Source: Hyphococcus flavus (GTDB taxonomy: Bacteria > Pseudomonadota > Alphaproteobacteria > Caulobacterales > Parvularculaceae). From it: DNA of 64,000 nt. Below, one piece after another: positions 1 to 64,000 of the stretch. The notes under the pieces were generated by a model, which searched no databases, was not told the DNA's origin, and worked only from the letters and a program-made list of their open reading frames with translations. Location: positions 2,743,501-2,807,500 of the forward strand of contig NZ_CP118166.1 in assembly GCF_028748065.1 (NCBI RefSeq), read 5' to 3'. The first letter of the stretch is position 1, and each line of letters starts with the position of its first letter. The translations under genes were made by a program, and so were the position numbers.

Positions 1-311
1 CGGCCGACCTCGGTTCCGTCTTCCATGTTGTATGAGACAATGCCGTCAGCATTCGCAACAATCAGCAGGCTGTTGTAGGATTGCGAGGGATGCTCCCAGA
101 ACGCGATGCCTGTCGCCGGACCCGACAGGCCGGGCAGTTCGTCGCTGAAGAACGCATCAACCGGGCCTTGTGGCGCTTCCTCGGTGACCGTTGGCGCATC
201 GACAGGGGCGTCAGGGCCAGCGTCCGCCGATGGTTCTGAGGATTTCTTTTCGCAAGCGGCCAGGAGAGAGGCGCCGGCAAGCACGCTGGCGGCGAGTAGG
301 TAGGAACGCAT
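1..311 (-). CDS. Phytase-like lipoprotein, partial
   Basis: Reading frame from an ATG at 311 that runs off the left edge, so only the N-terminal 103 residues are visible. It starts with a lipoprotein signal ending in LLAAC, then an acidic, proline-rich linker, then a segment (GIAFWEHPSQSYNSL, followed by LLIVANADGIVSYNMEDG) that resembles the first blade of beta-propeller phytases (myo-inositol hexaphosphate 3-phosphohydrolases), where a DPAIW.HP..P..SLI pattern is typical. If so, it is an outer-membrane-anchored phosphomonoesterase releasing phosphate from phytate. The calcium-binding and catalytic residues lie outside the window. The next minus-strand gene upstream ends only 2 nt away, so the two probably share a transcript. 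Confidence 0.55.
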   Translation of the reverse strand, partial: MRSYLLAASVLAGASLLAACEKKSSEPSADAGPDAPVDAPTVTEEAPQGPVDAFFSDELPGLSGPATGIAFWEHPSQSYNSLLIVANADGIVSYNMEDGTEVG

Positions 312-313
312 GA

Positions 314-940
314 TTACTCCGTATCCGGTTTAGTTTCTTCTGAGGCTGTATCGCGCCGCCAGCGATATACACGGTTGGGGCGCCACTCGCCATCGGCGAT
401 TGTATAACTTTCTGTGACATGGGTGTTGGCGTCAGGGTTATAGGCGATGTGGCCTTGCATGGCGGGCGCACTGGTTGCGCCATCGGGCGGGTAAAAGGTT
501 TGAACGGTTTTCATTTTATCGTCTTCCCGCCAGATGACGCCAAGACCGATTGCGCCGCCAAACCCGAATTGTTCGAGAACGGCTTTGCCTTCTCCCGCAT
601 GCCAATACTGGCGAAAGCGCCAGAAATCGCCGGTCTCTTCCCCGTCTGTCATGGCGAATAGACGGCCAGTCATGGAGTTGGCGTATCCTTTTTCCCAAAC
701 GATAACGTAGGACTCCATGGGTTCGTTCTCGCTCATATAGTCCGCGTTCGATGTTACCCACCGTCCGCCATCCCGCGTCAGGAAGTCGATGTCATCGAGA
801 TACCATTGGGGCGCCGGGATCGAGGCAGCGGGTGGGGCCTCGCGCTGCAGGGTGAGGGTGGCTGAAGCATTCGGACTGTCACCCGTCGCATAAGCGAAGG
901 ATGAAGAGAATAACGTAATCAGCATAGAAAATAGGCGCAT
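314..940 (-). CDS. Exported protein of unknown function
   Basis: 208 residues with a signal peptide (MRLFSMLITLFSSSFAYA) and no further membrane segment, so probably periplasmic or secreted. I do not recognise a family. The mature part is rich in Trp, Tyr and charged residues and looks like a small beta-rich domain. The start at 940 is supported by a GGAAGG ribosome-binding site about 9 nt upstream. The stop lies 2 nt before the phytase-like lipoprotein gene, which suggests a two-gene operon transcribed toward the left edge. Function unknown. Confidence 0.6.
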   Translation of the reverse strand: MRLFSMLITLFSSSFAYATGDSPNASATLTLQREAPPAASIPAPQWYLDDIDFLTRDGGRWVTSNADYMSENEPMESYVIVWEKGYANSMTGRLFAMTDGEETGDFWRFRQYWHAGEGKAVLEQFGFGGAIGLGVIWREDDKMKTVQTFYPPDGATSAPAMQGHIAYNPDANTHVTESYTIADGEWRPNRVYRWRRDTASEETKPDTE

Positions 941-962
941 AGTGATGATCCTTCCGTCCCGA

Positions 963-1092
963 AATTAAGTTTGCGCCCGTTTCCGAACTTCGAGCGATAT
1001 TCCGGCGTGGTCAAGGCGGCGTTGGAAGACCAGCCTAATCCGCATCCTTTTTGGGTTGTTGCAAACTTAATTATTACAATCATTGGTTGTAA
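963..1092. repeat. Intergenic dyads
   Basis: The intergenic space between the minus-strand exported protein and the plus-strand membrane protein holds a perfect 12-nt inverted repeat, AATTAAGTTTGC at 963-974 and GCAAACTTAATT at 1061-1072. Immediately after it is a dyad TTACAA-N7-TTGTAA at 1074-1092. Such symmetric, AT-rich sites in a divergent gap may bind a dimeric regulator. That role is inference. Confidence 0.35.
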
Positions 1093-1177
1093 GTCTTTGC
1101 CAATTCGGTTATAGCATCGCGCCATTCGCGTAGGCGCTCATCCGCGCCGTGACCAATTCAGTCAGCTTGGGGGACAT

Positions 1178-1564
1178 ATGCTGTTTCGGGAGAAGCCGCG
1201 GACTGACCGGCGTTGGGAACCGGTTGTCCCGGATTATGCGCACAGGGCGCGAAAGGATAATGCGGCGAACAAAGCGACCTCAACCATGTTCAATGCTTTG
1301 GCCATAGGATTTATCAGCGCCGCTGTTTTCGTGCCGAGCGGCAGAACTGCCGCGAACTATACCGGCAGCGCAGAATCCGTTGGCGGTGTAGATTCGCCGC
1401 TGACCACGTTGCGTCTCATCATACAGGGCGAAACGCAGGAATTGATGGGCGTGCCCTTCGGGCTCTCCGTCCTCGAACCTGTGGCGCCAATAATACCCTA
1501 TCTCTTCATCTTTATTGGCTTCCTGCTCCACCTCATGGCGAGAGCGGCAGCCAATCGCGCTTAA
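1178..1564 (+). CDS. Small membrane protein of unknown function
   Basis: 128 residues starting MLFREKPRTDRRWEP. A charged N-terminal 35 residues is followed by two hydrophobic segments (about residues 38-56 and 98-122), so it is probably an inner-membrane protein with a short loop outside. There is no recognisable domain. The ATG at 1178 follows a GGGGGA Shine-Dalgarno-like stretch. It sits 12 nt upstream of a second tiny membrane protein gene that has its own strong ribosome-binding site; together they look like a two-gene unit. Function unknown. Confidence 0.5.
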   Translation: MLFREKPRTDRRWEPVVPDYAHRARKDNAANKATSTMFNALAIGFISAAVFVPSGRTAANYTGSAESVGGVDSPLTTLRLIIQGETQELMGVPFGLSVLEPVAPIIPYLFIFIGFLLHLMARAAANRA

Positions 1565-1576
1565 GGAGGATTGCAG

Positions 1577-1738
1577 ATGACCAACGATATAACGGTGCTT
1601 ATCGCAGCGCCGCTGATTGTGCTGGTGATGTCGTTTTTATTGTTGAGACTAACCCGTCAGCGCGGGGAGGGAGATCGTGGCGCAAGCCATCCGGCTAAGC
1701 AGTACCGGGAGTGGAATTTCCGGGAGCCAGGACAGTAA
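1577..1738 (+). CDS. Tiny single-pass membrane protein
   Basis: 53-residue reading frame beginning MTNDITVLIAAPL and ending REPGQ-stop. A single hydrophobic helix spans about residues 5-25, followed by a basic, soluble tail, so an N-out/C-in single-pass protein is likely. A strong ribosome-binding site AAGGAGG (1563-1569) overlaps the stop of the preceding gene, which argues that this short frame is translated and coupled to its neighbour. No family is recognised; it could be a small subunit or partner of the upstream membrane protein. Confidence 0.5.
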   Translation: MTNDITVLIAAPLIVLVMSFLLLRLTRQRGEGDRGASHPAKQYREWNFREPGQ

Positions 1739-2123
1739 CACTCAGTATCATTAGCTGACCGATTATTGACGCCGGCATGGCTCAGTCCGCGCGAATTACT
1801 TTCCGATTCGGCGAATATTGTTGGCATGTCTGCACCGAATCAAAACCGATGCTTTTCTGATTGGAAGCCTCAATTCGGATGTCAAACAGGTAAGCAGGGT
1901 TCTCGAATGAATTCAGCTTAGCCATCAAACGAATTCATTTTCCCCAACCGCGAATCGCAAGATATTCCCAATGCTTTGCTGCAATGGGCTTTCGTGGCTC
2001 GGCAAGCACCCCCGCGAAAACTTTGCAGCTTCAGCGCAACTGTTTGCGGCTGTTGATGACGCCAAAAAGCTTAGTGGCGACGGCAGGCGCGGGCGGCGAG
2101 TAACTTTTTTATGGGGAAGTACT
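1739..2123. other. Long intergenic region upstream of the CTERM gene
   Basis: 385 bp with no convincing gene. It contains the inverted repeat listed at 1906-1939. A frame in phase with the downstream gene is open from an ATG at 1971, but the implied N-terminal extension is not signal-like and lacks a ribosome-binding site, so I read it as leader sequence. I looked for a sigma-54 type -24/-12 element with correct spacing and did not find a good one. Confidence 0.5.
1906..1939. repeat. AT-rich inverted repeat, possible weak terminator
   Basis: Perfect 9-nt arms AATGAATTC (1906-1914) and GAATTCATT (1931-1939) with a 16-nt spacer. The right arm runs into a short T stretch. It could terminate the small membrane-protein transcript or be a regulator site for the downstream gene; the low stem stability makes termination uncertain. 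Confidence 0.35.
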
Positions 2124-2834
2124 ATGTCGATTATTCGGCTTTTCGTAACGTCTGTATTTGCTGCCGGGCTGCTCGCGGCGCCGGCCAACGCAACAACTTT
2201 TATCTTTAAATCCGGCGGCGCATTTATCGATATGCCAACCGGCAATGTCGCTATGGATTGCGGCACTGTCGGCGCTGACCTGTGTACGGATGACGACACG
2301 CTCGGGTTTGATTATTCCAAGGACGGCGTCAGCTTTAACGCCAGCGCTTATCAATATACGGATGATACTTACGCCAGCCGCGACAAGACGCTGCTGATCC
2401 AGGATATTTCGCCTGAGAATTCCGGGCTTGGGGCGTTTTCTGAAAACGACCTCAAGAATGACCAGACGCAGTTCAACTCGCTGGAGTCGATCGAGTTCGT
2501 GTTCAACGAAACTGTGTCTCTGACCAATTTTGAATTCAACGCTGGCGATGATCTGGACTGCTCGTCCGGCGCCCATACGGAGGGCCCGTGCGGCGATTTC
2601 GAACTGTGGATCAACGGCGCCTTGTTCGCCACAATCACGGCTGTCGATTTGCTGACCGATGTGTTCACCGGCATGACCTTCGAATTCAGGGCCATTACGC
2701 CGGATGCCGGCTTCGCTATCGCCCAGTTCGAGGTGGTCAACGAGGTGCCCATTCCTGGCGCGATACCGCTGTTTCTTGCCGGCATGGCGTGGTTGCGGTT
2801 TTCAAGCCGTCGCCGCAAAAAGAATGCTAGCTAA
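2124..2834 (+). CDS. VPxPA-CTERM-type sorted surface protein
   Basis: 236 residues with start at ATG 2124, preceded by GGGGAAG at 2113-2119. Residues 1-24 form a signal peptide (MSIIRLFVTSVFAAGLLAAPANA). The mature domain is rich in Asp, Asn, Ser and Phe, with paired cysteines, and looks beta-sheet-like. The C-terminus has the tripartite exosortase sorting signal: the motif VPIPGA, a hydrophobic helix (IPLFLAGMAWLRF) and a basic tail (SSRRRKKN). This matches the VPLPA/PEP-CTERM class, whose members are cleaved by an exosortase and exported to the surface or exopolysaccharide matrix. No exosortase gene is in this window. Ligand and role unknown. Confidence 0.75.
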   Translation: MSIIRLFVTSVFAAGLLAAPANATTFIFKSGGAFIDMPTGNVAMDCGTVGADLCTDDDTLGFDYSKDGVSFNASAYQYTDDTYASRDKTLLIQDISPENSGLGAFSENDLKNDQTQFNSLESIEFVFNETVSLTNFEFNAGDDLDCSSGAHTEGPCGDFELWINGALFATITAVDLLTDVFTGMTFEFRAITPDAGFAIAQFEVVNEVPIPGAIPLFLAGMAWLRFSSRRRKKNAS

Positions 2835-2908
2835 CTTGCCCATATTCAGGCGGTAATTTAATACCACATAAATAATCGTCTGATTTCAAACAATTTCTCG
2901 GAAACCTG

Positions 2909-2937
2909 TTGACGAAACCGGTTTCCGGCGGTACCTG
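2909..2937 (+). promoter_or_regulatory. Candidate promoter of rplM-rpsI
   Basis: TTGACG at 2909-2914 and TACCTG at 2932-2937 are separated by 17 nt, resembling a housekeeping -35/-10 pair with a good -35 and weak -10. It lies about 70 nt before the L13 start and just before the leader hairpin. Assigned by eye only. Confidence 0.35.
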
Positions 2938-2940
2938 CCG

Positions 2941-2959
2941 CGCTTCGAATTGCGAAGCG
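2941..2959 (+). promoter_or_regulatory. Leader hairpin before rplM
   Basis: CGCTTCG and CGAAGCG arms (2941-2947, 2953-2959) with a 5-nt loop lie in the 5' untranslated region of rplM. Ribosomal-protein operons are often autoregulated through leader structures, but this hairpin does not obviously match a described L13 leader, so any role is speculative. Confidence 0.3.
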
Positions 2960-3003
2960 GGCGGGTTATCGGCCGTTTTGCCTCAAGATTTCAGGAAAGA
3001 CCC

Positions 3004-3477
3004 ATGAAAACCTACGCCATGAAGCCGGCGGAAGCGGCGGACCAGAAAAACTGGATCCTGATCGATGCAGAAGGACTTGTTGTCGGCCGCCTTGCATCAG
3101 TCATCGCCACACGCCTTCGCGGCAAGCACAAGCCTGCCTACACGCCGCATGTGGATTGCGGTGACAATGTTATTGTCGTGAATGCGGAAAAGGTTGTCTA
3201 CACCGGCCGCAAAATGAGCGACAAAAAGTTCTACTGGCACACCGGATATCCCGGCGGCATCAAGGAACGCACGATGGAAAAGCTGCTTGGCGGCGCCCAT
3301 CCAGAACGCGTGCTGATGAAGGCCGTTGAGCGGATGATGCCGAAAGACTCGCCACTTGCCCGCAAGCAGATGACGAACCTTAAAATCTATGCTGGCGCAG
3401 AGCACCCGCATGAGGCGCAAAGCCCCGCCAAACTCGACGTCGCCGCGATGAATTCCAAGAACCAGAGAGACGCCTAA
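3004..3477 (+). CDS. rplM: 50S ribosomal protein L13
   Basis: 157 residues starting [11 protein letters not shown] at ATG 3004, with AGGAAAGA about 8 nt upstream; a longer in-frame reading from 2950 is leader. It shows the L13 core: the [16 protein letters not shown] segment, [16 protein letters not shown], and the central region with [13 protein letters not shown] modest C-terminal extension ends in KNQRDA. L13 is an early-assembling 23S rRNA binder of the large subunit. The stop codon abuts the start of rpsI (no gap), the usual L13-S9 operon with translational coupling. Confidence 0.97.
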
Positions 3478-3969
3478 ATGAGCACGACATCCCTTGAAGA
3501 CCTGAAAGACGTCGCCGCTGAAGCTGGCGTTGTTGCAGCGCCTGAAGAAGAAGCGGTGCTGCCGGAGCCGAAAATTGACGAGCTTGGCCGCTCTTACGCG
3601 ACGGGCAAGCGGAAAACCGCGATTGCTCGCGTCTGGATCAAGCCGGGCGCCGGGCGCATCTCCGTGAACGGCAAGGATCATACGGACTATTTCGGCCGCG
3701 CGGTGCTGCAGATGATTATCAAGCAACCGCTGGTCGCTGCTGAACGCAATGATCAGTTCGACGTGGTTTGCACCGTAACGGGTTCAGGCCCCTCTGGTCA
3801 GGCTGGCGCCGTTCGTCACGGTATTGCCCGCGCGCTGACATTCTACGAGCCAGGTCTGCGGTCTGTGCTGAAAAAGGGCGGTTTCCTGACCCGCGACAGC
3901 CGGACGGTTGAACGCAAGAAATACGGCCGCAAGAAAGCCCGCCGTTCGTTCCAGTTCTCCAAACGCTAA
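3478..3969 (+). CDS. rpsI: 30S ribosomal protein S9
   Basis: 163 residues. An acidic N-terminal extension of about 36 residues ([14 protein letters not shown] and onward), common in alphaproteobacterial S9, precedes the conserved domain starting [14 protein letters not shown]. Further S9 hallmarks are the [19 protein letters not shown] block, [18 protein letters not shown], and the invariant C-terminal SKR that reaches the P-site tRNA anticodon loop in the 30S subunit. It starts directly at the rplM stop and is followed by an intrinsic terminator at about 4042-4084. Confidence 0.97.
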
Positions 3970-4041
3970 TCGGCGTATTGGGTCCAATTTTGGTAACGCC
4001 TCTCGAAACCGGGTGACGTTTCCAAACGGTAATAATTGGGG

Positions 4042-4084
4042 AAAAGCCGTAAGCCAGCTTTTATGCGGTTTGCGGCTTTTTCTT
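4042..4084 (+). terminator. Rho-independent terminator of rplM-rpsI
   Basis: AAAAGCCGTAA (4042-4052) pairs with TTGCGGCTTTT (4070-4080), with one G-T wobble and a 17-nt loop. It is followed by a T-rich run to 4084. Position 70 nt after rpsI and on the same strand fits the end of the ribosomal operon. Confidence 0.75.
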
Positions 4085-4185
4085 TATCAGATCGGTAATG
4101 TTTGAACGGGCTTATGTCCGAACGTTAATTTGAGAATTTTGGGGCTCTACGCGACATTACAGTTCTCCCACACACAGTTTCCCAT

Positions 4186-4219
4186 AAAACGCCGTCTCTG
4201 AAAAATGAGGCGGCGTTTT
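4186..4219 (-). terminator. Terminator of tamA-tamB
   Basis: AAAACGCCGTCTC (4186-4198) pairs with GAGGCGGCGTTTT (4207-4219) in a 13-bp stem with one wobble and an 8-nt loop. On the minus strand it ends in TTTT, 13 nt after the tamB stop. The symmetrical A/T ends mean it may also stop plus-strand read-through. Confidence 0.8.
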
Positions 4220-4231
4220 GGTTTGGGGGGG

Positions 4232-7200
4232 TTAGAAATCTCTTTCCCAGTTCGCTGAAACGGTCTGGTCGCCAGTCTGTTCCAGTTCAGTCTCGACTGT
4301 AATGTTGTCGGTGATTTCGTATTTCACGCGCACCGCCCCGTTCTTGCCTTCGGCGTCCTGGGTCGCCGAAACGAAAAATCCGTCCGCCACGTATTTACCG
4401 ACCGTCAGCGACCCGCCGCCGTTTTGAGGGTCGATATCGACATTCAACAGATCGAGCCCGACAGCATTGCGCAGGCGCCCGGTGATGCCTTCGCCGCCAA
4501 ACGGGCCAATGCCGCTGAGCGAGGCCAGTGCTTCGGCGGCTTGCAGGGACTCAAAAGGCGACAATTCCTGCGCCGGCTTGCCGAAAAGAATAAGCGACAT
4601 GACATCTTCCTGCGGCAGCGACGGCGTCGATTGAAGCGAGATAGACGGTTCTTGCGCCCGTCCGGAAATGACAATCGCAGCCGTTACGCCGTCTGACGTG
4701 TCATGTTCAGCCCGAATGTCGAGAGAAGGGTTGTTCACTGAAATCCGATCAAATCTGATAGCGCCGCGCGTTAAATCAAACCGCCGCCCGGAAAAATCGA
4801 GCCAACCGCGACGCAAGGACAAATTGCCGGTGATGACCGGACCTTCGCGTCCGTTATTGGCGTCGACATTCGCCGACCATTCGCTTTCAAGGCCGCGCCC
4901 GCGAATGAAAATACGATCATCCGCCGTCAATTTGATCGCGTATGCAATGCCGGAGTTGCGTTCTTCCGCGACATTGTCCGGCATTGGGCCGTCATCGTTG
5001 TAAGAAACAACTTCAATGTCCACGAGGCCGGTGCTTTCCGGGGTGATAATTTCCGCATCAAGCTCGTCAACGGTGATCTCACCATTCGCTTCCAGCCCGT
5101 CAAACGGGCCAGCAATTTTTAGAAAACCATTGGCCCTGACTGTGTTGATGGGGTGCGCGGACATCTCCGCATTGTCGAAATCTACATCAAGATTGATGCG
5201 GGAACTCTCGCCAACGGTTAGGTCTCCGCTAAACGTAATCGAATCTTCACGCGACTGATCAGCGCCGCGTGCGCCGCCCATAAACGTAACGATGCTTTGG
5301 CCGCCTGTGTATTCAGCCTGAGCTTGCGCGTGCAGACCGGCAAGTGAAAAGCCGGAGCTCAGTTCAGTATATGCGCCTTCGCTCAGATTGGCGCTGCCCG
5401 ATAGGTCAGGGGCGCTTGTGTCGCCGCCAAGGTTGAAATCCGCCGTGAGTTTTCCTTCCATAGTCTGAAGGCTTGGCGGCAGGTAGGCGGCGAGAGCCTG
5501 AATGTCGCCGTCGTAGCGAACAAAGCCATCGAGCGCGCCATCCGTACTGATGCCGACCTTCGGCGATCTGGTCAGTGCCGCAGGCAGGACGATGCGCATA
5601 TCAATTTTCTCGTCAGCATCATCATCAGTAAGCGTCAGGGTTGCGCCATCCCACAGGGCGTTACCGGCGATTGATGCTTCCTCCTTGTTCAGGAGCAATG
5701 AACGCAACATGAAATCGGCGCGGGCTGGCGTTTCAGCATTGGTGTCGAGCTCCAAAGTCATTGTGACCTGGCCGTCAGCGCCCGGAATGTTGACGCTTTG
5801 GAGTCGTGCATCGGCCAGCCAATGATCGTTTGAAAACGCGCCGTCGACTGAAATTGCGCCATTGCTCCCATAGGCGAGGCGAATGTTATCCAACTTGACG
5901 CCATTCTGAAGTGTGATCGTCGCGGCTTCTGTCAGGCGGGCGCGGTTGTCTGACACCAGCGCCTCGAACTGCGACAAAAGAATTGTGAGGGTGTCTTGCA
6001 GGTTGAGTTGAGCGCTAATGTCATAGTCAGCAATTTGCGGCGCGCCCGGTGCGGCGAACGCGCTTCCGGAAATTGCGACATCGACCGCACCCGGCGGTCC
6101 TTCGGCCGTAGCCTTAAAACCGGTAACAGAGATGTCATTTACAGATAAGTTCTCTGCATTGGCATTCAGATTGTTGAGAGCGCCGTCGCGAGAAACGACA
6201 CCCCTGACCTCAAAGTCGCCCAGCATGGTGACGCCGGGCCAGGGCTGGGCGTCATCTTGCCCTTGAAACGCCAGATCAAGATTTGCCGTCTGTGGTCCCG
6301 GATTGAAGTCGCCGGAACCTTCGAGCCGAAACCCTTTGCCGGCGTAGAGTATTTTTGGTGCGCGGATTAATCCGTTTTCGGAGGACCTCAACTGTGCTTC
6401 AAGCCTGCGGGGCGCGCCATTGCGCGCTGTCGCCAGGATGTCGCCTGTAGGTAAGGACGGTAGACCGGCGAATTGTGCGTCTATGACCATGGGCGGGAGA
6501 GCTCCGTCTGAAAAAGCAAGCTGAGGCGTTTCGAAATTCGCCGTCAAACTGAACCGCTCTGCCGGGCCTGAAAGGTTGAGGTCACCTGTTACCGGGCCGT
6601 CTGCGATTACGTCGGGAGCAATCGTACGAAGCGCTTCGCGGCTGATGTTGAAATCCCCAAACGTCGTGATGGCACTGTCAGTGAAAGCGTATTCCGCGTT
6701 TCCGCTAAACGCGGCGCCATCATTTGTTGCGAAGCTTAAATTTGCAGCACGGATGGACCGGTCAAGGTCAGCGTCGATGACTGCGTTGGCTTGCGCGCCT
6801 TGCGCCAGGAAAGCCGGTAAGGCGTCACTCCCGTTTAGAACAGCGGAAAACTCACCGGATAGTTTTCTTCCTAAATCTGTTTGGCCATTTAGAAGATCGA
6901 TGCGGGCGCGACCAGAGCTGATGGCGGCAGTCAGGCCGTAATCGTCGCGGCGCCAGTTGAGTTGTGCTGAAAGATTAACGGTTGAGCCAAGATAGGTTTG
7001 GATGTCGTTGCGATAGGATTCAGCTAGGCTGACGTCCAAAGCTGTTGAGAGTTGATCGACTTCGCCTCCTGGCGCGCGCCAGCGCAGGTCGCCTGAAATC
7101 GTTCCGGCAGCAGATGTGAGTGAGCGGATGTTGAGTAACCCGTCATTTCCTTCAAGGGCGAACCTGGCATCCAGCGAGACAGGTTCAGAAAGTTCAGATA

Positions 7201-8035
7201 TCTGAGCCAGTCTGTCTCCAGCAGCAAAATCAACTTTCAGATCGGCGCCATTCAAGCGGTTGAGGTCGCCAGCAATGGCGGCGTTGAGATCGCCATATTC
7301 GCCAACCACGCCTGTGATTGTGATGGCGGCGTTATCAATTGCGCCGTCGCCAGCCGCAGTGATCCGGAGCGGTCCTTCTAATCCCAGCAGGGACGCAATG
7401 ACGCCTTCAACCTCGGCGATAAGCGTGCCGTCGAGATAGAACTGATTTTCCAGCGGTGTTTTTTCGAGCGTGACATCCGCCTGATCGAAGCCGCCGCTGC
7501 TCGTCAACGTAATGCGCAGGCTTATATCGGGACCGTTGAGCTTGACTGAGCCTGTGCCGTCAAGGCGCTCGGTCTGTCCATTCACCTCGGCGCGAAGGTC
7601 GGAAAGATTGAATTCCGCGACAGACAAATTGGGAGCGCTGATGGAAAGATTTAGCGGCTCGCTGTCATCGGTGTCGGTTTCCCGTTCGGGAGGATTGCGC
7701 AAGAGATACGCGCCTTCAACATCAGCGAGATCGACGACGATCCGTTTTCGCAGTAATGCAAAAGGACGCCACCGCAATTCCAGACGGCGCACAGTCGCCC
7801 ATGGCGATCCAGCGTCGTCAAAGGTTACGTCCTCAATAACGATGTGACCAGGCGGCGAGCCGTCAAAGCGGCCAATCTTCACTTCAGAATTCAATGCGCC
7901 GCCGAGCTGATCTTCGATCACAGTGGATAGCATTGTCCGGCCCGGCGGCGTGTGAAACAGGCCGACCCAAAGCAAAGCAATGAGCGCGAGTAAAGCGCTA
8001 GCAATTACTGCTGATATGATGGCTGCGCGCTTCAT
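4232..8035 (-). CDS. tamB: Translocation and assembly module TamB
   Basis: 1267 residues. There is an N-terminal signal anchor (about residues 5-27), then a very long repetitive beta-rich region typical of AsmA/TamB-type lipid-conduit proteins (continuous beta-taco groove). The C-terminal TamB (DUF490) domain includes GVTAAIVISGRAQEPSISLQ, LPQEDVMSLILFGK and a terminal beta-strand ending WERDF. In the known system TamB spans the periplasm from the inner membrane and works with outer-membrane TamA in outer-membrane protein insertion and phospholipid transport. Its ATG overlaps the tamA stop by one base (TAATG), so the two are translationally coupled. Confidence 0.93.
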   Translation of the reverse strand: MKRAAIISAVIASALLALIALLWVGLFHTPPGRTMLSTVIEDQLGGALNSEVKIGRFDGSPPGHIVIEDVTFDDAGSPWATVRRLELRWRPFALLRKRIVVDLADVEGAYLLRNPPERETDTDDSEPLNLSISAPNLSVAEFNLSDLRAEVNGQTERLDGTGSVKLNGPDISLRITLTSSGGFDQADVTLEKTPLENQFYLDGTLIAEVEGVIASLLGLEGPLRITAAGDGAIDNAAITITGVVGEYGDLNAAIAGDLNRLNGADLKVDFAAGDRLAQISELSEPVSLDARFALEGNDGLLNIRSLTSAAGTISGDLRWRAPGGEVDQLSTALDVSLAESYRNDIQTYLGSTVNLSAQLNWRRDDYGLTAAISSGRARIDLLNGQTDLGRKLSGEFSAVLNGSDALPAFLAQGAQANAVIDADLDRSIRAANLSFATNDGAAFSGNAEYAFTDSAITTFGDFNISREALRTIAPDVIADGPVTGDLNLSGPAERFSLTANFETPQLAFSDGALPPMVIDAQFAGLPSLPTGDILATARNGAPRRLEAQLRSSENGLIRAPKILYAGKGFRLEGSGDFNPGPQTANLDLAFQGQDDAQPWPGVTMLGDFEVRGVVSRDGALNNLNANAENLSVNDISVTGFKATAEGPPGAVDVAISGSAFAAPGAPQIADYDISAQLNLQDTLTILLSQFEALVSDNRARLTEAATITLQNGVKLDNIRLAYGSNGAISVDGAFSNDHWLADARLQSVNIPGADGQVTMTLELDTNAETPARADFMLRSLLLNKEEASIAGNALWDGATLTLTDDDADEKIDMRIVLPAALTRSPKVGISTDGALDGFVRYDGDIQALAAYLPPSLQTMEGKLTADFNLGGDTSAPDLSGSANLSEGAYTELSSGFSLAGLHAQAQAEYTGGQSIVTFMGGARGADQSREDSITFSGDLTVGESSRINLDVDFDNAEMSAHPINTVRANGFLKIAGPFDGLEANGEITVDELDAEIITPESTGLVDIEVVSYNDDGPMPDNVAEERNSGIAYAIKLTADDRIFIRGRGLESEWSANVDANNGREGPVITGNLSLRRGWLDFSGRRFDLTRGAIRFDRISVNNPSLDIRAEHDTSDGVTAAIVISGRAQEPSISLQSTPSLPQEDVMSLILFGKPAQELSPFESLQAAEALASLSGIGPFGGEGITGRLRNAVGLDLLNVDIDPQNGGGSLTVGKYVADGFFVSATQDAEGKNGAVRVKYEITDNITVETELEQTGDQTVSANWERDF

Positions 8036-9819
8036 TAAAACGGCTGCCCCAATGCGATGTAAATCTGGAAGTCAGCGTCGCTTTCACGTTTGTCGAGCGG
8101 GAAGGCGATGTCGGCGCGGATGGGTCCGATGGGCGTGATGTATCTTATGCCGCCGCCATAGCCGATAAAAAATTCATCATTAAAACTGGGAACGTTGCTC
8201 GATGAAACCGACCCGGCATCGACAAAGCCGGCGATTTGCAAATTGTTGATGACCTTCACGCGTGTTTCGATCGCTCCGTCTACGCGCGATAGCCCGCCGA
8301 TGGGATCATTGTCAGCGTCCAAAGGGCCTGCTTCCTGAAATCCATAACCCCGTACCGATCCGCCGCCGCCAGCGTAATATCGCTTGTTGAGTGGCAAACT
8401 GACGAGTGAGTTGCCGAAAGTCGCTCCGAGCGCGGCGCGGGCAGCGAGCGTAACGCGTTGTTCCTCCCCAAAATGAACCCGCCAGCGGGCGGAGATTTCG
8501 CTTTGGGTGAATGTTTCAGACCCCGTGTAAGGCGTGACTGTCCATGACGCACGAAATCCCTCAGTAGGATTGAGAAGATCGTTTTCCGAATTCCAGATCA
8601 CCGACAACGGCGTCGATATAAAGTAGTTCCGGTCTTCAACGCCGTCGGCGCGAACATTTGACGTCTCTAACGCAATCGCGCCGCGCGTTTCCAAATTGTC
8701 CTCAAGCCATTTCTTCGAAAGACCGGCGGAAAGTTTCAAAGACCGTGCGTCAAACGCATCCGTCGTTTCATTCACGAACGCGGCGCTTGCGAACGCCTGG
8801 CTGTCCAGTCGCGGCATGGGACGCGTAATGCTTGCATTCACCGACTGTTCAATTTCAGAAGCGCGCAGTTCAACGCGGGCACTTTCTGCGTAACCGAAAA
8901 CATTGCGGTGTTCGAAATAAAGACGGCCGCCCGGACCTTCCGCCGTTGAGTAGGAAACGCCAGCGCCAATCGTTCTTTGTTTGCGTTCTTCCAGTCTGAC
9001 GATCACTGGCGTAACGCCGTCCTCTCCGGGTTGGCCAGGCGAAATGTCGATAGTCGCGAAGAGATTGGTCTCGCGCAGTTTGTCGTAGTATCGGGTCAGT
9101 TTCGAGCGTTCGAACTCTTCACCTTCCTTCCATGTCTTCATGCGTCTGATGAAGGCGGCGTTTGTTTTCTCAGCGCCGCTGACCTGCGCGTCACCAAATT
9201 TCGCTTTTGGTCCGCTGCGAAAGACGAAGATAGCGCTGGCCTCCGCCGTCTCGAAGTTGGCGATCGCCCGCCGCGTAACGATTTCCGCCGCCGGATATCC
9301 GCTTTCCCAGAGGACGTTCAGAAATTCCTGCTGCCGCGCTTTCAGGGAAGCCCCGTCGGCTTCGCCGCTGGTCTCAATGTCTGCATCTCTGAAGGACGCT
9401 GGCCGGCCTTCTGCTTCGTCTTGATAGAGAACTTCATATTCGGAAATCCGAAAGGCAGGCCCTGTGTCAATCCGATAAATGATTTCCGCCTTGCCGCCGT
9501 CTTCGGCAGGAACGAGGTCGAAATCGGCTGATCCGGCGTAAAAACCTGCCGCCTGAAGCGCCTTGTTGAATTCCTCCACATCGCGGCGCGCGGCCCGGCG
9601 CAGCGCGGCGGCGGTCGGATATTCGCGAACGCCTTTCATCAACTCCGAGATGAGTTCGAGCTTAGATCTCAGACCATTGTCAGCGCCTTCGATGGAAGCG
9701 GTATAGGTGTCTGCCGCGCGAACCGGAGAGAAAACGCTGCAAAACACCGCCATCATCACTATCGTGAGGGCGGGTATTTTATTAATAAAATCAATTAACT
9801 GGCGCTGGTTACGCAACAT
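8035..9819 (-). CDS. tamA: Outer-membrane TamA (Omp85 family)
   Basis: 594 residues with a signal sequence (cleavage near PVRAAD, about residue 36). It contains N-terminal POTRA domains (about residues 40-280, with segments such as AALQAAGFYAGSADFDL and LNVLWESGYPAAEI). The 16-strand Omp85 barrel follows, with the characteristic RYYAGGGGSVRGYGFQEAGP motif, GGGIRYITPIGPIRADIAFPL, and a C-terminal aromatic (QIYIALGQPF) as beta-barrel signal. Omp85 proteins insert or transport cargo at the outer membrane. It is the promoter-proximal gene of the tamA-tamB operon. The first 37 codons include a longer-than-usual signal region, so the true start could be slightly downstream. Confidence 0.93.
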   Translation of the reverse strand: MLRNQRQLIDFINKIPALTIVMMAVFCSVFSPVRAADTYTASIEGADNGLRSKLELISELMKGVREYPTAAALRRAARRDVEEFNKALQAAGFYAGSADFDLVPAEDGGKAEIIYRIDTGPAFRISEYEVLYQDEAEGRPASFRDADIETSGEADGASLKARQQEFLNVLWESGYPAAEIVTRRAIANFETAEASAIFVFRSGPKAKFGDAQVSGAEKTNAAFIRRMKTWKEGEEFERSKLTRYYDKLRETNLFATIDISPGQPGEDGVTPVIVRLEERKQRTIGAGVSYSTAEGPGGRLYFEHRNVFGYAESARVELRASEIEQSVNASITRPMPRLDSQAFASAAFVNETTDAFDARSLKLSAGLSKKWLEDNLETRGAIALETSNVRADGVEDRNYFISTPLSVIWNSENDLLNPTEGFRASWTVTPYTGSETFTQSEISARWRVHFGEEQRVTLAARAALGATFGNSLVSLPLNKRYYAGGGGSVRGYGFQEAGPLDADNDPIGGLSRVDGAIETRVKVINNLQIAGFVDAGSVSSSNVPSFNDEFFIGYGGGIRYITPIGPIRADIAFPLDKRESDADFQIYIALGQPF

Positions 9820-9906
9820 GATCTCGTTCTATGCGCGCCTTTCCGCGGGCTTGTCAGGCGGGCAGGCCGTTTTCTTGTAAATTCATTCGCCGCAGCGTCT
9901 CACGAC

Positions 9907-9914
9907 ATGGTTAA
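9907..9914 (-). promoter_or_regulatory. Candidate CtrA half-site
   Basis: TTAACCAT on the minus strand (ATGGTTAA on plus), in the divergent gap between tamA and the sulfotransferase operon. This 8-mer matches the alphaproteobacterial CtrA half-site. A second TTAA-N4-TTAAC cluster lies at 9983-9995 but has non-canonical spacing. Short motif; chance occurrence is possible. Confidence 0.25.
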
Positions 9915-10075
9915 CCTTGTGCTGCGAACGAGCCGCTTCAAGACAGGAAAATCATGCGCAACGCCTTATTTCATCTCATTTTTTAATGCGTTAACAGGGC
10001 CGGAATATGGCCGTGCGTCAAAGACTGCGCTATGCCCATTCTTTAGCGATAACACCACATGAGGCGGATCATTCC

Positions 10076-11206
10076 ATGGCCCATCCGTTGAGCGGCGCAA
10101 ATATCGGCACACTGGCGACGGTGACGGGGCGCTCAGGCTTGCCCAGTCATCCCCTCCAGGGACTGGGTGTCGGGCTCGCCGCCATAGGCCGCTGGCCGGT
10201 TTCCACCGTTGAAAAACTGGTGATTGAAAGCAAACTGCCCAAACTTGAGGATATGCCGCCGCCGGTTTTCATCCTCGGCCATTGGCGTTCCGGCACGACC
10301 CATCTTTACAACATCATGTGTGAGAGCGGGGAGTGGGGTTACGTGCCGCCGGTGGCGACCGGACTGCCCTGGGACCTGTTCGGCATCGCCAAGGTGTTCA
10401 GTCCGCTGCTTGAAAAGGCGCTGCCGGAACATCGTTACATAGACAACATCCCGGTGACGCCGACCAGCCCGCAGGAAGACGAAATCGCCATTGCGAACAT
10501 GTCTGAAGCGTCATTCTATCACGGCATCTATTTTCCCCGCGCCTTTGCTGAAAATGTCATGCGAGGACTATTCTTTGATGGTTGTTCTACCGCCGACATA
10601 CGAAGCTGGCGTAAGCAGTTCACCTATTTCCTGCGCAAGCTGTACCTGCATCAAGGTGAAAAACCATTGCTGATCAAAAACCCTGTCTACACAGGCCGGT
10701 TCGCCATGTTGCGCGAGATGTTTCCGGAAGCAAAATTCATACACATTCACCGCAATCCATATGATGTATTCGTTTCCATGCGGAATTTTTATAAAAAACT
10801 TCTCAAGGAGTTTGCGCTTCAAGGTTACGATCACGTGGACATCGATGAGACGATCCTGACCGTCTATGACCGGATGATGCGCGATTATGAACGCGACGCC
10901 ATGGATGTTCCGGAGGAAAACCTGGTGGAACTGCGCTATGATGAGCTCGATGCAGATCCGATGGGAGCAGTTTCCAAGGTCTATGAAGCGCTGTCATTGC
11001 CCGGTTTTGATGCGGCGCAGGATAAATTTGAGCGCTATCTTGCATCCGTTTCGACGTTCAAGAAGAATAAGTTCGATTATTCCGATGAAGCAGCCGCCAA
11101 AGTAGAGGCGCGTCTGGGCTACTTCATTGAAAAATGGGGATATCAACGGCCCGGCGGCAAGGGCGGTTTGGATACGGGGGCGCGCCATGGGGAAGACGCA
11201 GCTTAA
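10076..11206 (+). CDS. Sulfotransferase family protein
   Basis: 376 residues from ATG 10076, which has GAGGCGG 8 nt upstream; an upstream in-frame ATG at 10007 has no good ribosome-binding site. The 5'-phosphosulfate-binding loop is clear at residues 65-77 (FILGHWRSGTTHL), and a 3'-phosphate-binding segment FIHIHRNPYDVFVSMRNFYK appears near residue 220. These define PAPS-dependent sulfotransferases of the Sulfotransfer_3 type, which move sulfate from PAPS to a hydroxyl or amine on a small molecule, glycan or lipid. Substrate unknown. Its 3' end overlaps the next gene by 20 bp, so it heads a four-gene operon. Confidence 0.85.
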   Translation: MAHPLSGANIGTLATVTGRSGLPSHPLQGLGVGLAAIGRWPVSTVEKLVIESKLPKLEDMPPPVFILGHWRSGTTHLYNIMCESGEWGYVPPVATGLPWDLFGIAKVFSPLLEKALPEHRYIDNIPVTPTSPQEDEIAIANMSEASFYHGIYFPRAFAENVMRGLFFDGCSTADIRSWRKQFTYFLRKLYLHQGEKPLLIKNPVYTGRFAMLREMFPEAKFIHIHRNPYDVFVSMRNFYKKLLKEFALQGYDHVDIDETILTVYDRMMRDYERDAMDVPEENLVELRYDELDADPMGAVSKVYEALSLPGFDAAQDKFERYLASVSTFKKNKFDYSDEAAAKVEARLGYFIEKWGYQRPGGKGGLDTGARHGEDAA

Positions 11207-12257
11207 ATTTGCGGTGATTTTGGGGTTTGCAGGCCTAATCTCCTGCAGCGCACAAAATGTGGGTCCTGCGAAATTCGCACACAATGTCTGCCGTCATGTC
11301 AGCATTTTAGATGACGTGACCCTCAAGCCTGTTCTGGGTGCGGAGGATCTTGCGCTTGATGAGGCCAATGGGCGATTGTTCATTTCGGCTTATAATCGTC
11401 GCGCTGCCGAAAAAGCATCAAAAAGAAATGGAGCCGCACCGCCATCAGGGGGGGTCTATGCTGTACCATTGGATGCGCTGTTTCAGGCCGGCGGCCAGCC
11501 AGTTTATGCGGCGTCGCTTGCTTCCCCGGGGGAGTTCAGCGGCGGATTACGTCCTCACGGCATTCATTACGATAAGACGAATAAAGAACTGGTATTCATC
11601 AACAGAACTTATGCACGCGACGGACGGAAGTGGCGCATGGAGCCGGTTTTGCAGCGCCTCGGCGCTAATGGCGAGGTTTTCGTTGGTGCGGCACAGACAA
11701 CACATTGCGCGGCTAATGACGTCGTGACCAACGAAGGCGAAAATCTGGTCTCTTTCGATCATGCGTCTTGCGGCATTGGCGCCGGCTTTGAAAATATTTT
11801 CCGGTTAAAGCGCAGCGGTTTGATGAATGATCGGAGTATCGTTTTTAAGAAAGCGTTATTCGCAAACGGTCTTGCGCAGACGGTGGATGGCGATTTTGTG
11901 CTGGCGGCGACGCGGGAAAACGCATTGCTGGTGCTGGATAGGAACAAACATGAGATCAAAACTCGCATCGACCTACCGGGCGGGCCGGACAATCTTAGCG
12001 TATCGGCTGAGGGCGATATTATCGCGGCGGTGCATCCGAAAATGCTGAAACTCGCGTTCAACCGCAAGCTTGGCTGGGGCCGGGCGCCATCGAGGATCAT
12101 TAAGGCCGACCCTCAAACTGGCGCCATCGATATTCTTTTCGACGATCCGAAAGGCGCGTTATTCAGCGCCGCAACGTCCGCCGTGAAGGTGGAGCAGGGA
12201 TTGATTGCGGGTTCGGTAACGGATGAGGGATTGCTGGTCTGCCGGGAGAAATCGTGA
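11187..12257 (+). CDS. Paraoxonase/arylesterase-like lipoprotein
   Basis: 356 residues from ATG 11187, overlapping the sulfotransferase end; an earlier in-frame ATG lies deep inside that gene. A lipoprotein signal ends at LISC (Cys20). The mature part has features of the calcium-dependent six-bladed propeller of paraoxonases (PON): GAEDLALDEANGRLFIS, RPHGIHYD, CAANDVV, ALFANGLAQTVDG and GGPDNLSVSAEGD, where PON-family Glu, Asn and Asp ligands are expected. PON enzymes hydrolyse lactones and aryl esters. A periplasmic or outer-membrane esterase/lactonase role is likely; substrate unknown. The stop overlaps the next GTG start by 4 nt. Confidence 0.75.
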   Translation: MGKTQLKFAVILGFAGLISCSAQNVGPAKFAHNVCRHVSILDDVTLKPVLGAEDLALDEANGRLFISAYNRRAAEKASKRNGAAPPSGGVYAVPLDALFQAGGQPVYAASLASPGEFSGGLRPHGIHYDKTNKELVFINRTYARDGRKWRMEPVLQRLGANGEVFVGAAQTTHCAANDVVTNEGENLVSFDHASCGIGAGFENIFRLKRSGLMNDRSIVFKKALFANGLAQTVDGDFVLAATRENALLVLDRNKHEIKTRIDLPGGPDNLSVSAEGDIIAAVHPKMLKLAFNRKLGWGRAPSRIIKADPQTGAIDILFDDPKGALFSAATSAVKVEQGLIAGSVTDEGLLVCREKS

Positions 12258-13243
12258 GCGGCGTTACTCTAGTTACCGGCGGTGCGGGCTTTGTCGGAAA
12301 ACATCTCGTTACGAAACTGCGCGCCAAGGGCGAACGCGTTCGTTCATTCGATCTTGCGGCTCCCTTACATGAGGATGATTTTCAAGGATCGATTGCGGAA
12401 CCAGGCGATGTGGAACGCGCCATGGAAGGGGTTACGAACGTCTTTCATCTTGCGGGCAATGCGCAATTATGGGCGAAAGACCTTTCCATCTTTGATCATG
12501 TAAACAGACAAGGCACGGCATGCGTAGCCGGTATTGCGTTGAATAAGGGCGTCGAACGCTTTGTTCACTGTTCGAGTTTGACCACGCTTGTCGGTACCGA
12601 GACGCCAATCGGCGCATCATTTGCCGACGAAGGAACAATCCATTCCAGCGAAGACATGATTGGCGCCTATCCGCGCTCGAAACGCTTAGCAGAACTTGAG
12701 ATCGAGGCCTTCACGGCCAAGGGACTGGATGCGGTGATCGCGGCGCCGACCGAGCCGCTTGGTCCGGGCGACGACGGCATGACGCCGCCAACGCAGATGC
12801 TGCTCGACTTCGCGAATGGCAAAACGCCAGCCTACATTGATTGCATCTTGAATTTTGTCCCCGTTGATAGTCTTGCCGATGGGTTGATTGCCGCGCGGGA
12901 TCGGGGGCGGCGCGGCAACCGGTATGTTCTGGGCGGCGAAAACATCGCCATGAAAGAGCTGCTCGCCATGGTCGAGCGCTTAACCGGGCGTCCCGCGCCA
13001 AAAACGAAAATGCCGTATTGGGTGGCGTTATTGGCGGGCGCCGTTGACACGGCGGTTGTGTCGTCGATTACCGGCAAGCCCCCAAAGGCGCCGCTGACTG
13101 GCGTGCGGCTAGCCGGGCGGCAGGTCTCATTTTCTTCCGACAAGGCGGCGCGCGAACTTGATTGGCGCGCCGCGCCCGTTGAGCCGGCGCTCGCGGCGAT
13201 GTTCGAGTGGGCAAAGGACAAAGGACTGCTCAAGCCGGTTTAA
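12254..13243 (+). CDS. HpnA-like NAD-dependent epimerase/dehydratase
   Basis: 329 residues starting at GTG 12254 in a 4-nt overlap with the previous stop. It is an extended short-chain dehydrogenase: Rossmann motif GGAGFVG (residues 9-15), catalytic Tyr139 and Lys143 (YPRSK), and a Ser in HCSSLTT. Several blocks (FHLAGNAQLWAKD, DMIGAYPRSKRLAE, LNFVPVDSLADGLI, YVLGGEN) resemble hopanoid-associated HpnA and 3-beta-hydroxysteroid dehydrogenase/dihydroflavonol reductase relatives. Given the nearby hpn genes it may act on a hopanoid sugar or a terpenoid alcohol. HpnA identity is plausible but not certain, since the gene sits in another operon. Confidence 0.75.
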   Translation: MSGVTLVTGGAGFVGKHLVTKLRAKGERVRSFDLAAPLHEDDFQGSIAEPGDVERAMEGVTNVFHLAGNAQLWAKDLSIFDHVNRQGTACVAGIALNKGVERFVHCSSLTTLVGTETPIGASFADEGTIHSSEDMIGAYPRSKRLAELEIEAFTAKGLDAVIAAPTEPLGPGDDGMTPPTQMLLDFANGKTPAYIDCILNFVPVDSLADGLIAARDRGRRGNRYVLGGENIAMKELLAMVERLTGRPAPKTKMPYWVALLAGAVDTAVVSSITGKPPKAPLTGVRLAGRQVSFSSDKAARELDWRAAPVEPALAAMFEWAKDKGLLKPV

Positions 13244-13285
13244 GCCGTCACAAAAACACGGCATCATCATGAGCAGGAAAAGGAA

Positions 13286-14152
13286 ATGCTCATGGAAAAT
13301 ACCGCATTATCAAATGACCTTGATCAGTGGTTAGGGGCACATTCTTTCGAAGACTGGCGTGCGCAATTCGACCGTGATGGATACATCATATTTGAGAACG
13401 TACTGGCTGCGGAGCAAGTCAAAAATATTCGGGACGCTCTGAATCCCTATCTTGATCAGAACATTAAAGGCCGAAATGAATTCGAGGGACGCGATTCAAA
13501 TCGCGTCTACGCCATGCTGGCGAAGTCGCCTGTCTTTGCTGATCTCGTGACACATCCGCTGGCGTTGAAATTCGTTGAAGCAGATCTTGGTGAAGACTGT
13601 CTTTTATCCGCCTGCCTTGCCATCAAGCTTCACCCCGGTGAAACGGCGCAGCCTTGGCACTACGATGACAGTCATTACCGTTGGCCGCGCCCGCGTCCTT
13701 CACTTGGCGTTTCAACCTTCTGGGCAGTTGATCCGATGACGGAAACGAACGGCGCCACCGAAATTCTTCCCGGCAGTCACCTGTGGGGTGACGAGGATGT
13801 TAACGGCGCCATCACGGAGACTGATTTTAGCCGGGATGCCCGCCGCGAGGGCGATCCCGGCGCCCATCCGGGTGCTGTAAAAGCCGTAATGCCAGCCGGT
13901 TCGCTCATGATCGCCAAGGGCACTTTATGGCATCGTGGCGGCGCGAATGTATCTGACGCGCCGCGTCTGATAATCACGCCGCAATATTGCCCAGCATGGA
14001 CGCGCCAGCTTGAAAATATGCTGCTCGCGGTGCCGCCGGACGTCGCCAAAACCCTGCCGCAACGGGCTCAGGAACTACTCGGCTATTCGATCTGCGCGCC
14101 TTTTATGGGCTATGTGGACGGACGGCACCCAAAGCGGCTCCTGGAGCGTTAA
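13286..14152 (+). CDS. Phytanoyl-CoA dioxygenase (PhyH) family protein
   Basis: 288 residues; a second ATG two codons in (13292) is an equally good start behind AGGAAAAGGAA. It carries the Fe(II)/2-oxoglutarate facial triad: His125 and Asp127 (PWHYDDSHY) and His216 (LWHRGGAN), followed by an Arg (APRLIIT) for 2-oxoglutarate. It resembles the PhyH family, which hydroxylates CoA esters and diverse lipids or natural products. It lies 42 nt after the HpnA-like gene and probably ends the sulfotransferase operon. Hydroxylation would create an acceptor for the sulfotransferase; that link is inference. Confidence 0.82.
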   Translation: MLMENTALSNDLDQWLGAHSFEDWRAQFDRDGYIIFENVLAAEQVKNIRDALNPYLDQNIKGRNEFEGRDSNRVYAMLAKSPVFADLVTHPLALKFVEADLGEDCLLSACLAIKLHPGETAQPWHYDDSHYRWPRPRPSLGVSTFWAVDPMTETNGATEILPGSHLWGDEDVNGAITETDFSRDARREGDPGAHPGAVKAVMPAGSLMIAKGTLWHRGGANVSDAPRLIITPQYCPAWTRQLENMLLAVPPDVAKTLPQRAQELLGYSICAPFMGYVDGRHPKRLLER

Positions 14153-14253
14153 AAAATATTCAGAACAAACAGCGAAAACTGTGCGCTTTGAAGCGGTTAA
14201 ATTCCACGCGCTGGTGTTTATATTTAATGTAGAAACAAAAACGGAGTGAAGCG

Positions 14254-14736
14254 ATGAAGTTTCAGAACATTATCGCGGCAGTTGCGGTTGATGACGATCT
14301 TTCAGAGGGCGTTATCCTCGCTGCCAGATCATTAGCGAAACGGGATGGCGCGCATTTGCAAGTAGTCAGCGCGTGGCCTTTGCTCAGCACGACAATCGCT
14401 ACCTTCAGCGGCGAGGCTGCGGCGAATTCGGCGGTTGCTGCGGAAGCAATCACTGAACGAAATCGCGAAGGGCGACAAACCACAGAGCAAAAGCTTGGCG
14501 AACTGGCGGCGAAATATGCGCCAGGCGCCAAATGGGTGCTTCTCGATGGCGAGCCTGCCGATGAGATTGCTGAATACGCCAAGGATCAAGGAGCGGACCT
14601 GATCGTCACTGGATCTCACCAGCGCGGTTTCTGGCAGACCCTGTTTCAGGGCAGCGCCTCTCGCGATCTCGTCCGTGAAGCGCCGTGTGCGGTTTTCCTT
14701 GTGACGAAAAAGTTCGCAGAGAGCCAAAAAGGCTAG
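14254..14736 (+). CDS. Universal stress protein (UspA family)
   Basis: 160 residues, one Usp domain. It starts MKFQNIIAAVAVDDD, and the C-terminal nucleotide-binding loop reads VTGSHQRGFWQTLFQGSASRDL with the closing strand CAVFLVTKK. Usp proteins bind ATP or act as stress-linked dimers in the cytoplasm. A good GGAGTGAAG ribosome-binding site precedes the ATG. The 3' end overlaps the convergent hpnB end by 4 nt, so the two transcripts run into each other. Confidence 0.9.
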   Translation: MKFQNIIAAVAVDDDLSEGVILAARSLAKRDGAHLQVVSAWPLLSTTIATFSGEAAANSAVAAEAITERNREGRQTTEQKLGELAAKYAPGAKWVLLDGEPADEIAEYAKDQGADLIVTGSHQRGFWQTLFQGSASRDLVREAPCAVFLVTKKFAESQKG

Positions 14737-15881
14737 CTATAGGTTCGGCCTTTCCACTGGCCGCCTTCGCCGCGCCAGTAACGCATGGCGGACGACACCG
14801 TCATTGCCGTGTAAAGCGCGCCAGCGGCCGGCAACAATACAGCTTCCCATGGCGCGCGGCCATAAAGCCGTAACGTCGGCCAGTAGGTATAAGCCATCAG
14901 TCCGCAGGTAATCAGCGCGTAGAACAGGGCGGAAAAATTCCAGTGAAAGAATATTGTTAGCAACACGAGCGGTGCCGCCAGATACACGAGCGCCATGCCC
15001 ATTACGGTCCCGAACAGCAACAGCGGCGAATAGCCCAATTGGGCATAGGCGGTGCGCGCCACCATGTTCCAGATTGATGACAGCTCGCGATTGTCGCGCA
15101 GACTAACGGCTTCTGAATCAGCGATTCCCAGCCAAATTCTGGTTGAAGGCGTGATGTCCTTAATGGCTTTAGCGAACGTGCAATCATCGATGAGCGCGCC
15201 TTTTATCCGTTCAATACCCCCAATAGCCTCGATTGCGTCACGGCGCACCAGCATGCACCCGCCTGCCGCCGCCGCGAGATTGTCATCTGGATCGTTAGCG
15301 CGTGGAAACGGATAGAGTTTCTGAAAGAAATAGATAAACGCCGGTATCAGAAACGACGCCCATGGCCCACGCGAGTCGAGCTTCGCCATTAGCGATGTCA
15401 GTGCGAGCTTTTCCTTTTCCGCTTTCGCCACGAGCCGCGTTAACGTGTCAGGCGACAATTGAATGTCTGCATCTGTGAGCAAGACATATTTAGCTTCAGG
15501 TGAGAGTTTACTTGCTTGCATCAGGCCGTTGTGAATCGCCCATAGCTTGCCGCTCCATCCGTTGGGCAGATCAGGCACAGATACAATTTCAAGCCGGTCG
15601 CTATCACCAGCCGCTGCCGCGATCGTAGCCGTGCCGTCCGTCGAGCCGTCATCAGCGACGATGACGGAAAAACGGCCGGGATAGTCGGCGGCCACATGCG
15701 CTGAGATGACCGCGCCGATGGTTTCCGCCTCGTTTCGGGCAGGGATTACCGCGACAACTTCCGGCCAGTTCTCAGGTTCCGGCGCATCGGTCAGCCGTTC
15801 TGAAGCCCGCCAGAAATTCCCCTGCAGGAAGGTTAGCCATAGCCAGGCCAAAAGCGACAGAAAGGCGATAAATGTAAGCAT
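14733..15881 (-). CDS. hpnB: Hopanoid-associated glycosyltransferase HpnB
   Basis: 382 residues. An N-terminal hydrophobic helix is followed by a family-2 glycosyltransferase domain (VVAVIPARNEAETIG, VIVADDGSTDGTA, LTDADIQLSP as the DxD, GGCMLVRRDAIEAIGG) and C-terminal membrane segments (about residues 285-365). This matches the hopene-associated HpnB family. It sits immediately next to the hpnCDE operon, divergently transcribed. A role in glycosylating a hopanoid or related lipid at the cytoplasmic membrane is assumed from genomic association; the acceptor has not been firmly established for the family. Confidence 0.87.
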   Translation of the reverse strand: MLTFIAFLSLLAWLWLTFLQGNFWRASERLTDAPEPENWPEVVAVIPARNEAETIGAVISAHVAADYPGRFSVIVADDGSTDGTATIAAAAGDSDRLEIVSVPDLPNGWSGKLWAIHNGLMQASKLSPEAKYVLLTDADIQLSPDTLTRLVAKAEKEKLALTSLMAKLDSRGPWASFLIPAFIYFFQKLYPFPRANDPDDNLAAAAGGCMLVRRDAIEAIGGIERIKGALIDDCTFAKAIKDITPSTRIWLGIADSEAVSLRDNRELSSIWNMVARTAYAQLGYSPLLLFGTVMGMALVYLAAPLVLLTIFFHWNFSALFYALITCGLMAYTYWPTLRLYGRAPWEAVLLPAAGALYTAMTVSSAMRYWRGEGGQWKGRTYS

Positions 15882-15969
15882 GTGACACGCGATTTAGCCC
15901 GCGGCGCGGCAAAGCGCAAAGCGGCGATAGAGCGCTTGGAAAATAGTCCGAAATCCGTAAGGTGCGCCC

Positions 15970-16878
15970 ATGTCAACAAGCCTTCATACGCCAGTTTCAT
16001 CTCCTTCGTCTGAGCCATCTCCGGCAGGCGCCGAGACCCCTTCCGGCAAAGGGGCGAAGGACGAGAATTTTCCCGTCGGTTCTTTCCTCCTGCCGAAGCA
16101 TTTGCGGCCTCATGTGGCCAAGTACTACGCTTTCGCTCGTGCGATCGATGACATCGCCGACAATGGCGCGCTGTCGCCGGAAGACAAGATCAAACGGCTG
16201 ACCTCGTTCGACGCTGCGTTAAAAGGCGAACCCGGATATGGTGGCGAGTATCAAAAAGCGCATGACTTGCGGGAAAGCATGAAGGAGACAGGCGTCACGA
16301 CCAAACACGGTTCCGATCTTGTCGCCGCCTTTATCCTCGACGCCGAAAAAAGCCGTTACGCATCCTGGGAAGAATTGCTCGGCTATTGCGAGCTTTCCGC
16401 CAATCCTGTGGGCCGTTATCTTCTTGACCTGCATGGAGAGGATAAGTCTGGTTACCGGTATTCAGATGCGTTGTGCACAGTGTTGCAGATCGTCAATCAT
16501 TTGCAGGATTGCGGCGATGACCGGCGTGAGTTGGATCGCATTTACATCATTGAAGACTGGCTGAAGGAAGAAAACGAAGATATTACGGTAGTCGATCGAG
16601 ATGCTGTATCTCCGGGCTTTCGAAACGTTATGGATCGAATGCTGGACGGCTGCGAAAGCTTGATGAGCGATGCGCGCAAACTGCCCTCGGCCCTGAATTC
16701 TAAACATCTGGCGATGGAGTCCGCAATTATCGTTCGTCTTGCCGAGCGGTTGATTCAGTTATTGCGAAAGGGCGACCCGCTCGCAAAACGCGTCGCCCTG
16801 AATAAAGTCGACTTTGCCTCAGCCGGATTGCGCGGCGCGGCCGCGGGCTTTTTCGAGGCTGGCAGGGGCGCTGCATAA
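15970..16878 (+). CDS. hpnC: Hydroxysqualene synthase HpnC
   Basis: 302 residues. Squalene/phytoene synthase fold with first Asp-rich motif DDIAD (residues 60-64) and second NHLQDCGDD (Asp180, Asp184). A Pro/Ser-rich N-terminal tail of about 30 residues precedes the domain. In the three-enzyme bacterial route HpnC converts presqualene diphosphate to hydroxysqualene. The gene starts the hpnC-hpnD-hpnE operon, with a one-base TAATG overlap into hpnD. The second motif is the HpnC-type QDCGDD rather than the canonical RDxxxD of HpnD, which distinguishes the two paralogues. Confidence 0.93.
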   Translation: MSTSLHTPVSSPSSEPSPAGAETPSGKGAKDENFPVGSFLLPKHLRPHVAKYYAFARAIDDIADNGALSPEDKIKRLTSFDAALKGEPGYGGEYQKAHDLRESMKETGVTTKHGSDLVAAFILDAEKSRYASWEELLGYCELSANPVGRYLLDLHGEDKSGYRYSDALCTVLQIVNHLQDCGDDRRELDRIYIIEDWLKEENEDITVVDRDAVSPGFRNVMDRMLDGCESLMSDARKLPSALNSKHLAMESAIIVRLAERLIQLLRKGDPLAKRVALNKVDFASAGLRGAAAGFFEAGRGAA

Positions 16879-17768
16879 TGACTGCGCATCCTGCTATCTC
16901 GCCGGAAGAGGCGCGCCAGCACGCCTTTGAAACCGTCAAGCGCTCGAAAACATCGTTCGGTCCCGGCATGCGGATATTATCAAAACCGCGCCGCGAAGGC
17001 ATGTACGCCGTTTATGCCTTTTGCCGCGAGGTTGATGATATTGCAGATGAAGGCGGCACGCTTGACCAAAAGCGAAAAGCGTTAGCCGGATGGCGTGCGG
17101 AAATTGATCGCCTTTACCGGGGCGTTCCGGAATACCCGACAGGCGTTGCGCTTCTCGAGCCCGTCGAAAAATTTAATCTTCCCAAAGACGAATTCTTTTT
17201 GATGATCGAAGGGATGGAGATGGACGCCGAAGGGCCGGTCGTGGCGCCGGGCCTTGAAGCGCTTTTTGCTTATACGCGCCGCGTCGCCGGCGCAGTCGGG
17301 CAACTCTCCATGCCGATCTTCGGCGCCCCGGCGGGTAAAGTGTCGGATGATTTCGCCATTTCGCTGGGCGATGCATTGCAGTTCACAAACATCCTTCGCG
17401 ATATAGAACAAGACGCTGGCGAAGGCCGCCTTTATCTGCCGAAAGAGTTGTTAGAAAAACATCACTGCCCGATGACGCCGGATGAGATCGCCGACGCGCC
17501 GGGCCTGCCCGCATTGCGCGAAGATATGGCGAAAATAGCGCGGGAGAAATTCTCTCATGCGCGCAACGCGCTAAAGTCTCTCGACTGGAAAATATTGCGG
17601 CCGGCGCTTTTGATGATGGGCGTTTATGAACGCTATCTCGACAAGATGACCGCGCGCGGCTGGGATAACGGCCAGCCGCGCGTCACCATACCCAATCATG
17701 AAAAGGCGATGATCGCCATGCGCTGGCTGGCCGCGCCGAAACTGGAAAGACAAGAGGCGCACGCATGA
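16878..17768 (+). CDS. hpnD: Presqualene diphosphate synthase HpnD
   Basis: 296 residues. Squalene/phytoene synthase with both canonical motifs, DDIADE (53-58) and NILRDIEQDAGEGRLYLP (Asp175, Asp179). HpnD joins two farnesyl diphosphate molecules to presqualene diphosphate, the substrate for HpnC. The farnesyl diphosphate is probably supplied by ispA at 24501. The gene overlaps hpnC by one base and hpnE by four, so the three squalene-forming enzymes are translationally coupled. Confidence 0.95.
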   Translation: MTAHPAISPEEARQHAFETVKRSKTSFGPGMRILSKPRREGMYAVYAFCREVDDIADEGGTLDQKRKALAGWRAEIDRLYRGVPEYPTGVALLEPVEKFNLPKDEFFLMIEGMEMDAEGPVVAPGLEALFAYTRRVAGAVGQLSMPIFGAPAGKVSDDFAISLGDALQFTNILRDIEQDAGEGRLYLPKELLEKHHCPMTPDEIADAPGLPALREDMAKIAREKFSHARNALKSLDWKILRPALLMMGVYERYLDKMTARGWDNGQPRVTIPNHEKAMIAMRWLAAPKLERQEAHA

Positions 17769-19039
17769 GCCGGGTTCATATTATCGGCGCCGGGCTTTCC
17801 GGCCTTGCGGCGGCAGTGCGCCTTATCGAAAATGACATGAAGGTCACCGTTTATGAAGGCGCGGGGCAGGCGGGTGGTCGTTGCCGCACGTTCTACGACA
17901 AGCACCTTGAACGTGAAATCGACAACGGCAACCACCTGATTATGTCGGGCAACAAGTCGGCGTTGTCTTACATGCAGCGGATTGGCGCGGAAGACCCGCT
18001 CACCGGCCCGCCATTCGCCATGTATCCCTTTGTTGATGTGCAGTCCGGCAAACGCTGGACGGTGCGCATCAATGAAGGGCCGATCCCGTTCTGGGTCTTC
18101 GACAAACAATGGCGCGTGCCGGACACAGGCGTCATGGATTACGTCAAAGCGGCCGGAATTGCCTTTGCAGATAAAGATAAAACCGTCGCAGAGGTCGTTG
18201 ATCAAAAAAGTCCGCTCTATGAGCGTTTCTGGGAGCCGCTGACGCTGGCGGTGCTGAACACCACGCCCGCGAAAGGCCAGGCAAAACTGTTGTGGCGCGT
18301 CATTCGCGAAACGTTTCTGCTGGGCGGTCAGGCGTCAATACCGCTGACGGCGCGGACGGGTCTCGGCCATGCTTTCATCGATCCGGCGGTTAAGTTTATT
18401 GAGCAAAACGGCGGCGTGGTGCGACTCGGCGCGCGCGTGCGCAGCGTCTGGATGGAGGGCGGCGAGGTGACGACGCTTAACTTCGCCGATGAAACCGTGA
18501 CGCTCGAAGAAGGCGACAAGGTTATCTTCGCCATTCCGCCGACACGGCTGAAGGACTTGTTGCCTGATGTCGACCCGCCCGAAGACGACGCCAGCATTTT
18601 GAATATCCATTATCGCATGGCGAAGCCTGTCCCGACCAAGGCGTTGGGCGAGGGACCGTTCATCGGCATGATCGGCTCTGACGGACAATGGGCGTTCGTG
18701 CGCGATGATGTCATTAGTCTGACGACATCAGCGTCAAATGCAATTGGTACGGACGACCGGCCCAATGACGACGTGGTGGCGAAAATCTGGCGCGAAACGC
18801 AAATCGCGCTTGATCTCGGCAATGAGGAATACGAACGCGTTCGCGTGATCCGCGAAAAACGCGCAACGCCCGATCAGTCGCCTGCCGGCGCGCGCAAACG
18901 CCTCAAACCGGATACTCAATGGCGCAATCTTTTCCTCGCCGGCGATCATATCGACACCGGCGTGCCCGCAACAATTGAGGGATCGATCAGGTCGGGTGAG
19001 AGAGCGGCTGAGTTGGCGACTACTGTTATGGGCAAATGA
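17765..19039 (+). CDS. hpnE: Hydroxysqualene reductase/dehydroxylase HpnE
   Basis: 424 residues. FAD-dependent amine-oxidase-type fold: N-terminal dinucleotide motif GAGLSGLAAAV (8-18), VYEGAGQAGGRC, and the C-terminal FAD motif LFLAGDHIDTGVPATIEGS with SGERAAE. HpnE is the squalene-associated flavoenzyme that removes the hydroxyl from hydroxysqualene, giving squalene. ATGA overlap with hpnD. It is the last clearly hopanoid gene of the block; the stop lies one base before an AT-rich orphan gene, where the squalene-hopene cyclase gene is often found in related clusters. Confidence 0.95.
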   Translation: MSRVHIIGAGLSGLAAAVRLIENDMKVTVYEGAGQAGGRCRTFYDKHLEREIDNGNHLIMSGNKSALSYMQRIGAEDPLTGPPFAMYPFVDVQSGKRWTVRINEGPIPFWVFDKQWRVPDTGVMDYVKAAGIAFADKDKTVAEVVDQKSPLYERFWEPLTLAVLNTTPAKGQAKLLWRVIRETFLLGGQASIPLTARTGLGHAFIDPAVKFIEQNGGVVRLGARVRSVWMEGGEVTTLNFADETVTLEEGDKVIFAIPPTRLKDLLPDVDPPEDDASILNIHYRMAKPVPTKALGEGPFIGMIGSDGQWAFVRDDVISLTTSASNAIGTDDRPNDDVVAKIWRETQIALDLGNEEYERVRVIREKRATPDQSPAGARKRLKPDTQWRNLFLAGDHIDTGVPATIEGSIRSGERAAELATTVMGK

Positions 19040-19040
19040 A

Positions 19041-19565
19041 ATGGACATTGTTGAAGTAATGTTACCCGGGGTTTTGGTTGCAGTTTTGTCTTATTCTCTT
19101 GTTTTTTTGTTGAAATCATCAGGTTCAAAGAAAGTTGAGGAAGATAGCGCTGGTAGCATTCGCCTTTCCTATTCTCCGGGGCTCCATGTCTATGGCGGAC
19201 TAATGGTGCTGATGCTTAGTTTTGGTTGTGCATCGGTCATATTGCCTTTCTGGCTTGATATGGAAGGAGCTGGATCATTGTTTGTATTCATGGGAGTTGC
19301 AATAATTTTCATGGCTTTATGGGGGATTTATGCCGGATACGGTGGGCGAGTAAGTTACAGCGATGATGGCGTTACTTACATAGGTATAAGGCGAACAACT
19401 CAGTACACGTGGGATGATATAGAATCTCTGCAAGATGGTATATGGGCGCAGTACATGAAAACGAAAGATACAAAACTGGTACTGTCAAAAACACTTACTG
19501 GATATCAACAATTTTCTGCTGAATGCGCAAAAAGAGGAGTGCATATACCATCAACAAAAGTTTGA
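19041..19565 (+). CDS. AT-rich orphan: membrane protein with PH-like domain
   Basis: 174 residues beginning one base after the hpnE stop, so probably coupled to it. There is an N-terminal helix (about 6-24) and two further hydrophobic helices (about 50-70 and 80-99). A soluble C-terminal part (GGRVSYSDDGVTYIGIRR to KRGVHIPSTKV) looks like the beta-sandwich of bacterial PH-like membrane proteins. The composition is strikingly unlike its neighbours: 19081-19140 is 19/60 G+C, whereas flanking hpnE sequence is very G+C-rich. That suggests recent acquisition. No family is assigned with confidence; no link to hopanoid chemistry is visible. Confidence 0.6.
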   Translation: MDIVEVMLPGVLVAVLSYSLVFLLKSSGSKKVEEDSAGSIRLSYSPGLHVYGGLMVLMLSFGCASVILPFWLDMEGAGSLFVFMGVAIIFMALWGIYAGYGGRVSYSDDGVTYIGIRRTTQYTWDDIESLQDGIWAQYMKTKDTKLVLSKTLTGYQQFSAECAKRGVHIPSTKV

Positions 19566-19694
19566 TGGGTAATAATAGCACTACCATCGGAAAGTCAGAG
19601 TAATGGTTAGATGCAAGTCTGCATGTGCTGAATTTGAATTGCATGCCATCTTAGGTTTGTGTCAAGAAACTGATGAAGAGAGACAGGAGCCATT

Positions 19695-20495
19695 GTGCCA
19701 AGCTTTATCGGCGTCATCTGCGGACTGAAATCCGAAGCGGCGGTCGTTTCGGCGAGCGTCGATCAATCAAAAATCCGCATCGGCGTCTCGGGCGCCAACG
19801 CCGCGCGTGCGGAAGAAATCGCCAAAGAATTATGCGAGCAGGGCGCGAGTGCGATCATATCCGTAGGTGTTTCCGGGGGGCTCGATCCGGCGCTGAAGCC
19901 TGGCGATCTGATCATTGGAGAGACCGTTATCGCCGATGACGGGTCAGTATATGCGAGTGACCGGTATTTGATGGCGGCTATTCAATCCGCTCACCCCGGC
20001 GAAAGCCGGGGTCCAGAAAAATCCGGCAGGATGGATCCCGGCCCGGCCGCAAAGCGGCCAAATCAAAAACAGCGCGCCTTCGCGCGCGGGCGCCGGGATG
20101 TCCGGAGTGGGTACAGATTTGCAAGTCTTTTCGGCGCGGATGAAATCATCGACAGCACAACAATAAAATCTGCACTGTATCATAATCACGGGTGCCTCGC
20201 GGTCGATATGGAAAGCCACGGCGCGGCGCGTGCGGCGGCGCGGGCCGGGGCGCCGTTTCTCGCTATCCGCGCGATCGCCGACCCGGCGGACCGCGCATTA
20301 CCCAAAGCCGCGCTTAATGCTGTCGCATCGGACGGTTCAACACGCGTGTTGCAAACGCTTGTGGCCGCGTTGCGCGACCCCAAGCAGTTTCCGGAATTGA
20401 TGAAGCTTGGCGCCGACAGCGCCGCTGCGACGAAAACGCTGCGCCGCGACCTCGGCCCGCTTTTTGAAATCTTGTTCAAAAACCTAGACGTTTAA
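19695..20495 (+). CDS. hpnG: Hopanoid nucleoside phosphorylase HpnG, with an inserted palindromic peptide
   Basis: 266 residues from GTG 19695 (ACAGGAG upstream). It belongs to the nucleoside phosphorylase/MTA nucleosidase family; VGVSGGLDPALKPGDLII and the catalytic-region VDMESHGAARAAARAGAPF are clear. HpnG removes adenine from adenosylhopane, giving ribosylhopane. The protein is longer than I expect for HpnG (roughly 210-230). The excess is the stretch from about residue 98 to 140, encoded by a GC-rich palindromic repeat (19982-20107) translated in frame, giving Arg/Gly/Pro-rich sequence. The insert replaces a surface region between conserved strands, so activity may survive; this is untested. 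Confidence 0.85.
   Translation: MPSFIGVICGLKSEAAVVSASVDQSKIRIGVSGANAARAEEIAKELCEQGASAIISVGVSGGLDPALKPGDLIIGETVIADDGSVYASDRYLMAAIQSAHPGESRGPEKSGRMDPGPAAKRPNQKQRAFARGRRDVRSGYRFASLFGADEIIDSTTIKSALYHNHGCLAVDMESHGAARAAARAGAPFLAIRAIADPADRALPKAALNAVASDGSTRVLQTLVAALRDPKQFPELMKLGADSAAATKTLRRDLGPLFEILFKNLDV
19982..20107 (+). repeat. Palindromic element inside hpnG (copy A)
   Basis: Complex nested palindrome. Left hairpin CCCCGGC-GAAA-GCCGGGG (19994-20011), followed by GTCCAG. Then a branched unit: outer arms ATCCCGGC (20035-20042) and GCCGGGAT (20092-20099) enclose GGCCGC-AAA-GCGGCC (20045-20059) and a GCGCGC pair (20072-20087). It shares the TCAATCC, CGCTCA and CCGGGGTCCAG blocks with copy B 540 nt downstream. 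The whole unit stays in the hpnG frame without a stop. Confidence 0.75.
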
Positions 20496-20520
20496 ATCTG
20501 CTTGTAGATATCTCGATCTA

Positions 20521-20634
20521 TCAATCCCCGCTCACTCCGGCGCAAGCCGGGGTCCAGTCGGACAAACATGTCGGGCTTCGCCCGGCTTTATTTCATTCGC
20601 TGGATCCCGGTTTTCACCGGGATGAGCGGTGTGG
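20521..20634 (+). repeat. Palindromic element downstream of hpnG (copy B)
   Basis: Intergenic copy, 25 nt after the hpnG stop. The left end (CGCTCACTCCGGCGCAAGCC then GGGGTCCAG) and right end (CTGGATCCCGGTTTTCACC then GGGATGAGCGGTG) are inverted repeats of each other, with a smaller GGGC-TTC-GCCC hairpin between. The left end is nearly identical to copy A. It may double as a terminator for hpnG and for the convergent minus-strand gene, though it has no T-run. Confidence 0.75.
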
Positions 20635-20656
20635 ATAACGCGAACCGCAAAAAGTT

Positions 20657-21187
20657 CTAGCTCGCCGGACAGGGGGCCGTTTCTGGCGAAGGATATTGAC
20701 GGCGCACCTGCGTCACCCGCTGCACCCCGCTTTCATCAGGTTCCCAGGCGTAAAACTCCACCCACTTTCCTTCATTGGCGGCGACGCGCAAAAAGCTCCA
20801 GAGATCGGGCGTCGCCGGCGCGGCAAAACCTTCCGATGTCGGAACAAGCACGGGCGTTGATGACGGCGAAATGATGATTCCTGATTTTGTGACGCCAAAA
20901 TAGTAATCGTCGCCAGTTGGCGTTTTTGCAAAACCGGAATGAACGTAGTCGGTCGTGAACGCGATGTAGCGCAGTTCCGTAATGCACATCCTGATCCAAC
21001 CGCCATCGCCGCTGGTCGGTGGAACCTCAAACCCATCGGGATTAGTTCGCGGCGTGGTAATGCGGGATGCGATGGCGTCACGCACCGTATCGCGAGCGGT
21101 TGGCGCGGTATTTTCGGGCGCGGGCGCAGCAAGGCTCGCAGAAGCAACAAAAGCGGCGGCGGCAGTCGTAAACAACAAATGTCTCAT
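20657..21187 (-). CDS. Exported protein of unknown function
   Basis: 176 residues with signal peptide MRHLLFTTAAAAFVASASLAAP (cleavage near residue 21). The mature part is soluble, with Pro/Thr-rich and Trp/Tyr-containing stretches and two Cys (MCITEL, and CPAS at the C-terminus) that could form a disulfide. I recognise no family. It lies convergent to hpnG across repeat copy B, and upstream of it on the same strand is nothing but the 67-nt gap to hpnH. It could be co-transcribed with ispH-hpnH, but nothing in it indicates a hopanoid role. Confidence 0.6.
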   Translation of the reverse strand: MRHLLFTTAAAAFVASASLAAPAPENTAPTARDTVRDAIASRITTPRTNPDGFEVPPTSGDGGWIRMCITELRYIAFTTDYVHSGFAKTPTGDDYYFGVTKSGIIISPSSTPVLVPTSEGFAAPATPDLWSFLRVAANEGKWVEFYAWEPDESGVQRVTQVRRQYPSPETAPCPAS

Positions 21188-21254
21188 TGAATAACTCCCC
21201 GTTTAGTAACAGGGCCATTCAATCACTCTTTTGCTGTGGCTGAAAGCCTTGAGG

Positions 21255-22418
21255 TTATGCAGCGACCTCGGCTTTTTCTTTGTCCTTGGCCGCCGCTTTT
21301 TTCTCGTTTTTGATTTTCGTCATCTCAGCTTCAACGAGTTCCTCGTGCACGTCTTCGGCCGGACGAGCGTTTGTAAGATCGATTTCCGGCGCCATCGGGC
21401 CTTCGGTCCTGATCTTGAACATGTTCGGGATCTTGAACATTTTGAACGGGTTTTTCACCGCGTCCATTGCGGCCGTCGGTTCATAGCCGCAATGGGCCAT
21501 GCAGTTCGAGCACTTCTCATATTTGCCAGTGCCGTACTTATCCCACTCGGTTGTTTCCATCAGTTCCTTGAACGATGACACGTAGCCTTCGCCGAGAAGG
21601 TAGCATGGTTTCTGCCATCCGAAGACGTTGCGCGTTGGCGAGCCCCAAGGCGTACACATGTATTCCTCATTACCGGCGAGGAAGTTCAGGAACAGCGACG
21701 AGTGTGACAGGTTCCACTTGCGGCCCCGCTCCTTGCCGATTTTGAAGATGTCTCGGAAAAGGTTCTTCGTTTTCTCACGTGACAGGAAGTGTTCCTTGTC
21801 TTCCGCACGCTCATAGGCGTAGCCCGGTGAGATCGAAATGCCGACGCCGAGATCGGTGGCGAAGTCGAGATAATCGGCGACCTGCTCCGCCGTCATATTG
21901 TCAAAGATCGTCGCATTAACGTTGACGTTAAAGCCTGCGTCCTGCGCTGCCTTGATCGCTTTGATTGCGATCTTGAACGTGCCTTTCTGATCGACCGCAT
22001 GGTCGTGCTCTTCTTCAAGCCCATCAAGGTGCACGGAAAAGAACAGGAATGGCGACGGCTTGAACAGGTGCAGTTTTTTCTCGAGCAACAACGCATTGGT
22101 GCAAAGAGAAACGAATTTCTTACGCGCGACGATGCCTTCAACGATTTCGCCGATTTCCTTATGGATCAGCGGTTCGCCGCCGGGCACCGCGACAACGGGC
22201 GCGCCGCATTCGTCTACGGCGTCGAGGCATTCCTGCACCGAAAGGCGCTTGTTGAGGATTGGCGCCGGGTAATCGATCTTGCCGCAGCCCGGGCAAGCGA
22301 GATTGCAGCGGAACAAAGGTTCCAGAAACAAAACCAGCGGATATTTGTCACGGCCCATAAGCGTTTGCTTCGCCACATAGGCGCCGACGCGGACTTGCTG
22401 ATGGAGCGATACTGACAT
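21255..22418 (-). CDS. hpnH: Adenosylhopane synthase HpnH (radical SAM)
   Basis: 387 residues. The radical-SAM cluster motif is CNLACPGC (Cys38, Cys42, Cys45), preceded by LEPLFR. Glycine-rich SAM motifs follow (VAVPGGEPLIHKEI). A C-terminal auxiliary region has further cysteines (YMCTPWG, KPCYLLGEG, YEKCSNCMAHCGYEP) matching the HpnH family, and the end is a Lys/Ala/Glu-rich tail of about 35 residues. HpnH adds a 5'-deoxyadenosyl radical to diploptene to give adenosylhopane, the first step in making C35 hopanoids. Its presence implies that the cell makes hopene, so a cyclase should exist elsewhere. It lies 42 nt after ispH, same strand. Confidence 0.95.
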   Translation of the reverse strand: MSVSLHQQVRVGAYVAKQTLMGRDKYPLVLFLEPLFRCNLACPGCGKIDYPAPILNKRLSVQECLDAVDECGAPVVAVPGGEPLIHKEIGEIVEGIVARKKFVSLCTNALLLEKKLHLFKPSPFLFFSVHLDGLEEEHDHAVDQKGTFKIAIKAIKAAQDAGFNVNVNATIFDNMTAEQVADYLDFATDLGVGISISPGYAYERAEDKEHFLSREKTKNLFRDIFKIGKERGRKWNLSHSSLFLNFLAGNEEYMCTPWGSPTRNVFGWQKPCYLLGEGYVSSFKELMETTEWDKYGTGKYEKCSNCMAHCGYEPTAAMDAVKNPFKMFKIPNMFKIRTEGPMAPEIDLTNARPAEDVHEELVEAEMTKIKNEKKAAAKDKEKAEVAA

Positions 22419-22460
22419 GTTGTTTCTCCGGACGATTTGGTTGTTTCAGTCTTCTTGCGT

Positions 22461-23468
22461 TCAAGCGGTAGTAACGGCCCAGGCTTCCATAGCGTCTTTC
22501 GGGCGCTCGACGTCTGAAAGCTCTTTAGGCAGTTTGAAATGGATGTTTTCCTGAACACCGTCGAGGGTTTCGACGGTGACGGTCCTGTAATTGCGCACGC
22601 GTGCTATAGTTTCCTGCACCAGTGTTTCAGGCGCTGAAGCGCCGGCGGTGAGACCGACGGTTTTGACGCCTTGAAGCCAGGCCGGGTCGAACATCGACGC
22701 ATCTTCGATCAAATAGCTCGGAATGCCGAAGTTCTCGCCGATTTCGCGCAAGCGGTTTGAGTTCGAGCTGTTATGTGCGCCGACGACAAGCAACAGGTCC
22801 ACCTGTTTCGCCATGGCGATGACGGCGGTTTGCCGGTTTTGTGTTGCGTAGCAAATGTCACGCGTGTCAGGACCGATGATGCTGGGGAAGCGTTTTTTGA
22901 GCGCCGCGATGACGTCTTTTGTATCATTCACGGACAATGTGGTCTGGGTGACAAAGGCGACGCGCTCGTCGTCAGCGACACTCAGCCCGGCGACGTCTTC
23001 GGGTTCTGAAATTACATGCACCGTACCCGGAATTTGGCCCAACGTGCCTTCGACTTCCGGGTGGCCGATATGGCCGATCAGCACAATGTCATAGCCTTTT
23101 TCAGCGTAGCGGCGGCCCTCTTTATGAACTTTCGTCACCAGCGGGCAGGTGGCGTCAATGACGTCCAGCTCACGTACCAGGGCGCCGTTCTCAACCTTTT
23201 TGGCGACGCCATGAGCAGAAAAGACCGTAACCGCGCCGGTCGGGATTTCGTCGATTTCCTCGACAAAAATCGCGCCGCGTTCGCGCAGCGTATCAACGAC
23301 GAATTTGTTGTGAACAATCTCGTGGCGGACATAGACGGGCGCGCCGTATTTTTCGAGCGCGCGCTCTACGATATCGATGGCGCGCTCAACACCAGCGCAG
23401 AAGCCGCGCGGCTGGGCGAGCACGACCTTGATTTCTTCATTGTTAGACGCTTGCGCCCGATCGGACAT
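22461..23468 (-). CDS. ispH: 4-hydroxy-3-methylbut-2-enyl diphosphate reductase
   Basis: 335 residues. The three cysteine ligands of the 4Fe-4S cluster are present: Cys24 (RGFCAGV), Cys108 (DATCPLV) and Cys206 ([10 protein letters not shown]). Substrate-binding blocks [44 protein letters not shown] and [10 protein letters not shown] are also present. It is the last step of the MEP isoprenoid pathway, yielding IPP and DMAPP. Co-location with hpnH, as in other hopanoid producers, ties precursor supply to hopanoid output. It is divergent from the YbjN-like gene across about 250 nt that should hold its promoter. Confidence 0.96.
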
Positions 23469-23715
23469 GGAGACGCCCCCTCGCCACTACTAAAGATTCT
23501 ACCAGAACGCGCGTTATTTCATGGGCGCGCTGCGGCGACAACCGCATATTCGCCAATCTATAACGGTTGTTGCGCTGCGGTGCAAAATAACCTCGGCGTT
23601 TTCGCCCCGAGATTCAAGCCCCGGAGCGTAACTGTGACCCATCCGTAACGGCCCTTGGCGGCAACAGGCCGCTCGTGTAGCCTCTAGCGCGGGGTTACGG
23701 GCAGGGGATCACGTC

Positions 23716-24375
23716 ATGTTTCAAATGTTTTCCGGCGGCGCGGCCGCTGAGCAAAGCTGGCCGCTTTCGAAAGTGGTGGCCGCGCTAGAGGCGCAATTCG
23801 GATCACTGGAATCGCTGGGCGAAGACGGCCCGCTCAAGGTCTTTGGTGTTGAGGATAATGGCGTCAATTTCGTTGTTGCGGTGATGCAGACGGGACCGGA
23901 CACGGGCAAGATCTCCGAGCTTGGGTTTCTCGCCCGCTTTGTCGGTTTTCCGGTCGATATCCGTCTGGTCGAGGCGCTTAACCGCAACCTTCATATCAGC
24001 ATGGCCTCGCTTGAGGGCAGCGATTTGTTTCTGATGGCGGGGCTGGCGATTACCGGGGCCTTTGACGCCGGTCAGTTCAAACTGATTATCCAGCAGTGGC
24101 GTCGCGACCTGATGATGACGCTGCACGGTCTTTCGGATGAGAGCTCATCACTGGCGGCGGCTTTCCCAGCGGCGCGGATGGAATCGGCGCGAAACTTCGC
24201 CATGAATGTGGCGCCGGCGCCAACGGATAATCGTCCGGTTGATATGCTGTCGAGCTTCCTCGGCGGTAACGCCAAGAAAGCCATCTGTGCAGACTGCGGC
24301 GGGCGCGGCAAACGCGGACTAATCGCGCGCATGTGCGGCGAGTGCGACGGCTCAGGGTTTGTGACGCGGCGGTAG
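23716..24375 (+). CDS. YbjN-like domain fused to a DnaJ-type zinc motif
   Basis: 219 residues. Residues about 15-150 look like the YbjN/type III chaperone-like fold (VNFVVAVMQTGPDTGKISELGFLARFV, then LVEALNRNLHISMASLEGSDLFLMAGLAI). The last 30 residues carry two CxxCxGxG-like units: CADCGGRG (Cys191, Cys194) and CGECDGSGF (Cys207, Cys210), as in the zinc centre of DnaJ. So a chaperone-like domain plus a zinc finger that could bind unfolded protein or RNA. The combination and function are not ones I can name. It sits between ispH and ispA but is not obviously part of isoprenoid metabolism. Confidence 0.6.
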   Translation: MFQMFSGGAAAEQSWPLSKVVAALEAQFGSLESLGEDGPLKVFGVEDNGVNFVVAVMQTGPDTGKISELGFLARFVGFPVDIRLVEALNRNLHISMASLEGSDLFLMAGLAITGAFDAGQFKLIIQQWRRDLMMTLHGLSDESSSLAAAFPAARMESARNFAMNVAPAPTDNRPVDMLSSFLGGNAKKAICADCGGRGKRGLIARMCGECDGSGFVTRR

Positions 24376-24404
24376 AGATAACGCGCTAGCTTGGGTTCAC
24401 AATT

Positions 24405-24480
24405 GTCATCGCCGGCTTTATGCCGGCGATCCAGTTTTACCCCCCAGATTGCTCGATGCCCGGGACACGCCCGGGCATAA
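24405..24480 (+). repeat. Palindromic element before ispA (copy C)
   Basis: Two hairpins: CGCCGGC-TTTAT-GCCGGCG around 24410-24428, followed by ATCCAG, and ATGCCCGGG-ACACG-CCCGGGCAT (24456-24478). The arrangement (stem, then ATCCAG, spacer, second stem) matches copies A and B although the stem sequences differ. It ends about 20 nt before the ispA start, so it lies in the ispA leader. Confidence 0.65.
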
Positions 24481-24500
24481 CACGGAAAAAGAAGAAACGA

Positions 24501-25388
24501 ATGTCTGCATTTGAAAGTACAATAAAAGAAACCGCCGCTCTTATCGAAACGGCGCTTGATGACTTTTTACCCCAAAGTGACGGGCCATTGGGGCGAGTTG
24601 TCGACGCCATGCGCTGGGGCGCGCTCGACGGCGGTAAGCGGCTGCGTCCGTTCTTAGTGATTGCAGCGGCGGACATGTTCGATGCGCCGCGTGCGCGCTC
24701 AATCCGTGTCGGCTGCGCTGTTGAGATGATCCATTGCTATTCGCTGGTTCATGATGATCTGCCAGCGATGGATGATTCTGATCTGCGCCGGGGGCGGCCG
24801 TCGGTGCATAAAAAGTTTGATGATGCGACAGCGATCCTAGCTGGCGACGCTTTACTCACCCAGGCATTTGAAATTCTGGCCGAGCTGGAAACCCACCCCG
24901 ACGGCAATGTGCGTTGCGCCGTGGCGCTGGAACTTGCCCGGGCCTCCGGCAAGGCTGGCATGGTGGGCGGTCAGATGATTGACATCTATGCTGAGCAAAA
25001 AGATTTTGACCTTGCGGGCGTCACTCAATTGCAGCGGCTCAAAACCGGCGCGCTGATACGCTTTGGCGCGGTCGGCGGCGGCCTGATTGCTGAGGCCTCA
25101 AGTGATGAAGTGGCGGCGCTGGCGGCCTATGCCGAGGATCTTGGCCTCGCGTTCCAGATTGTTGATGACATTCTCGATGCGACGGCGGATGCAGAAACCC
25201 TCGGCAAACCGGCGGGGCAGGATGCGGAGATGGACAAAGCGACGTTCATCAAGCTGCTCGGCATGGATGGGGCCAAGTCAAAAGCGGCGGAACTTGTGGA
25301 GCGGTGTAAATCTCACCTCGACCCGTTTGGCGACGCCGCCGCGCCGCTCAAAGGCGCCGCTGATTTTGTCTTTGAACGGAAGAGTTAA
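24501..25388 (+). CDS. ispA: Farnesyl diphosphate synthase
   Basis: 295 residues from ATG 24501; a longer in-frame reading from 24420 is encoded by repeat copy C and is not part of the protein. Trans-prenyltransferase motifs: first Asp-rich DDLPAMD (85-91, with RRGRP after it) and second DDILD (222-226), with GKRLRP at 46-51. It condenses IPP with DMAPP and geranyl diphosphate to farnesyl diphosphate, the substrate of HpnD. The start has only a weak AAGAA ribosome-binding site. The stop abuts a damaged AT-rich frame. Confidence 0.94.
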   Translation: MSAFESTIKETAALIETALDDFLPQSDGPLGRVVDAMRWGALDGGKRLRPFLVIAAADMFDAPRARSIRVGCAVEMIHCYSLVHDDLPAMDDSDLRRGRPSVHKKFDDATAILAGDALLTQAFEILAELETHPDGNVRCAVALELARASGKAGMVGGQMIDIYAEQKDFDLAGVTQLQRLKTGALIRFGAVGGGLIAEASSDEVAALAAYAEDLGLAFQIVDDILDATADAETLGKPAGQDAEMDKATFIKLLGMDGAKSKAAELVERCKSHLDPFGDAAAPLKGAADFVFERKS

Positions 25389-25724
25389 GTGAATCTCGTG
25401 CGTCTAGGCCGAGTTCTGCTATTTTTAGCTGCGTTTCATGCGCGCGGAACGATTTGCAAGTGACTGTCTGGATTGGCCCTGAAGTCACGAGCGAGAAGGT
25501 TCAACTAGACAAGTGTGGTGAAGCTGTATTTCCACTTTCAGCTTCTCGAACACAGATAACATTCAACTCCAAAATTTCTTGCGAAGGCATGCTAACGCTG
25601 ATTTATGAAAAAAAAACGCTTTGATATCGGCTATATCACAACAGGGTTTGATCTTCTGATTTTTGAGGTTGATTTTGACGGGGATTCTTTAACGCACCGA
25701 AATTCGAAAGACGTGCATAATTAA
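25389..25724 (+). pseudogene. Frameshifted remnant of a small lipoprotein-like gene
   Basis: A GTG directly at the ispA stop begins a signal-like peptide (NLVRLGRVLLFLAA) that ends after 24 codons. A different frame then continues NDLQVTVWIGPEV up to KKTL, and after a +1/-1 shift at a run of nine A (25608-25616) the third part reads RFDIGYITTGFDLLIFEVDFDG to a stop at 25724. Read together they resemble one protein of about 110 residues with two frameshifts: a signal or lipobox, then an extracellular domain with Cys. The sequence is AT-rich. A decayed orphan gene is the simplest reading; programmed slippage at the A-run is possible but less likely with two breaks. Confidence 0.45.
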
Positions 25725-25737
25725 AAGTATTAGTCAT

Positions 25738-25956
25738 TTGACCGAAAGAAAATCACTTAAGCGTGCATATCTTGCCTTAGCGTTAATTGCTGTTCTGGGG
25801 CTTGGTTTGGCTTTGCTTATTGCTGACGGCGTTATTTCAACCGTACTAAGCTATGCTAGCGGGGTCGCTCTGATCGGGGCAATAGTTACACGTTTAGTTA
25901 TCGTAGTTGACGTTACTCGTAACGGTTTAAAAAGAAAGCGTTCAACAGATAACTAA
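25738..25956 (+). CDS. Small AT-rich membrane protein
   Basis: 72 residues from a TTG start: a basic N-terminus (TERKSLKRAY), two hydrophobic helices (about 11-30 and 38-57) and a basic C-terminus (RNGLKRKRSTDN). G+C is about 26/60 in 25741-25800, lower than the flanking genes. It follows the frameshifted remnant and overlaps the convergent hpnM stop by 3 nt. No family recognised. The lack of an ATG and of a clear ribosome-binding site keeps confidence moderate. Confidence 0.4.
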   Translation: MTERKSLKRAYLALALIAVLGLGLALLIADGVISTVLSYASGVALIGAIVTRLVIVVDVTRNGLKRKRSTDN

Positions 25957-26582
25957 GCAGCTTCGCCCTCCAGCGTTTCAATCAGCGCGTCAACGCCATT
26001 GGCCGCGACGAAGGATGAAAACTCCTCGCGTTTGAGCGTAATGATCGATCCGCCCTGTACGATAATGTCGACGATCTTGTTCTCGCCGTCCGAGTTCCGG
26101 ATGCGCCAGACGACGTTCAGCGTGCGGCGGTCGCCAACTTCGAAGTCGGTGGCGACGAATACGTCACCGCGCGAGGCCGGTTTTGAATCGACTACTGAAT
26201 AAGGCTTGCCGAAGATCTGGTCGAACTGATCAGCGTAAATGCGTGTCATGTAGGCGGGGAAGGCGGCGTCATAACGCTGGTTTTGTTCTTCGGTCATTTC
26301 CGAGCGATAGCGTTTGGCGAGCACAATACGCGAAATGAAATCGAGGTCCATTTTCTCGCCAAGAAACGTACGGAACGTCTGCAGTCGGTCCTCTTCAGAC
26401 AGGCTTTCGTTGGTCAGCGTTTGCGAGGCTTCGTCGATCAGCGAGCGCGCAAAGTCCGTGGCGCTGTCTATGGCGCTGACTTCTTCCTCGGCGGCGGGTG
26501 CGGCCCCTTCCTGCGCGACGGCTGGCGTCACGGCTGAGGCGGCGACGAGTGCGGCGAGAATGCGAACGCGGGACATGAACAT
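25953..26582 (-). CDS. hpnM: Hopanoid-associated MlaC-like protein HpnM
   Basis: 209 residues. Signal peptide (cleavage near PAVAQE, residue 24), an Ala/Glu-rich linker, then the MlaC/Ttg2D domain with FLGEKMDLDFISRIVLAKRY, FPAYMTRIYADQF and a beta-rich end (IVQGGSIITLKREEF, SFVAANGVDALIETL). MlaC proteins are periplasmic lipid carriers; the HpnM branch accompanies hopanoid genes. It is downstream of hpnN, separated by 215 nt, so it may have its own promoter. The expected role is to shuttle lipid, perhaps hopanoid, between membranes with HpnN. Confidence 0.88.
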   Translation of the reverse strand: MFMSRVRILAALVAASAVTPAVAQEGAAPAAEEEVSAIDSATDFARSLIDEASQTLTNESLSEEDRLQTFRTFLGEKMDLDFISRIVLAKRYRSEMTEEQNQRYDAAFPAYMTRIYADQFDQIFGKPYSVVDSKPASRGDVFVATDFEVGDRRTLNVVWRIRNSDGENKIVDIIVQGGSIITLKREEFSSFVAANGVDALIETLEGEAA

Positions 26583-26797
26583 GACGGCTACCCTCTTTTG
26601 ACTATCGGTCGGGTGCGCCCCGGCCTTTTGTGAGTTTTGTTCAATATGGGACGATTGCGGCGGAAATCCAGCAATAGACCGCCAAACTGGCGGCGGCGGA
26701 TGAAATTCCGGTCACGTGCCAGGCGCCCGGGGAGGTCAGCTTTGGTCTAGCCTGCTTGCTTTAGACTGCTGAAATAGCATCATTTTTTATGCTGAAG

Positions 26798-29380
26798 CTA
26801 AAGTCCCTTCGAAGCTCGCTTTTCCTCGTAATTGAACGCCGCGGGCAGGACGATGAGCGTGCAAATCAGCGTGAAGAGGATGGCGATCGACAATAGCTCG
26901 CCCATGGACGCGGTGCCGCGATGGGGAGAGAGCATCAGGCTGCCGAACGACGCCACCGTCGTCAGCGCCGCGAATAGGACGGCGCGCGGCGTTGAGGTGC
27001 CGTAGATGCCTTCACCCGCCGCGATCTGGCGCTGGCGCATGACGAGGTGAATGCCGCTATCGACACCGATGCCGATGAGGAGCGGGAGCACGATTACATT
27101 GGCGTAGTTGAACGGGATATTGAGGATAACGCCTGTGGCGGCGGTCAGCACGGCGGCGAGCGCCAGCGGGAACAGCATCAGCAACACCGTGCGGAGCCGG
27201 CGCACCAACAGCCACAAAAAGACAGAGATGATGCCAAAGGCGATGCCTGTCGCCTGCAACATCGCCTGTGAAATCGTTTCGCCTGCCTTGCGCGCCTGAT
27301 AGGCGCCGCCGGCGAGATCGGGAATGACCGCTTCGACTTCATCGACGAACTTATCGAGTTCCTTGAAATCGCGAACGTCGCCCTTGGGCATGATGTCCAC
27401 GCGCCACTTGCCATCATCGCTCAGGTAACGCGACTTCAACGTTTCCGGCAGCGTGTCGATATCGACGTAGTCTGCGTTCATCTGCGCGCGCAGCAATGAG
27501 ACGAGCTGCGGCCAGTACGCGAAGATGTTTTCCTGTAAGTAAGCAACCTGCGCTTCGTTTGACGTATCGATCTCCGTCAGCAACGCGGCGAGGCGGGCGC
27601 CGGCGCCATCCTCATAGGCTTCATCAAGCCGGCCTTGCAGCGCCCTAATCCCATCGGCTGCGGGCGGTCCTTCAACGGACCCTGGCGCTGCGTCGAGAGC
27701 AAGGACAATGCCGCCTGCGCCAAAATCAATGAGTTCAAGTTTTTCGTCCTGCGCATCCGGCACGAAATCGGGCAGAGAGCGCACCGCAGCAACAGTTTCA
27801 AGCGCGCTGGCGGCGCTCGCGGTTTCAACGGCTGCGTCTTCGGAATCGACCAGCCGGCTCAGCCGATAGGGCAGCGTTTGCGGGTCTTCGAAGAGCAGAT
27901 TGAAGCCAACCACAGATTGGGCATTGGGGTTTCTGAGCGCCATCTGGTCGGCGTCGAAGCGTACCTGCGGCATTAAAAACAGCGCTACAACGCCAAGTGC
28001 TATGGTGGCGATCGCCACTGGGCCCGAGACTTTGGAAATGGAATCGAACACCTTGCGAACGCGCCCGTTAGCGGTCTGTTGCGGTCGGCTCTTGAACAGC
28101 GCCAGCGCGGAAGGGCCGTACGTCATCGTCACCAGGAGCGCGATTATGACGCCGACGGCGGCGATCATGCCGAGTTGGGCGATGCCGTCGAACTTCGTTG
28201 GAACGAACGAAAGAAACGCCAGCGCGGTGGTCGGTCCTGCGAGCGCCAGAGCCGGCCCGACCTCATGCAACGCGCCTTTTAACGCCTCGCGATTATCCTG
28301 CCCTGCGGCGCGCCGTTCCTGAATGTGAAGAAACAGGTGGATCGCAAAATCCAACCCCAGCCCGACGAGCAGCACCGTGAACGCCACCGACACGAGGTTT
28401 AGCTCGCCCATAAAGGCGGCGGCGAAAGCGGATGTAAACGTCAGCGTGACGATCAGGCCCAACAGGGTCAGCACCGCCATGCCGATAGACCGGTAGCAAA
28501 GGAGCAAAAGCAGCGAGACCAGAATGAACGAAAGTAAAAAAGAATAGCCGATGCCGGTGGTGACCGCTTCGAGCTCTTCCAATCGCAGTGAAGGATCGCC
28601 CGTGATGTAGGTTTGAACGCGTCCGCCGAACCGGGTGTTCATTTCAAGGGTTTCAGCGCGCAGGGCGTTGATCGCGCCCTTGGCTGGTTGCAGACGCGTA
28701 TAGTCAAGTACCGGCGTTGCATAAAGAAGACGCGTGTGCGCTTCCTTTTCCGCCATTTCTTCATCGATAGCGCCCATCCATGAAAACGGGCGTTGCTGGC
28801 CGGCGAGGCTGGCTTCAACCACGTCGCCCAGTTCGGCGTAGATGCGTTGCAGAGTTTCCTGACCCAGATCGGATCGTTCGGCGAGCCGGTCATTGTCCGC
28901 CATGGTCGTGAACAGCGTGCCGACTGTCGGGCTCTCGATCAGCGTTTCAATGAGTCCCGCCGCTTGCGACATCTGCGAAAGTCGGCCTTCCAACTCATCG
29001 ACGCTTAAGTAGAGGAGGCCGTTCTCACGGAAAAATGGTTCCTGCGCCGGGGCGAAGACGCTGGTGAAGTCATCATGGCTTGCGAGCTTGTCCCTTAGCG
29101 CCGCAGCGTAAGCGTCCGCTTCATCAAGGCTCGGCGCCCTGATGACGACGATCACGTCTTCCTTCATTTCCGGGAATGCATCGCGCAGCTCAGCCGCGCG
29201 CTGCTGGAACGGCAACGCCGGGTCGAGCATGGCGCTCGTATCGGTGTTCACTTTGAGGTTTGTCGCCGCATAGGCGCCGGCGAGGATCGCCAGGAACAGG
29301 ACCGACGCAGCGAAAGGCGCACCGGCCCGCCGGGACCCTTCAGCCAATGTCCCCAGCAAGGTTTCGATGAATTTCAGCAT
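26798..29380 (-). CDS. hpnN: Hopanoid RND transporter HpnN (MMPL family)
   Basis: 860 residues. RND-type membrane protein with two repeats, each one N-terminal helix, a large periplasmic loop and a bundle of five helices; clear helices include LLSFILVSLLLLLCYRS and AFGIISVFLWLLVRRL. Between them sit MMPL features such as GLGLDFAIHLFLHIQERR and the matching GIGVDSGIHLVMRQRQ. In Rhodopseudomonas-type systems HpnN moves hopanoids to the outer membrane. Its start lies in a 142-nt divergent gap with the M20 hydrolase. Together with hpnM it forms the transport end of the hopanoid region. Confidence 0.92.
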   Translation of the reverse strand: MLKFIETLLGTLAEGSRRAGAPFAASVLFLAILAGAYAATNLKVNTDTSAMLDPALPFQQRAAELRDAFPEMKEDVIVVIRAPSLDEADAYAAALRDKLASHDDFTSVFAPAQEPFFRENGLLYLSVDELEGRLSQMSQAAGLIETLIESPTVGTLFTTMADNDRLAERSDLGQETLQRIYAELGDVVEASLAGQQRPFSWMGAIDEEMAEKEAHTRLLYATPVLDYTRLQPAKGAINALRAETLEMNTRFGGRVQTYITGDPSLRLEELEAVTTGIGYSFLLSFILVSLLLLLCYRSIGMAVLTLLGLIVTLTFTSAFAAAFMGELNLVSVAFTVLLVGLGLDFAIHLFLHIQERRAAGQDNREALKGALHEVGPALALAGPTTALAFLSFVPTKFDGIAQLGMIAAVGVIIALLVTMTYGPSALALFKSRPQQTANGRVRKVFDSISKVSGPVAIATIALGVVALFLMPQVRFDADQMALRNPNAQSVVGFNLLFEDPQTLPYRLSRLVDSEDAAVETASAASALETVAAVRSLPDFVPDAQDEKLELIDFGAGGIVLALDAAPGSVEGPPAADGIRALQGRLDEAYEDGAGARLAALLTEIDTSNEAQVAYLQENIFAYWPQLVSLLRAQMNADYVDIDTLPETLKSRYLSDDGKWRVDIMPKGDVRDFKELDKFVDEVEAVIPDLAGGAYQARKAGETISQAMLQATGIAFGIISVFLWLLVRRLRTVLLMLFPLALAAVLTAATGVILNIPFNYANVIVLPLLIGIGVDSGIHLVMRQRQIAAGEGIYGTSTPRAVLFAALTTVASFGSLMLSPHRGTASMGELLSIAILFTLICTLIVLPAAFNYEEKRASKGL

Positions 29381-29522
29381 GCGGTTACGACAAATTCCCC
29401 GTGTTTCGTTTAAAAGGGACTATAAAACGCTTCGGCTCGGGATGAAACGGCGAGCGGACATCGCCAGAGCCGATTTTGCCCTCACTTGCGGGGATTCGCG
29501 GCCTTCGCTAGTGCTGTCGCCA

Positions 29523-30770
29523 ATGACCAGCCAGCATGATTATAAATCCGATCTCGCCTTTCTGGACGACCAGCGCGGGCCCATGACCGAGCGCCTGAGG
29601 GGCTGGTGCGCCATCAATTCTGGCAGCAGCAACCTTGATGGTCTCAAGGCCATGCACGCCGCCCTGGCGGAGGGCTTTGGCGCGCTGGGCGCGGACATTG
29701 AGACGATCCCGTCGCGCGCGCATCCGGTCGTCACCCGTGAAGGCGAGAAAATAGAACAGCCGGTCGGCGACATGCTCCGGCTGGTGAAACGCCCTCAGGC
29801 GCCCGTACGCGTGCTGCTATCGGGACACATGGATACGGTCTTCGCCGCAGATCATCCGTTTCAGGGGGAAACCTTTCTCGACGACGATACGCTGAACGCG
29901 CCGGGCGCTGCCGATATGAAGGGTGGGCTGCTCGTCATGCTTCATGCGTTGCAGACGATTGAACGATCGTCGCTGGCCGAGCGCATCGGCTACGAAGTGC
30001 TGATCAACGCCGATGAAGAGATTGGATCGCACGGATCCGCCCACATGCTGACCGAGGCCGCAAAGCGCGCGCAATTCGCCTGCGTTTATGAACCGGCGCT
30101 TGCCGATGGCACGCTTGCCGGCGCGCGCAAGGGCAGTGGGAATTTTGCAGCCGTCATAAAGGGCAAGAGCGCCCATGCAGGCCGCGAACACCACCTGGGT
30201 CGCAATGCGATCGCCGCTGCGGCGGATTTTATCTCCGGCATGGATAAACTTTCCGGCCAGCGCGAAGGGCTGACGGTTAACATCGCGCGCGTTGATGGCG
30301 GCGGGCCGAACAATGTCGTGCCGGACCTCGCGGTGGTGCGATTTAATGTGCGCCTTGAACAGCCGGACGATTCAGAGTGGCTGATGCAACAGGCAAACGC
30401 ATTGATTGACGACATCGACAAGCGCGAAGGCTATAGCGCTGAACTCAACGGCGGTTTTACGCGCCCGCCTAAGCCGATGACGCCGCAGCTTGAAAAATTC
30501 TTTCTTTCCTTGCGGGCGGCGGGAGAAGATTTGGGTCTCACTATCGACTGGAAACCCACCGGCGGCTGCTGCGACGGCAATAACATTGCGGCGGCGGGTA
30601 TTCCGGTGATCGACACGCTCGGTGTCAGGGGCGCGAACATCCATTCGGCGCAGGAATATGCAAAGCTCGACAGCCTTGTGGAGCGAGCGAAGCTTTCTGC
30701 ATTGTTGCTGTTAAAGATTGCGGCGGGAGAGATTGAAAACCCCGGCGCAGCGGCGGAGGCGCGGTCATGA
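29523..30770 (+). CDS. M20 family metallohydrolase, ast-associated
   Basis: 415 residues from ATG 29523, where the family alignment should begin (MTSQHDYKSDLAFLD); upstream codons in frame are leader. Glutamate carboxypeptidase-like M20 with zinc-site blocks SGHMDTVF, GAADMKGGLLV, INADEEIGSHGS (catalytic Glu), a Glu in CVYEPAL, and HSAQEY near the end; the dimerisation lid contains GKSAHAGREHHLGRN. It overlaps astA by 4 nt (ATGA). The ast pathway ends with removal of succinate from N-succinylglutamate, and no M14-type AstE is present, so this enzyme is a candidate replacement. That is inference from context. Confidence 0.82.
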   Translation: MTSQHDYKSDLAFLDDQRGPMTERLRGWCAINSGSSNLDGLKAMHAALAEGFGALGADIETIPSRAHPVVTREGEKIEQPVGDMLRLVKRPQAPVRVLLSGHMDTVFAADHPFQGETFLDDDTLNAPGAADMKGGLLVMLHALQTIERSSLAERIGYEVLINADEEIGSHGSAHMLTEAAKRAQFACVYEPALADGTLAGARKGSGNFAAVIKGKSAHAGREHHLGRNAIAAAADFISGMDKLSGQREGLTVNIARVDGGGPNNVVPDLAVVRFNVRLEQPDDSEWLMQQANALIDDIDKREGYSAELNGGFTRPPKPMTPQLEKFFLSLRAAGEDLGLTIDWKPTGGCCDGNNIAAAGIPVIDTLGVRGANIHSAQEYAKLDSLVERAKLSALLLLKIAAGEIENPGAAAEARS

Positions 30771-31777
30771 CGACACCAGTGATGCGCCCGGTGCGGCGCG
30801 AGGATTTCGATCAGATACTGGCGCTCGCTAAACAGTCGGGCGGCGGCATGACTAATTTGCCGGGCGACCCTGACGCATTACGCGCGCGCATCGAGAACAC
30901 CGTTTCAAGTTATGAGTCAGATCCGGACGCGCCATCGGGTGAAGTCTATATGCTGGTGCTGGAGCAGGAGGGGAAAGTGCTGGGCACGGCGGCGATTTTT
31001 TCCGCCATCGGTCTCGATCATGGCTTCGTCAACTATCGGATCAACAAAACCGTTCACGCATCGAAGCAACTTAAAAAACGCATTGAGCGACGTCTCTTGA
31101 TGCCGACCCATGACTTTACCGGCTGCGGCGAAGTGGGCTCGTTATTCCTTTCGCCTGAAGCGCGCGGCGGCGGCTTCGGCAAGTTCCTTGCGCGCGTGCG
31201 TTATCTTTTCATTGCGCAACATCGAAAACTCATTGCTGATCCGGTGTGTGCGGAGCTGCGCGGCTGGCGTGACAAGAATGGCGTGCAGCCGTTCTGGGAG
31301 TCGCTCGGCAAACTCTTCTTCGACATGGAATTCGAGGATGCGGATTTAACGAATTCCGCAACCGGCAATCAGTTTATTTCGGACCTGATGCCGCGCCATC
31401 CGATTTACGTGGCGTTGTTGCCAAAAGCGGCGCGTGACGTGCTCGGCAAGCCTCATGATGATGCGCTGCCCGCATTTAACATGCTCTTGCGTGAGGGGTT
31501 CGCGTTTCGTGGTTACATAGATGTCTTTGATGCAGGGCCGCTGGTGGACGCCCATATCGACGACATCAAGACAGTGAAAGAAAGCAAGATTTACAACATC
31601 GCTATAGGTGATCCCGGAGATGCGCCGGTTCACCTGATGGCGTCAGGTTATTTGCAGTCGTTCCGGGCGGCGCGCGGCGCGGCAAAAGCCGACGGAGATA
31701 CGCTGACAGTGGCTAAAGAACATGCAGATGCGCTGGGCCTGACGGCAGGCGACGATGTGCGTGCGGTGAAGTGGTGA
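30767..31777 (+). CDS. astA: Arginine N-succinyltransferase
   Basis: 336 residues of the AstA/AruG family: N-terminal RPVRREDFDQILALA, SGGGMTNLP, TAAIFSAIGLDHGFVNYRI, FTGCGEVGSLFLSPEARGGGFGKFLAR (acyl-CoA-binding region) and ELRGWRDKNGVQPFWESLG. It transfers succinyl from succinyl-CoA to the alpha-amino group of arginine, the first step of the succinyltransferase catabolic route. The ATG overlaps the M20 stop and a 4-nt gap leads to astD. Confidence 0.94.
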   Translation: MTTPVMRPVRREDFDQILALAKQSGGGMTNLPGDPDALRARIENTVSSYESDPDAPSGEVYMLVLEQEGKVLGTAAIFSAIGLDHGFVNYRINKTVHASKQLKKRIERRLLMPTHDFTGCGEVGSLFLSPEARGGGFGKFLARVRYLFIAQHRKLIADPVCAELRGWRDKNGVQPFWESLGKLFFDMEFEDADLTNSATGNQFISDLMPRHPIYVALLPKAARDVLGKPHDDALPAFNMLLREGFAFRGYIDVFDAGPLVDAHIDDIKTVKESKIYNIAIGDPGDAPVHLMASGYLQSFRAARGAAKADGDTLTVAKEHADALGLTAGDDVRAVKW

Positions 31778-31781
31778 AAGC

Positions 31782-33242
31782 ATGACCAATAAAATCCTGA
31801 TCAACGGCGAATGGCGCGATGGCGGCGGCGAGGAATTTACCAGCTATGACCCCTCTACAGGTGAAGCGATCTGGACGGGCCAGGCTGCGACCAAGTCCGA
31901 TGTTTCAGACGCCGTCAGTTCGGCGCGCGCGGCGTTTGAAAAATGGGCGCTGACGCCGCTGGGCCATCGCATCGAAATCATGGAACGTTATCGCGATCTC
32001 ATCAAGCGCGATGCGGACGATCTGGCGCGACTTATTTCCCGTGAGACCGGCAAACCGTTGTGGGAAACAAAAACCGAAGCGGCGGCGGTGGCCGGTAAGA
32101 TCGATATTTCGATCAAGGCTTACCATGACCGCACGGGCGAACATTTGAATGCTGCAGGCGCGACCAACGCCGTCCTACGCCACAAGCCCCATGGCGTCAT
32201 GGCGGTGCTGGGGCCCTATAACTTCCCGGCGCATCTAGCCAACGGACATATGGTGCCGGCTCTGATCGCCGGAAACACGGTTGTTTTCAAACCATCGGAG
32301 CTGACGCCAGGGCCAGGTGCATTCATCATGGAACGGATGGTTGAGGCGGGCGTGCCCGAAGGCGTCGTCAATCTCGTTCAGGGCGGGCGCGAAACCGGCG
32401 CCGCGCTGACTGATGCGGACGTGAACGGTGTTCTGTTTACGGGCGGGGTCAAAACCGGTCTCGCCATTCACAAACAATTCGACGACCGGCTTGATGTCAT
32501 TCTGGCGCTGGAACTCGGCGGTAATAATCCGCTGATCTGGTGGGATACGGAGAATGTTGACGCGGCCGCGTTTGCGGTGGTGCAATCGGCCTTCCTCACA
32601 AGCGGCCAGCGCTGCACTTGCGCGCGGCGGCTGATCGTGCCGGAAGGCGCCGTAGGCGATAAAGCCATTGAGGCGCTTACGAAACTGACCGACCGGCTCA
32701 TCATCGGCGCGCCGTTCGACGATCCGCAACCGTTCATGGGGCCGGTGATCACGCCGAAAGTCGCCGAAGGGCTTGAGCGCGCGTTCGACCAGCTTCTCGA
32801 TCAGGATGGCGAAGCGATCCGCAATCTTTCCGTGCGCGATGAAGGTACGGCGTTTGTGTCGCCCGGCATTGTCGACGTGACACGAAGCGTCTCAGTGCCG
32901 GATGAGGAACATTTCGGGCCGCTGTTAAAGGTCTGGCGCGTCGCCGACTTTGACGAGGCCATCGCCCGCGCAAACAAGACGAAATTCGGCCTGTCGGCGG
33001 GGCTTCTCTCGGACGATAAAGCGAAGTGGGAGAAGTTTCTGGCCCTGTCGCGCGCCGGCATCGTCAACTGGAACCGTCAAACGACCGGCGCGGCGGGTTC
33101 CGCGCCCTTCGGTGGCATCGGCGCTTCTGGCAATCATCGTCCCGCGGCCTATTACGCGGCTGACTATTGCGCGTACCCAGTCGCCAGCATGGAAGGCGAC
33201 GCGCTTCTTCCGCTGGCGGACGATCAGGTTGGGGTGCGGTAA
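31782..33242 (+). CDS. astD: N-succinylglutamate 5-semialdehyde dehydrogenase
   Basis: 486 residues, aldehyde dehydrogenase fold. NAD-binding block PYNFPAHLANGHMVPALIAGN, oxyanion and general-base region ELGGNNP (Glu), and catalytic Cys in SAFLTSGQRCTCARR; C-terminal APFGGIGASGNHRPAAYYAADYC is typical of AstD. It oxidises N-succinylglutamate semialdehyde to N-succinylglutamate. The preceding step, the AstC aminotransferase, is not in the window. A small AT-rich lipoprotein gene begins one base after its stop. Confidence 0.95.
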   Translation: MTNKILINGEWRDGGGEEFTSYDPSTGEAIWTGQAATKSDVSDAVSSARAAFEKWALTPLGHRIEIMERYRDLIKRDADDLARLISRETGKPLWETKTEAAAVAGKIDISIKAYHDRTGEHLNAAGATNAVLRHKPHGVMAVLGPYNFPAHLANGHMVPALIAGNTVVFKPSELTPGPGAFIMERMVEAGVPEGVVNLVQGGRETGAALTDADVNGVLFTGGVKTGLAIHKQFDDRLDVILALELGGNNPLIWWDTENVDAAAFAVVQSAFLTSGQRCTCARRLIVPEGAVGDKAIEALTKLTDRLIIGAPFDDPQPFMGPVITPKVAEGLERAFDQLLDQDGEAIRNLSVRDEGTAFVSPGIVDVTRSVSVPDEEHFGPLLKVWRVADFDEAIARANKTKFGLSAGLLSDDKAKWEKFLALSRAGIVNWNRQTTGAAGSAPFGGIGASGNHRPAAYYAADYCAYPVASMEGDALLPLADDQVGVR

Positions 33243-33243
33243 G

Positions 33244-33771
33244 ATGATAAGAAGTAGAAAAGTTCTTTTGACAGCTATTTTTTTGGCTGCGGCTTGTTCA
33301 GTTCAACCTCAACCAACGACGGATGAACTCATAACGACTTTTCAGCAGAATCTGAATAATTTCGAAGAATTGCGCGACTTAGCGTTTGCCGACGTAGCTG
33401 CTTGCAGCGTAAAGGCCAACGGTGCCCCATGCTATCTAAGGATTAAAGTAGGAGACGATGGGACAACCGATTCTTTTAACGAGAATGATGAATTTTGGAT
33501 TCCAAATGCCAGTCAATATCAGGCTTTGACGCGTTCCATCGGTCTTCCAGAAACTTTCCTTTCTGCTAGCAATGAATCCGTTGAAATTGTTGCTTACCGT
33601 GCAGGTTTGTCTGTTTCAGGTGTCTTAATCAGTTATGAGTGGCATCAAGAGAGCCCAGAACCAATTTTTTCGTCAATAGATGAAATTCGAGAAAACCAAG
33701 ACTCTCAATCATATGTCTACGGATACCAGGATTTAGGTGATAACTGGTACCTATACTATTCAAGAAACTGA
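33244..33771 (+). CDS. AT-rich orphan lipoprotein inside the ast operon
   Basis: 175 residues from ATG 33244. Lipoprotein signal MIRSRKVLLTAIFLAAAC (lipobox LAAAC, Cys18), then a soluble domain with three further Cys (AACSVKANGAPC) and many Gln, Asn, Ser and Tyr, ending in DLGDNWYLYYSRN. No family recognised. G+C is lower than in the ast genes (25/60 in 33481-33540). It starts one base after the astD stop and ends 5 nt before astB, so it is co-transcribed but unlikely to take part in arginine breakdown. Insertion of a foreign gene into the operon is the simplest reading. Confidence 0.65.
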   Translation: MIRSRKVLLTAIFLAAACSVQPQPTTDELITTFQQNLNNFEELRDLAFADVAACSVKANGAPCYLRIKVGDDGTTDSFNENDEFWIPNASQYQALTRSIGLPETFLSASNESVEIVAYRAGLSVSGVLISYEWHQESPEPIFSSIDEIRENQDSQSYVYGYQDLGDNWYLYYSRN

Positions 33772-33776
33772 ATAAA

Positions 33777-35084
33777 ATGACACACCACGAATACAACTTC
33801 GACGGTCTGATCGGCCCGACGCATAATTATGCAGGGCTTTCCTTCGGCAATATCGCGTCGGCGACGAACAAAGGCGCGGCGTCGAACCCGCGCGAGGCGG
33901 CGCTTCAGGGTCTCGCAAAAATGCGTGCGGCTATGGAGCTTGGTCTGAAACAAGGCTTCCTGCCGCCGCAGGACCGCCCGCATCTGAAAACCCTGCGTGC
34001 TTTAGGTTTTTCCGGAACAGACAAACAAATCATCGAAAAGGCGGTGAAGGCCGAGCCGCAATTGCTCGCCAATTGCTACGCCGCATCGTCCATGTGGACG
34101 GCGAATGCGGGCACGGTGGCGCCGTCGCCCGACACGGCGGACGGCAAAGTGCATTTCACCGCGGCCAATCTCGCCGCGAATTTTCATCGTTCGATTGAGG
34201 CTGTTACGACTTCACGCATGCTCAAACATATTTTCAAGGATGAGAAGTTCTTCGTCCATCATCCGCCGATGCCGGGCGCCATGCATTTCGGCGACGAGGG
34301 TGCTGCGAATCATGGACGGCTTTGCGAAAGCCATGGCGACAAGGGCGTGCATTTATTCGTCTATGGCGAGGACGGCGAAAAGTTTCCGGCGCGGCAGAAG
34401 AAGCGCGCATCGGAAGCGGTTGCACGCAACCACCTTCTCGACGAAAGCCATACGGTTTTCATCAAGCAATCGACAACGGCTCTGGATGCCGGCGCGTTCC
34501 ACAATGACGTTGTCGGCGTCGCCAACGGAACCGTCCTGTTTTTGCATGAGCAGAGTTTTGCTGACGTGCAAGCCGCCTATGCCGCTATCCGCGAAAAGGC
34601 GCCGTTTGCAGAGATTATCGAAGCGCCAGCCAGCGCGGTTTCTCTGGAAGACTGCATCAAGTCCTATCTCTTCAACTCTCAGCTTTTGACATTACCGGGG
34701 GGCGAGATGGCGTTGCTTCTGCCGACGGAAGCGGAAGAAAACGAACGCGTCAAAGCTTTCGTTGATGCGACCCTCTCTAAAAACAATCCTATCAACCGGG
34801 TGATCTATAAAAACGTGCGCGAGTCCATGCGCAATGGCGGCGGTCCGGCATGTTTGCGTCTGCGCGTTGTTCTGTCAGAAGACGAAGCAGCCGCGGCGGA
34901 TCAGCATTTCATTCTCGATGACGCCAAAATCACTGCGCTGGAGAATTGGGTGAGAACCCATTACCGTGATCGCATTGCACCTGACGATCTTGCTGATCCC
35001 GCACTGATGGAAGAAAGCTTCGCCGCCATGCAAGCGCTGACCGATCTATTGGGTATGGGCGCATTTTACGATGTCCAGCGGTAA
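33777..35084 (+). CDS. astB: N-succinylarginine dihydrolase
   Basis: 435 residues. AstB family: N-terminal EYNFDGLIGPTHNYAGLSFGN, QGLAKMRAAMELGLKQGFLPP, SSMWTANAGTVAPSPDTADGK, FVHHPPMPGAMHFGDEGAANH, the HNDVVGVANG histidine region, and the late RESMRNGGGPACLRLRV block with a catalytic Cys in GGPACLRLR. It hydrolyses N-succinylarginine to N-succinylornithine, CO2 and ammonia. Last ast gene in the window. Confidence 0.95.
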   Translation: MTHHEYNFDGLIGPTHNYAGLSFGNIASATNKGAASNPREAALQGLAKMRAAMELGLKQGFLPPQDRPHLKTLRALGFSGTDKQIIEKAVKAEPQLLANCYAASSMWTANAGTVAPSPDTADGKVHFTAANLAANFHRSIEAVTTSRMLKHIFKDEKFFVHHPPMPGAMHFGDEGAANHGRLCESHGDKGVHLFVYGEDGEKFPARQKKRASEAVARNHLLDESHTVFIKQSTTALDAGAFHNDVVGVANGTVLFLHEQSFADVQAAYAAIREKAPFAEIIEAPASAVSLEDCIKSYLFNSQLLTLPGGEMALLLPTEAEENERVKAFVDATLSKNNPINRVIYKNVRESMRNGGGPACLRLRVVLSEDEAAAADQHFILDDAKITALENWVRTHYRDRIAPDDLADPALMEESFAAMQALTDLLGMGAFYDVQR

Positions 35085-35187
35085 CAATACCGTTTTGACC
35101 CAAATTGAAACAGGTTCAGCCTGGGCCGGTAGGCGTGCATTAAGATTTCACTTCTAAATTCGCTTCAATATTTATTGGAGCTGCGTA

Positions 35188-37011
35188 ATGGAAAAAGCCA
35201 CGCCTGAGGGAGAGCGGGCAAGCCATAGTCGTGAGCCGTCGGTTTTATCGGCGCTCATTGCTACGGCGCTAACGCGGCGTCATCAACTTGTGACGCGATA
35301 CATTATCGCCGCTATCGGCGCCGGCATTTTGTGGGGCGTCGTAAGCCCCGTATTGTCTGCGGCATGGTTTCTGGCGATTGTTGTCAGTCAGGTTGTTGAC
35401 GATTATTTCTGGAAACCGTTTCGCGATGAAGCACGCACGGCATCGCCATCAAAATTCGAATGGATTAGCCTGTGTGCGAGTGCTGCACAGGCAACGGTCG
35501 TTTACTCTGCTTTGCCAGCCATGTTGTGGTGGCTGTGGGATGCGCCCGGAAAAATTTTCGCCATGCTGTGGCTTTCGGGCGCCTTGTTGCATGTCACCAT
35601 GCATATGCATCATGAAAAGCGGACTTTTATTGCGGCGATTGTTCCGCATGCCATGTATTTCTTCGGGCTACCGATTTATTCTCTCATTACCGGTTTAGAA
35701 CCAGGTAGGGTCGGTTCGGCGGCGTTGTTGCTGGCGTGCCTTTTATACGTTTCGCACCTTGTTGTGGCATTCAGGGAATATCAGTCCGCCAGCAAGGGCA
35801 TGCGTCTTTCGCGTGAAGAAGCGTTAAAGCGACAGGCGGTAGCGGAGCAAGCCAGCGAAGCGAAATCCGCGTTTCTTGCCAACATGAGTCACGAAATTCG
35901 CACGCCCATGAATGGCATTCTAGGCATGGCTTCGGCTCTGGAAACGGAAGAATTAACATCTTCGCAGCGGGAGAAGGTGCAGGTCATTCAGGACTCGGGC
36001 GATCTCATGCTCATGCTGTTGAACGATCTTCTGGACTTGTCAAAGATCGAAGCGAACAAGATTGAGCTTGATCTCAAACCGTTTGCATTCTCCGATATCG
36101 CTAGAAAAGTTGAAAGCCTTCACAGCATTAATGCGAAAGACAAGGGGCTGGCGTTTTCCGTAGAGTGCGAATGCAATAGCTCGGCGCCGCGACTGGGCGA
36201 CGGTCACCGCATTCTGCAAGTCCTGCACAACCTGGTTGCGAATGCCATCAAATTTACCGAACGCGGTTCGGTTCGGGTTAAGATTGTTGCAAATGAAAGC
36301 GACGTGGCTCGAATTGAAGTCGCCGATACAGGCATTGGCATCACCAAGGAACAAGCGGCGCGCATTTTTGAGCCGTTCACGCAAGCTGACGCGTCAACAA
36401 CCAGGAAATACGGCGGCACGGGGCTTGGCCTCTCGATCGCCAAAGGGTTGGTGGAGGCCATGGGCGGTGAGATTTCTGTTCGCTCAAAAGCGGGCGAAGG
36501 CTCTCGGTTTATAGTCGAAATTCCTGTGCTGCTTGTAGCGGATAATCAGGTGCAATTGGATACGCATAAGGCTGTTCGAAAGGCTGAAACGCACGGCCGG
36601 CTAAAAATTCTCGCCGGCGAGGATAACGCCGTCAATCAGGCTGTGTTGAGTGCATTTTTGAAAGAGCGCCGCCATGAAGTGTACTTCGCGGCTGACGGCC
36701 TCGCGGTTGTAGATGCGTTCAAGCGTAATCAGTTCGATATTGTGCTCATGGATATTTCCATGCCGGTGCTGGACGGTCCCGAAGCGCTGCGTCAGATCCG
36801 ATTTCTGGAACGGGAAAGCGGGGCCAGTTCATTGACGCCTGTTATCGCCGTTTCGGCGCACGCCATGCCGCAGCAAGTCGAAGAGTATCTCAGCATGGGC
36901 TTTAACGGCTATGTCACGAAGCCGATACGTTCCGACAGCCTGCATGGCGAGATTGAGCGCGTACTTTCCGCCGAAGAACAGCCGGCGCATGCGTCGTCGC
37001 AAGTGGCTTAA
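35188..37011 (+). CDS. Hybrid sensor histidine kinase/response regulator
   Basis: 607 residues. An N-terminal membrane module of about six helices (residues 36-195, MASE-like) is followed by a short coiled linker. HisKA follows with phospho-acceptor His235 in FLANMSHEIRTPMNG, then HATPase_c with N-box HNLVANAIKFTE, G1 ADTGIGI and G2 GGTGLGLSIAKG (about 341-447). The receiver domain (about 472-590) carries phospho-acceptor Asp522 in IVLMDISMPVLDG. No separate output domain is visible, so signal goes on through phosphotransfer or a partner. No cognate regulator is adjacent; the sensed signal is probably membrane-associated. A 103-nt gap separates it from astB. Confidence 0.9.
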   Translation: MEKATPEGERASHSREPSVLSALIATALTRRHQLVTRYIIAAIGAGILWGVVSPVLSAAWFLAIVVSQVVDDYFWKPFRDEARTASPSKFEWISLCASAAQATVVYSALPAMLWWLWDAPGKIFAMLWLSGALLHVTMHMHHEKRTFIAAIVPHAMYFFGLPIYSLITGLEPGRVGSAALLLACLLYVSHLVVAFREYQSASKGMRLSREEALKRQAVAEQASEAKSAFLANMSHEIRTPMNGILGMASALETEELTSSQREKVQVIQDSGDLMLMLLNDLLDLSKIEANKIELDLKPFAFSDIARKVESLHSINAKDKGLAFSVECECNSSAPRLGDGHRILQVLHNLVANAIKFTERGSVRVKIVANESDVARIEVADTGIGITKEQAARIFEPFTQADASTTRKYGGTGLGLSIAKGLVEAMGGEISVRSKAGEGSRFIVEIPVLLVADNQVQLDTHKAVRKAETHGRLKILAGEDNAVNQAVLSAFLKERRHEVYFAADGLAVVDAFKRNQFDIVLMDISMPVLDGPEALRQIRFLERESGASSLTPVIAVSAHAMPQQVEEYLSMGFNGYVTKPIRSDSLHGEIERVLSAEEQPAHASSQVA

Positions 37012-37013
37012 TA

Positions 37014-37490
37014 TTACCGGATCACAGATTGTGGCAGCGGCGTAACCACCTTGTGCGTTACTTCGCGTAACGTAAAGCTTGATTCAACCGTTGCAATATT
37101 CGGCATACGGAGCATTGTTTCAGAAAGAAAAGTTTCATATGTCGCGAGGGAAGGGACGACGACCCTGATAAAATAATCGAACTTACCAGTGACCAGATAG
37201 CATTCCATCACTTCTTCACGATTTTTGATTGCGGCCTCGAATTCGCGAAGCGTTTTGTCGTCTTCTCTTTCAAGTTTGACTAGAATTATGACTGTGACGT
37301 TGACGCCCAGGGCTTCCCGGTTAATCTCCGTACGGTAACCTTTTATAATGCCTTCGCTTTCAAGCCGGCGCAGGCGACGAAGGCAAGGGGTCGGAGAAAG
37401 GCCAACACGCTCTGCGAGTTCGGCGTTGGTGATGCGGGCATTTTCCTGCAGGTGCTTCAGGATCTTGTGGTCGATATGGTCGAGTTTCAT
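37014..37490 (-). CDS. Lrp/AsnC family transcriptional regulator
   Basis: 158 residues. The N-terminal winged helix-turn-helix (HKILKHLQENARITNAELAERVGLSPTPCLRRLRRLE) is followed by the ligand-binding RAM domain (EVMECYLVTGKFDYFIRVVVPSLATYETFL, ATVESSFTLREV). These regulators respond to amino acids. It is divergent from the Glu/Leu/Phe/Val-type dehydrogenase; a perfect 15-nt palindrome at 37520-37534 lies between them and is the likely operator. Probable local activator or repressor of that dehydrogenase. Confidence 0.92.
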   Translation of the reverse strand: MKLDHIDHKILKHLQENARITNAELAERVGLSPTPCLRRLRRLESEGIIKGYRTEINREALGVNVTVIILVKLEREDDKTLREFEAAIKNREEVMECYLVTGKFDYFIRVVVPSLATYETFLSETMLRMPNIATVESSFTLREVTHKVVTPLPQSVIR

Positions 37491-37519
37491 AGGTCCCTTC
37501 CAATAATCTAACCTGTATT

Positions 37520-37534
37520 TAGCATTATATGCTA
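37520..37534. promoter_or_regulatory. Palindromic operator candidate for the Lrp-like regulator
   Basis: TAGCAT-TAT-ATGCTA, a perfect dyad in the divergent 171-nt gap. It is 30 nt from the regulator start and about 130 nt from the dehydrogenase start. AT-rich, 15 bp, consistent with Lrp-family sites. Assignment is by position and symmetry only. Confidence 0.5.
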
Positions 37535-37661
37535 ACCGTCAAGCGCTAAGGCCCCTTTTTTGACCGGAACCGCTCTGCCGTTTGAGTTAAGGAAAACCCG
37601 GTTGGCGGAAGCAAGACTGTCAGTCGTCATAATAAACCTCGCCCCTAAAGGAGAAACGCCC

Positions 37662-38735
37662 GTGTTGAAGTCTGAGGTCCTGGCCGTCGAAGGCTGGAAA
37701 AAAGTCATTCATTTTGAAGACGATACTGCCGGGCTGAAAGCGATTATCGCCGTACATGACGCGACGCTTGGTCCAGGCTGCGGCGGGTGCCGAATTTTTC
37801 CTTACGCGCGTTTTGAAGACGGACTGGAAGACGTCAAAAAACTTTCTCGCGGAATGACGTTTAAAAACGCCCTGGGCGGTATTCCTTTCGGGGGCGGAAA
37901 GGCGGTTATTTTCGCCGATCCAAAAAAGGACAAAACTCCTGCTCTGCTCGAAGCGTTTGGACGAGCCGTCGATAGCCTTGATGGACTTTACTACACAGCA
38001 GAAGATTCCGGCGTGACTGAACAGGATCTGGAAATCGTACGGTCTGTGACGAAATACGCCGCCGGCATGCAAAACAAGGGGATTGGCGGCAACCCGTCGC
38101 CTTTTACGGCGCGCGGCGTATGGCGCGGCATGCAAGCAGCAGCGCGTAAAAAGCTTGGCGTGGACAGCTTGAAAGGACTTAAAGTTTCCATTCTTGGCGT
38201 CGGCGCGGTCGGTATGGAACTGGCGCGGCTTATCCATGAAGAAGGCGGCAAGCTTGTTGTTGCTGACGTCAATCAGGCGGCGGTGAAAGAGGCCGTGGAA
38301 CGCTTCGGCGCTGAAACCACAGCGCCTGAAGACGCCATCGCGGCTGATGTTGATATTTTCTCACCCTGTGCGCTGGGCGGGTCCATCAATGAGCTTTCAA
38401 TCAAGCGTCTGAAAGCGAAGATCGTTGCCGGCGCCGCCAACAACCAGTTGAAAACGCCGGATATGGATCAGACGCTGGCCGATATGGGCGTCCTTTATTG
38501 CCCGGATTATGTCATCAACGCAGCGGGCGTCATCAGCGTCGGCATGGAGATCACTGGCGCCTGGACAGAAGAAGAACTGACAAGGCGCATCGATAAAATC
38601 GGCGAGACGCTCAGCGGCATTTTCGAGCGTGCGGAAAATGAAAATGCGCCGACGGGGGCTGTTGCCGACAGAATGGCGCTTGAAGTCATTTCAAATGGCG
38701 CCAAGTCTGGGCTACAAGCAAATTCCGCGGCGTAA
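37662..38735 (+). CDS. Glu/Leu/Phe/Val dehydrogenase (leucine dehydrogenase type)
   Basis: 357 residues from GTG 37662, preceded by AAAGGAG at 37647-37653; an upstream frame start at 37560 has no such site. The catalytic and substrate part contains GGIPFGGGKAVIFADP (Lys in GGGKAV) and GPGCGGCRIFPYA; NAD-binding motif GVGAVGMELA. Length and motifs fit leucine/valine/phenylalanine dehydrogenases, which reversibly deaminate branched-chain or aromatic amino acids to 2-oxo acids using NAD. The divergent Lrp-type gene fits amino-acid control. Substrate among Leu, Val and Phe cannot be fixed by eye. Confidence 0.87.
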   Translation: MLKSEVLAVEGWKKVIHFEDDTAGLKAIIAVHDATLGPGCGGCRIFPYARFEDGLEDVKKLSRGMTFKNALGGIPFGGGKAVIFADPKKDKTPALLEAFGRAVDSLDGLYYTAEDSGVTEQDLEIVRSVTKYAAGMQNKGIGGNPSPFTARGVWRGMQAAARKKLGVDSLKGLKVSILGVGAVGMELARLIHEEGGKLVVADVNQAAVKEAVERFGAETTAPEDAIAADVDIFSPCALGGSINELSIKRLKAKIVAGAANNQLKTPDMDQTLADMGVLYCPDYVINAAGVISVGMEITGAWTEEELTRRIDKIGETLSGIFERAENENAPTGAVADRMALEVISNGAKSGLQANSAA

Positions 38736-38757
38736 AAAGCCGAAACAGGAGATCATC

Positions 38758-39945
38758 ATGGCTCAGCAGGACCCCATCGTCATCGCCGGCATGGCGCGCA
38801 CGCCCATCGGCAATTTTCTCGGCGCATTTGCATCCGTCAAAGCGACGGAGCTGGGATCGCGCGCGATCGAGGCGGCGCTTTCTCGCGGCGGGGTGAAAGC
38901 GGGCGATGTGGACGAAGTTCTGATGGGCTGCGTCTTGCCTGCTGGCCTCGGTCAGGCGCCAGCGCGTCAAGCCTCCCTTGGCGCTGGCATCCCGCAAGCA
39001 GCGGGGTGTACGACAGTCAATAAGATGTGCGGCTCCGGCATGAAGACAGTCATGATGGGGCATGACGCCATCCTCGCTGGCGCTGGAGAGATTGTCGTCG
39101 CGGGCGGCATGGAATCCATGACGGGCGCGCCGCATCTGCTGCCGAGCGGGCGCACCGGCATCAAATACGGGGCCGGGCAGGTTTACGACCACATGGCGAT
39201 TGACGGCCTTGAAGATGCGTATGAGCCGGGACGCGCCATGGGCGTGTTTGCGGAAAAATGCGCCCGTGAGTGGCAGTTTTCTCGCGAAGATCAGGACGAG
39301 TATTCCATGCGTTCGGTGACCCGCGCTCAAGCGGCGATCAAGGACGGTTCTTTCAAGGACGAGATTACCGCCATCGAAGTCAAAACACGCAAAGGCGCCG
39401 TGACAGTCTCAGACGATGAAAAGCCGGGCCTCGTCGATGCGGCGAAAATTCCATCATTGCGTGCGGCTTTCGAAAAAGACGGCACCGTGACAGCAGGTAA
39501 TGCGTCGGCGATTTCCGACGGTGCGGCGGCGCTTGTGCTCATGCGTCAGTCTATGGCGGACAAGAAAGGCGCGAAACCCGTCGCGCGCATCATCGCTCAT
39601 TCGACCCATGCGCAGGAGCCGGAATGGTTCACCACAGCGCCAGTGGCGTCGATCAAGACAGTTCTCGAAAAAGCAGGTTGGTCATCGGATGAGGTCGATC
39701 TTTATGAGATCAACGAGGCGTTTTCAGTGGTGCCTTTGGCCGCTATGCGCGAACACAAGCTGCCCGCCGAAAAGGTCAACATCCATGGCGGCGCGATCGC
39801 GCTCGGTCACCCGATCGGCGCATCAGGCGCGCGTATTCTCTGCACGCTGATCAGCGCGCTTCAAAAAACCGGCGGCAAGAAAGGCGTTGCCTCGCTTTGC
39901 ATAGGCGGCGGCGAAGCGACGTCAGTGGCGCTGGAGTTGGTGTAA
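38758..39945 (+). CDS. Acetyl-CoA C-acyltransferase (thiolase)
   Basis: 395 residues from ATG 38758 (CAGGAG upstream, about 8 nt). Thiolase signatures: catalytic Cys91 in NKMCGSGMKTV, second-domain histidine in GGAIALGHPIGASGAR, and CIGGGEATSVALE. It makes or splits acetoacetyl-CoA or longer 3-oxoacyl-CoA. It follows the amino-acid dehydrogenase by 22 nt and is probably co-transcribed, fitting branched-chain amino acid or ketone-body breakdown. An AtoB/PhaA-like acetyl-CoA acetyltransferase role is most likely, but substrate chain length cannot be read from the sequence. Confidence 0.93.
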   Translation: MAQQDPIVIAGMARTPIGNFLGAFASVKATELGSRAIEAALSRGGVKAGDVDEVLMGCVLPAGLGQAPARQASLGAGIPQAAGCTTVNKMCGSGMKTVMMGHDAILAGAGEIVVAGGMESMTGAPHLLPSGRTGIKYGAGQVYDHMAIDGLEDAYEPGRAMGVFAEKCAREWQFSREDQDEYSMRSVTRAQAAIKDGSFKDEITAIEVKTRKGAVTVSDDEKPGLVDAAKIPSLRAAFEKDGTVTAGNASAISDGAAALVLMRQSMADKKGAKPVARIIAHSTHAQEPEWFTTAPVASIKTVLEKAGWSSDEVDLYEINEAFSVVPLAAMREHKLPAEKVNIHGGAIALGHPIGASGARILCTLISALQKTGGKKGVASLCIGGGEATSVALELV

Positions 39946-39961
39946 GTTTCGCGAGAAGCGC

Positions 39962-40699
39962 CTAACCAAACACGCGCCGCAATATTTCCGAAGTGCGTTT
40001 CGCCGGGTTCGCACGGATCGCGGCTTCCTCTTTGGCGATGTAGAGGAACATGCCGTCGAGGCCATACTGAACGCCATGACGGATAAGATCGTTTTTGGCG
40101 TCGGCGCCGAGTTGCGGCGCCAGCGGTATCGATTTCAGCCTGGCTGTCAACGAGTCGAACGTTCTGATGGCGCCGGCTTCCTGTAACGCGTTAGACATGA
40201 TCGGCGTGAAGAGATTGGTCAGCGGCGTGAAGGTTCTATTTTTCAGGTAATTCGTCGCCGCATTCTCGCCGCCGCGCACGACACCGATAGCGTCGTTTAT
40301 GTTCATAGACGAAATGGCGTTGACAAAAATGCTTCGCGCGCGTGGGACAGCCGTTTCGGCGCCGCGGTTGAGCTGTGTTTCCAGTGTATCGAGCGGCCCT
40401 GACAATCCGAAACGGGAAAGCGACGACTGCATGTCTTGTAAAAAACCGGGCAGGGGAATCCGTATTTGAGGATTGCGCAAGAAACCGTTTCGCACGCCAA
40501 TCGTCGAAATCGCCTGTGCGACGCCGTTATTGAGCGCCGCGCGAATGCCCGCCGCTGCGTCAGCTTCCGAAAGCGCGCCAACGCTTCCCGGAATGCTCGG
40601 AAATGTAACGCCATCGGTGACGCAGCCCGTCAAGATGCTGGCGCCGCCAAGCGCCAAAAACGACCTTCGCGGCACTAGCTTTGAAAGGTTCCTCATCAT
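39962..40699 (-). CDS. DUF4197-type lipoprotein
   Basis: 245 residues. Twin-Arg-like/lipoprotein signal MRNLSKLVPRRSFLALGGASILTGC (Cys27 lipobox LTGC). The mature domain is helix-rich: LSEADAAAGIRAALNNGVAQAI, SMNINDAIGVVRGGENAATNYLKNRT, LTNLFTPIMSNALQEAG, and LIRHGVQYGLDGMFLYIAKEEAAIRANPAKRTSEIL. These are typical of the DUF4197 family. Function unknown. Convergent with the thiolase across 16 nt; the next gene on the same strand (the amidohydrolase) lies 24 nt upstream. Confidence 0.8.
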   Translation of the reverse strand: MMRNLSKLVPRRSFLALGGASILTGCVTDGVTFPSIPGSVGALSEADAAAGIRAALNNGVAQAISTIGVRNGFLRNPQIRIPLPGFLQDMQSSLSRFGLSGPLDTLETQLNRGAETAVPRARSIFVNAISSMNINDAIGVVRGGENAATNYLKNRTFTPLTNLFTPIMSNALQEAGAIRTFDSLTARLKSIPLAPQLGADAKNDLIRHGVQYGLDGMFLYIAKEEAAIRANPAKRTSEILRRVFG

Positions 40700-40723
40700 A
40701 ACCCCTCCCGGGTTTATCAGTTT

Positions 40724-42790
40724 CTACTGGTCGCTAACCGTCGGGATTTCCGTAAACGGCGTAATGCCGAATTCCGGATAGATTTCGGTCGGATAGTAGA
40801 TCGTGCCGCCGCGTGAAACGAGCGAGATCGTTTTGATCGCCTTGATGTCTGCCGTCGGGTCGCCCGGTACAAGGAAGAAATCCGCCAGCTTTCCGGCTTC
40901 GATGGAACCGCGGCTGTCAGACACGCCTAGATATTCCGCCATGTCATAGGTTGCGCGTTTGAGGACGTCAGCCTCGCTCATGCCGAGATTAGTGAATAGC
41001 TCGACCTCACGATGCAGCATGAAGGCGCCGCCCATGTCCGTGCCCGGAACAAGGAAAATGCCGCGTTCATGCATGTTGGTCAGAATTTCGATGACTTTGT
41101 CGTAAGAGTCTCTGTATCTGCGGTCTTCCTCTTTGTCAGCGATGTTAAGCAAGGCGACTTTCGCATTGCGCTGAACGGCGACCGGCATGTGGTCAATATA
41201 GTCAAGAGCCGCGCGGTTCGTCTCTCCGTTGCGTCCAAGCATGGCGTATTCATGAATGACCAGCGTTGGCTCGTGAGCGACGTCGTTTTCAACCATTAAA
41301 TTCAGCGTGCGCTGGACTTCATCGCTATCAAGATCGATCCCCTCGAACAACTGAATGCCTGTGATGCGTTGCATGGTGCGTGTGTCCGCGTCAGGCGGCA
41401 GCACCCAGCTCAACATGACCTGGTTAAGGTGGGTGATTTCGTCGTAGCCCGCCTCAATCATCTCATCTGGCGTTGAAAAAGCCGGAATGTGTCCGGCGAC
41501 ACGCATGCCGTTCGCGTGCGCCTCCGCCGCCATCGCCGGCACCCATTCGCCCTTGACGGAGCTGTAAATCTTGATCTGGCCATACCCGTCGCGCGCTGCA
41601 TACATGCGCACAAGTTCGACAGCTTCTTCTTCCGTGCTCGCCAGTTCGCCGGTTGAGTTGTTGGTTTCGCTGATGCCCTCGATAAAGCCGCTCATGTGAA
41701 TGCGCGGTCCGGCAAGCGCGCCGCTTTCGATCCGTTCACGTAAGGGTTCGAGGACGGTGATTTCATTGCCCATATCGCGAATGGACGTGATGCCCGCCAG
41801 CAGATTCATCAGCGCGTCATCATCACCCACATGGCCGTGCATGTCATAAAGGCCCGGTATCAAAGAACCGCCAGCGCCATCGATAATGACTTCGCCTTCG
41901 GCGCCAGTTGCGTCAGCCGCTTCAATAGCGGCGATGCGGTCGCCTTCCACCAGCACGGATACCGGGTCCGACATTTCTAGCGTGTCAGGTTGAAAGACGC
42001 GGACATTCTGTATCCGCACGGGCGCGCCATAATCATGGGCGTATTCCTGCTGGAGTTCTTCAAAACGTGTCGCGCCATAGTCGGCGGCAAGATTGCGGAG
42101 CCGCTCTTCTTCAGCTTCAAACCCTTCGCGGATAACGATAAAACGCGGCGTGGTGTAGGCGAAAAACCGGTCTTGATCGTCGAGGATGATGTAATCGGGG
42201 TCAAGGTCGGCGCCAGACAGAGCGTAGGTGGTGACAGAAAGCATACCACTTTCGCCCTCGACCTCCATAGTTTCCATTTCAGACAGACGTAGCTCTCCCG
42301 CAGGCAGCGCCGGTAGAGTGTTGTCTCCATCCTTCAGCAGCGCTCGGGCATAGACATACCCGGAATAGGGGCTGCCGAACTGACTGATATAGAGCGCGGG
42401 TTCGTCGATATCGGCCGAACCACTGCCGGTGGCGTCGGTCCAGGACGCGCGGCCTCCATCGAGCGCATAGGTCTCCTCAACTGAGTTGCCAAATGTCGTC
42501 GCGCCCTTGATCGACCATGAAACAGGCAGTCCCGCCTCGTCATAAGAAACCGTTTCCGCAAAAGTCGGTCCACGGCCATTGTTTTTGTAGTCGTAGTCTA
42601 TGGTCGCTTCATTACCGTTATGATCCACTTTCAAGTGGCCCACGCGTTCGCCCGCGATAATGACGGCATAGGATTCGGACTTAACGGCGCTTTCGCCGGT
42701 TTCGGTTGTTGAACTCGTGTCCTCGCTTGCAGGTGAGCAGGCGGCGGCCGCCAGAAGCGCGAGCGCGCCGGCAATGTGATGGTTTCTCAT
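40724..42790 (-). CDS. Amidohydrolase lipoprotein with extra N-terminal domain
   Basis: 688 residues. Lipoprotein signal with Cys18 (LAAAAC). Residues about 36-255 form an unrecognised beta-rich domain (ESYAVIIAGERVGHLKVDHNG to FEELQQEYAHDYGAPVRIQ). The amidohydrolase TIM barrel follows, with metal ligands His318 and His320 (DMHGHVG). Downstream pieces (QIKIYSSVKGEWVPAMAAEAHANGMRVAGHIP, ELFTNLGMSEADVLKRAT, GVSDSRGSIEAGKLADFFLV) fit imidazolonepropionase/dipeptidase-like amidohydrolases. Exported and membrane-anchored; substrate unknown. It is followed at 24 nt by the DUF4197 gene. Confidence 0.82.
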   Translation of the reverse strand: MRNHHIAGALALLAAAACSPASEDTSSTTETGESAVKSESYAVIIAGERVGHLKVDHNGNEATIDYDYKNNGRGPTFAETVSYDEAGLPVSWSIKGATTFGNSVEETYALDGGRASWTDATGSGSADIDEPALYISQFGSPYSGYVYARALLKDGDNTLPALPAGELRLSEMETMEVEGESGMLSVTTYALSGADLDPDYIILDDQDRFFAYTTPRFIVIREGFEAEEERLRNLAADYGATRFEELQQEYAHDYGAPVRIQNVRVFQPDTLEMSDPVSVLVEGDRIAAIEAADATGAEGEVIIDGAGGSLIPGLYDMHGHVGDDDALMNLLAGITSIRDMGNEITVLEPLRERIESGALAGPRIHMSGFIEGISETNNSTGELASTEEEAVELVRMYAARDGYGQIKIYSSVKGEWVPAMAAEAHANGMRVAGHIPAFSTPDEMIEAGYDEITHLNQVMLSWVLPPDADTRTMQRITGIQLFEGIDLDSDEVQRTLNLMVENDVAHEPTLVIHEYAMLGRNGETNRAALDYIDHMPVAVQRNAKVALLNIADKEEDRRYRDSYDKVIEILTNMHERGIFLVPGTDMGGAFMLHREVELFTNLGMSEADVLKRATYDMAEYLGVSDSRGSIEAGKLADFFLVPGDPTADIKAIKTISLVSRGGTIYYPTEIYPEFGITPFTEIPTVSDQ

Positions 42791-42936
42791 ACGGATTGAT
42801 TGTCCCCGGTTGGTTTGATCGGCTAGAGCCTTGTTCTAGCGATTTAGAGCATTTATCCCTTTTTGTCATATAGGACGCATTGCGGCTGTTCGGCCGGAAC
42901 GGCTAAAAAGACCAAAACCCCATAGGAGACAATCGC

Positions 42937-44139
42937 ATGGCTGACGCCGGCGGCGCTGGAACAGGCGCGAAAACAACATTTGAGTGGCAAGATCCACTGC
43001 TTCTTGAGACGCAGCTCAGTGATGAGGAGCGGATGATCCGTGACGCGGCGAAAGGGTACGCGCAAGACAAACTGATGCCGCGAGTCATATCGGCGAACCG
43101 TGAAGAGCGTTTCGATCGGGAGATTATGAACGAACTCGGCCAGCAAGGCTTGCTGGGCGCGACCGTGGCTGAGGAATATGGCGGCGGCGGCGCCAGTCAC
43201 GTGGCCTACGGTTTAATCGCGCGGGAAGTTGAGCGGGTCGATTCAGGGTATCGTTCAGCCATGTCGGTGCAGTCATCGCTTGTCATGTATCCGATTGAGA
43301 GCTTCGGAACGGAAGAGCAAAAGAAAAAATATCTGCCAAAGCTGGCGAGCGGAGAATGGGTGGGGTGTTTTGGCCTTACGGAGTCAGACGGCGGTTCCGA
43401 CCCCGGGGCGATGCGCACGAAAGCCGAAAAGGTGTCCGGCGGCTATAAGCTGAACGGTTCAAAAATGTGGATTACGAATTCGCCTATCGCCGATTTGGCT
43501 GTCGTCTGGGCGAAGCTCGATGGGGACATTCGCGGCTTTATTGTTGAGCGCGGGACGGAAGGTTTTTCAACACCGAAAATCGACGGCAAGCTTTCGCTGC
43601 GCGCATCCATTACTGGCGAGATCGCTCTTGATGAGGCAGTCGTTCCGGAAGAAAACCTGCTTCCCAATGTGAAGGGGCTGCGCGGACCATTCTCATGTCT
43701 GAACAAGGCACGGTACGGCATTTCCTGGGGCGCCATGGGCGCGGCGGAGTTCTGTTGGATGGCGGCGCGCGATTACGCCATGGATCGCATCGTGTTCGGC
43801 AAGCCCATTGCCGGCACGCAGCTTGTGCAGAAAAAACTGGCGGATATGCAAACTGACATTGCGCTTGGTTTGCAAGGCGCGTTGCAACTTGGACGATTGC
43901 TCGATAGCGGCGCTTACGTGCCGGAAGCGATCTCCATGATGAAGCGGAACAACTGCGGCAAGGCGCTCGAGATCGCCCGCATTGCGCGTGATATTCATGG
44001 CGGCAACGGCATTTCTGATGAATACCATGTGCTGCGTCACGCCATGAACCTCGAAACGGTGAATACCTATGAGGGAACACATGACATTCACGCGCTCATT
44101 CTGGGCCGAGCAATGACCGGACTGCAGGCGTTTCAATAG
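42937..44139 (+). CDS. Glutaryl-CoA dehydrogenase-like acyl-CoA dehydrogenase
   Basis: 400 residues. FAD/substrate motifs [20 protein letters not shown] and [18 protein letters not shown], the arginine-rich helix [17 protein letters not shown], and the C-terminal [15 protein letters not shown] with probable catalytic Glu379. The end of the protein and the [12 protein letters not shown] loop match glutaryl-CoA dehydrogenase, which oxidises and decarboxylates glutaryl-CoA to crotonyl-CoA in lysine and tryptophan breakdown. It sits divergent from the amidohydrolase. Fits with the thiolase and amino-acid dehydrogenase nearby as catabolic genes. Confidence 0.9.
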
Positions 44140-44153
44140 CCTGAAAAAAGTCA

Positions 44154-44191
44154 GCGCCGGCCGCGCAATTCGTGATTGAGCGGTCCGGCGC
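44154..44191 (-). terminator. Terminator of the FNR gene
   Basis: GCGCCGG/CCGC (44154-44164) pairs with GCGG-T-CCGGCGC (44180-44191), a strong stem with a one-base bulge. On the minus strand the stem is followed by TGACTTTTTTC. It lies about 180 nt after the stop of the minus-strand oxidoreductase and just after the convergent dehydrogenase end. Confidence 0.6.
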
Positions 44192-44368
44192 CGGCGCCGT
44201 CCAAAGGGCGTTTCCTCCCTTAGGGTCGTTTCCTCCGGGGACGGCGCAAACGCATCGGATTCAAACGAAGCGTTTTCTCTCGTCCCCCGACTGGGGAGAA
44301 AGTATCAGCTATGCGGAAACTGTCACGCTGCACTTGCGAAATTGAGACGGTTTTCCAGATGGACTCGA

Positions 44369-45427
44369 CTAGTTTCCGCTGACCTGCGCTTGAAGATCCT
44401 TGGCTGAAGTGGTGTGCTGGAATTTCAGTTTCTTGTCCGGGAATACGTAATGGAAAGCCCCGTGAGACATGAGCGCGGATTCATGAAAGCCGGACAGGAT
44501 AAGTTTTAATTTGCCGGGATAGTGTGCCATGTCGCCAATGCAGAATATGCCCGGCGCCGATGTCTCAAACTTTTCCGTGTCAACCTCAATTCGATTTTCA
44601 ACAAGGTTGAGACCAAAATCGGCAATCGGTCCTAACTTCATGGTCAGCCCGTAAAACGCCAGCAGCGTATTACAAGCAATATCGTAGGCGCCGTCCTCTT
44701 TTGACTCGACAGAGACCGATTCAATTTGTCCGCTCTCGCCATTGAGCTCTTTGATCTGCGCTACGTGAAAATCGATTTTGCCTGCTTCTACCAGTGCTTT
44801 CATTTTATCGACGCTGTCCGGCGCTGCACGAAAGTCAGGCCGGCGATGAATAAGCGTGATCTTCTCCGCGATGGGTTGAAGGTTCAAAGTCCAGTCGAGC
44901 GCTGAGTCGCCGCCGCCGGCGATAACGATGCTTTTCCCTTTGAACGCGTCGCGCTGGCGAACGGCGTAAAAAACCGATTGCCCTTCAAAGTCATCAACGC
45001 CGGGAATAGGCGGCTTTTTTGGTTGAAACGATCCGCCGCCCGCGGCGATGCAAATCACCGGCGCCGCGATGGTCGTGCCGAGGTCGGTTTGAACTTTCCA
45101 TTTGCCGTTATCCAGTTTTTCAAGGCCAACCGCCATTTCGTTCAGGTGAAATGCCGGTTCAAACGGTTCAATCTGATCGAGAAGCTGTTTCGTGAGCTGG
45201 TCCCCGGTTATTGATTTGATCGCCGGAATATCAAGGATCGGTTTCTCGGGATAAAGCTCCGCACACTGTCCACCGGGTTTGTCGAGGATATCGACGACAT
45301 GCGCCTTGATATTCAACAGCCCCAGCTCGAAGACAGCAAAAAGGCCGCAAGGCCCGGCGCCGATGATGATGACATCGGTTTCATACGCCTCGCCAGGCGG
45401 CGCGTTTTCCACGAGATTATCGGCCAT
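44369..45427 (-). CDS. Ferredoxin-NADP reductase, thioredoxin-reductase type
   Basis: 352 residues. FAD motif GAGPCGLFAVFELG, then KPGGQCAELYPEKPILDIPA, NADPH motif AGGGDSALDWTLNL with HRRPDFRAA, and GIFCIGDMAHYPGKLKLILSGFHESALMSH near the end, ending with the type-2 FNR tail. It lacks the CxxC redox pair of thioredoxin reductase, which is the hallmark of this FNR group. It exchanges electrons between NADPH and ferredoxin or flavodoxin in the cytoplasm. Such reductases could supply electrons to Fe-S enzymes such as IspH or HpnH, but no specific link is visible. Confidence 0.93.
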   Translation of the reverse strand: MADNLVENAPPGEAYETDVIIIGAGPCGLFAVFELGLLNIKAHVVDILDKPGGQCAELYPEKPILDIPAIKSITGDQLTKQLLDQIEPFEPAFHLNEMAVGLEKLDNGKWKVQTDLGTTIAAPVICIAAGGGSFQPKKPPIPGVDDFEGQSVFYAVRQRDAFKGKSIVIAGGGDSALDWTLNLQPIAEKITLIHRRPDFRAAPDSVDKMKALVEAGKIDFHVAQIKELNGESGQIESVSVESKEDGAYDIACNTLLAFYGLTMKLGPIADFGLNLVENRIEVDTEKFETSAPGIFCIGDMAHYPGKLKLILSGFHESALMSHGAFHYVFPDKKLKFQHTTSAKDLQAQVSGN

Positions 45428-45595
45428 TCGGTCGCTCCTCCCGGTATTTGCAGGTTGAGGCTAACCGAATTCGGCTGAAATGGGGAAGGGGCGCCTGGAT
45501 CATCGAGCGATAAGGCTGCATCACCGGATGATCTAGATTCTTAGTTGCCGCGCCGGATTTGCGAAAAACCGGATTCCACTTTTTCGCCCGGCGCT

Positions 45596-47653
45596 CTAGT
45601 CGGCGCCCTCATCGCCATCCTTTTCCTGTTTGGCTGGGTCGTACTTGGCGAACCAGCCCATGATGTTGTCCGTTTTGGCGATCAGGCGGCTGGGCCGGCC
45701 GGCGATCAGGTGCGGAGAGCTGGGCACGCGCACCAGCGCCGTGTCGATTTTTCGAAGTTTGAGGAGGGTGTAAAACTGTTCCGCCTCCCATGTGGGCGTC
45801 CGCCAGTCTTCCTCGCCAACCATCATCATCGTGGGTGTCGTGATGTTTCCGGCGATCGACAGCGGCGAGCGCTCCCAATATGCGTCGGGATCCTCCCAGG
45901 GGTCAGCGCGAATCCAGTGGCGTTTGACCAGGGCGCCGATGTCCGCCGCCAGCGCCATGGTCATCCAGTTGATCACCGGCTTGGCTGAAACGGCTGCAGC
46001 GAAACGATCTGTTTTGCCGACGATCCATGCCGTCAGAATGCCGCCGCCAGACCCGCCTGTTACGAAAAGGCGTTCAGGATCGACATAATTCTTTGCGACC
46101 ACTTCGTCGACGACGCTCATAAGGTCGTCATAATCATTCCCCGGATAGGCGAGATCGATCAAGAGCGCGAATTCTTCACCATATCCCGTTGAACCGCGCG
46201 GGTTCGCATAAACAGTTACGTATCCTTCCGCCGCGTAGCGTTGAATTTCCGCTGAGAAAAATGGTCCGTATTCCGCATAAGGCCCGCCATGTATTTCAAG
46301 AATCATCGGGTAAGATCCGTCAGCCTTAAACCCTGGCGGAAGGGCTATCCATGCTTCGATCTCGCGACCGTCATGAGAAGACTTGACTTTAATTTCCTCA
46401 ATTGTCGCCATGTCGAGATATGGCAGAACATCATCATTCAAACTTGTCATGATCTGCGAGCGCCCACCGCGAAGATAGGCGACTTCCGCCGGGCGATCAG
46501 GGCTTGCCGCCGTGTAGGCGATGGCGCCGCTGTTCGCGGCCACGGAGAACGAGCCGCTGGCGTAGGGCCGGCCATAGGATGTGCCGCCCACGTCACGGGC
46601 AAGCGTTGAAACATTGCCGCCGAGACTGACCGAAACGAGGTTCAGATCACCGTTGTTTTCGACCTGCGCAACAAGTGAATTCCCGCTCCATGCAAAGGAA
46701 TCAATGCTTCGATCATAGTCCGCGGTCAGGTTCGATACGTTCGAACCGTCAATATTCATCACATAAAGGTCGGTTTGCTGATACGATTTCAGTTCGTCAT
46801 CATATCCCCGATACGCAATCCGCCGTCCGTTCGGCGAGACTTGCGGCGAATGATCAGGTCCGTCGCGAGAGGTCAGCTTAACCATCGTCAGATCGTCAAG
46901 GCTGACTTTAAAAATGTCGCTCTCGATTGGATCTAGCGACGCGTCGGGATCGTCATTGCCGACGACAAGTAATGTATCATTGCCGAGCCACGCAGGATTG
47001 GAATATCCGTTTTCGCTGTCGGTGATCTGACGCGGCGTGCCGCCCTCGGCCGGAACAACATAAACCTGACTGGCGCCGTCCTTAAGATAACCTGCGCCAT
47101 TGAAGCGAAACGGCATGTCGTCAAACACGCGCACGGGCTCGTTCCATTTCGCGCCCTCGGGCGCCTTTGGCGGTTTTGCAAAACTTGGCGGATCGGTTGG
47201 CGTGAACATGGCAAAGGCGATCCATTCGCCATCCGGCGACCAGCGCGGCGCGCCGGGGGCTTGATCAAGTTGCGCAAGTGAAAAACTTTCACCCGTATCA
47301 GTGTAACGGACTCTTAGTTGAAGCTTGCCGTCTTCAGCGCCGAGATAAAGCATCCGGTCGCCCGATGGCGACCAGCGGGGCGACGAAATAGACCCTTTTC
47401 CATCAATCAGCGGGCGATGATCGCCGGAGCGCGTGTCGACTGACCAGATTTCTCCGGTCATGCGGTCGGTCATTCGGTCCATATAGGTGCGCGCATAGAC
47501 TATGGTGCGCCCATCGGGAGAAATTTGCGGATCATTGGCGTACTCAAGGTCGAAAACGCGCTCCGCCGTGAATCTGTTGTCTTTCGCCTCATCATCAGCG
47601 AGCGCCGGCGCCGCCAACGCTACGATTGCGCCCAAAAATAAACCGTACTTCAA
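45596..47653 (-). CDS. Exported S9 prolyl oligopeptidase-like peptidase
   Basis: 685 residues if started at TTG 47653, which follows AGGGAGGG by 5 nt and gives a clean signal peptide MKYGLFLGAIVALAAPALA. An upstream ATG (47674) has no ribosome-binding site. The N-terminal part is a WD40/TolB-like propeller (DPQISPDGRTIVYAR, SPRWSPSGDRMLYL, SPQVSPNGRRIAYRG). The C-terminal alpha/beta hydrolase has HGGPYAEYG, nucleophile Ser in VTGGSGGGILTAW, Asp in EEDWRTP and His in SSPHLIAGR. Family members release dipeptides or degrade oligopeptides. Periplasmic location is implied. Confidence 0.9.
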   Translation of the reverse strand: MKYGLFLGAIVALAAPALADDEAKDNRFTAERVFDLEYANDPQISPDGRTIVYARTYMDRMTDRMTGEIWSVDTRSGDHRPLIDGKGSISSPRWSPSGDRMLYLGAEDGKLQLRVRYTDTGESFSLAQLDQAPGAPRWSPDGEWIAFAMFTPTDPPSFAKPPKAPEGAKWNEPVRVFDDMPFRFNGAGYLKDGASQVYVVPAEGGTPRQITDSENGYSNPAWLGNDTLLVVGNDDPDASLDPIESDIFKVSLDDLTMVKLTSRDGPDHSPQVSPNGRRIAYRGYDDELKSYQQTDLYVMNIDGSNVSNLTADYDRSIDSFAWSGNSLVAQVENNGDLNLVSVSLGGNVSTLARDVGGTSYGRPYASGSFSVAANSGAIAYTAASPDRPAEVAYLRGGRSQIMTSLNDDVLPYLDMATIEEIKVKSSHDGREIEAWIALPPGFKADGSYPMILEIHGGPYAEYGPFFSAEIQRYAAEGYVTVYANPRGSTGYGEEFALLIDLAYPGNDYDDLMSVVDEVVAKNYVDPERLFVTGGSGGGILTAWIVGKTDRFAAAVSAKPVINWMTMALAADIGALVKRHWIRADPWEDPDAYWERSPLSIAGNITTPTMMMVGEEDWRTPTWEAEQFYTLLKLRKIDTALVRVPSSPHLIAGRPSRLIAKTDNIMGWFAKYDPAKQEKDGDEGAD

Positions 47654-47783
47654 AACACCCTCCCTTGAATTCATGCCGATTTGGTTCGAGACTCTAGACG
47701 AAAGATGGATAGAGGACCACACAAGTCTGATATCTATGCTGCGACACGACACGGCGCCGAGACCATAAATGTTGTGAAAGAGG

Positions 47784-48047
47784 GTGGACGCTCAAGTGAA
47801 TACAGTCAGACAAATACTGTCGTTACTCGCTGGATTATTTGGTTTGATGTTTCTTGCAGGCGGTATCGCTCTCTCGAACGCTGTCGGGGACTTTGAATTC
47901 GTCGATCAGGAACTGACAGAATTGCTATCGCTGTTTGTGGATACGGCGTCCGTCGTAACCATGGCGGACCAGGGCGCCATGGTGTTGTTTTTGTCAGGCG
48001 TCATAAGTCTCGCAATCGCCTGGTGGGCGTGGCCGCGCCGTTTATAA
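47784..48047 (+). CDS. Small two-helix membrane protein
   Basis: 87 residues from GTG 47784. Two hydrophobic helices (about 10-31 and 63-83) flank an acidic loop (DFEFVDQELTELLSLFVDTAS), and the end is WWAWPRRL. An AGAGG-like ribosome-binding site overlaps the start. It is in the divergent gap with the S9 peptidase and ends 1 nt before the end of the convergent serine hydrolase. No family recognised; topology suggests both ends inside the cytoplasm. Confidence 0.5.
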   Translation: MDAQVNTVRQILSLLAGLFGLMFLAGGIALSNAVGDFEFVDQELTELLSLFVDTASVVTMADQGAMVLFLSGVISLAIAWWAWPRRL

Positions 48048-48048
48048 G

Positions 48049-49491
48049 TTATTGTGACGCCGACAATTCAAGTCTGACGTCTCTACCGGCGAAATCGCCA
48101 ATCAGCGTTTGCTTCTCACCAACATCGGTCCATTGCAACGGATATGCGCCCCATGCAGTGACGACGGCAAAGAGTTTATCATCCTCTTCATTCGACCCGA
48201 TCAGCACGGCCGGCATGTAATCCCTTTTGGCGTTGGTTGCTTTAAGCCAGGACGCCAGCTCCTGTTCAGGATGTACTTCCACTAGACACATATCGTCACT
48301 GCGTTTTACGCGGATTGTTCCACTAGCATTTTCCTCGGTAGGCGGATTGTCACGGTCAGATACGAATTTGCCGGAATATGACCACTTGCCCACAGGACAC
48401 CCGGCCATATCAACCTGTGCGCCTTCGGTTGCTGCAGTCGCGAGGATGGCGCCCGTGGTTTCGATCCTTGTGGTCCATTGGACGTTTGAGACAAGCGCCG
48501 ACGACGTATTTTGATCACGATTATGCACCAGGATTGACCGCGCGCCAGGCGTTATTCCTGCATGATGATAAATGAGGTCGCCGTCTGAAGTTTCGCTGAT
48601 GCGCCAGCCAAACCCCATGTCAAAACGGCTAATGCCGGCGTTTTCGCCATTATTGAGTTTTACGGGCGTCACCGACATTTCCACCAGTTCAGGACTGACG
48701 ATTGCGCCGGCCATATAGGCGTCGGCAAAACTTACAAGATCGCTCGGCGTGCTGAGAATGCCGGTGGCGCCGACAACATGGTGTTGATTGTTGCGTTCAA
48801 TCTCGCCGCTACCGAGCGCGTAGAGTTTTGATGCTGCCTCCGGCACAGCATGGATGTTTTCAACTGTGGTGTTCTTTAATCGATTGGGAGCTAGGATGGC
48901 GCCGGCAATGTAGTCTTCAAAAGAATTCCCTGAAGCGTTTTCGAGGGCGGCGCCCATTAACGCATACCCGTAGGAGCTATAGCTATACTGATCACCCGGC
49001 TCGAACAGTAAAGGCTTATGTGAATAAACAGAAAGCGACTCATTCAGGTTTGAATAGTTCGCTTGAGGATCATAATTGTCAGACGCGTCGTAATGCGCCA
49101 TGCCGGAAGTATGTGCAGCAAGTTGCCGTAGGGTAATGGTTGCACCTTCATGGGCTGGCCAGTCAGGTACATAGGTTCTGATGTCAGCGTCAGGATCGAG
49201 TTTTCCGTCTTCGACGAGAGCCAGCACTGCCGCCGCCGCAAACAGTTTCGAAACGCTGGCGAGACGAAACTGCGTATCGGCCGTTACAGGCAGCGCGGCC
49301 TCAACATCACGGTATCCGGTCTGTCCAGTCCATATGATTTCGCCGTTTATTGATACGGCGGAGCTCAATCCCGGTATGTCATTCATTTCACGTAGTGAGT
49401 CGAGAATGTACTGCGCGGGTGAGGCTTTAGCAGCGCTAAAGCTGACCGCTGCCGCAAACAGCGGCGCGGCGGCAAATTTGAAACAGATCAT
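48049..49491 (-). CDS. Serine hydrolase (class C beta-lactamase family)
   Basis: 480 residues with signal peptide (MICFKFAAAPLFAAAVSFSAAKA). SxxK motif Ser79-Lys82 in FRLASVSKLF; the second motif is Tyr-based YSSYGYALMGAALENASG; HHAGITPGARSI fits the third KTG-like position, with His replacing Lys. The C-terminal 130 residues are a separate beta-rich domain. These fit the AmpC-like/penicillin-binding-protein-like serine esterase or peptidase group rather than a true beta-lactamase. Exported. It lies 29 nt downstream of the quinone reductase gene on the same strand. Confidence 0.85.
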   Translation of the reverse strand: MICFKFAAAPLFAAAVSFSAAKASPAQYILDSLREMNDIPGLSSAVSINGEIIWTGQTGYRDVEAALPVTADTQFRLASVSKLFAAAAVLALVEDGKLDPDADIRTYVPDWPAHEGATITLRQLAAHTSGMAHYDASDNYDPQANYSNLNESLSVYSHKPLLFEPGDQYSYSSYGYALMGAALENASGNSFEDYIAGAILAPNRLKNTTVENIHAVPEAASKLYALGSGEIERNNQHHVVGATGILSTPSDLVSFADAYMAGAIVSPELVEMSVTPVKLNNGENAGISRFDMGFGWRISETSDGDLIYHHAGITPGARSILVHNRDQNTSSALVSNVQWTTRIETTGAILATAATEGAQVDMAGCPVGKWSYSGKFVSDRDNPPTEENASGTIRVKRSDDMCLVEVHPEQELASWLKATNAKRDYMPAVLIGSNEEDDKLFAVVTAWGAYPLQWTDVGEKQTLIGDFAGRDVRLELSASQ

Positions 49492-49520
49492 TGGCCCTCT
49501 ACGAGATGTGACTTCTCGTG

Positions 49521-50513
49521 TTAAACGGACAAGACCACTTTTCCCGTCGCTTTTCGCGACTGCAAAAGATCAAGCGCGTTTGCTGCGTCTTCCAATGGAT
49601 AAGTGGCCGTCACGCGTGGTTTTATTTTACCTTCCTCGTAAAAACGGAAAAGCTCGGCCACATAGTCTGCGTTGAGTTTGGGGTTGCGCATCGTGAACGC
49701 CCCCCAGAAGACGCCAACGATCTGGCAGGATTTTAACAAAGTCAGGTTAAGCGGAATTTTTGGAATTCCGGCGGGAAAGCCCACGACCAGAAACCGTCCC
49801 TCCCAGGCGAGCGCACGCACGGCAGGCTCGGCGTAATCGCCGCCAACAGCGTCATAAACAACATTGGCGCCTTCGCCGCCGCATAGTTTCTTGATTTCGC
49901 CCGACAGCGCCTTTTGACCATCGCGATCAAGCTCGCGAGGATAGACCAGCGTTTCATCGGCGCCCAGCTCCTTGCAGAACGCAGCTTTATCTTCTGATGA
50001 AACGCCTGCAACGACTTTCGCGCCAAAGGCCTTGCCGAGTTCGATGGCGGCCGCGCCGACCCCGCCGGCCGCACCGAGGATAAAGAGCGATTCACCGGGC
50101 TGAAGATTGGCGCGATTTTTTAAAGCGTAATGGGACGTCCCGTAAGTGAGCATAAATGCGGCTGCTTCATCGAACGGCATCGCGTCCGGAATTTTATTCA
50201 CGCGCGCGGCGTCGGCGATGAAGTGCGTGGCGAAGCCGCCATTGATCCCGCCGGCGATGACGCGATCGCCTTCGGCAAGGCCCGTAACGCCTTCGCCCAA
50301 CGCCTCGATGACGCCGGCGACTTCGCCGCCCGGGGCAAAGGGTCGTGGCGGCTTGAACTGATAAAGGTCGCGAATGATCAGCGTGTCGGGGAAGTTGACG
50401 CCAGCGGCCTTGACAGCGATCCGCACTTGTCCCGGCCCCGGCTCAGGCGTTTCAATTTCGGTAAACTTCAAAGTTTCCGGTCCGCCGGGCTCATGGCTCA
50501 TCATCGCTTTCAT
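49521..50513 (-). CDS. NADPH:quinone oxidoreductase, zinc-independent MDR
   Basis: 330 residues. Medium-chain dehydrogenase/reductase fold: N-terminal GroES-like part (PGQVRIAVKAAGVNFPDTLI, FAPGGEVAGVIEALGEGV), NADPH-binding FILGAAGGVGAAAIELGKAFGA, and C-terminal KPRVTATYPLEDAANALDLL. The zinc ligands of alcohol dehydrogenases are missing, as in quinone oxidoreductase (QOR) and enoyl reductase relatives. It likely reduces quinones or enals with NADPH. Good ribosome-binding site (AAGGAAA) before the ATG. Divergent from the small lipoprotein gene. Confidence 0.92.
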   Translation of the reverse strand: MKAMMSHEPGGPETLKFTEIETPEPGPGQVRIAVKAAGVNFPDTLIIRDLYQFKPPRPFAPGGEVAGVIEALGEGVTGLAEGDRVIAGGINGGFATHFIADAARVNKIPDAMPFDEAAAFMLTYGTSHYALKNRANLQPGESLFILGAAGGVGAAAIELGKAFGAKVVAGVSSEDKAAFCKELGADETLVYPRELDRDGQKALSGEIKKLCGGEGANVVYDAVGGDYAEPAVRALAWEGRFLVVGFPAGIPKIPLNLTLLKSCQIVGVFWGAFTMRNPKLNADYVAELFRFYEEGKIKPRVTATYPLEDAANALDLLQSRKATGKVVLSV

Positions 50514-50622
50514 GGGGTTTCCTTGTGTCCTTAATTCTTGCGCTGCGGCGCCATCTTACGCATTGTGCCCCGGCGCATAAACGATGAATGACAGATAAAG
50601 CGCGTCAGGGAGACGAAAACAC

Positions 50623-50934
50623 ATGCAACGGATATTTTTGACCGGGCTTGCGGTTATGATGCTGGCGAGCTGCGCAACAGCAGCACGCTATACACTTCAG
50701 GACCGGTTTCGCGCCATCGGGATACCGGCAGGCACCGCTGATTGCATGGTTGATGAACTTGATGAGCGATTAACAAATGAAGATTTGCAGGATCTGGCGC
50801 GCTACACCGTAAGGCTTGCGCGCGCTGATTCGACGTTTGGCGCCATTCGCTCCTTGATGACGATTGACAATCCGCGTGCCGTCACAGCCATCGGCGCATC
50901 GGGCGTCTCCTGCGTGACGGGTTTCCGCCTGTGA
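50623..50934 (+). CDS. Small lipoprotein upstream of an MFS transporter
   Basis: 103 residues. Lipoprotein signal MQRIFLTGLAVMMLASC (Cys17). The mature part has a helix-rich DRFRAIGIPAGTADCMVDELDERLTNEDLQDLARYTVRLARAD segment and two Cys (ADCMV, VSCVT) that may form a disulfide. No named family recognised. It overlaps the MFS gene by 4 nt (GTGA), so both are made together. It may assist the transporter or simply share regulation. Confidence 0.65.
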   Translation: MQRIFLTGLAVMMLASCATAARYTLQDRFRAIGIPAGTADCMVDELDERLTNEDLQDLARYTVRLARADSTFGAIRSLMTIDNPRAVTAIGASGVSCVTGFRL

Positions 50935-52364
50935 GTGATACGACCGCGCAGCCAGGCTCAACTGCTTCAACAAGCCGAGCATATCGTCTTTATGTTCTGA
51001 TTATTCTGACAGCCGTCTACACGTTCAATTTTCTTGATCGACAGATCATGGGAATTGTCGCGCCTGCTGTTCAGGAAGACTTGGGACTGAATGATTCCCA
51101 ACTGGGTATTCTCAGCGGTTTTGCATTCGCTGTGCTTTACACGACGCTGGGCATTCCGTTCGCGCGTCTGTCGGATCGCTATAACCGCGTCACCATAATT
51201 TCATTGGCGCTTGCTTCATGGTCAGGATTTACTGCTTTATGCGGCTCGGCGCAAAACTTTACGCAGTTAGCACTTGCTCGGGTCGGCGTTGGAATTGGTG
51301 AAGCTGGCGGATCTCCGCCATCACATTCCCTCATTTCTGATTTTTATCCGAAAGAGAAACGCGCTGGAGCGCTTGCTGTCTATGCGCTCGGTATTCCGAT
51401 CGGCGTGACGCTTGCTTATTTGGGCGGCGGATGGGTGCTGCAAAATTTCGATTGGCGTACGACATTTCTCGTACTTGGCATTCCCGGCGTCTTGTTTGCG
51501 GTGTTGTTGAAGTTAACCGTACGCGAGCCGCAGCGCGGCGCAACCGAAGCCGCTACAGCACAAGATGTATTTAAAGGTCTAAAGATCACCGAACCTGTCG
51601 GTTTGGTGGAGAAGTCGCTGCGGGTAATGACCGTCGTATTTCCCATCAAAATGCGCGGGTCTGTCTTTAGCGAACTGGCGTCGCTTTGGCGGGCGGCAAA
51701 GCACTTGCTCGCCATAAAGAGTTATCGCGCCATAGTGATCGGCCTGACAGCCGGATCTTTCGCGTCCTATGCTATTGCGAGCTGGATTGTTGTCTTCTTT
51801 AAGCGATCTCATCCGGACTTCGGCACCGGAGAAGTGTATTTCTGGCTGGGCATAATTAACGGCACCGCCTACGTGCTTGGCGTATTTGTGGGCGGCAACC
51901 TCGTTGACAAGCTCGCTGTAAAAAACAAGGCAGCCTATGGCTGGGTGCCGGTTGGGGCGTTGCTTTTGAATGCACCGTTTTTTCTCGGCGCCATGTGGGT
52001 GAGCGATCCAGTGCTTTCCCTGATTTTATGGTGGCCATCGCATCTGCTCACGGGTTTCTATTTAGGTCCGTGTTTCGCGTTGGCGCAGACCCTTGCGCCG
52101 GTTTCAATTCGAGCACTTTCTACAGCGATCTTCTTTTTTATTTTGAACATGATCGCTCTTGGTTTCGGGCCGACTTTCGTTGGTATTTTCAGCGATATCT
52201 TAAACAGCAGCGGCATGACGAGTGAGCTGTCGCTGCGCATCGCATTATCGTCAACCGTCATTGCAGGTTTTATTTCCATCTTTGGTTTCTGGTATTTGAG
52301 TAAGAAACTACCCGCTGACTGGGAAAAGGCTACGGGAGAGAAAATCGATGGCGGTCAAACATAA
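50931..52364 (+). CDS. MFS transporter, spinster-like
   Basis: 477 residues from GTG 50931. Twelve hydrophobic helices; MFS signature in the second loop GIPFARLSDRYNRVTIIS, plus FLDRQIMGIVAPAVQEDLGLNDSQLGILSGFAFAVLYT typical of the spinster/sphingolipid-transporter-like branch, and a long cytoplasmic loop about 200-265. Spinster-related proteins export lipids or lysophospholipids; bacterial members are annotated variously. It overlaps the next gene by 17 nt. Substrate unknown. Confidence 0.88.
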   Translation: MSDTTAQPGSTASTSRAYRLYVLIILTAVYTFNFLDRQIMGIVAPAVQEDLGLNDSQLGILSGFAFAVLYTTLGIPFARLSDRYNRVTIISLALASWSGFTALCGSAQNFTQLALARVGVGIGEAGGSPPSHSLISDFYPKEKRAGALAVYALGIPIGVTLAYLGGGWVLQNFDWRTTFLVLGIPGVLFAVLLKLTVREPQRGATEAATAQDVFKGLKITEPVGLVEKSLRVMTVVFPIKMRGSVFSELASLWRAAKHLLAIKSYRAIVIGLTAGSFASYAIASWIVVFFKRSHPDFGTGEVYFWLGIINGTAYVLGVFVGGNLVDKLAVKNKAAYGWVPVGALLLNAPFFLGAMWVSDPVLSLILWWPSHLLTGFYLGPCFALAQTLAPVSIRALSTAIFFFILNMIALGFGPTFVGIFSDILNSSGMTSELSLRIALSSTVIAGFISIFGFWYLSKKLPADWEKATGEKIDGGQT

Positions 52365-52836
52365 AGCGCCTCAAAAGAAAGAAGCAGGCGCCAAGAAAAC
52401 GGCGAAGACTGCTACAAAGAAAGCTGACCTTAAAACGAAACCGACCGCACAAAGCGTGGCGGCGTTCGTTAACGCGGTTGAAAACGAGACGCGCCGCAAG
52501 GATGCGAAAACGCTGCTTGCCATGATGAAGAAAGTCACTGGCGAAAAACCCAAAATGTGGGGTCCGTCAATCATCGGTTTTGGCGAATATCATTATAAGT
52601 ACGAAAGCGGCCGTGAAGGCGACATGCTCGCCGTTGGGTTTTCACCGCGCAAGGCCAATATGGTGCTCTATGTGCTGGGTTCGCTCGGCGATGAAGAGCC
52701 ATTATTGAAAAAGCTGGGCCCTTATAAAAACGGAAAAAGCTGTCTCTATGTAAACAGCCTCGACAAGGTTGACATTGGCGTTCTCGAAAAAATCGTCGTT
52801 AAATCGTACAGGACGACGAAAAAGAAATGGGGATGA
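52348..52836 (+). CDS. DUF1801 domain protein
   Basis: 162 residues. A basic, Ala/Lys-rich N-terminal tail of about 35 residues (KKEAGAKKTAKTATKK) precedes the DUF1801/YdhG-like domain: SVAAFVNAVENETRRKDAKTLLAMM, PKMWGPSIIGFGEYHYKYESGREGDMLAVGFSPRKANMVLYV, and CLYVNSLDKVDIGVLEKIV. Function of the family is unknown; the basic tail could bind nucleic acid. It overlaps the MFS end by 17 nt and is closed by a terminator. Confidence 0.85.
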   Translation: MAVKHKAPQKKEAGAKKTAKTATKKADLKTKPTAQSVAAFVNAVENETRRKDAKTLLAMMKKVTGEKPKMWGPSIIGFGEYHYKYESGREGDMLAVGFSPRKANMVLYVLGSLGDEEPLLKKLGPYKNGKSCLYVNSLDKVDIGVLEKIVVKSYRTTKKKWG

Positions 52837-52838
52837 AA

Positions 52839-52863
52839 AACGCCCCGCTGAAAGCGGGGCGTT
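52839..52863. terminator. Bidirectional terminator
   Basis: AACGCCCCGC (52839-52848), TGAAA loop, GCGGGGCGTT (52854-52863), a 10-bp perfect stem. On the minus strand it is followed by TTTTT, closing the methyltransferase transcript; on the plus strand it lies directly after the DUF1801 stop. Confidence 0.8.
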
Positions 52864-52884
52864 ATAGACATATCCAGCGTAAAT

Positions 52885-53640
52885 TTAAGGCTTCACGTAT
52901 CGGTGCACCATGCGCGTCGTCTTTCCGCGCAAGCCGGATTGGAAAATATTGTTTTTCAAGTCGTCATCCGGATTAACGTGAATATCGGCGCCGCCATCGA
53001 ACTCAAAGCCAGCGCTTGTAATGTCCGCCCTGATGGTCTCTTCCGGCGCACGGTGCCAGGCGGCGCTTTCCGCACGCGTCGTGCCCGGCGCGGCGGTGTG
53101 CTCAATGATCGCAAAGACACCACCAGGTTTCAGAATGCGTTTGATATCGGCGTAAACTTCGCTAGAACGCGCCGGCATCGTCTCACCTGAACCTTCCGCA
53201 TAGTGAAGGTGATGGACAATCAATGAAACCAGTACAATGTCCATGGAGCTGTCTTCATACGGCAACGGTTCTCCTTGCGCGACGAGGTCGAGGGTGATGT
53301 TGCCGAATGATGCGTAGTGTTCTTCGAGTTGCGCTCGTGAGTCTTGCGCCTGCTGACTTGCCGTATTATGCGCGTAAACGTGACCATCAGGTCCAACGGC
53401 GCCGGAGAGTATTTCGCTGAAATATCCGCCGCCGGAAGCGAGATCGGCGACATTCATGCCTTCCTCAACGCCGAAAAATGTCAGAACCTTGCCAGGTTTT
53501 CTGTCACCGTCACGTGCGCGGTTATCTTCAGTGCGGTTCGGATTGTCGATGCCAGCCTTTATGTTCGCCGGAATTTCTTTCGCGCTCGCAATTGAAAACA
53601 TCGCCAGCGCGCTAGCGGCGATAATACTTGTGAGTTTCAT
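52885..53640 (-). CDS. Exported class I SAM-dependent methyltransferase-like protein
   Basis: 251 residues. Signal peptide MKLTSIIAASALAMFSIASAK, then a Rossmann-type methyltransferase: motif I NVADLASGGGYFSEILS, LVAQGEPLPYEDSSMDIVLVSLIVHH and RILKPGGVFAIIEHTAAPG. The family is clear, but SAM is not known to be available in the periplasm, so the exported enzyme either acts before export, binds SAM tightly, or has another ligand. A role in quinone or lipid metabolism cannot be shown. It ends in the shared terminator. Confidence 0.83.
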   Translation of the reverse strand: MKLTSIIAASALAMFSIASAKEIPANIKAGIDNPNRTEDNRARDGDRKPGKVLTFFGVEEGMNVADLASGGGYFSEILSGAVGPDGHVYAHNTASQQAQDSRAQLEEHYASFGNITLDLVAQGEPLPYEDSSMDIVLVSLIVHHLHYAEGSGETMPARSSEVYADIKRILKPGGVFAIIEHTAAPGTTRAESAAWHRAPEETIRADITSAGFEFDGGADIHVNPDDDLKNNIFQSGLRGKTTRMVHRYVKP

Positions 53641-53870
53641 GAACAGCCCCTTTTTGCTGCGAATTCGTGAAGCCCGGAGCTTGCCTGTTTTTGTTTGTGA
53701 TGCACGTCACATGCGTTGATGTGAATTGAATCTAGGATGAGCCGTATCGCGCGATCACAAACGCGTGCGCCAATCTTCGGCCCCATTTCGGCCATGCCAG
53801 GCGCGCTTTTCGGGCGAAACATTAAAATTCGGAGAAGGTTCTCCGATTGTGGAAACTGGGAGAGTTCATC

Positions 53871-54335
53871 ATGGCTAGAGCATTATCAGCGAGCGGAGCA
53901 CGCTACGATGTCAGACCGGCCGGTGAAAACCGCGGCGCTTATGGTGCGCCGTTTCGCGGACCGGCATGCATCATCAAGGATGCGCTTCAGGGTGCGGGTG
54001 CGGGATTTTTGTCTCTCACCGGCGCAACAAGCATCGCCAGCGGCGAGACAATGATGGCGGCCAGCAGCGACCTCGGCATGCTGGGAGAGATTTTTCCGTC
54101 GCTTGTCTCCAGCGGTCTGACCGGACCGTTGCAACTGGTTGGCGGGGTTTTGTTGTTTCTGGCCGCGCGCCGGACGATTTCACGAACCGCCGGACTGATG
54201 GCGTTTATCGCGTTCGTTGCTGCTTACGCGAATGGTTACGACATTGCAGATATGTTGCAGATGGCGTCAAACGTTCTTCAAGGCGCCGCCGGCGCGCTTG
54301 AGTCTATTCCTGTTACCGAAAACGCAAGCATCTAA
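53871..54335 (+). CDS. Membrane protein of unknown function
   Basis: 154 residues from ATG 53871 with GGGAGAG 7 nt upstream. A polar N-terminus is followed by hydrophobic stretches (about 40-60, 80-102, 108-126), suggesting a three-helix protein. Many Gly/Ala/Ser residues; no recognised family. The stop codon sits inside an 11-bp hairpin (54323-54347). It is followed at 43 nt by the acetyltransferase gene, so an operon is possible. Confidence 0.5.
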   Translation: MARALSASGARYDVRPAGENRGAYGAPFRGPACIIKDALQGAGAGFLSLTGATSIASGETMMAASSDLGMLGEIFPSLVSSGLTGPLQLVGGVLLFLAARRTISRTAGLMAFIAFVAAYANGYDIADMLQMASNVLQGAAGALESIPVTENASI

Positions 54336-54347
54336 TAGATGCTTGCG
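54323..54347 (+). repeat. Perfect hairpin at the stop codon
   Basis: CGCAAGCATCT and AGATGCTTGCG arms (54323-54333, 54337-54347) with an AAT loop. The TAA stop of the preceding gene is at its centre and no T-run follows. It could be an mRNA-stability or attenuation structure before the acetyltransferase gene. Confidence 0.45.
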
Positions 54348-54378
54348 GAGAAAGCGGGCTTGCGCGAAAATCACGCGC

Positions 54379-54882
54379 ATGACTCTGACCGTAACAGAAC
54401 AAACCGATGATGACTGGCCTGATGTGTGGCGCATTCTGGAACCCGTAGTGCGCGCCGGCGACAGTTATCCATTGCCGTTAGATTATACCGAAGAGCAAAC
54501 GCGATCATTCTGGATTAAAACCGACGGATATAATGCCGTTGCGCGCGATGAGGACGGGACCATCATCGGCGTTTATTACATCAAGCCCGATCAGGGCGGT
54601 CCCGGAAATCATATCTGCAATGCTGGTTATGCGATTGCTGTCAAAGCGCGCGGCAAAGGCTACGCGGTTGAGCTGTGCGTTCAATCGCAGGAGCAAGCGC
54701 GTGCGCAGGGATATAAAGGCATGAAATACAATCTCGTGGTCTCCACGAATACGGGCGCGATCAAGGCCTGGGAAAAAGCTGGGCTGCAAATTATCGGGAC
54801 GGTCCCGGGCGCGTTCCGCCATCCGGATCAAGGATTTGTTGATGCATATATTATGTATCGCTCGCTGATTGCTGATAAGTAG
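54379..54882 (+). CDS. GNAT family N-acetyltransferase
   Basis: 167 residues from ATG 54379; a longer in-frame reading upstream passes through the hairpin and preceding gene and is unlikely. GNAT motifs: acetyl-CoA loop AIAVKARGKGYAVELCVQS (R/QxxGxG/A type) and the strand pair KGMKYNLVVSTNTGAIKAWEKAGLQIIGTVPGAFRHP. It acetylates an amine of a small molecule or protein in the cytoplasm; acceptor unknown. No convincing ribosome-binding site is seen. Confidence 0.87.
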   Translation: MTLTVTEQTDDDWPDVWRILEPVVRAGDSYPLPLDYTEEQTRSFWIKTDGYNAVARDEDGTIIGVYYIKPDQGGPGNHICNAGYAIAVKARGKGYAVELCVQSQEQARAQGYKGMKYNLVVSTNTGAIKAWEKAGLQIIGTVPGAFRHPDQGFVDAYIMYRSLIADK

Positions 54883-54932
54883 TCTGCAGGAATAAAGCAG
54901 AAAGAGCGCTTAGCAGGGAAAGGCGAAGATAG

Positions 54933-55223
54933 ATGGGAATTCGACTGTTTCGCACAATCTTCAAAGCGATGGTGACGATGTTTGCGATCCTGTTGATTGT
55001 GATCGGCATTATCGTCATGCCTTCGCCCATCCCGTTTGGCATTATATTTATTGGAATCGGCTTCCTGCTGCTGGTTGCTGTGGCGCCGGACATGGTGCGC
55101 TGGCTGCGCCGCCGGTGGCGCTGGTTTGATCGTCAGATTATAAAGCTCGAAGAAAAACTGCCTGAATGGATCGCAAAACAGCTTCGAAAATCAGATGTCG
55201 AAAGAGACGAAGACGATAATTAA
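54933..55223 (+). CDS. Small membrane protein with amphipathic C-terminus
   Basis: 96 residues. Two close hydrophobic helices (about 12-30 and 33-55) joined by a Pro-rich turn (MPSPIPFG), then an Arg/Trp-rich segment (MVRWLRRRWRWFDRQIIKLEEK) and an acidic end. The helix-PxP-helix layout is like the PGPGW family of small transmembrane proteins. Start at ATG 54933 has GAAGAT upstream. Lies 94 nt before metG, same strand. Confidence 0.55.
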   Translation: MGIRLFRTIFKAMVTMFAILLIVIGIIVMPSPIPFGIIFIGIGFLLLVAVAPDMVRWLRRRWRWFDRQIIKLEEKLPEWIAKQLRKSDVERDEDDN

Positions 55224-55317
55224 GGCTGGCTTACTGCGTCAATTCAGGGCTATGCCCGCCTTGTAGAATCCGTTCCCAAACCGCTATAGACCGCTTTCAC
55301 TCTATGAAAGTTGCTCC

Positions 55318-57024
55318 ATGGCCCGCATTCTGATCACATCCGCCCTTCCTTACATTAATGGAATCAAGCATCTGGGAAACCTTGTTGGGTCAATGCTTCC
55401 GGCGGACGTCTATGCCCGGTTTCAGCGCCAGCGCGGGTCGGAAGTTCTGTTTATTTGCGCAACGGACGAACACGGCACGCCCGCCGAACTGGCCGCCGCC
55501 GCTGCCGGACAGCCGGTTGCGGAGTATTGCCGTCAGCAATACGAGATCCAGAAGAACGCTGGCGACGCCTTTGGTTTGTCATTTGATCATTTCGGCCGTT
55601 CGTCCAATCCGCCGAACCATCGCCTGACGCAACATTTCGCTCATGTGCTCGAGGGAAAAGGCCTCATCGAGGAACGTACCGATGAACAGGTCTATTCCAT
55701 TGATGACGAGCGTTTCTTGCCAGACCGTTACGTCGAAGGGACCTGCCCGCATTGCGACTATGAAAAGGCGCGGGGCGATCAATGCGATAATTGCGGACGC
55801 CTACTGGACCCTGTTGATCTTAAAAATCCGTATTCGGCGGTTTCCGGATCGAAGAACGTCGAAGTTCGCGAAACACGGCATCTGCATTTGCTGCAGGAAA
55901 AAATGCAGGACCGGATTGCTGAATGGGTCGCCTCAAAACCGGACTGGCCTCACCTGACAAAGTCCATTGCCAGTAAATGGTTGAAAGAAGGGCTACGCGA
56001 CAGGTCTATTACTCGTGACCTGAAATGGGGCATTCCGGTTGCCTATGAAGGCAAGGTCCGCGAAGGCTTTGAAAACAAGGTTTTCTATGTCTGGTTTGAT
56101 GCGCCGATTGAATATATCGGCGCGACGGAAGAATGGGCGGACGCCCACGGTGAAAATTGGGAGCGCTGGTGGCGAACCGATAAAGGCGCTGATGACGTCA
56201 AATACGTCCAGTTCATGGGCAAAGACAATGTCGCGTTCCACACGGTCAGTTTTCCGGCGACCATATTGGGCTCGGAAGAACCATGGAAAACAGTTGATGC
56301 GCTGAAATCGTTAAATTGGCTGACCTGGTATGGCGGCAAATTTTCCACCAGCCAAAACCGTGGCGTCTTCATGGATCAGGCGCTGGAACTGTTGCCTGCA
56401 GATTACTGGCGCTGGCATTTGATGGCCAACGCACCAGAGTCGGATGATGCATCTTTCACGCTTGAGCATTTTGCTGGTGTTGTGAACAAAGACCTCGCCG
56501 ATGTGCTCGGGAATTTCGTCAACCGGATCACCCGGTTCTGCAAGGCGCGGTTCGGTGAAGAAGTGCCGGCTGAAGGTGAATACAGCGAGGCTGAACAAGC
56601 TTTGATTACAGAACTTGATGGCCGTATTAAGACTTACACTGATTGTCTAGAAGCGATGGAGTTTCGAAAAGCGTTTGTCGAGTTGCGCTCGATCTGGGTC
56701 GCGGGCAATGAATATCTGCAAATTGCTGCGCCGTGGACGACCATCAAGGAAGACAAAGACCGCGCCGCGGCGTCTGTGCGCTGCGCACTGAACATGATTG
56801 CACTTGTCGCAACTTTATCGCGGCCGGTTATCCCTTTCACCGCCGACAAAATGTTCGCTGTTTTCGGGCTCGATCCTGAAAAAGCGTCGCAATGGCCGGT
56901 ATCAGCCAGCGAAGCGCTTGCCCAATTCAAGGGCGGCGAGGCGTTTACGCTGCCTGAGGTCTTGTTTGCCAAGATCGAAGATGATCAAATCGCCGATTGG
57001 CGGGAACAGTTCGGGGCGGAGTAA
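55318..57024 (+). CDS. metG: Methionyl-tRNA synthetase
   Basis: 568 residues. Class Ia synthetase: HIGH-type motif in [14 protein letters not shown] (about 12-25), a zinc-binding knuckle [17 protein letters not shown], and the KMSKS-type loop as KFSTSQ (residues 341-346) in [18 protein letters not shown]. Anticodon-binding helical domain follows. No EMAP-like C-terminal tRNA-binding domain. It charges tRNA-Met and initiator tRNA with methionine. The KFSTS loop, used by several bacterial MetRS lineages of archaeal-like type, differs from the E. coli KMSKS. The next gene begins 13 nt after its stop. Confidence 0.95.
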
Positions 57025-57036
57025 TCAAGACAAACG

Positions 57037-57477
57037 ATGTTGCGAGTTTTTTTCATATTGTTGTTTTCTTTTGTGGTCGCATGTTCTCCTGATGCGGAGC
57101 GCAACGCGCCGGAGCCCGCCTTGGGTGACAAGGTGGATGTCGTGACCGGTCTAATGGCGGCGTTTAATGACCATGACGCCGACAAAATGCGCGAATACTG
57201 GCATTCAGATGTGACCTGGATCGAGCTGTCCGGCGAGCAGTCAAGCGTTGTGACGTCATCAGCTTCCCAGCTCTATGGCGAGTTGGTGACTTATTTTGAG
57301 GCGTATCCGTCAGTGGAGGCGACCCTTGAGAATATTTCAGTCAATGGAAATTTCGTGACGGCGACCGAGCGGCCCGTATGGGAAGAGGGCGGTGAGCGGC
57401 AGTCCCAAGCATCGATTGTTGTGTATGAAATCATTGACGGCAAGGTGAAACGGTTCTGGTATTTCCCTCCACAGTAG
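57037..57477 (+). CDS. SnoaL/NTF2-like lipoprotein
   Basis: 146 residues. Lipoprotein signal MLRVFFILLFSFVVAC (Cys16). The mature part is a single NTF2-like cone-fold domain: DVVTGLMAAFNDHDADKMREYWHSDVTWIEL, QLYGELVTYFEAYPSVEATLENISVNGNFVTATERPVWEEGGE, SIVVYEIIDGKVKRFWYF. Such domains bind or isomerise small hydrophobic ligands. Outer-membrane or periplasmic anchored. 13 nt after metG and 12 nt before the SDR gene, so the three are probably one transcript. Confidence 0.78.
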   Translation: MLRVFFILLFSFVVACSPDAERNAPEPALGDKVDVVTGLMAAFNDHDADKMREYWHSDVTWIELSGEQSSVVTSSASQLYGELVTYFEAYPSVEATLENISVNGNFVTATERPVWEEGGERQSQASIVVYEIIDGKVKRFWYFPPQ

Positions 57478-57489
57478 GGAGCCACAATC

Positions 57490-58278
57490 ATGATGAAAGA
57501 CCTTTTCTCGCTTGAAGGACGAACGGCGCTTGTTACGGGAGGCTCGCGCGGCATCGGCAAGATGATCGCACAAGGCTTTCTTGAGCAGGGCGCCAAGGTG
57601 TACATTACAGCGCGTAAAGCGCCGGCGTGCGATCAGGCGGCGGAAGAGCTTTCAGAGTACGGAACGTGCGTCTCCATCCCGCATGATCTTTCGACTGTCG
57701 CTGGCTGTGAGGCTTTGACATCGGAATTGTCGGGTCTGGAGAGCAAACTCGAAATACTCGTCAATAATGCGGGCGCTGCATGGGGCGCAGACTTTGATGA
57801 ATATCCAGAAAGCGGCTGGGACAAAACCATGGACCTGAACGTGAAGTCGCTGTTCTTCTTAACGCAGAAGCTGCATGGCCTGATGAGAAAAGCAGCCAAC
57901 GAAGAACGTCCGGGCAAAGTGATCAACATCGCGTCGATCGACGGCATTAAAATCAACCCCTGGGAAACCTATGCGTATCAGGCGTCGAAAGCAGCGGTCA
58001 TCCACCTGACGCGCCGGATGGCGGCGAGACTGATCAACGACCATATCTGCGTCTCTGGCATCGCGCCCGGCGCCTTTGCATCAGAGATGAACAAAGCAGC
58101 GAAAGATCATTCCGATGCTGTCGGCGCGCGCATCCCAGCAAAACGCATAGGCCGTGACAGCGATATGGCGGGCGCCGCGGTGTTTCTGGCGTCGCGCGCA
58201 GGCGATTATGTGATCGGCGATACATTGGCGGTCGATGGCGGCGTCGCCTATTCAACCATTGCGGATGCATGGGGTTGA
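57490..58278 (+). CDS. Short-chain dehydrogenase/reductase
   Basis: 262 residues. Classical SDR: cofactor motif VTGGSRGIGKMIAQ, NNAG (LVNNAGAAWGADF), and catalytic Tyr-Lys in AYQASKAAVIHLTRRMAARL with Ser in NIASIDG. C-terminal AGDYVIGDTLAVDGGVAYS. Similarity in length and layout to 3-oxoacyl/alcohol dehydrogenases; substrate not known. It follows the NTF2-like gene and is closed by a stem-loop at 58287-58312. Confidence 0.92.
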   Translation: MMKDLFSLEGRTALVTGGSRGIGKMIAQGFLEQGAKVYITARKAPACDQAAEELSEYGTCVSIPHDLSTVAGCEALTSELSGLESKLEILVNNAGAAWGADFDEYPESGWDKTMDLNVKSLFFLTQKLHGLMRKAANEERPGKVINIASIDGIKINPWETYAYQASKAAVIHLTRRMAARLINDHICVSGIAPGAFASEMNKAAKDHSDAVGARIPAKRIGRDSDMAGAAVFLASRAGDYVIGDTLAVDGGVAYSTIADAWG

Positions 58279-58286
58279 TAAATCTA

Positions 58287-58312
58287 AACGGGAGCCAATT
58301 GCGGCTCCCGTT
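58287..58312. terminator. Stem-loop between SDR and blaR1-like genes
   Basis: AACGGGAGCC (58287-58296), loop AATTGC, GGCTCCCGTT (58303-58312), a perfect 10-bp stem between convergent genes. T-runs after it are weak on both sides, so efficiency is uncertain; placement suggests a shared terminator. Confidence 0.6.
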
Positions 58313-58329
58313 GCAAAAGGTCTTGTGCT

Positions 58330-60048
58330 TTAGTCTTTATCTTCCAGCTCTTTGAGCTCTTCACGCATTCTGGCGATTACCTGTTCGCGGTGCGCCGCCT
58401 CGCGCTTTGCGCTTTCTTCCATGTGTTCGATAGCTTTCTTCAGGGCTTTAGCGCGTTGCTCGGGATCCCCATTCTCATCGTTTAAACAGACCACTTGATG
58501 TTCGACCACTTTGGTCTGTTCTTCGCTATCACCGTCCTTGCTCTGCCATGCAAACACATGCGGTTCGGCGCCGTCTTCCGTGCTAACGCAATCCGCTGTC
58601 AGGGAAGAAAAGCCATCGCCATGAGGCCCGCCTTTAACAACATAGGCGAATTTCCTGGTCATGTTGGGATCGTCATCAGCCACAAAAGCAAAGTGGCCTT
58701 CCCCTTCCTTCATCACCTCAATGTCCCAGTCTCCGTCAGAAAAAGCGGCGTCTTCGCTGCTCATTGTTTTGATATGAAAGCGCTTATGCGGACGGTCGAG
58801 GGGAATTGTTCTGGCTCCGCCATCTTTCGTGTTCAATGTAATTTCTTTGATCGGCATGTCTTCGCTCTTAGCGTAGACGTTCTCCGTGAGGAGTCTCCCA
58901 CGTCTATTGTAGGTACGCAGGGTTCTTTCGCCGTTCTGGTTTTCGTATTCGACTTTGGCGATATTTTTTTCTCCGCCGACTTCGAACGATTCACCTTCGT
59001 CAGCTTCGAAAACGGATTTTACACTGATGTTATTTTTTACAATCCTGGTCGTCTCCGTCGCATCCTGAAATCCATAAGATGCTGTTGCGCCTAATGCTGC
59101 TGCTGTGAAAGCGATTGCAGAGGCGCTGCCTGCGAGAAGGCGCATAGGGTTTCTTTTTTGATTTTTAAGCAGCATTAGTCTCTCCTTTACGGGGTGTGCG
59201 AGCGATAATCCGTAAGCCGGCGCGCTTGTGCCGGCACGAACGGATTTCATGATCGCCGCCGCGTATTCTCCGGCGTCGTTACGGCCTGATGTGCATCGAT
59301 CGAGCACATAAGCGTCGCAAGCGGCTTCCTGATCAGTACGGAATTTCTGAAATGCAAAATGCGCCAACGGATTTGGCCATTGAATGGACTGCACGAACAG
59401 CGCCGCGAGGGTGGCTGCCATGTCGCCCCGAGCGACATGCGCAATCTCATGGGTGAGCGCCAGATATTGTTCTCGTCTGGTAAAACCTTTTTCAAATGCC
59501 GCGGGAAGAAAGATCACGGGCTTGAATAATCCAACGACGCACGGCCCGGTTTCATCGTCACTTAGCCTTATTCGTGGAAGTGTTTTGAGACCCAGTTCGC
59601 TTGCAATCTGCCTTGCCTCGTTGGCAATGGATTCAGGGGCCGGATTTGAAGACGCAAGTTTTGCACGGACAAAGCGCGATTGCGCCTCCAGCTTGATATT
59701 AAACCAGGCAAAAGCAACCGTGGCCCATATGACAAGTCCTGTTGCAGCCGCGAGAGCAGTGAAATCAAATTGAATGGAAGCAGCGGTTGCCATGCCGGCA
59801 ACAGGGACTTCGAGAGAGGGAGCGACAATTGTACTCCACGTCATCGTGTCAGGTTGAATGCTTGGCGCCGGTAATATTTTCAGCTCTGGCAGGAAAAGGC
59901 GCGCGGCAGGCGCGAGCCATAAGGCGTATGCAGCGCGCGCGCCGAACAGGTTGGTAAACGGCTTGCGTATTGCGAGAACCAGCAAGATGAGGAGGCTGAC
60001 CGCGAGCGATGTTTCGCCAAGCCAGCGAATGAGGTCAATCGGCGTCAC
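58330..60048 (-). CDS. BlaR1-like M56 membrane metallopeptidase with atypical sensor
   Basis: 572 residues. Helices near 15-27, 36-52 and 95-118, then cytoplasmic M56 peptidase with HEIAH (His200, Glu201, His204) and downstream Glu241 (DQEAACDAYVL), then a helix at about 310-330. The extracytoplasmic C-terminus (about 335-572) is acidic and beta-rich with a Glu/Lys coiled coil at the end. It lacks the transpeptidase-like domain (SxxK, SxN, KTG) that senses beta-lactams in true BlaR1. It probably senses another signal and degrades the BlaI-like repressor encoded by the overlapping upstream gene. Confidence 0.85.
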   Translation of the reverse strand: MTPIDLIRWLGETSLAVSLLILLVLAIRKPFTNLFGARAAYALWLAPAARLFLPELKILPAPSIQPDTMTWSTIVAPSLEVPVAGMATAASIQFDFTALAAATGLVIWATVAFAWFNIKLEAQSRFVRAKLASSNPAPESIANEARQIASELGLKTLPRIRLSDDETGPCVVGLFKPVIFLPAAFEKGFTRREQYLALTHEIAHVARGDMAATLAALFVQSIQWPNPLAHFAFQKFRTDQEAACDAYVLDRCTSGRNDAGEYAAAIMKSVRAGTSAPAYGLSLAHPVKERLMLLKNQKRNPMRLLAGSASAIAFTAAALGATASYGFQDATETTRIVKNNISVKSVFEADEGESFEVGGEKNIAKVEYENQNGERTLRTYNRRGRLLTENVYAKSEDMPIKEITLNTKDGGARTIPLDRPHKRFHIKTMSSEDAAFSDGDWDIEVMKEGEGHFAFVADDDPNMTRKFAYVVKGGPHGDGFSSLTADCVSTEDGAEPHVFAWQSKDGDSEEQTKVVEHQVVCLNDENGDPEQRAKALKKAIEHMEESAKREAAHREQVIARMREELKELEDKD

Positions 60049-60412
60049 GTTTCAACTCCTTGATAAGGTCTTCAAGGGCGCGCATGTCATCCTTGGAAAG
60101 GCCGTCGCCGTCAGCAAGATGCGCGACGAGCGGCGCTGCGCGCCCGCCAAAAAGCTGATCAGCGAGTTTGCGCGTTTCACGTTTTTCATATGCGGCGCGA
60201 GATACCTTAGGCCTGTATAGATACCGACGGCCATCCGGTTTGTGCGTGATGGCGCCCTTGTCCACCAATCTGCTGAGGAGGGTTTTGACGGTCTTGAGGC
60301 TCCAGCCTGTTTCCGCTGCCAGGCGATCGGCGATATCTGCAGCCGCCATTGGCGCTTGTTCCCACAGGATATCCATAACCTGAAATTCGGCAGACGTGAT
60401 TTGTTTAGCCAA
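60035..60412 (-). CDS. BlaI/MecI/CopY-type repressor
   Basis: 125 residues. Winged helix-turn-helix of the Penicillinase_R family: SAEFQVMDILWEQAPMAAADIADRL, TGWSLKTVKTLLSRLVDKGAITHKPDGRRYLYRPKVSRAAY, then a C-terminal helix for dimerisation. It probably represses its own operon through the tandem dyads just upstream (60429-60469) and is released when cleaved by the M56 peptidase. The gene overlaps the peptidase gene by 14 nt. Confidence 0.93.
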   Translation of the reverse strand: MAKQITSAEFQVMDILWEQAPMAAADIADRLAAETGWSLKTVKTLLSRLVDKGAITHKPDGRRYLYRPKVSRAAYEKRETRKLADQLFGGRAAPLVAHLADGDGLSKDDMRALEDLIKELKRDAD

Positions 60413-60428
60413 AAACCCGGCTCCTGAA

Positions 60429-60469
60429 GATTACAGATGTAATCCTTGCTATCGATTACGTTTGTAGTC
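60429..60469. promoter_or_regulatory. Tandem operators of the BlaI-like repressor
   Basis: Site 1 GATTACA-GA-TGTAATC (60429-60444), perfect arms. Site 2 GATTAC-GTTT-GTAGTC (60454-60469), one mismatch. The TACA-N-TGTA core is the classical BlaI/MecI operator form. The two centres are 25 nt apart, so two dimers could lie almost on one face of the helix. A further GATTACA half-site lies at about 60493. Confidence 0.7.
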
Positions 60470-60608
60470 AAGGGCGCATGGATCTGAGCACGATTACAGA
60501 TTGGCAAGAAAGCTGAGGCCGAAATTTCGATAAGCATCACGGAAGCTGGTGATTTCCGTTAGAATTGCTGTAACTTGATGCGAAAATAAATTGTGAGGGG
60601 TGGGGCGT

Positions 60609-62210
60609 ATGAGAATTTTCCTGTCAGTTGTCGCATTGGTTGTGGGCTTATGCGCGCAAGCGTTCGCGCAGGAGGTTTCTGACCGTTCTTTAGGAGAGGG
60701 TCCTTACGACCGTCTGGTCATTCGGGGCGCGACGGTCATTGACGGCGCCGGCGCGCCGCCGGTCGGCCCTATCGATATTGTTGTCGAAGGCGGCCGCATC
60801 ACCGGGATCGTGCCGGTCGGTTCTCCGGGATTGCCTATTAACAGCGAGCGTCGTCCTGCGCCCGGTGACCGTGAAATAGACGCGTCCGGCATGTATTTGC
60901 TCCCCGGATTTGTCAGCCTGCACGCGCATATCCATGATGAAACCACGGGGCAGGGTGTTTCACCGGAATATATTTTCAAGCTTTGGCTGGCGCATGGCAT
61001 CACCACGGTACGTGATCTGGGCAACCAGGGCGGTGCGAAATGGACTGCCGATCTGGCGCAACGCTCCGCCAGAAATGAAATTGACGCACCGAACATCTAC
61101 CCCTTTCCAGTTTTTCGCGGATGGTCGGCAGGCGAAGTTGATACGCCGGCTCAGGCGCGAGCGCGCATCCGAAAACTAAAAAGCGATGGCGCCTATGGCG
61201 TCAAATTTTTCGGCGCGCCGGAAGAAATTCTCTGGGCGGGAATAGAGGAAGCCAAGAAACAAGGCCTTAAATCCACCATGCATCACGCACAGCTTGATGT
61301 GGCGCATGCGGATGTTCTTGATACTTCTGCACGCGGGTTAGATTCGATGGAGCATTGGTACGGACTGCCGGAAGCGCTGTTCGATGACCAGACGCTGCAG
61401 GATTATCCGCTCGATTATAATTACAACGATGAACAGCACCGGTTTGAAAACGCCGGCAAGCTGTGGGCACAGGCGGCGAAACCCGGCAGTGAACATTGGA
61501 ACTATGTGATGGATACGCTGCTGGAGCGCGAATTTTCCATCTCACCCACATTCTCCATCTACATGGCTAGCCGGGACTGGATGCGCTCGCGCCGCGCAGA
61601 GTGGCATGACGAATATACAATGCCGTCGCTCTGGAACTTCTTTAAGCCGGACCGCAATGCGCACGGATCGTACTGGTTCGATTGGGGCACGGAACAGGAA
61701 GTCGCCTGGCGCGAGAATTATCATCTGTGGATGCAGTTCATCAATGAATACAAAAATCGCGGCGGCAAAGTCGGCGTCGGTGAGGATGCAGGATATATCT
61801 ACTCAACTTATGGGTTTGGTTATGTAAGCGAACTTGAAATGTTCCGCGAAGCCGGTTTCCACCCGTTGGAGGTTATCAACGCCGCAACACTGCAGGGCGC
61901 AAAAATTCTTGGCGTTGAAGACAGGGTGGGGTCAATCCAGGTTGGCAAACAGGCCGACATGATCCTTATAAAGGAGAATCCGCTCGCCAATATGAAGGCG
62001 CTGTATGCAACAGGCCATATCAAGCTGGACCCAGAAACAAACAAGCCAGTCAGAGTTGGGGGCGTCGATTACGTCGTTAAGAACGGACTGGTCTATAGCG
62101 GCGAGGAGTTGCGAAGCTCCATCAAGGCTGATGTCGCCGCTGAAAAGGAACGTCTAGGCATCCCTTCAGGGCCGATGCCGATTGTTGGATTTGAATTGCC
62201 GGAGGAATAG
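60609..62210 (+). CDS. Exported amidohydrolase
   Basis: 533 residues from ATG 60609; a GTG three codons earlier (60600) is the alternative. Signal peptide MRIFLSVVALVVGLCAQAFA. Metal-dependent amidohydrolase: His105 and His107 (SLHAHIHD), Lys in AYGVKFFGAP, His in STMHHAQLDVAH, LDSMEHWYG, and Asp in GVGEDAGYIYS. Closing LGVEDRVGSIQVGKQADMILI. Substrate unknown; the family includes exported peptidases and N-acyl amino acid deacylases. It directly precedes an exported M20 hydrolase on the same strand by 7 nt. Upstream lies the blaI-like regulator, divergent, so the same operators could also affect it. Confidence 0.88.
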   Translation: MRIFLSVVALVVGLCAQAFAQEVSDRSLGEGPYDRLVIRGATVIDGAGAPPVGPIDIVVEGGRITGIVPVGSPGLPINSERRPAPGDREIDASGMYLLPGFVSLHAHIHDETTGQGVSPEYIFKLWLAHGITTVRDLGNQGGAKWTADLAQRSARNEIDAPNIYPFPVFRGWSAGEVDTPAQARARIRKLKSDGAYGVKFFGAPEEILWAGIEEAKKQGLKSTMHHAQLDVAHADVLDTSARGLDSMEHWYGLPEALFDDQTLQDYPLDYNYNDEQHRFENAGKLWAQAAKPGSEHWNYVMDTLLEREFSISPTFSIYMASRDWMRSRRAEWHDEYTMPSLWNFFKPDRNAHGSYWFDWGTEQEVAWRENYHLWMQFINEYKNRGGKVGVGEDAGYIYSTYGFGYVSELEMFREAGFHPLEVINAATLQGAKILGVEDRVGSIQVGKQADMILIKENPLANMKALYATGHIKLDPETNKPVRVGGVDYVVKNGLVYSGEELRSSIKADVAAEKERLGIPSGPMPIVGFELPEE

Positions 62211-62217
62211 AAACGAA

Positions 62218-63603
62218 ATGAAGAAGCTGTTTTTAAGCGCCGCATCTGCAGCGGCCGCGATCTTTACAACCGTCAGCGCGAATGAGCTGGCCGATGCTGT
62301 GGCGGCGGACTACGAGTATGTTTTAGATCTCTACAAACATTTTCATGAAAACCCGGAGCTTTCTTTCAGGGAAAGCGAAAGTGCGGCGCGCATGACGGCT
62401 GAGCTAGAAGGGCTTGGCTTCACAGTGACTAACGGCGTGGGCGATAAATGGACTCGCAATAAAGCCAAAGCTGACGCTGGCGAGGTTCTGGAGGGTGTCG
62501 GTGGCTATGGTCTCGTGGCGGTTATGGAGAATGGCGACGGACCAACCTTGATGCTGCGTGCGGATATGGATGCGTTGCCGCTGGAAGAAAAAACCGGTTT
62601 GCCGTACGCCTCGAAAGTCGTCAGCACCGATTATAAAGGCCAGGAAGCGCCGGTGATGCATGCCTGCGCTCACGACAGTCACATGGCGATCCTGATTGGC
62701 GCCGCGCGTCAACTTGTGGCGATGAAGGATCAATGGTCCGGCACGCTGGTTCTGATCGGTCAGCCTGCGGAGGAGATTGGGCACGGCGCCGTCGCAATGC
62801 TGGAAGACGGTCTGTACAAAAAGTTTCCAAAACCGGATTATATTCTGGCGACGCATACGTCTGGCTGGGACTCCGCGGGTGATGTCACCTATACGCCTGG
62901 CTGGGCGCTCGCCAACGTGGACAGCGTCGATATTTACATTAAAGGCATCGGCGCACATGGTTCTGCGCCGCATATGGGCAAGGATCCGATCGTCCTCGGC
63001 TCGCAAATCATCAATGCGCTGCAGACACTCGTTTCGCGTGAAACCGACCCGTTGGAAGCCGGCGTGGTGACGGTCGGCTCTTTCCAGGCGGGATATAAGC
63101 ACAATATCATTCCTGACGCTGCCCATCTGCAAATCACGGTGCGTTCATACGAGGACAAAGTCCGCGCTCAACTTTTGGAAGGGATTGAGCGGATCGCCAT
63201 TGCGCAGGCAAAGTCAGCAGGGCTGCCTGATGATCTTATGCCCGAGGTCAAAATCGAGCAGGATTACACGCCATCTACGTTTAACGATGAAGCATTGACG
63301 GAACGGGTCATGGCGGCTGTCTCAGATAGTGTTGGCGCTGACCGGGTTTATATCCGTCCGCCGAGCATGGGCGGCGAAGACTTCTCTCAGTTCGGACGCA
63401 CTGCTGAGGATATTCCGACAGTTATTTTCTGGACTGGCGGGAATGATCCTGAAGCGATGAAAGCCGCGCGTGAGGGCACCGCACCGCCGCCGCCAGCGAA
63501 TCATTCGCCGTTTTTTGCACCTATCCCAGAGCCGACTTTAAAGACAGGCGTACAGGCGATGACTGCCGGCGCTCTGGAATTGTTGGGACCGGCAGGCGAG
63601 TAA
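62218..63603 (+). CDS. Exported M20 amidohydrolase
   Basis: 461 residues from ATG 62218; earlier in-frame codons belong to the end of the previous gene. Signal peptide MKKLFLSAASAAAAIFTTVSA. M20D group: YKHFHENPELSFRE, LMLRADMDALPLEEKTGLPYAS, MHACAHDSHMAI (metal ligands), GQPAEEIGHGAVAM (catalytic Glu), lid GIGAHGSAPHMGKDP, and PPPANHSPFF near the end. Relatives hydrolyse N-acyl or amide bonds of amino acids (hippurate or indole-acetyl conjugates). Both this and the preceding amidohydrolase act outside the cytoplasm, so they may process the same compound in turn. Closed by a terminator at 63647. Confidence 0.9.
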   Translation: MKKLFLSAASAAAAIFTTVSANELADAVAADYEYVLDLYKHFHENPELSFRESESAARMTAELEGLGFTVTNGVGDKWTRNKAKADAGEVLEGVGGYGLVAVMENGDGPTLMLRADMDALPLEEKTGLPYASKVVSTDYKGQEAPVMHACAHDSHMAILIGAARQLVAMKDQWSGTLVLIGQPAEEIGHGAVAMLEDGLYKKFPKPDYILATHTSGWDSAGDVTYTPGWALANVDSVDIYIKGIGAHGSAPHMGKDPIVLGSQIINALQTLVSRETDPLEAGVVTVGSFQAGYKHNIIPDAAHLQITVRSYEDKVRAQLLEGIERIAIAQAKSAGLPDDLMPEVKIEQDYTPSTFNDEALTERVMAAVSDSVGADRVYIRPPSMGGEDFSQFGRTAEDIPTVIFWTGGNDPEAMKAAREGTAPPPPANHSPFFAPIPEPTLKTGVQAMTAGALELLGPAGE

Positions 63604-63646
63604 CGAGTAAGGTCGCCTGGAGTTCAATTTTTTAAAGATTATCAGA

Positions 63647-63678
63647 CCGGCGGCGGAAACGTCGCCGGCTATTTTTTC
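63647..63678 (+). terminator. Rho-independent terminator of the amidohydrolase pair
   Basis: CCGGCGGCG (63647-63655), GAAA tetraloop, CGTCGCCGG (63660-63668), with one G-T pair, followed by CTATTTTTTCTC. It ends the plus-strand pair. Its T-run lies in the 3' end of the convergent minus-strand gene. Confidence 0.85.
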
Positions 63679-63986
63679 TCAAGCAACAACCGGCCTTCTT
63701 TTTCAACCTGTCCGGTTACTGTTTCTGCAATTGCGGCCAGCAATCCGGGCAGCATGGCTTCTATGCGAACATGTTGCGGGAAAATATCGATGGTTCCTGT
63801 AATGGTCTGGCCGAGTCCCTTCGCGGTGAACGATAATTGATCATCGCTGGTCCAGTGTTCGTCGAATTTGAACATCATCCCGCCAGTCATGGCGCCCTTC
63901 AGCTTGTCAAAACCATCACGCACGCGGTTTCGCGCCTCCTGGACGCCGAGGTCGTGAGAGATGGTAACTGTGACAGGTCTGGCCAT
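63669..63986 (-). CDS. Polyhydroxyalkanoic acid system family protein
   Basis: 105 residues: VTISHDLGVQEARNRVRDGFDKLKGAM, FKFDEHWTSDDQLSFTAKGLGQTITGTIDIFPQHVRIEAMLPGLLAAIAETVTGQVEKEGRLLL. This is the small PHA-system (putative granule-associated) family, present in many PHA-accumulating and also non-PHA bacteria; its biochemical role is not established. The start has GGAGAAA upstream at the window edge. Confidence 0.8.
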   Translation of the reverse strand: MARPVTVTISHDLGVQEARNRVRDGFDKLKGAMTGGMMFKFDEHWTSDDQLSFTAKGLGQTITGTIDIFPQHVRIEAMLPGLLAAIAETVTGQVEKEGRLLLEKK

Positions 63987-64000
63987 GATTTCTCCTTTCG

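Follow-up and report, generated by a model that had tools for sequence, protein, structure and literature searches.

A composite palindromic insert read in frame within hpnG of Hyphococcus flavus, and palindromes in the same loop in related genomes

The window analyzed here is the whole 64,000-nucleotide stretch of the Hyphococcus flavus genome (NZ_CP118166.1, positions 2,743,501 to 2,807,500; this genome is called G000 below), and feature coordinates refer to it. It carries hpnG, which has HpnD, HpnE, HpnH, and IspH as its neighbors. An uncharacterized 196-aa open reading frame at 18975-19565 lies between hpnE and hpnG and overlaps the end of hpnE. The best NCBIfam match of the hpnG product is TIGR03468, found in two stretches and scoring 178.2 bits against a curated cut-off of 187.1, which is not reached. 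The features discussed below are as follows.

19695-20495, plus strand: hpnG, 266 aa with the insert; hopanoid-associated phosphorylase family, PNP/MTAN fold; TIGR03468 (two stretches) and PF01048
19986-20105, plus strand: whole in-frame insert, codons 98-137, 40 aa (SAHPGES...RRDVR); boundaries from alignment and residue counts from PGDL
19987-20016, plus strand: left REP arm, 30 nt, with CCGCTC tag, 8-bp stem, GAAA loop, and CCAG tail; CM R1 54.5 bits, E 1.7e-7 in its own genome
20017-20031, plus strand: inter-arm spacer, 15 nt; same length in G058, G008, G022, G061, G009, and G001
20032-20042, minus strand: right REP arm, inner half TGGATCCCGGC; uninterrupted in the sister genome G058
20043-20089 (about 47 nt), plus strand: nested second repeat, with hairpins at 20045-20059 and 20072-20087
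about 20092-20105, minus strand: right REP arm, outer half GCCGGGATGTCCGG; the inverted arm that closes the insert
20528-20629, plus strand: extragenic dimer belonging to the same REP family, 102 bp, central hairpin present

The first-pass annotation of this DNA had described a palindromic repeat taken up in frame by hpnG, and the insert is indeed open in the hpnG reading frame. DNA folding of 19985-20115 was better than that of all 200 shuffles (z -3.7), as was RNA folding of 19986-20105 (200/200, z -5.3). The annotation had also treated the insert as a single element of about 120 bp; its extent holds as a 40-codon insert, but two elements are present. The insert is composite, consisting of a head-to-head dimer of REP-like arms and an unrelated double-hairpin repeat lodged in the right hairpin. 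A close relative had further been placed downstream of the gene, and the block CCCCGGCGAAAGCCGGGGTCCAG at 19994-20016 does recur with 2 mismatches at 20535-20557, 541 nt on, within a whole-arm relative of the left arm at 20528-20557; two matches to the block were reached in 0 of 100 shuffles. This downstream copy is a long form whose central hairpin is absent from the hpnG copy. Most of the complete extragenic copies examined in G000 carry a central hairpin between their arms, whereas the hpnG copy has the 15-nt spacer instead and a right hairpin split by about 47 nt.

The enzyme core of HpnG is kept and the insert is floppy in the predicted structure. An AlphaFold (AF2) model of the window protein, built on a 43-row alignment, has a mean pLDDT of 90.7, with the core above 90 and block means of 53-65 for residues 101-140, which lie between a helix (90-98) and a strand (140-147). 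The closest PDB matches to this model are MTA/SAH nucleosidases. It could be supposed that the insert inactivated hpnG and that the gene is now a decaying relic, and the score below the curated cut-off would fit such a view, though it is likewise missed by 34 of the 44 hpnG-bearing genomes of the family (and exceeded in 10 of 62 family genomes). Speaking against decay, no stop codons were found within the matched stretches of inserted hpnG genes, the residues invariant across 43 HpnG sequences are retained, and the G000 and G058 genes differ, outside the compared part of the insert, at 98 third positions versus 38 amino acids. Together with the confidently predicted core, these observations make a relic very improbable.

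The first-pass annotation had proposed a genome search for the repeat block, and this search revealed a dispersed family: CCCCGGCGAAAGCCGGGGTCCAG gave 22 matches in G000 at up to 2 mismatches, the hpnG copy included, and its reversed control gave none. A covariance model of the 30-nt arm gave at least 49 matches at E up to 0.1, a lower bound, as 150 of 3507 first-look candidates were scored. These arms form 29 elements, 20 of which are inverted pairs with their tags outside, and 19 of the 20 pairs measure 99-106 nt. The arm has a stem of 8 pairs and a GAAA-type loop; its tag is GCTC in most arms listed, with variants GATC, GGTC, and GTTC and one G000 arm (L005) reading CGTC, and the CCAG tail is found in 20 of 22 aligned arms. 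Chance low complexity as the source of the palindromes is ruled out by the dispersed copies together with the reversed and shuffled controls. Two pairs of inverted arms are much further apart, spanning 854 bp (G000:C1:3019485-3020338, L018) and 451 bp (G000:C1:3241114-3241564, L021) end to end; such widely spaced arms may bound larger elements with internal sequence.

REPINs, which are associated with RAYT transposases, are units of two inverted REP arms, and the arm pairs seen here are alike in this respect; the Y1 transposase of that system (PF01797) is, however, absent from G000. A RAYT as the mover of the element thus finds no support, with 0 matches to PF01797 in G000 in a search whose control gave matches in 5 of 14. 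Across the family, PF01797 is present in 12 of 62 genomes, namely in 4 of the 12 that have an hpnG insert and in 8 of the remaining 50.

Each of the 20 paired elements of G000 is free of stops in one frame or more, although its length must also fit for an in-frame insertion. Among the 29 elements, the hpnG copy is the only one lying in an open reading frame of more than 150 aa that spans an element, which answers the suggestion of the first-pass annotation that intragenic copies be counted. Apart from hpnG, there are 13 open reading frames of 80-150 aa that span an element (10 elements in all), and two longer frames overlap the edge of an element. Four of the 13 were compared with Pfam; three matched no family, and one is a glyoxalase whose match runs from residue 26 on, so that the repeat probably lies before the true start of that protein. 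In the relatives, 16 regions were selected from among the in-frame peptide matches listed, and four proteins from their open reading frames were tested against Pfam, three of them matching no family and one being of rhodanese type (G004); this look at other intragenic copies covers selected matches and is no census. The rhodanese-type protein (L232, G004:C130:4145-4696) ends in the repeat-encoded AHSRESGNP...MDPRLRGDERS, a C-terminal capture.

The repeat nested in the right arm represents a family of its own, with the pattern CCGC..GCGG, a short spacer, and GCGCGCCTTCGCGCGC. Its strict two-hairpin pattern occurs in 19 of 28 genomes of the genus, with a reversed control of 0. G016 has 46 matches, some of them in tandem, and G000 has a single one, the hpnG copy. 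The tandem arrays of G016 (L135:651-761) have a 46-bp period. As the hpnG of the sister G058 contains the REP insert without the nested repeat, nesting was probably a later event. In G013, too, the corresponding hairpin of the hpnG insert contains this second repeat, as a partial copy.

The search of the family covered 62 genomes, of which 44 yielded an HpnG that was compared, and it included the alignment with relatives that had been proposed as a check for a gap. A palindromic insert occupies this HpnG loop in 12 of the 44, and the other 32 have none. With these 32 empty loops and the dispersed copies of the block in G000, neither of the two results named by the first-pass annotation as contradicting its reading was obtained. 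The inserted genomes are G000, G001, G003, G008, G009, G013, G015, G022, G058, G060, and G061 and, in another genus, G043; several genomes are MAGs, and hpnG of G001 is cut by the end of its contig. No such insert was found in 15 HpnG sequences from outside the family (L071-L085). In G060, the insert is a different palindrome, with the ends TTCATCCTGAGGAG, in the same loop; its motif has 49 matches in the G060 genome, two of them inside hpnG, against 0 for the control. In G043, a REP insert begins 34 residues after PGDL, that is, offset by 5 codons from the position used in the genus of the window. The only two arm matches of the G043 genome (up to 2 mismatches) are the two inside hpnG (G043:C160:8272-8353), and its source family may therefore be gone.

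All 11 REP-type inserts in hpnG are read in the hydrophilic frame (AH-GES-RGP ... DP-RR-DER, with variants), and no target-site duplication was seen by eye. Near this loop, the HpnG of G007 (L130) is extended by an unrelated stretch that has no REP arm. One could ask whether this is simply a GC-rich loop of highly variable length whose likeness to a repeat arose by chance. Loop length does vary without palindromes, the loops of G007 and G063 being longer; the conservation of the arms across inserts, the at least 49 model matches, and the empty reversed control in G000 nevertheless make this exceedingly improbable. The first-pass annotation had also put the addition at roughly 40 residues, which agrees with the 40 codons found but is incomplete, as most species with an insert lack some of the host codons on its right side.

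How many insertions this distribution reflects was approached with two trees. On a tree of HpnD, HpnE, HpnH, and IspH, built with a quick method for 41 of the 44 genomes (G067, G069, and G072 were dropped, having too few neighboring genes), the inserted state needs 6 changes, and starred branches force all 6; in this tree, resolution is poor at the base of the genus, and the G070 branch is very long. On an HpnG tree computed without the insert region, 7 changes are needed (6-8 over the bootstrap), of which 4 are forced. Constraining the REP-inserted alleles of the genus to one clade was rejected (p-AU about 1e-130), and the same test rules out that a single lineage of inserted alleles spread horizontally. 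There is good support for at least three events: the REP insertion in the genus of the window, the different palindrome in G060, and the offset REP in the other genus. About six or seven insertion events in this loop are most likely.

An alternative to repeated insertion would be that one insert was gained at the base of the genus, after which precise losses occurred and the surviving copies diverged locally or were converted; only G060 and G043 would then be separate events. Several shared details are what common descent would leave: the start codon is identical in 10 of 10 same-genus REP inserts (29 residues after PGDL), five inserts from three clades are exactly 75 nt long, the spacer is 15 nt in seven inserts, and the loss of host codons to the right is common to several clades. 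However, one gain within the genus would need 11 losses, each restoring the PGDL-to-FG distance of 40-42 residues (seen in 15 of 16 uninserted same-genus proteins) even though most inserts have lost host codons, and clades differ from one another in spacer sequence and in arm dialect. A gain-only model for the genus also reached a log likelihood of -15.3 against -20.5 for a loss-only model (G060 counted as empty); this preference of 5.3 log units ignores the shared position and length of the inserts and rests on the quick tree. Gains thus fit better than losses, whereas shared position and length favor common descent, and on balance we regard a single ancestral insertion as unlikely.

After insertion, the palindrome appears to have escaped the usual divergence at silent sites. 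Between G022 and G061, 0 of 16 fourfold sites differ in the insert compared with 44 of 123 in the rest of hpnG (Fisher p 0.0015), and 0 of 26 third positions compared with 81 of 227 (p 2e-5). Between G000 and G058, over the 19 codons that run from the left arm up to where the right arm begins, the corresponding counts are 0 of 10 versus 49 of 110 (p 0.004) and 1 of 19 versus 98 of 232 (p 7e-4). The left-arm codons alone give 0 of 6 versus 61 of 116 fourfold sites between G000 and G008 (p 0.014). The freeze rests on few sites, and within the G000-G058 insert the difference between arms (2/55) and spacer (3/15) is not significant (p 0.06).

The stems mostly remain paired. Ten distinct hpnG left arms are 90% paired, and double-change stem cells number 12 against 3.7 in shuffles (0/500); counted by pairs (3; 132/500 shuffles) or by pair types (4; 474/500), covariation does not exceed the shuffles, and it therefore rests on the cell counts, which are inflated by relatedness. 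The left arms resemble the other copies of their own genomes, with a mean identity of 0.845 versus 0.802 when permuted (p 4e-4; ten genomes, uneven pools). The pools comprised all 69 arms for G015, 17 of 22 matches for G009, 7 left arms for G061, 9 left arms for G013, and one arm for G001. The likeness persists in six genomes with complete lists (p 0.005) and in an inherited clade of six (p 0.011), yet in only 2 of 10 cases is the own genome the top-ranking one.

It is conceivable that the palindrome is kept for a role in DNA or RNA, such as an mRNA hairpin or a protein-binding site within hpnG, the peptide being incidental. The frozen silent sites, the paired stems, and the strong RNA fold would all suit such a role; on the other hand, 32 of 44 relatives do without the palindrome, the lineage of the window has tolerated a nested insert that splits one stem, and gene conversion gives the same pattern, so that we hold a nucleic-acid role to be doubtful. 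The freeze may instead stem from gene conversion by the other copies of the genome, or from a constraint shared with them, and the data do not separate these two.

The element is known in kind. The available text of PMC3733652 describes CGTC-tagged REPs, mainly of Alphaproteobacteria, with a terminal CGTC tag (variants TGTC and CCTC), a stem of 8-9 bp with complementary A-T in its first two positions, a loop of 4-5 nt, and an unpaired CCA tail; they are predominantly head-to-head dimers, no dedicated transposase is known, and some copies are intragenic, the dimers mostly encoding 20-30 residues. The hpnG-type arm shares the 8-bp stem, the 4-nt loop, the CCA tail, the head-to-head dimers, and the intragenic copies. 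Among the ten distinct hpnG left arms, the first stem pair is A-T in 6 and unpaired in 4, and the second is T-A in 6 and C-G in 3. As its dominant tag is GCTC and not CGTC, the element is not filed here as a CGTC-tagged REP, though it works like one. The only same-site case found in the available text of that source is recB of two Xanthomonas species, in which different REPs sit at about the same site (PMC3733652).

The first-pass annotation had likened the insert to the Rickettsia palindromic elements, which lie in frame in genes for functional proteins, and had assumed a different sequence. The hpnG insert is likewise in frame, with the enzyme core conserved; the assumption about sequence holds only in part: as far as the available text of Di Nocera 2013 (PMC3733652) goes, RPE-4 and RPE-6 of R. 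conorii are CGTC REPs, RPE-1 being longer, and the anatomy of that superfamily is shared except for the tag. What differs from Rickettsia is that the palindromes occur here in a hopanoid producer, in one gene and repeatedly at one site, and are nested by a second repeat family. Enterobacterial RU/ERIC-type MITEs are, by description, comparable small mobile repeats within genes that carry reading frames, but their sizes (103-168 bp in the available text of PMC2759123 and PMC2229807) differ. A literature search at the level of titles and abstract openings found no palindromes in hpnG, which is not proof of absence. The novelty lies in captures that recur at a single codon and in the freezing of silent sites. 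The first-pass annotation had mentioned neither this conservation at silent sites nor the same-codon recurrence across relatives, and it had missed the nested repeat as well.

Taken together, we consider it probable that a dispersed, non-autonomous palindromic repeat inserted in hpnG, where it is translated and tolerated, and that this loop was hit repeatedly. A head-to-head dimer of the GCTC-tagged arm would have entered at the end of a surface helix, before a core beta-strand. Since several frames of this dimer are open, it would have been translated, and tolerated, as a linker that is hydrophilic and flexible (AHPGES-RGP ... MDPG-RR-DER). The same loop would have been hit again elsewhere in the family, and in the lineage of the window the tip of the right hairpin would then have taken up the second double-hairpin repeat. 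Once within the gene, the arms would not have drifted as ordinary codons do. A stronger version, which we put forward tentatively and think rather unlikely, is that the loop is a true hotspot: at least two unrelated palindrome families would be repeatedly directed to, and kept at, one codon, further repeats would join through hairpin tips, and the palindrome would be maintained as DNA, its silent sites frozen and its arms pulled towards the other copies of the genome, while it serves as a protein linker.

Single cases of palindromes in genes leave open whether they are accidents. The hpnG loop occurs both filled and empty across dozens of related species, in which the elements and the depth of nesting vary, and so constitutes a natural experiment. 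Three questions thereby become testable: how a target is chosen by elements that lack a known transposase, whether palindromes in frame behave neutrally, and whether gene conversion of intragenic repeats outpaces the point mutation of codons.
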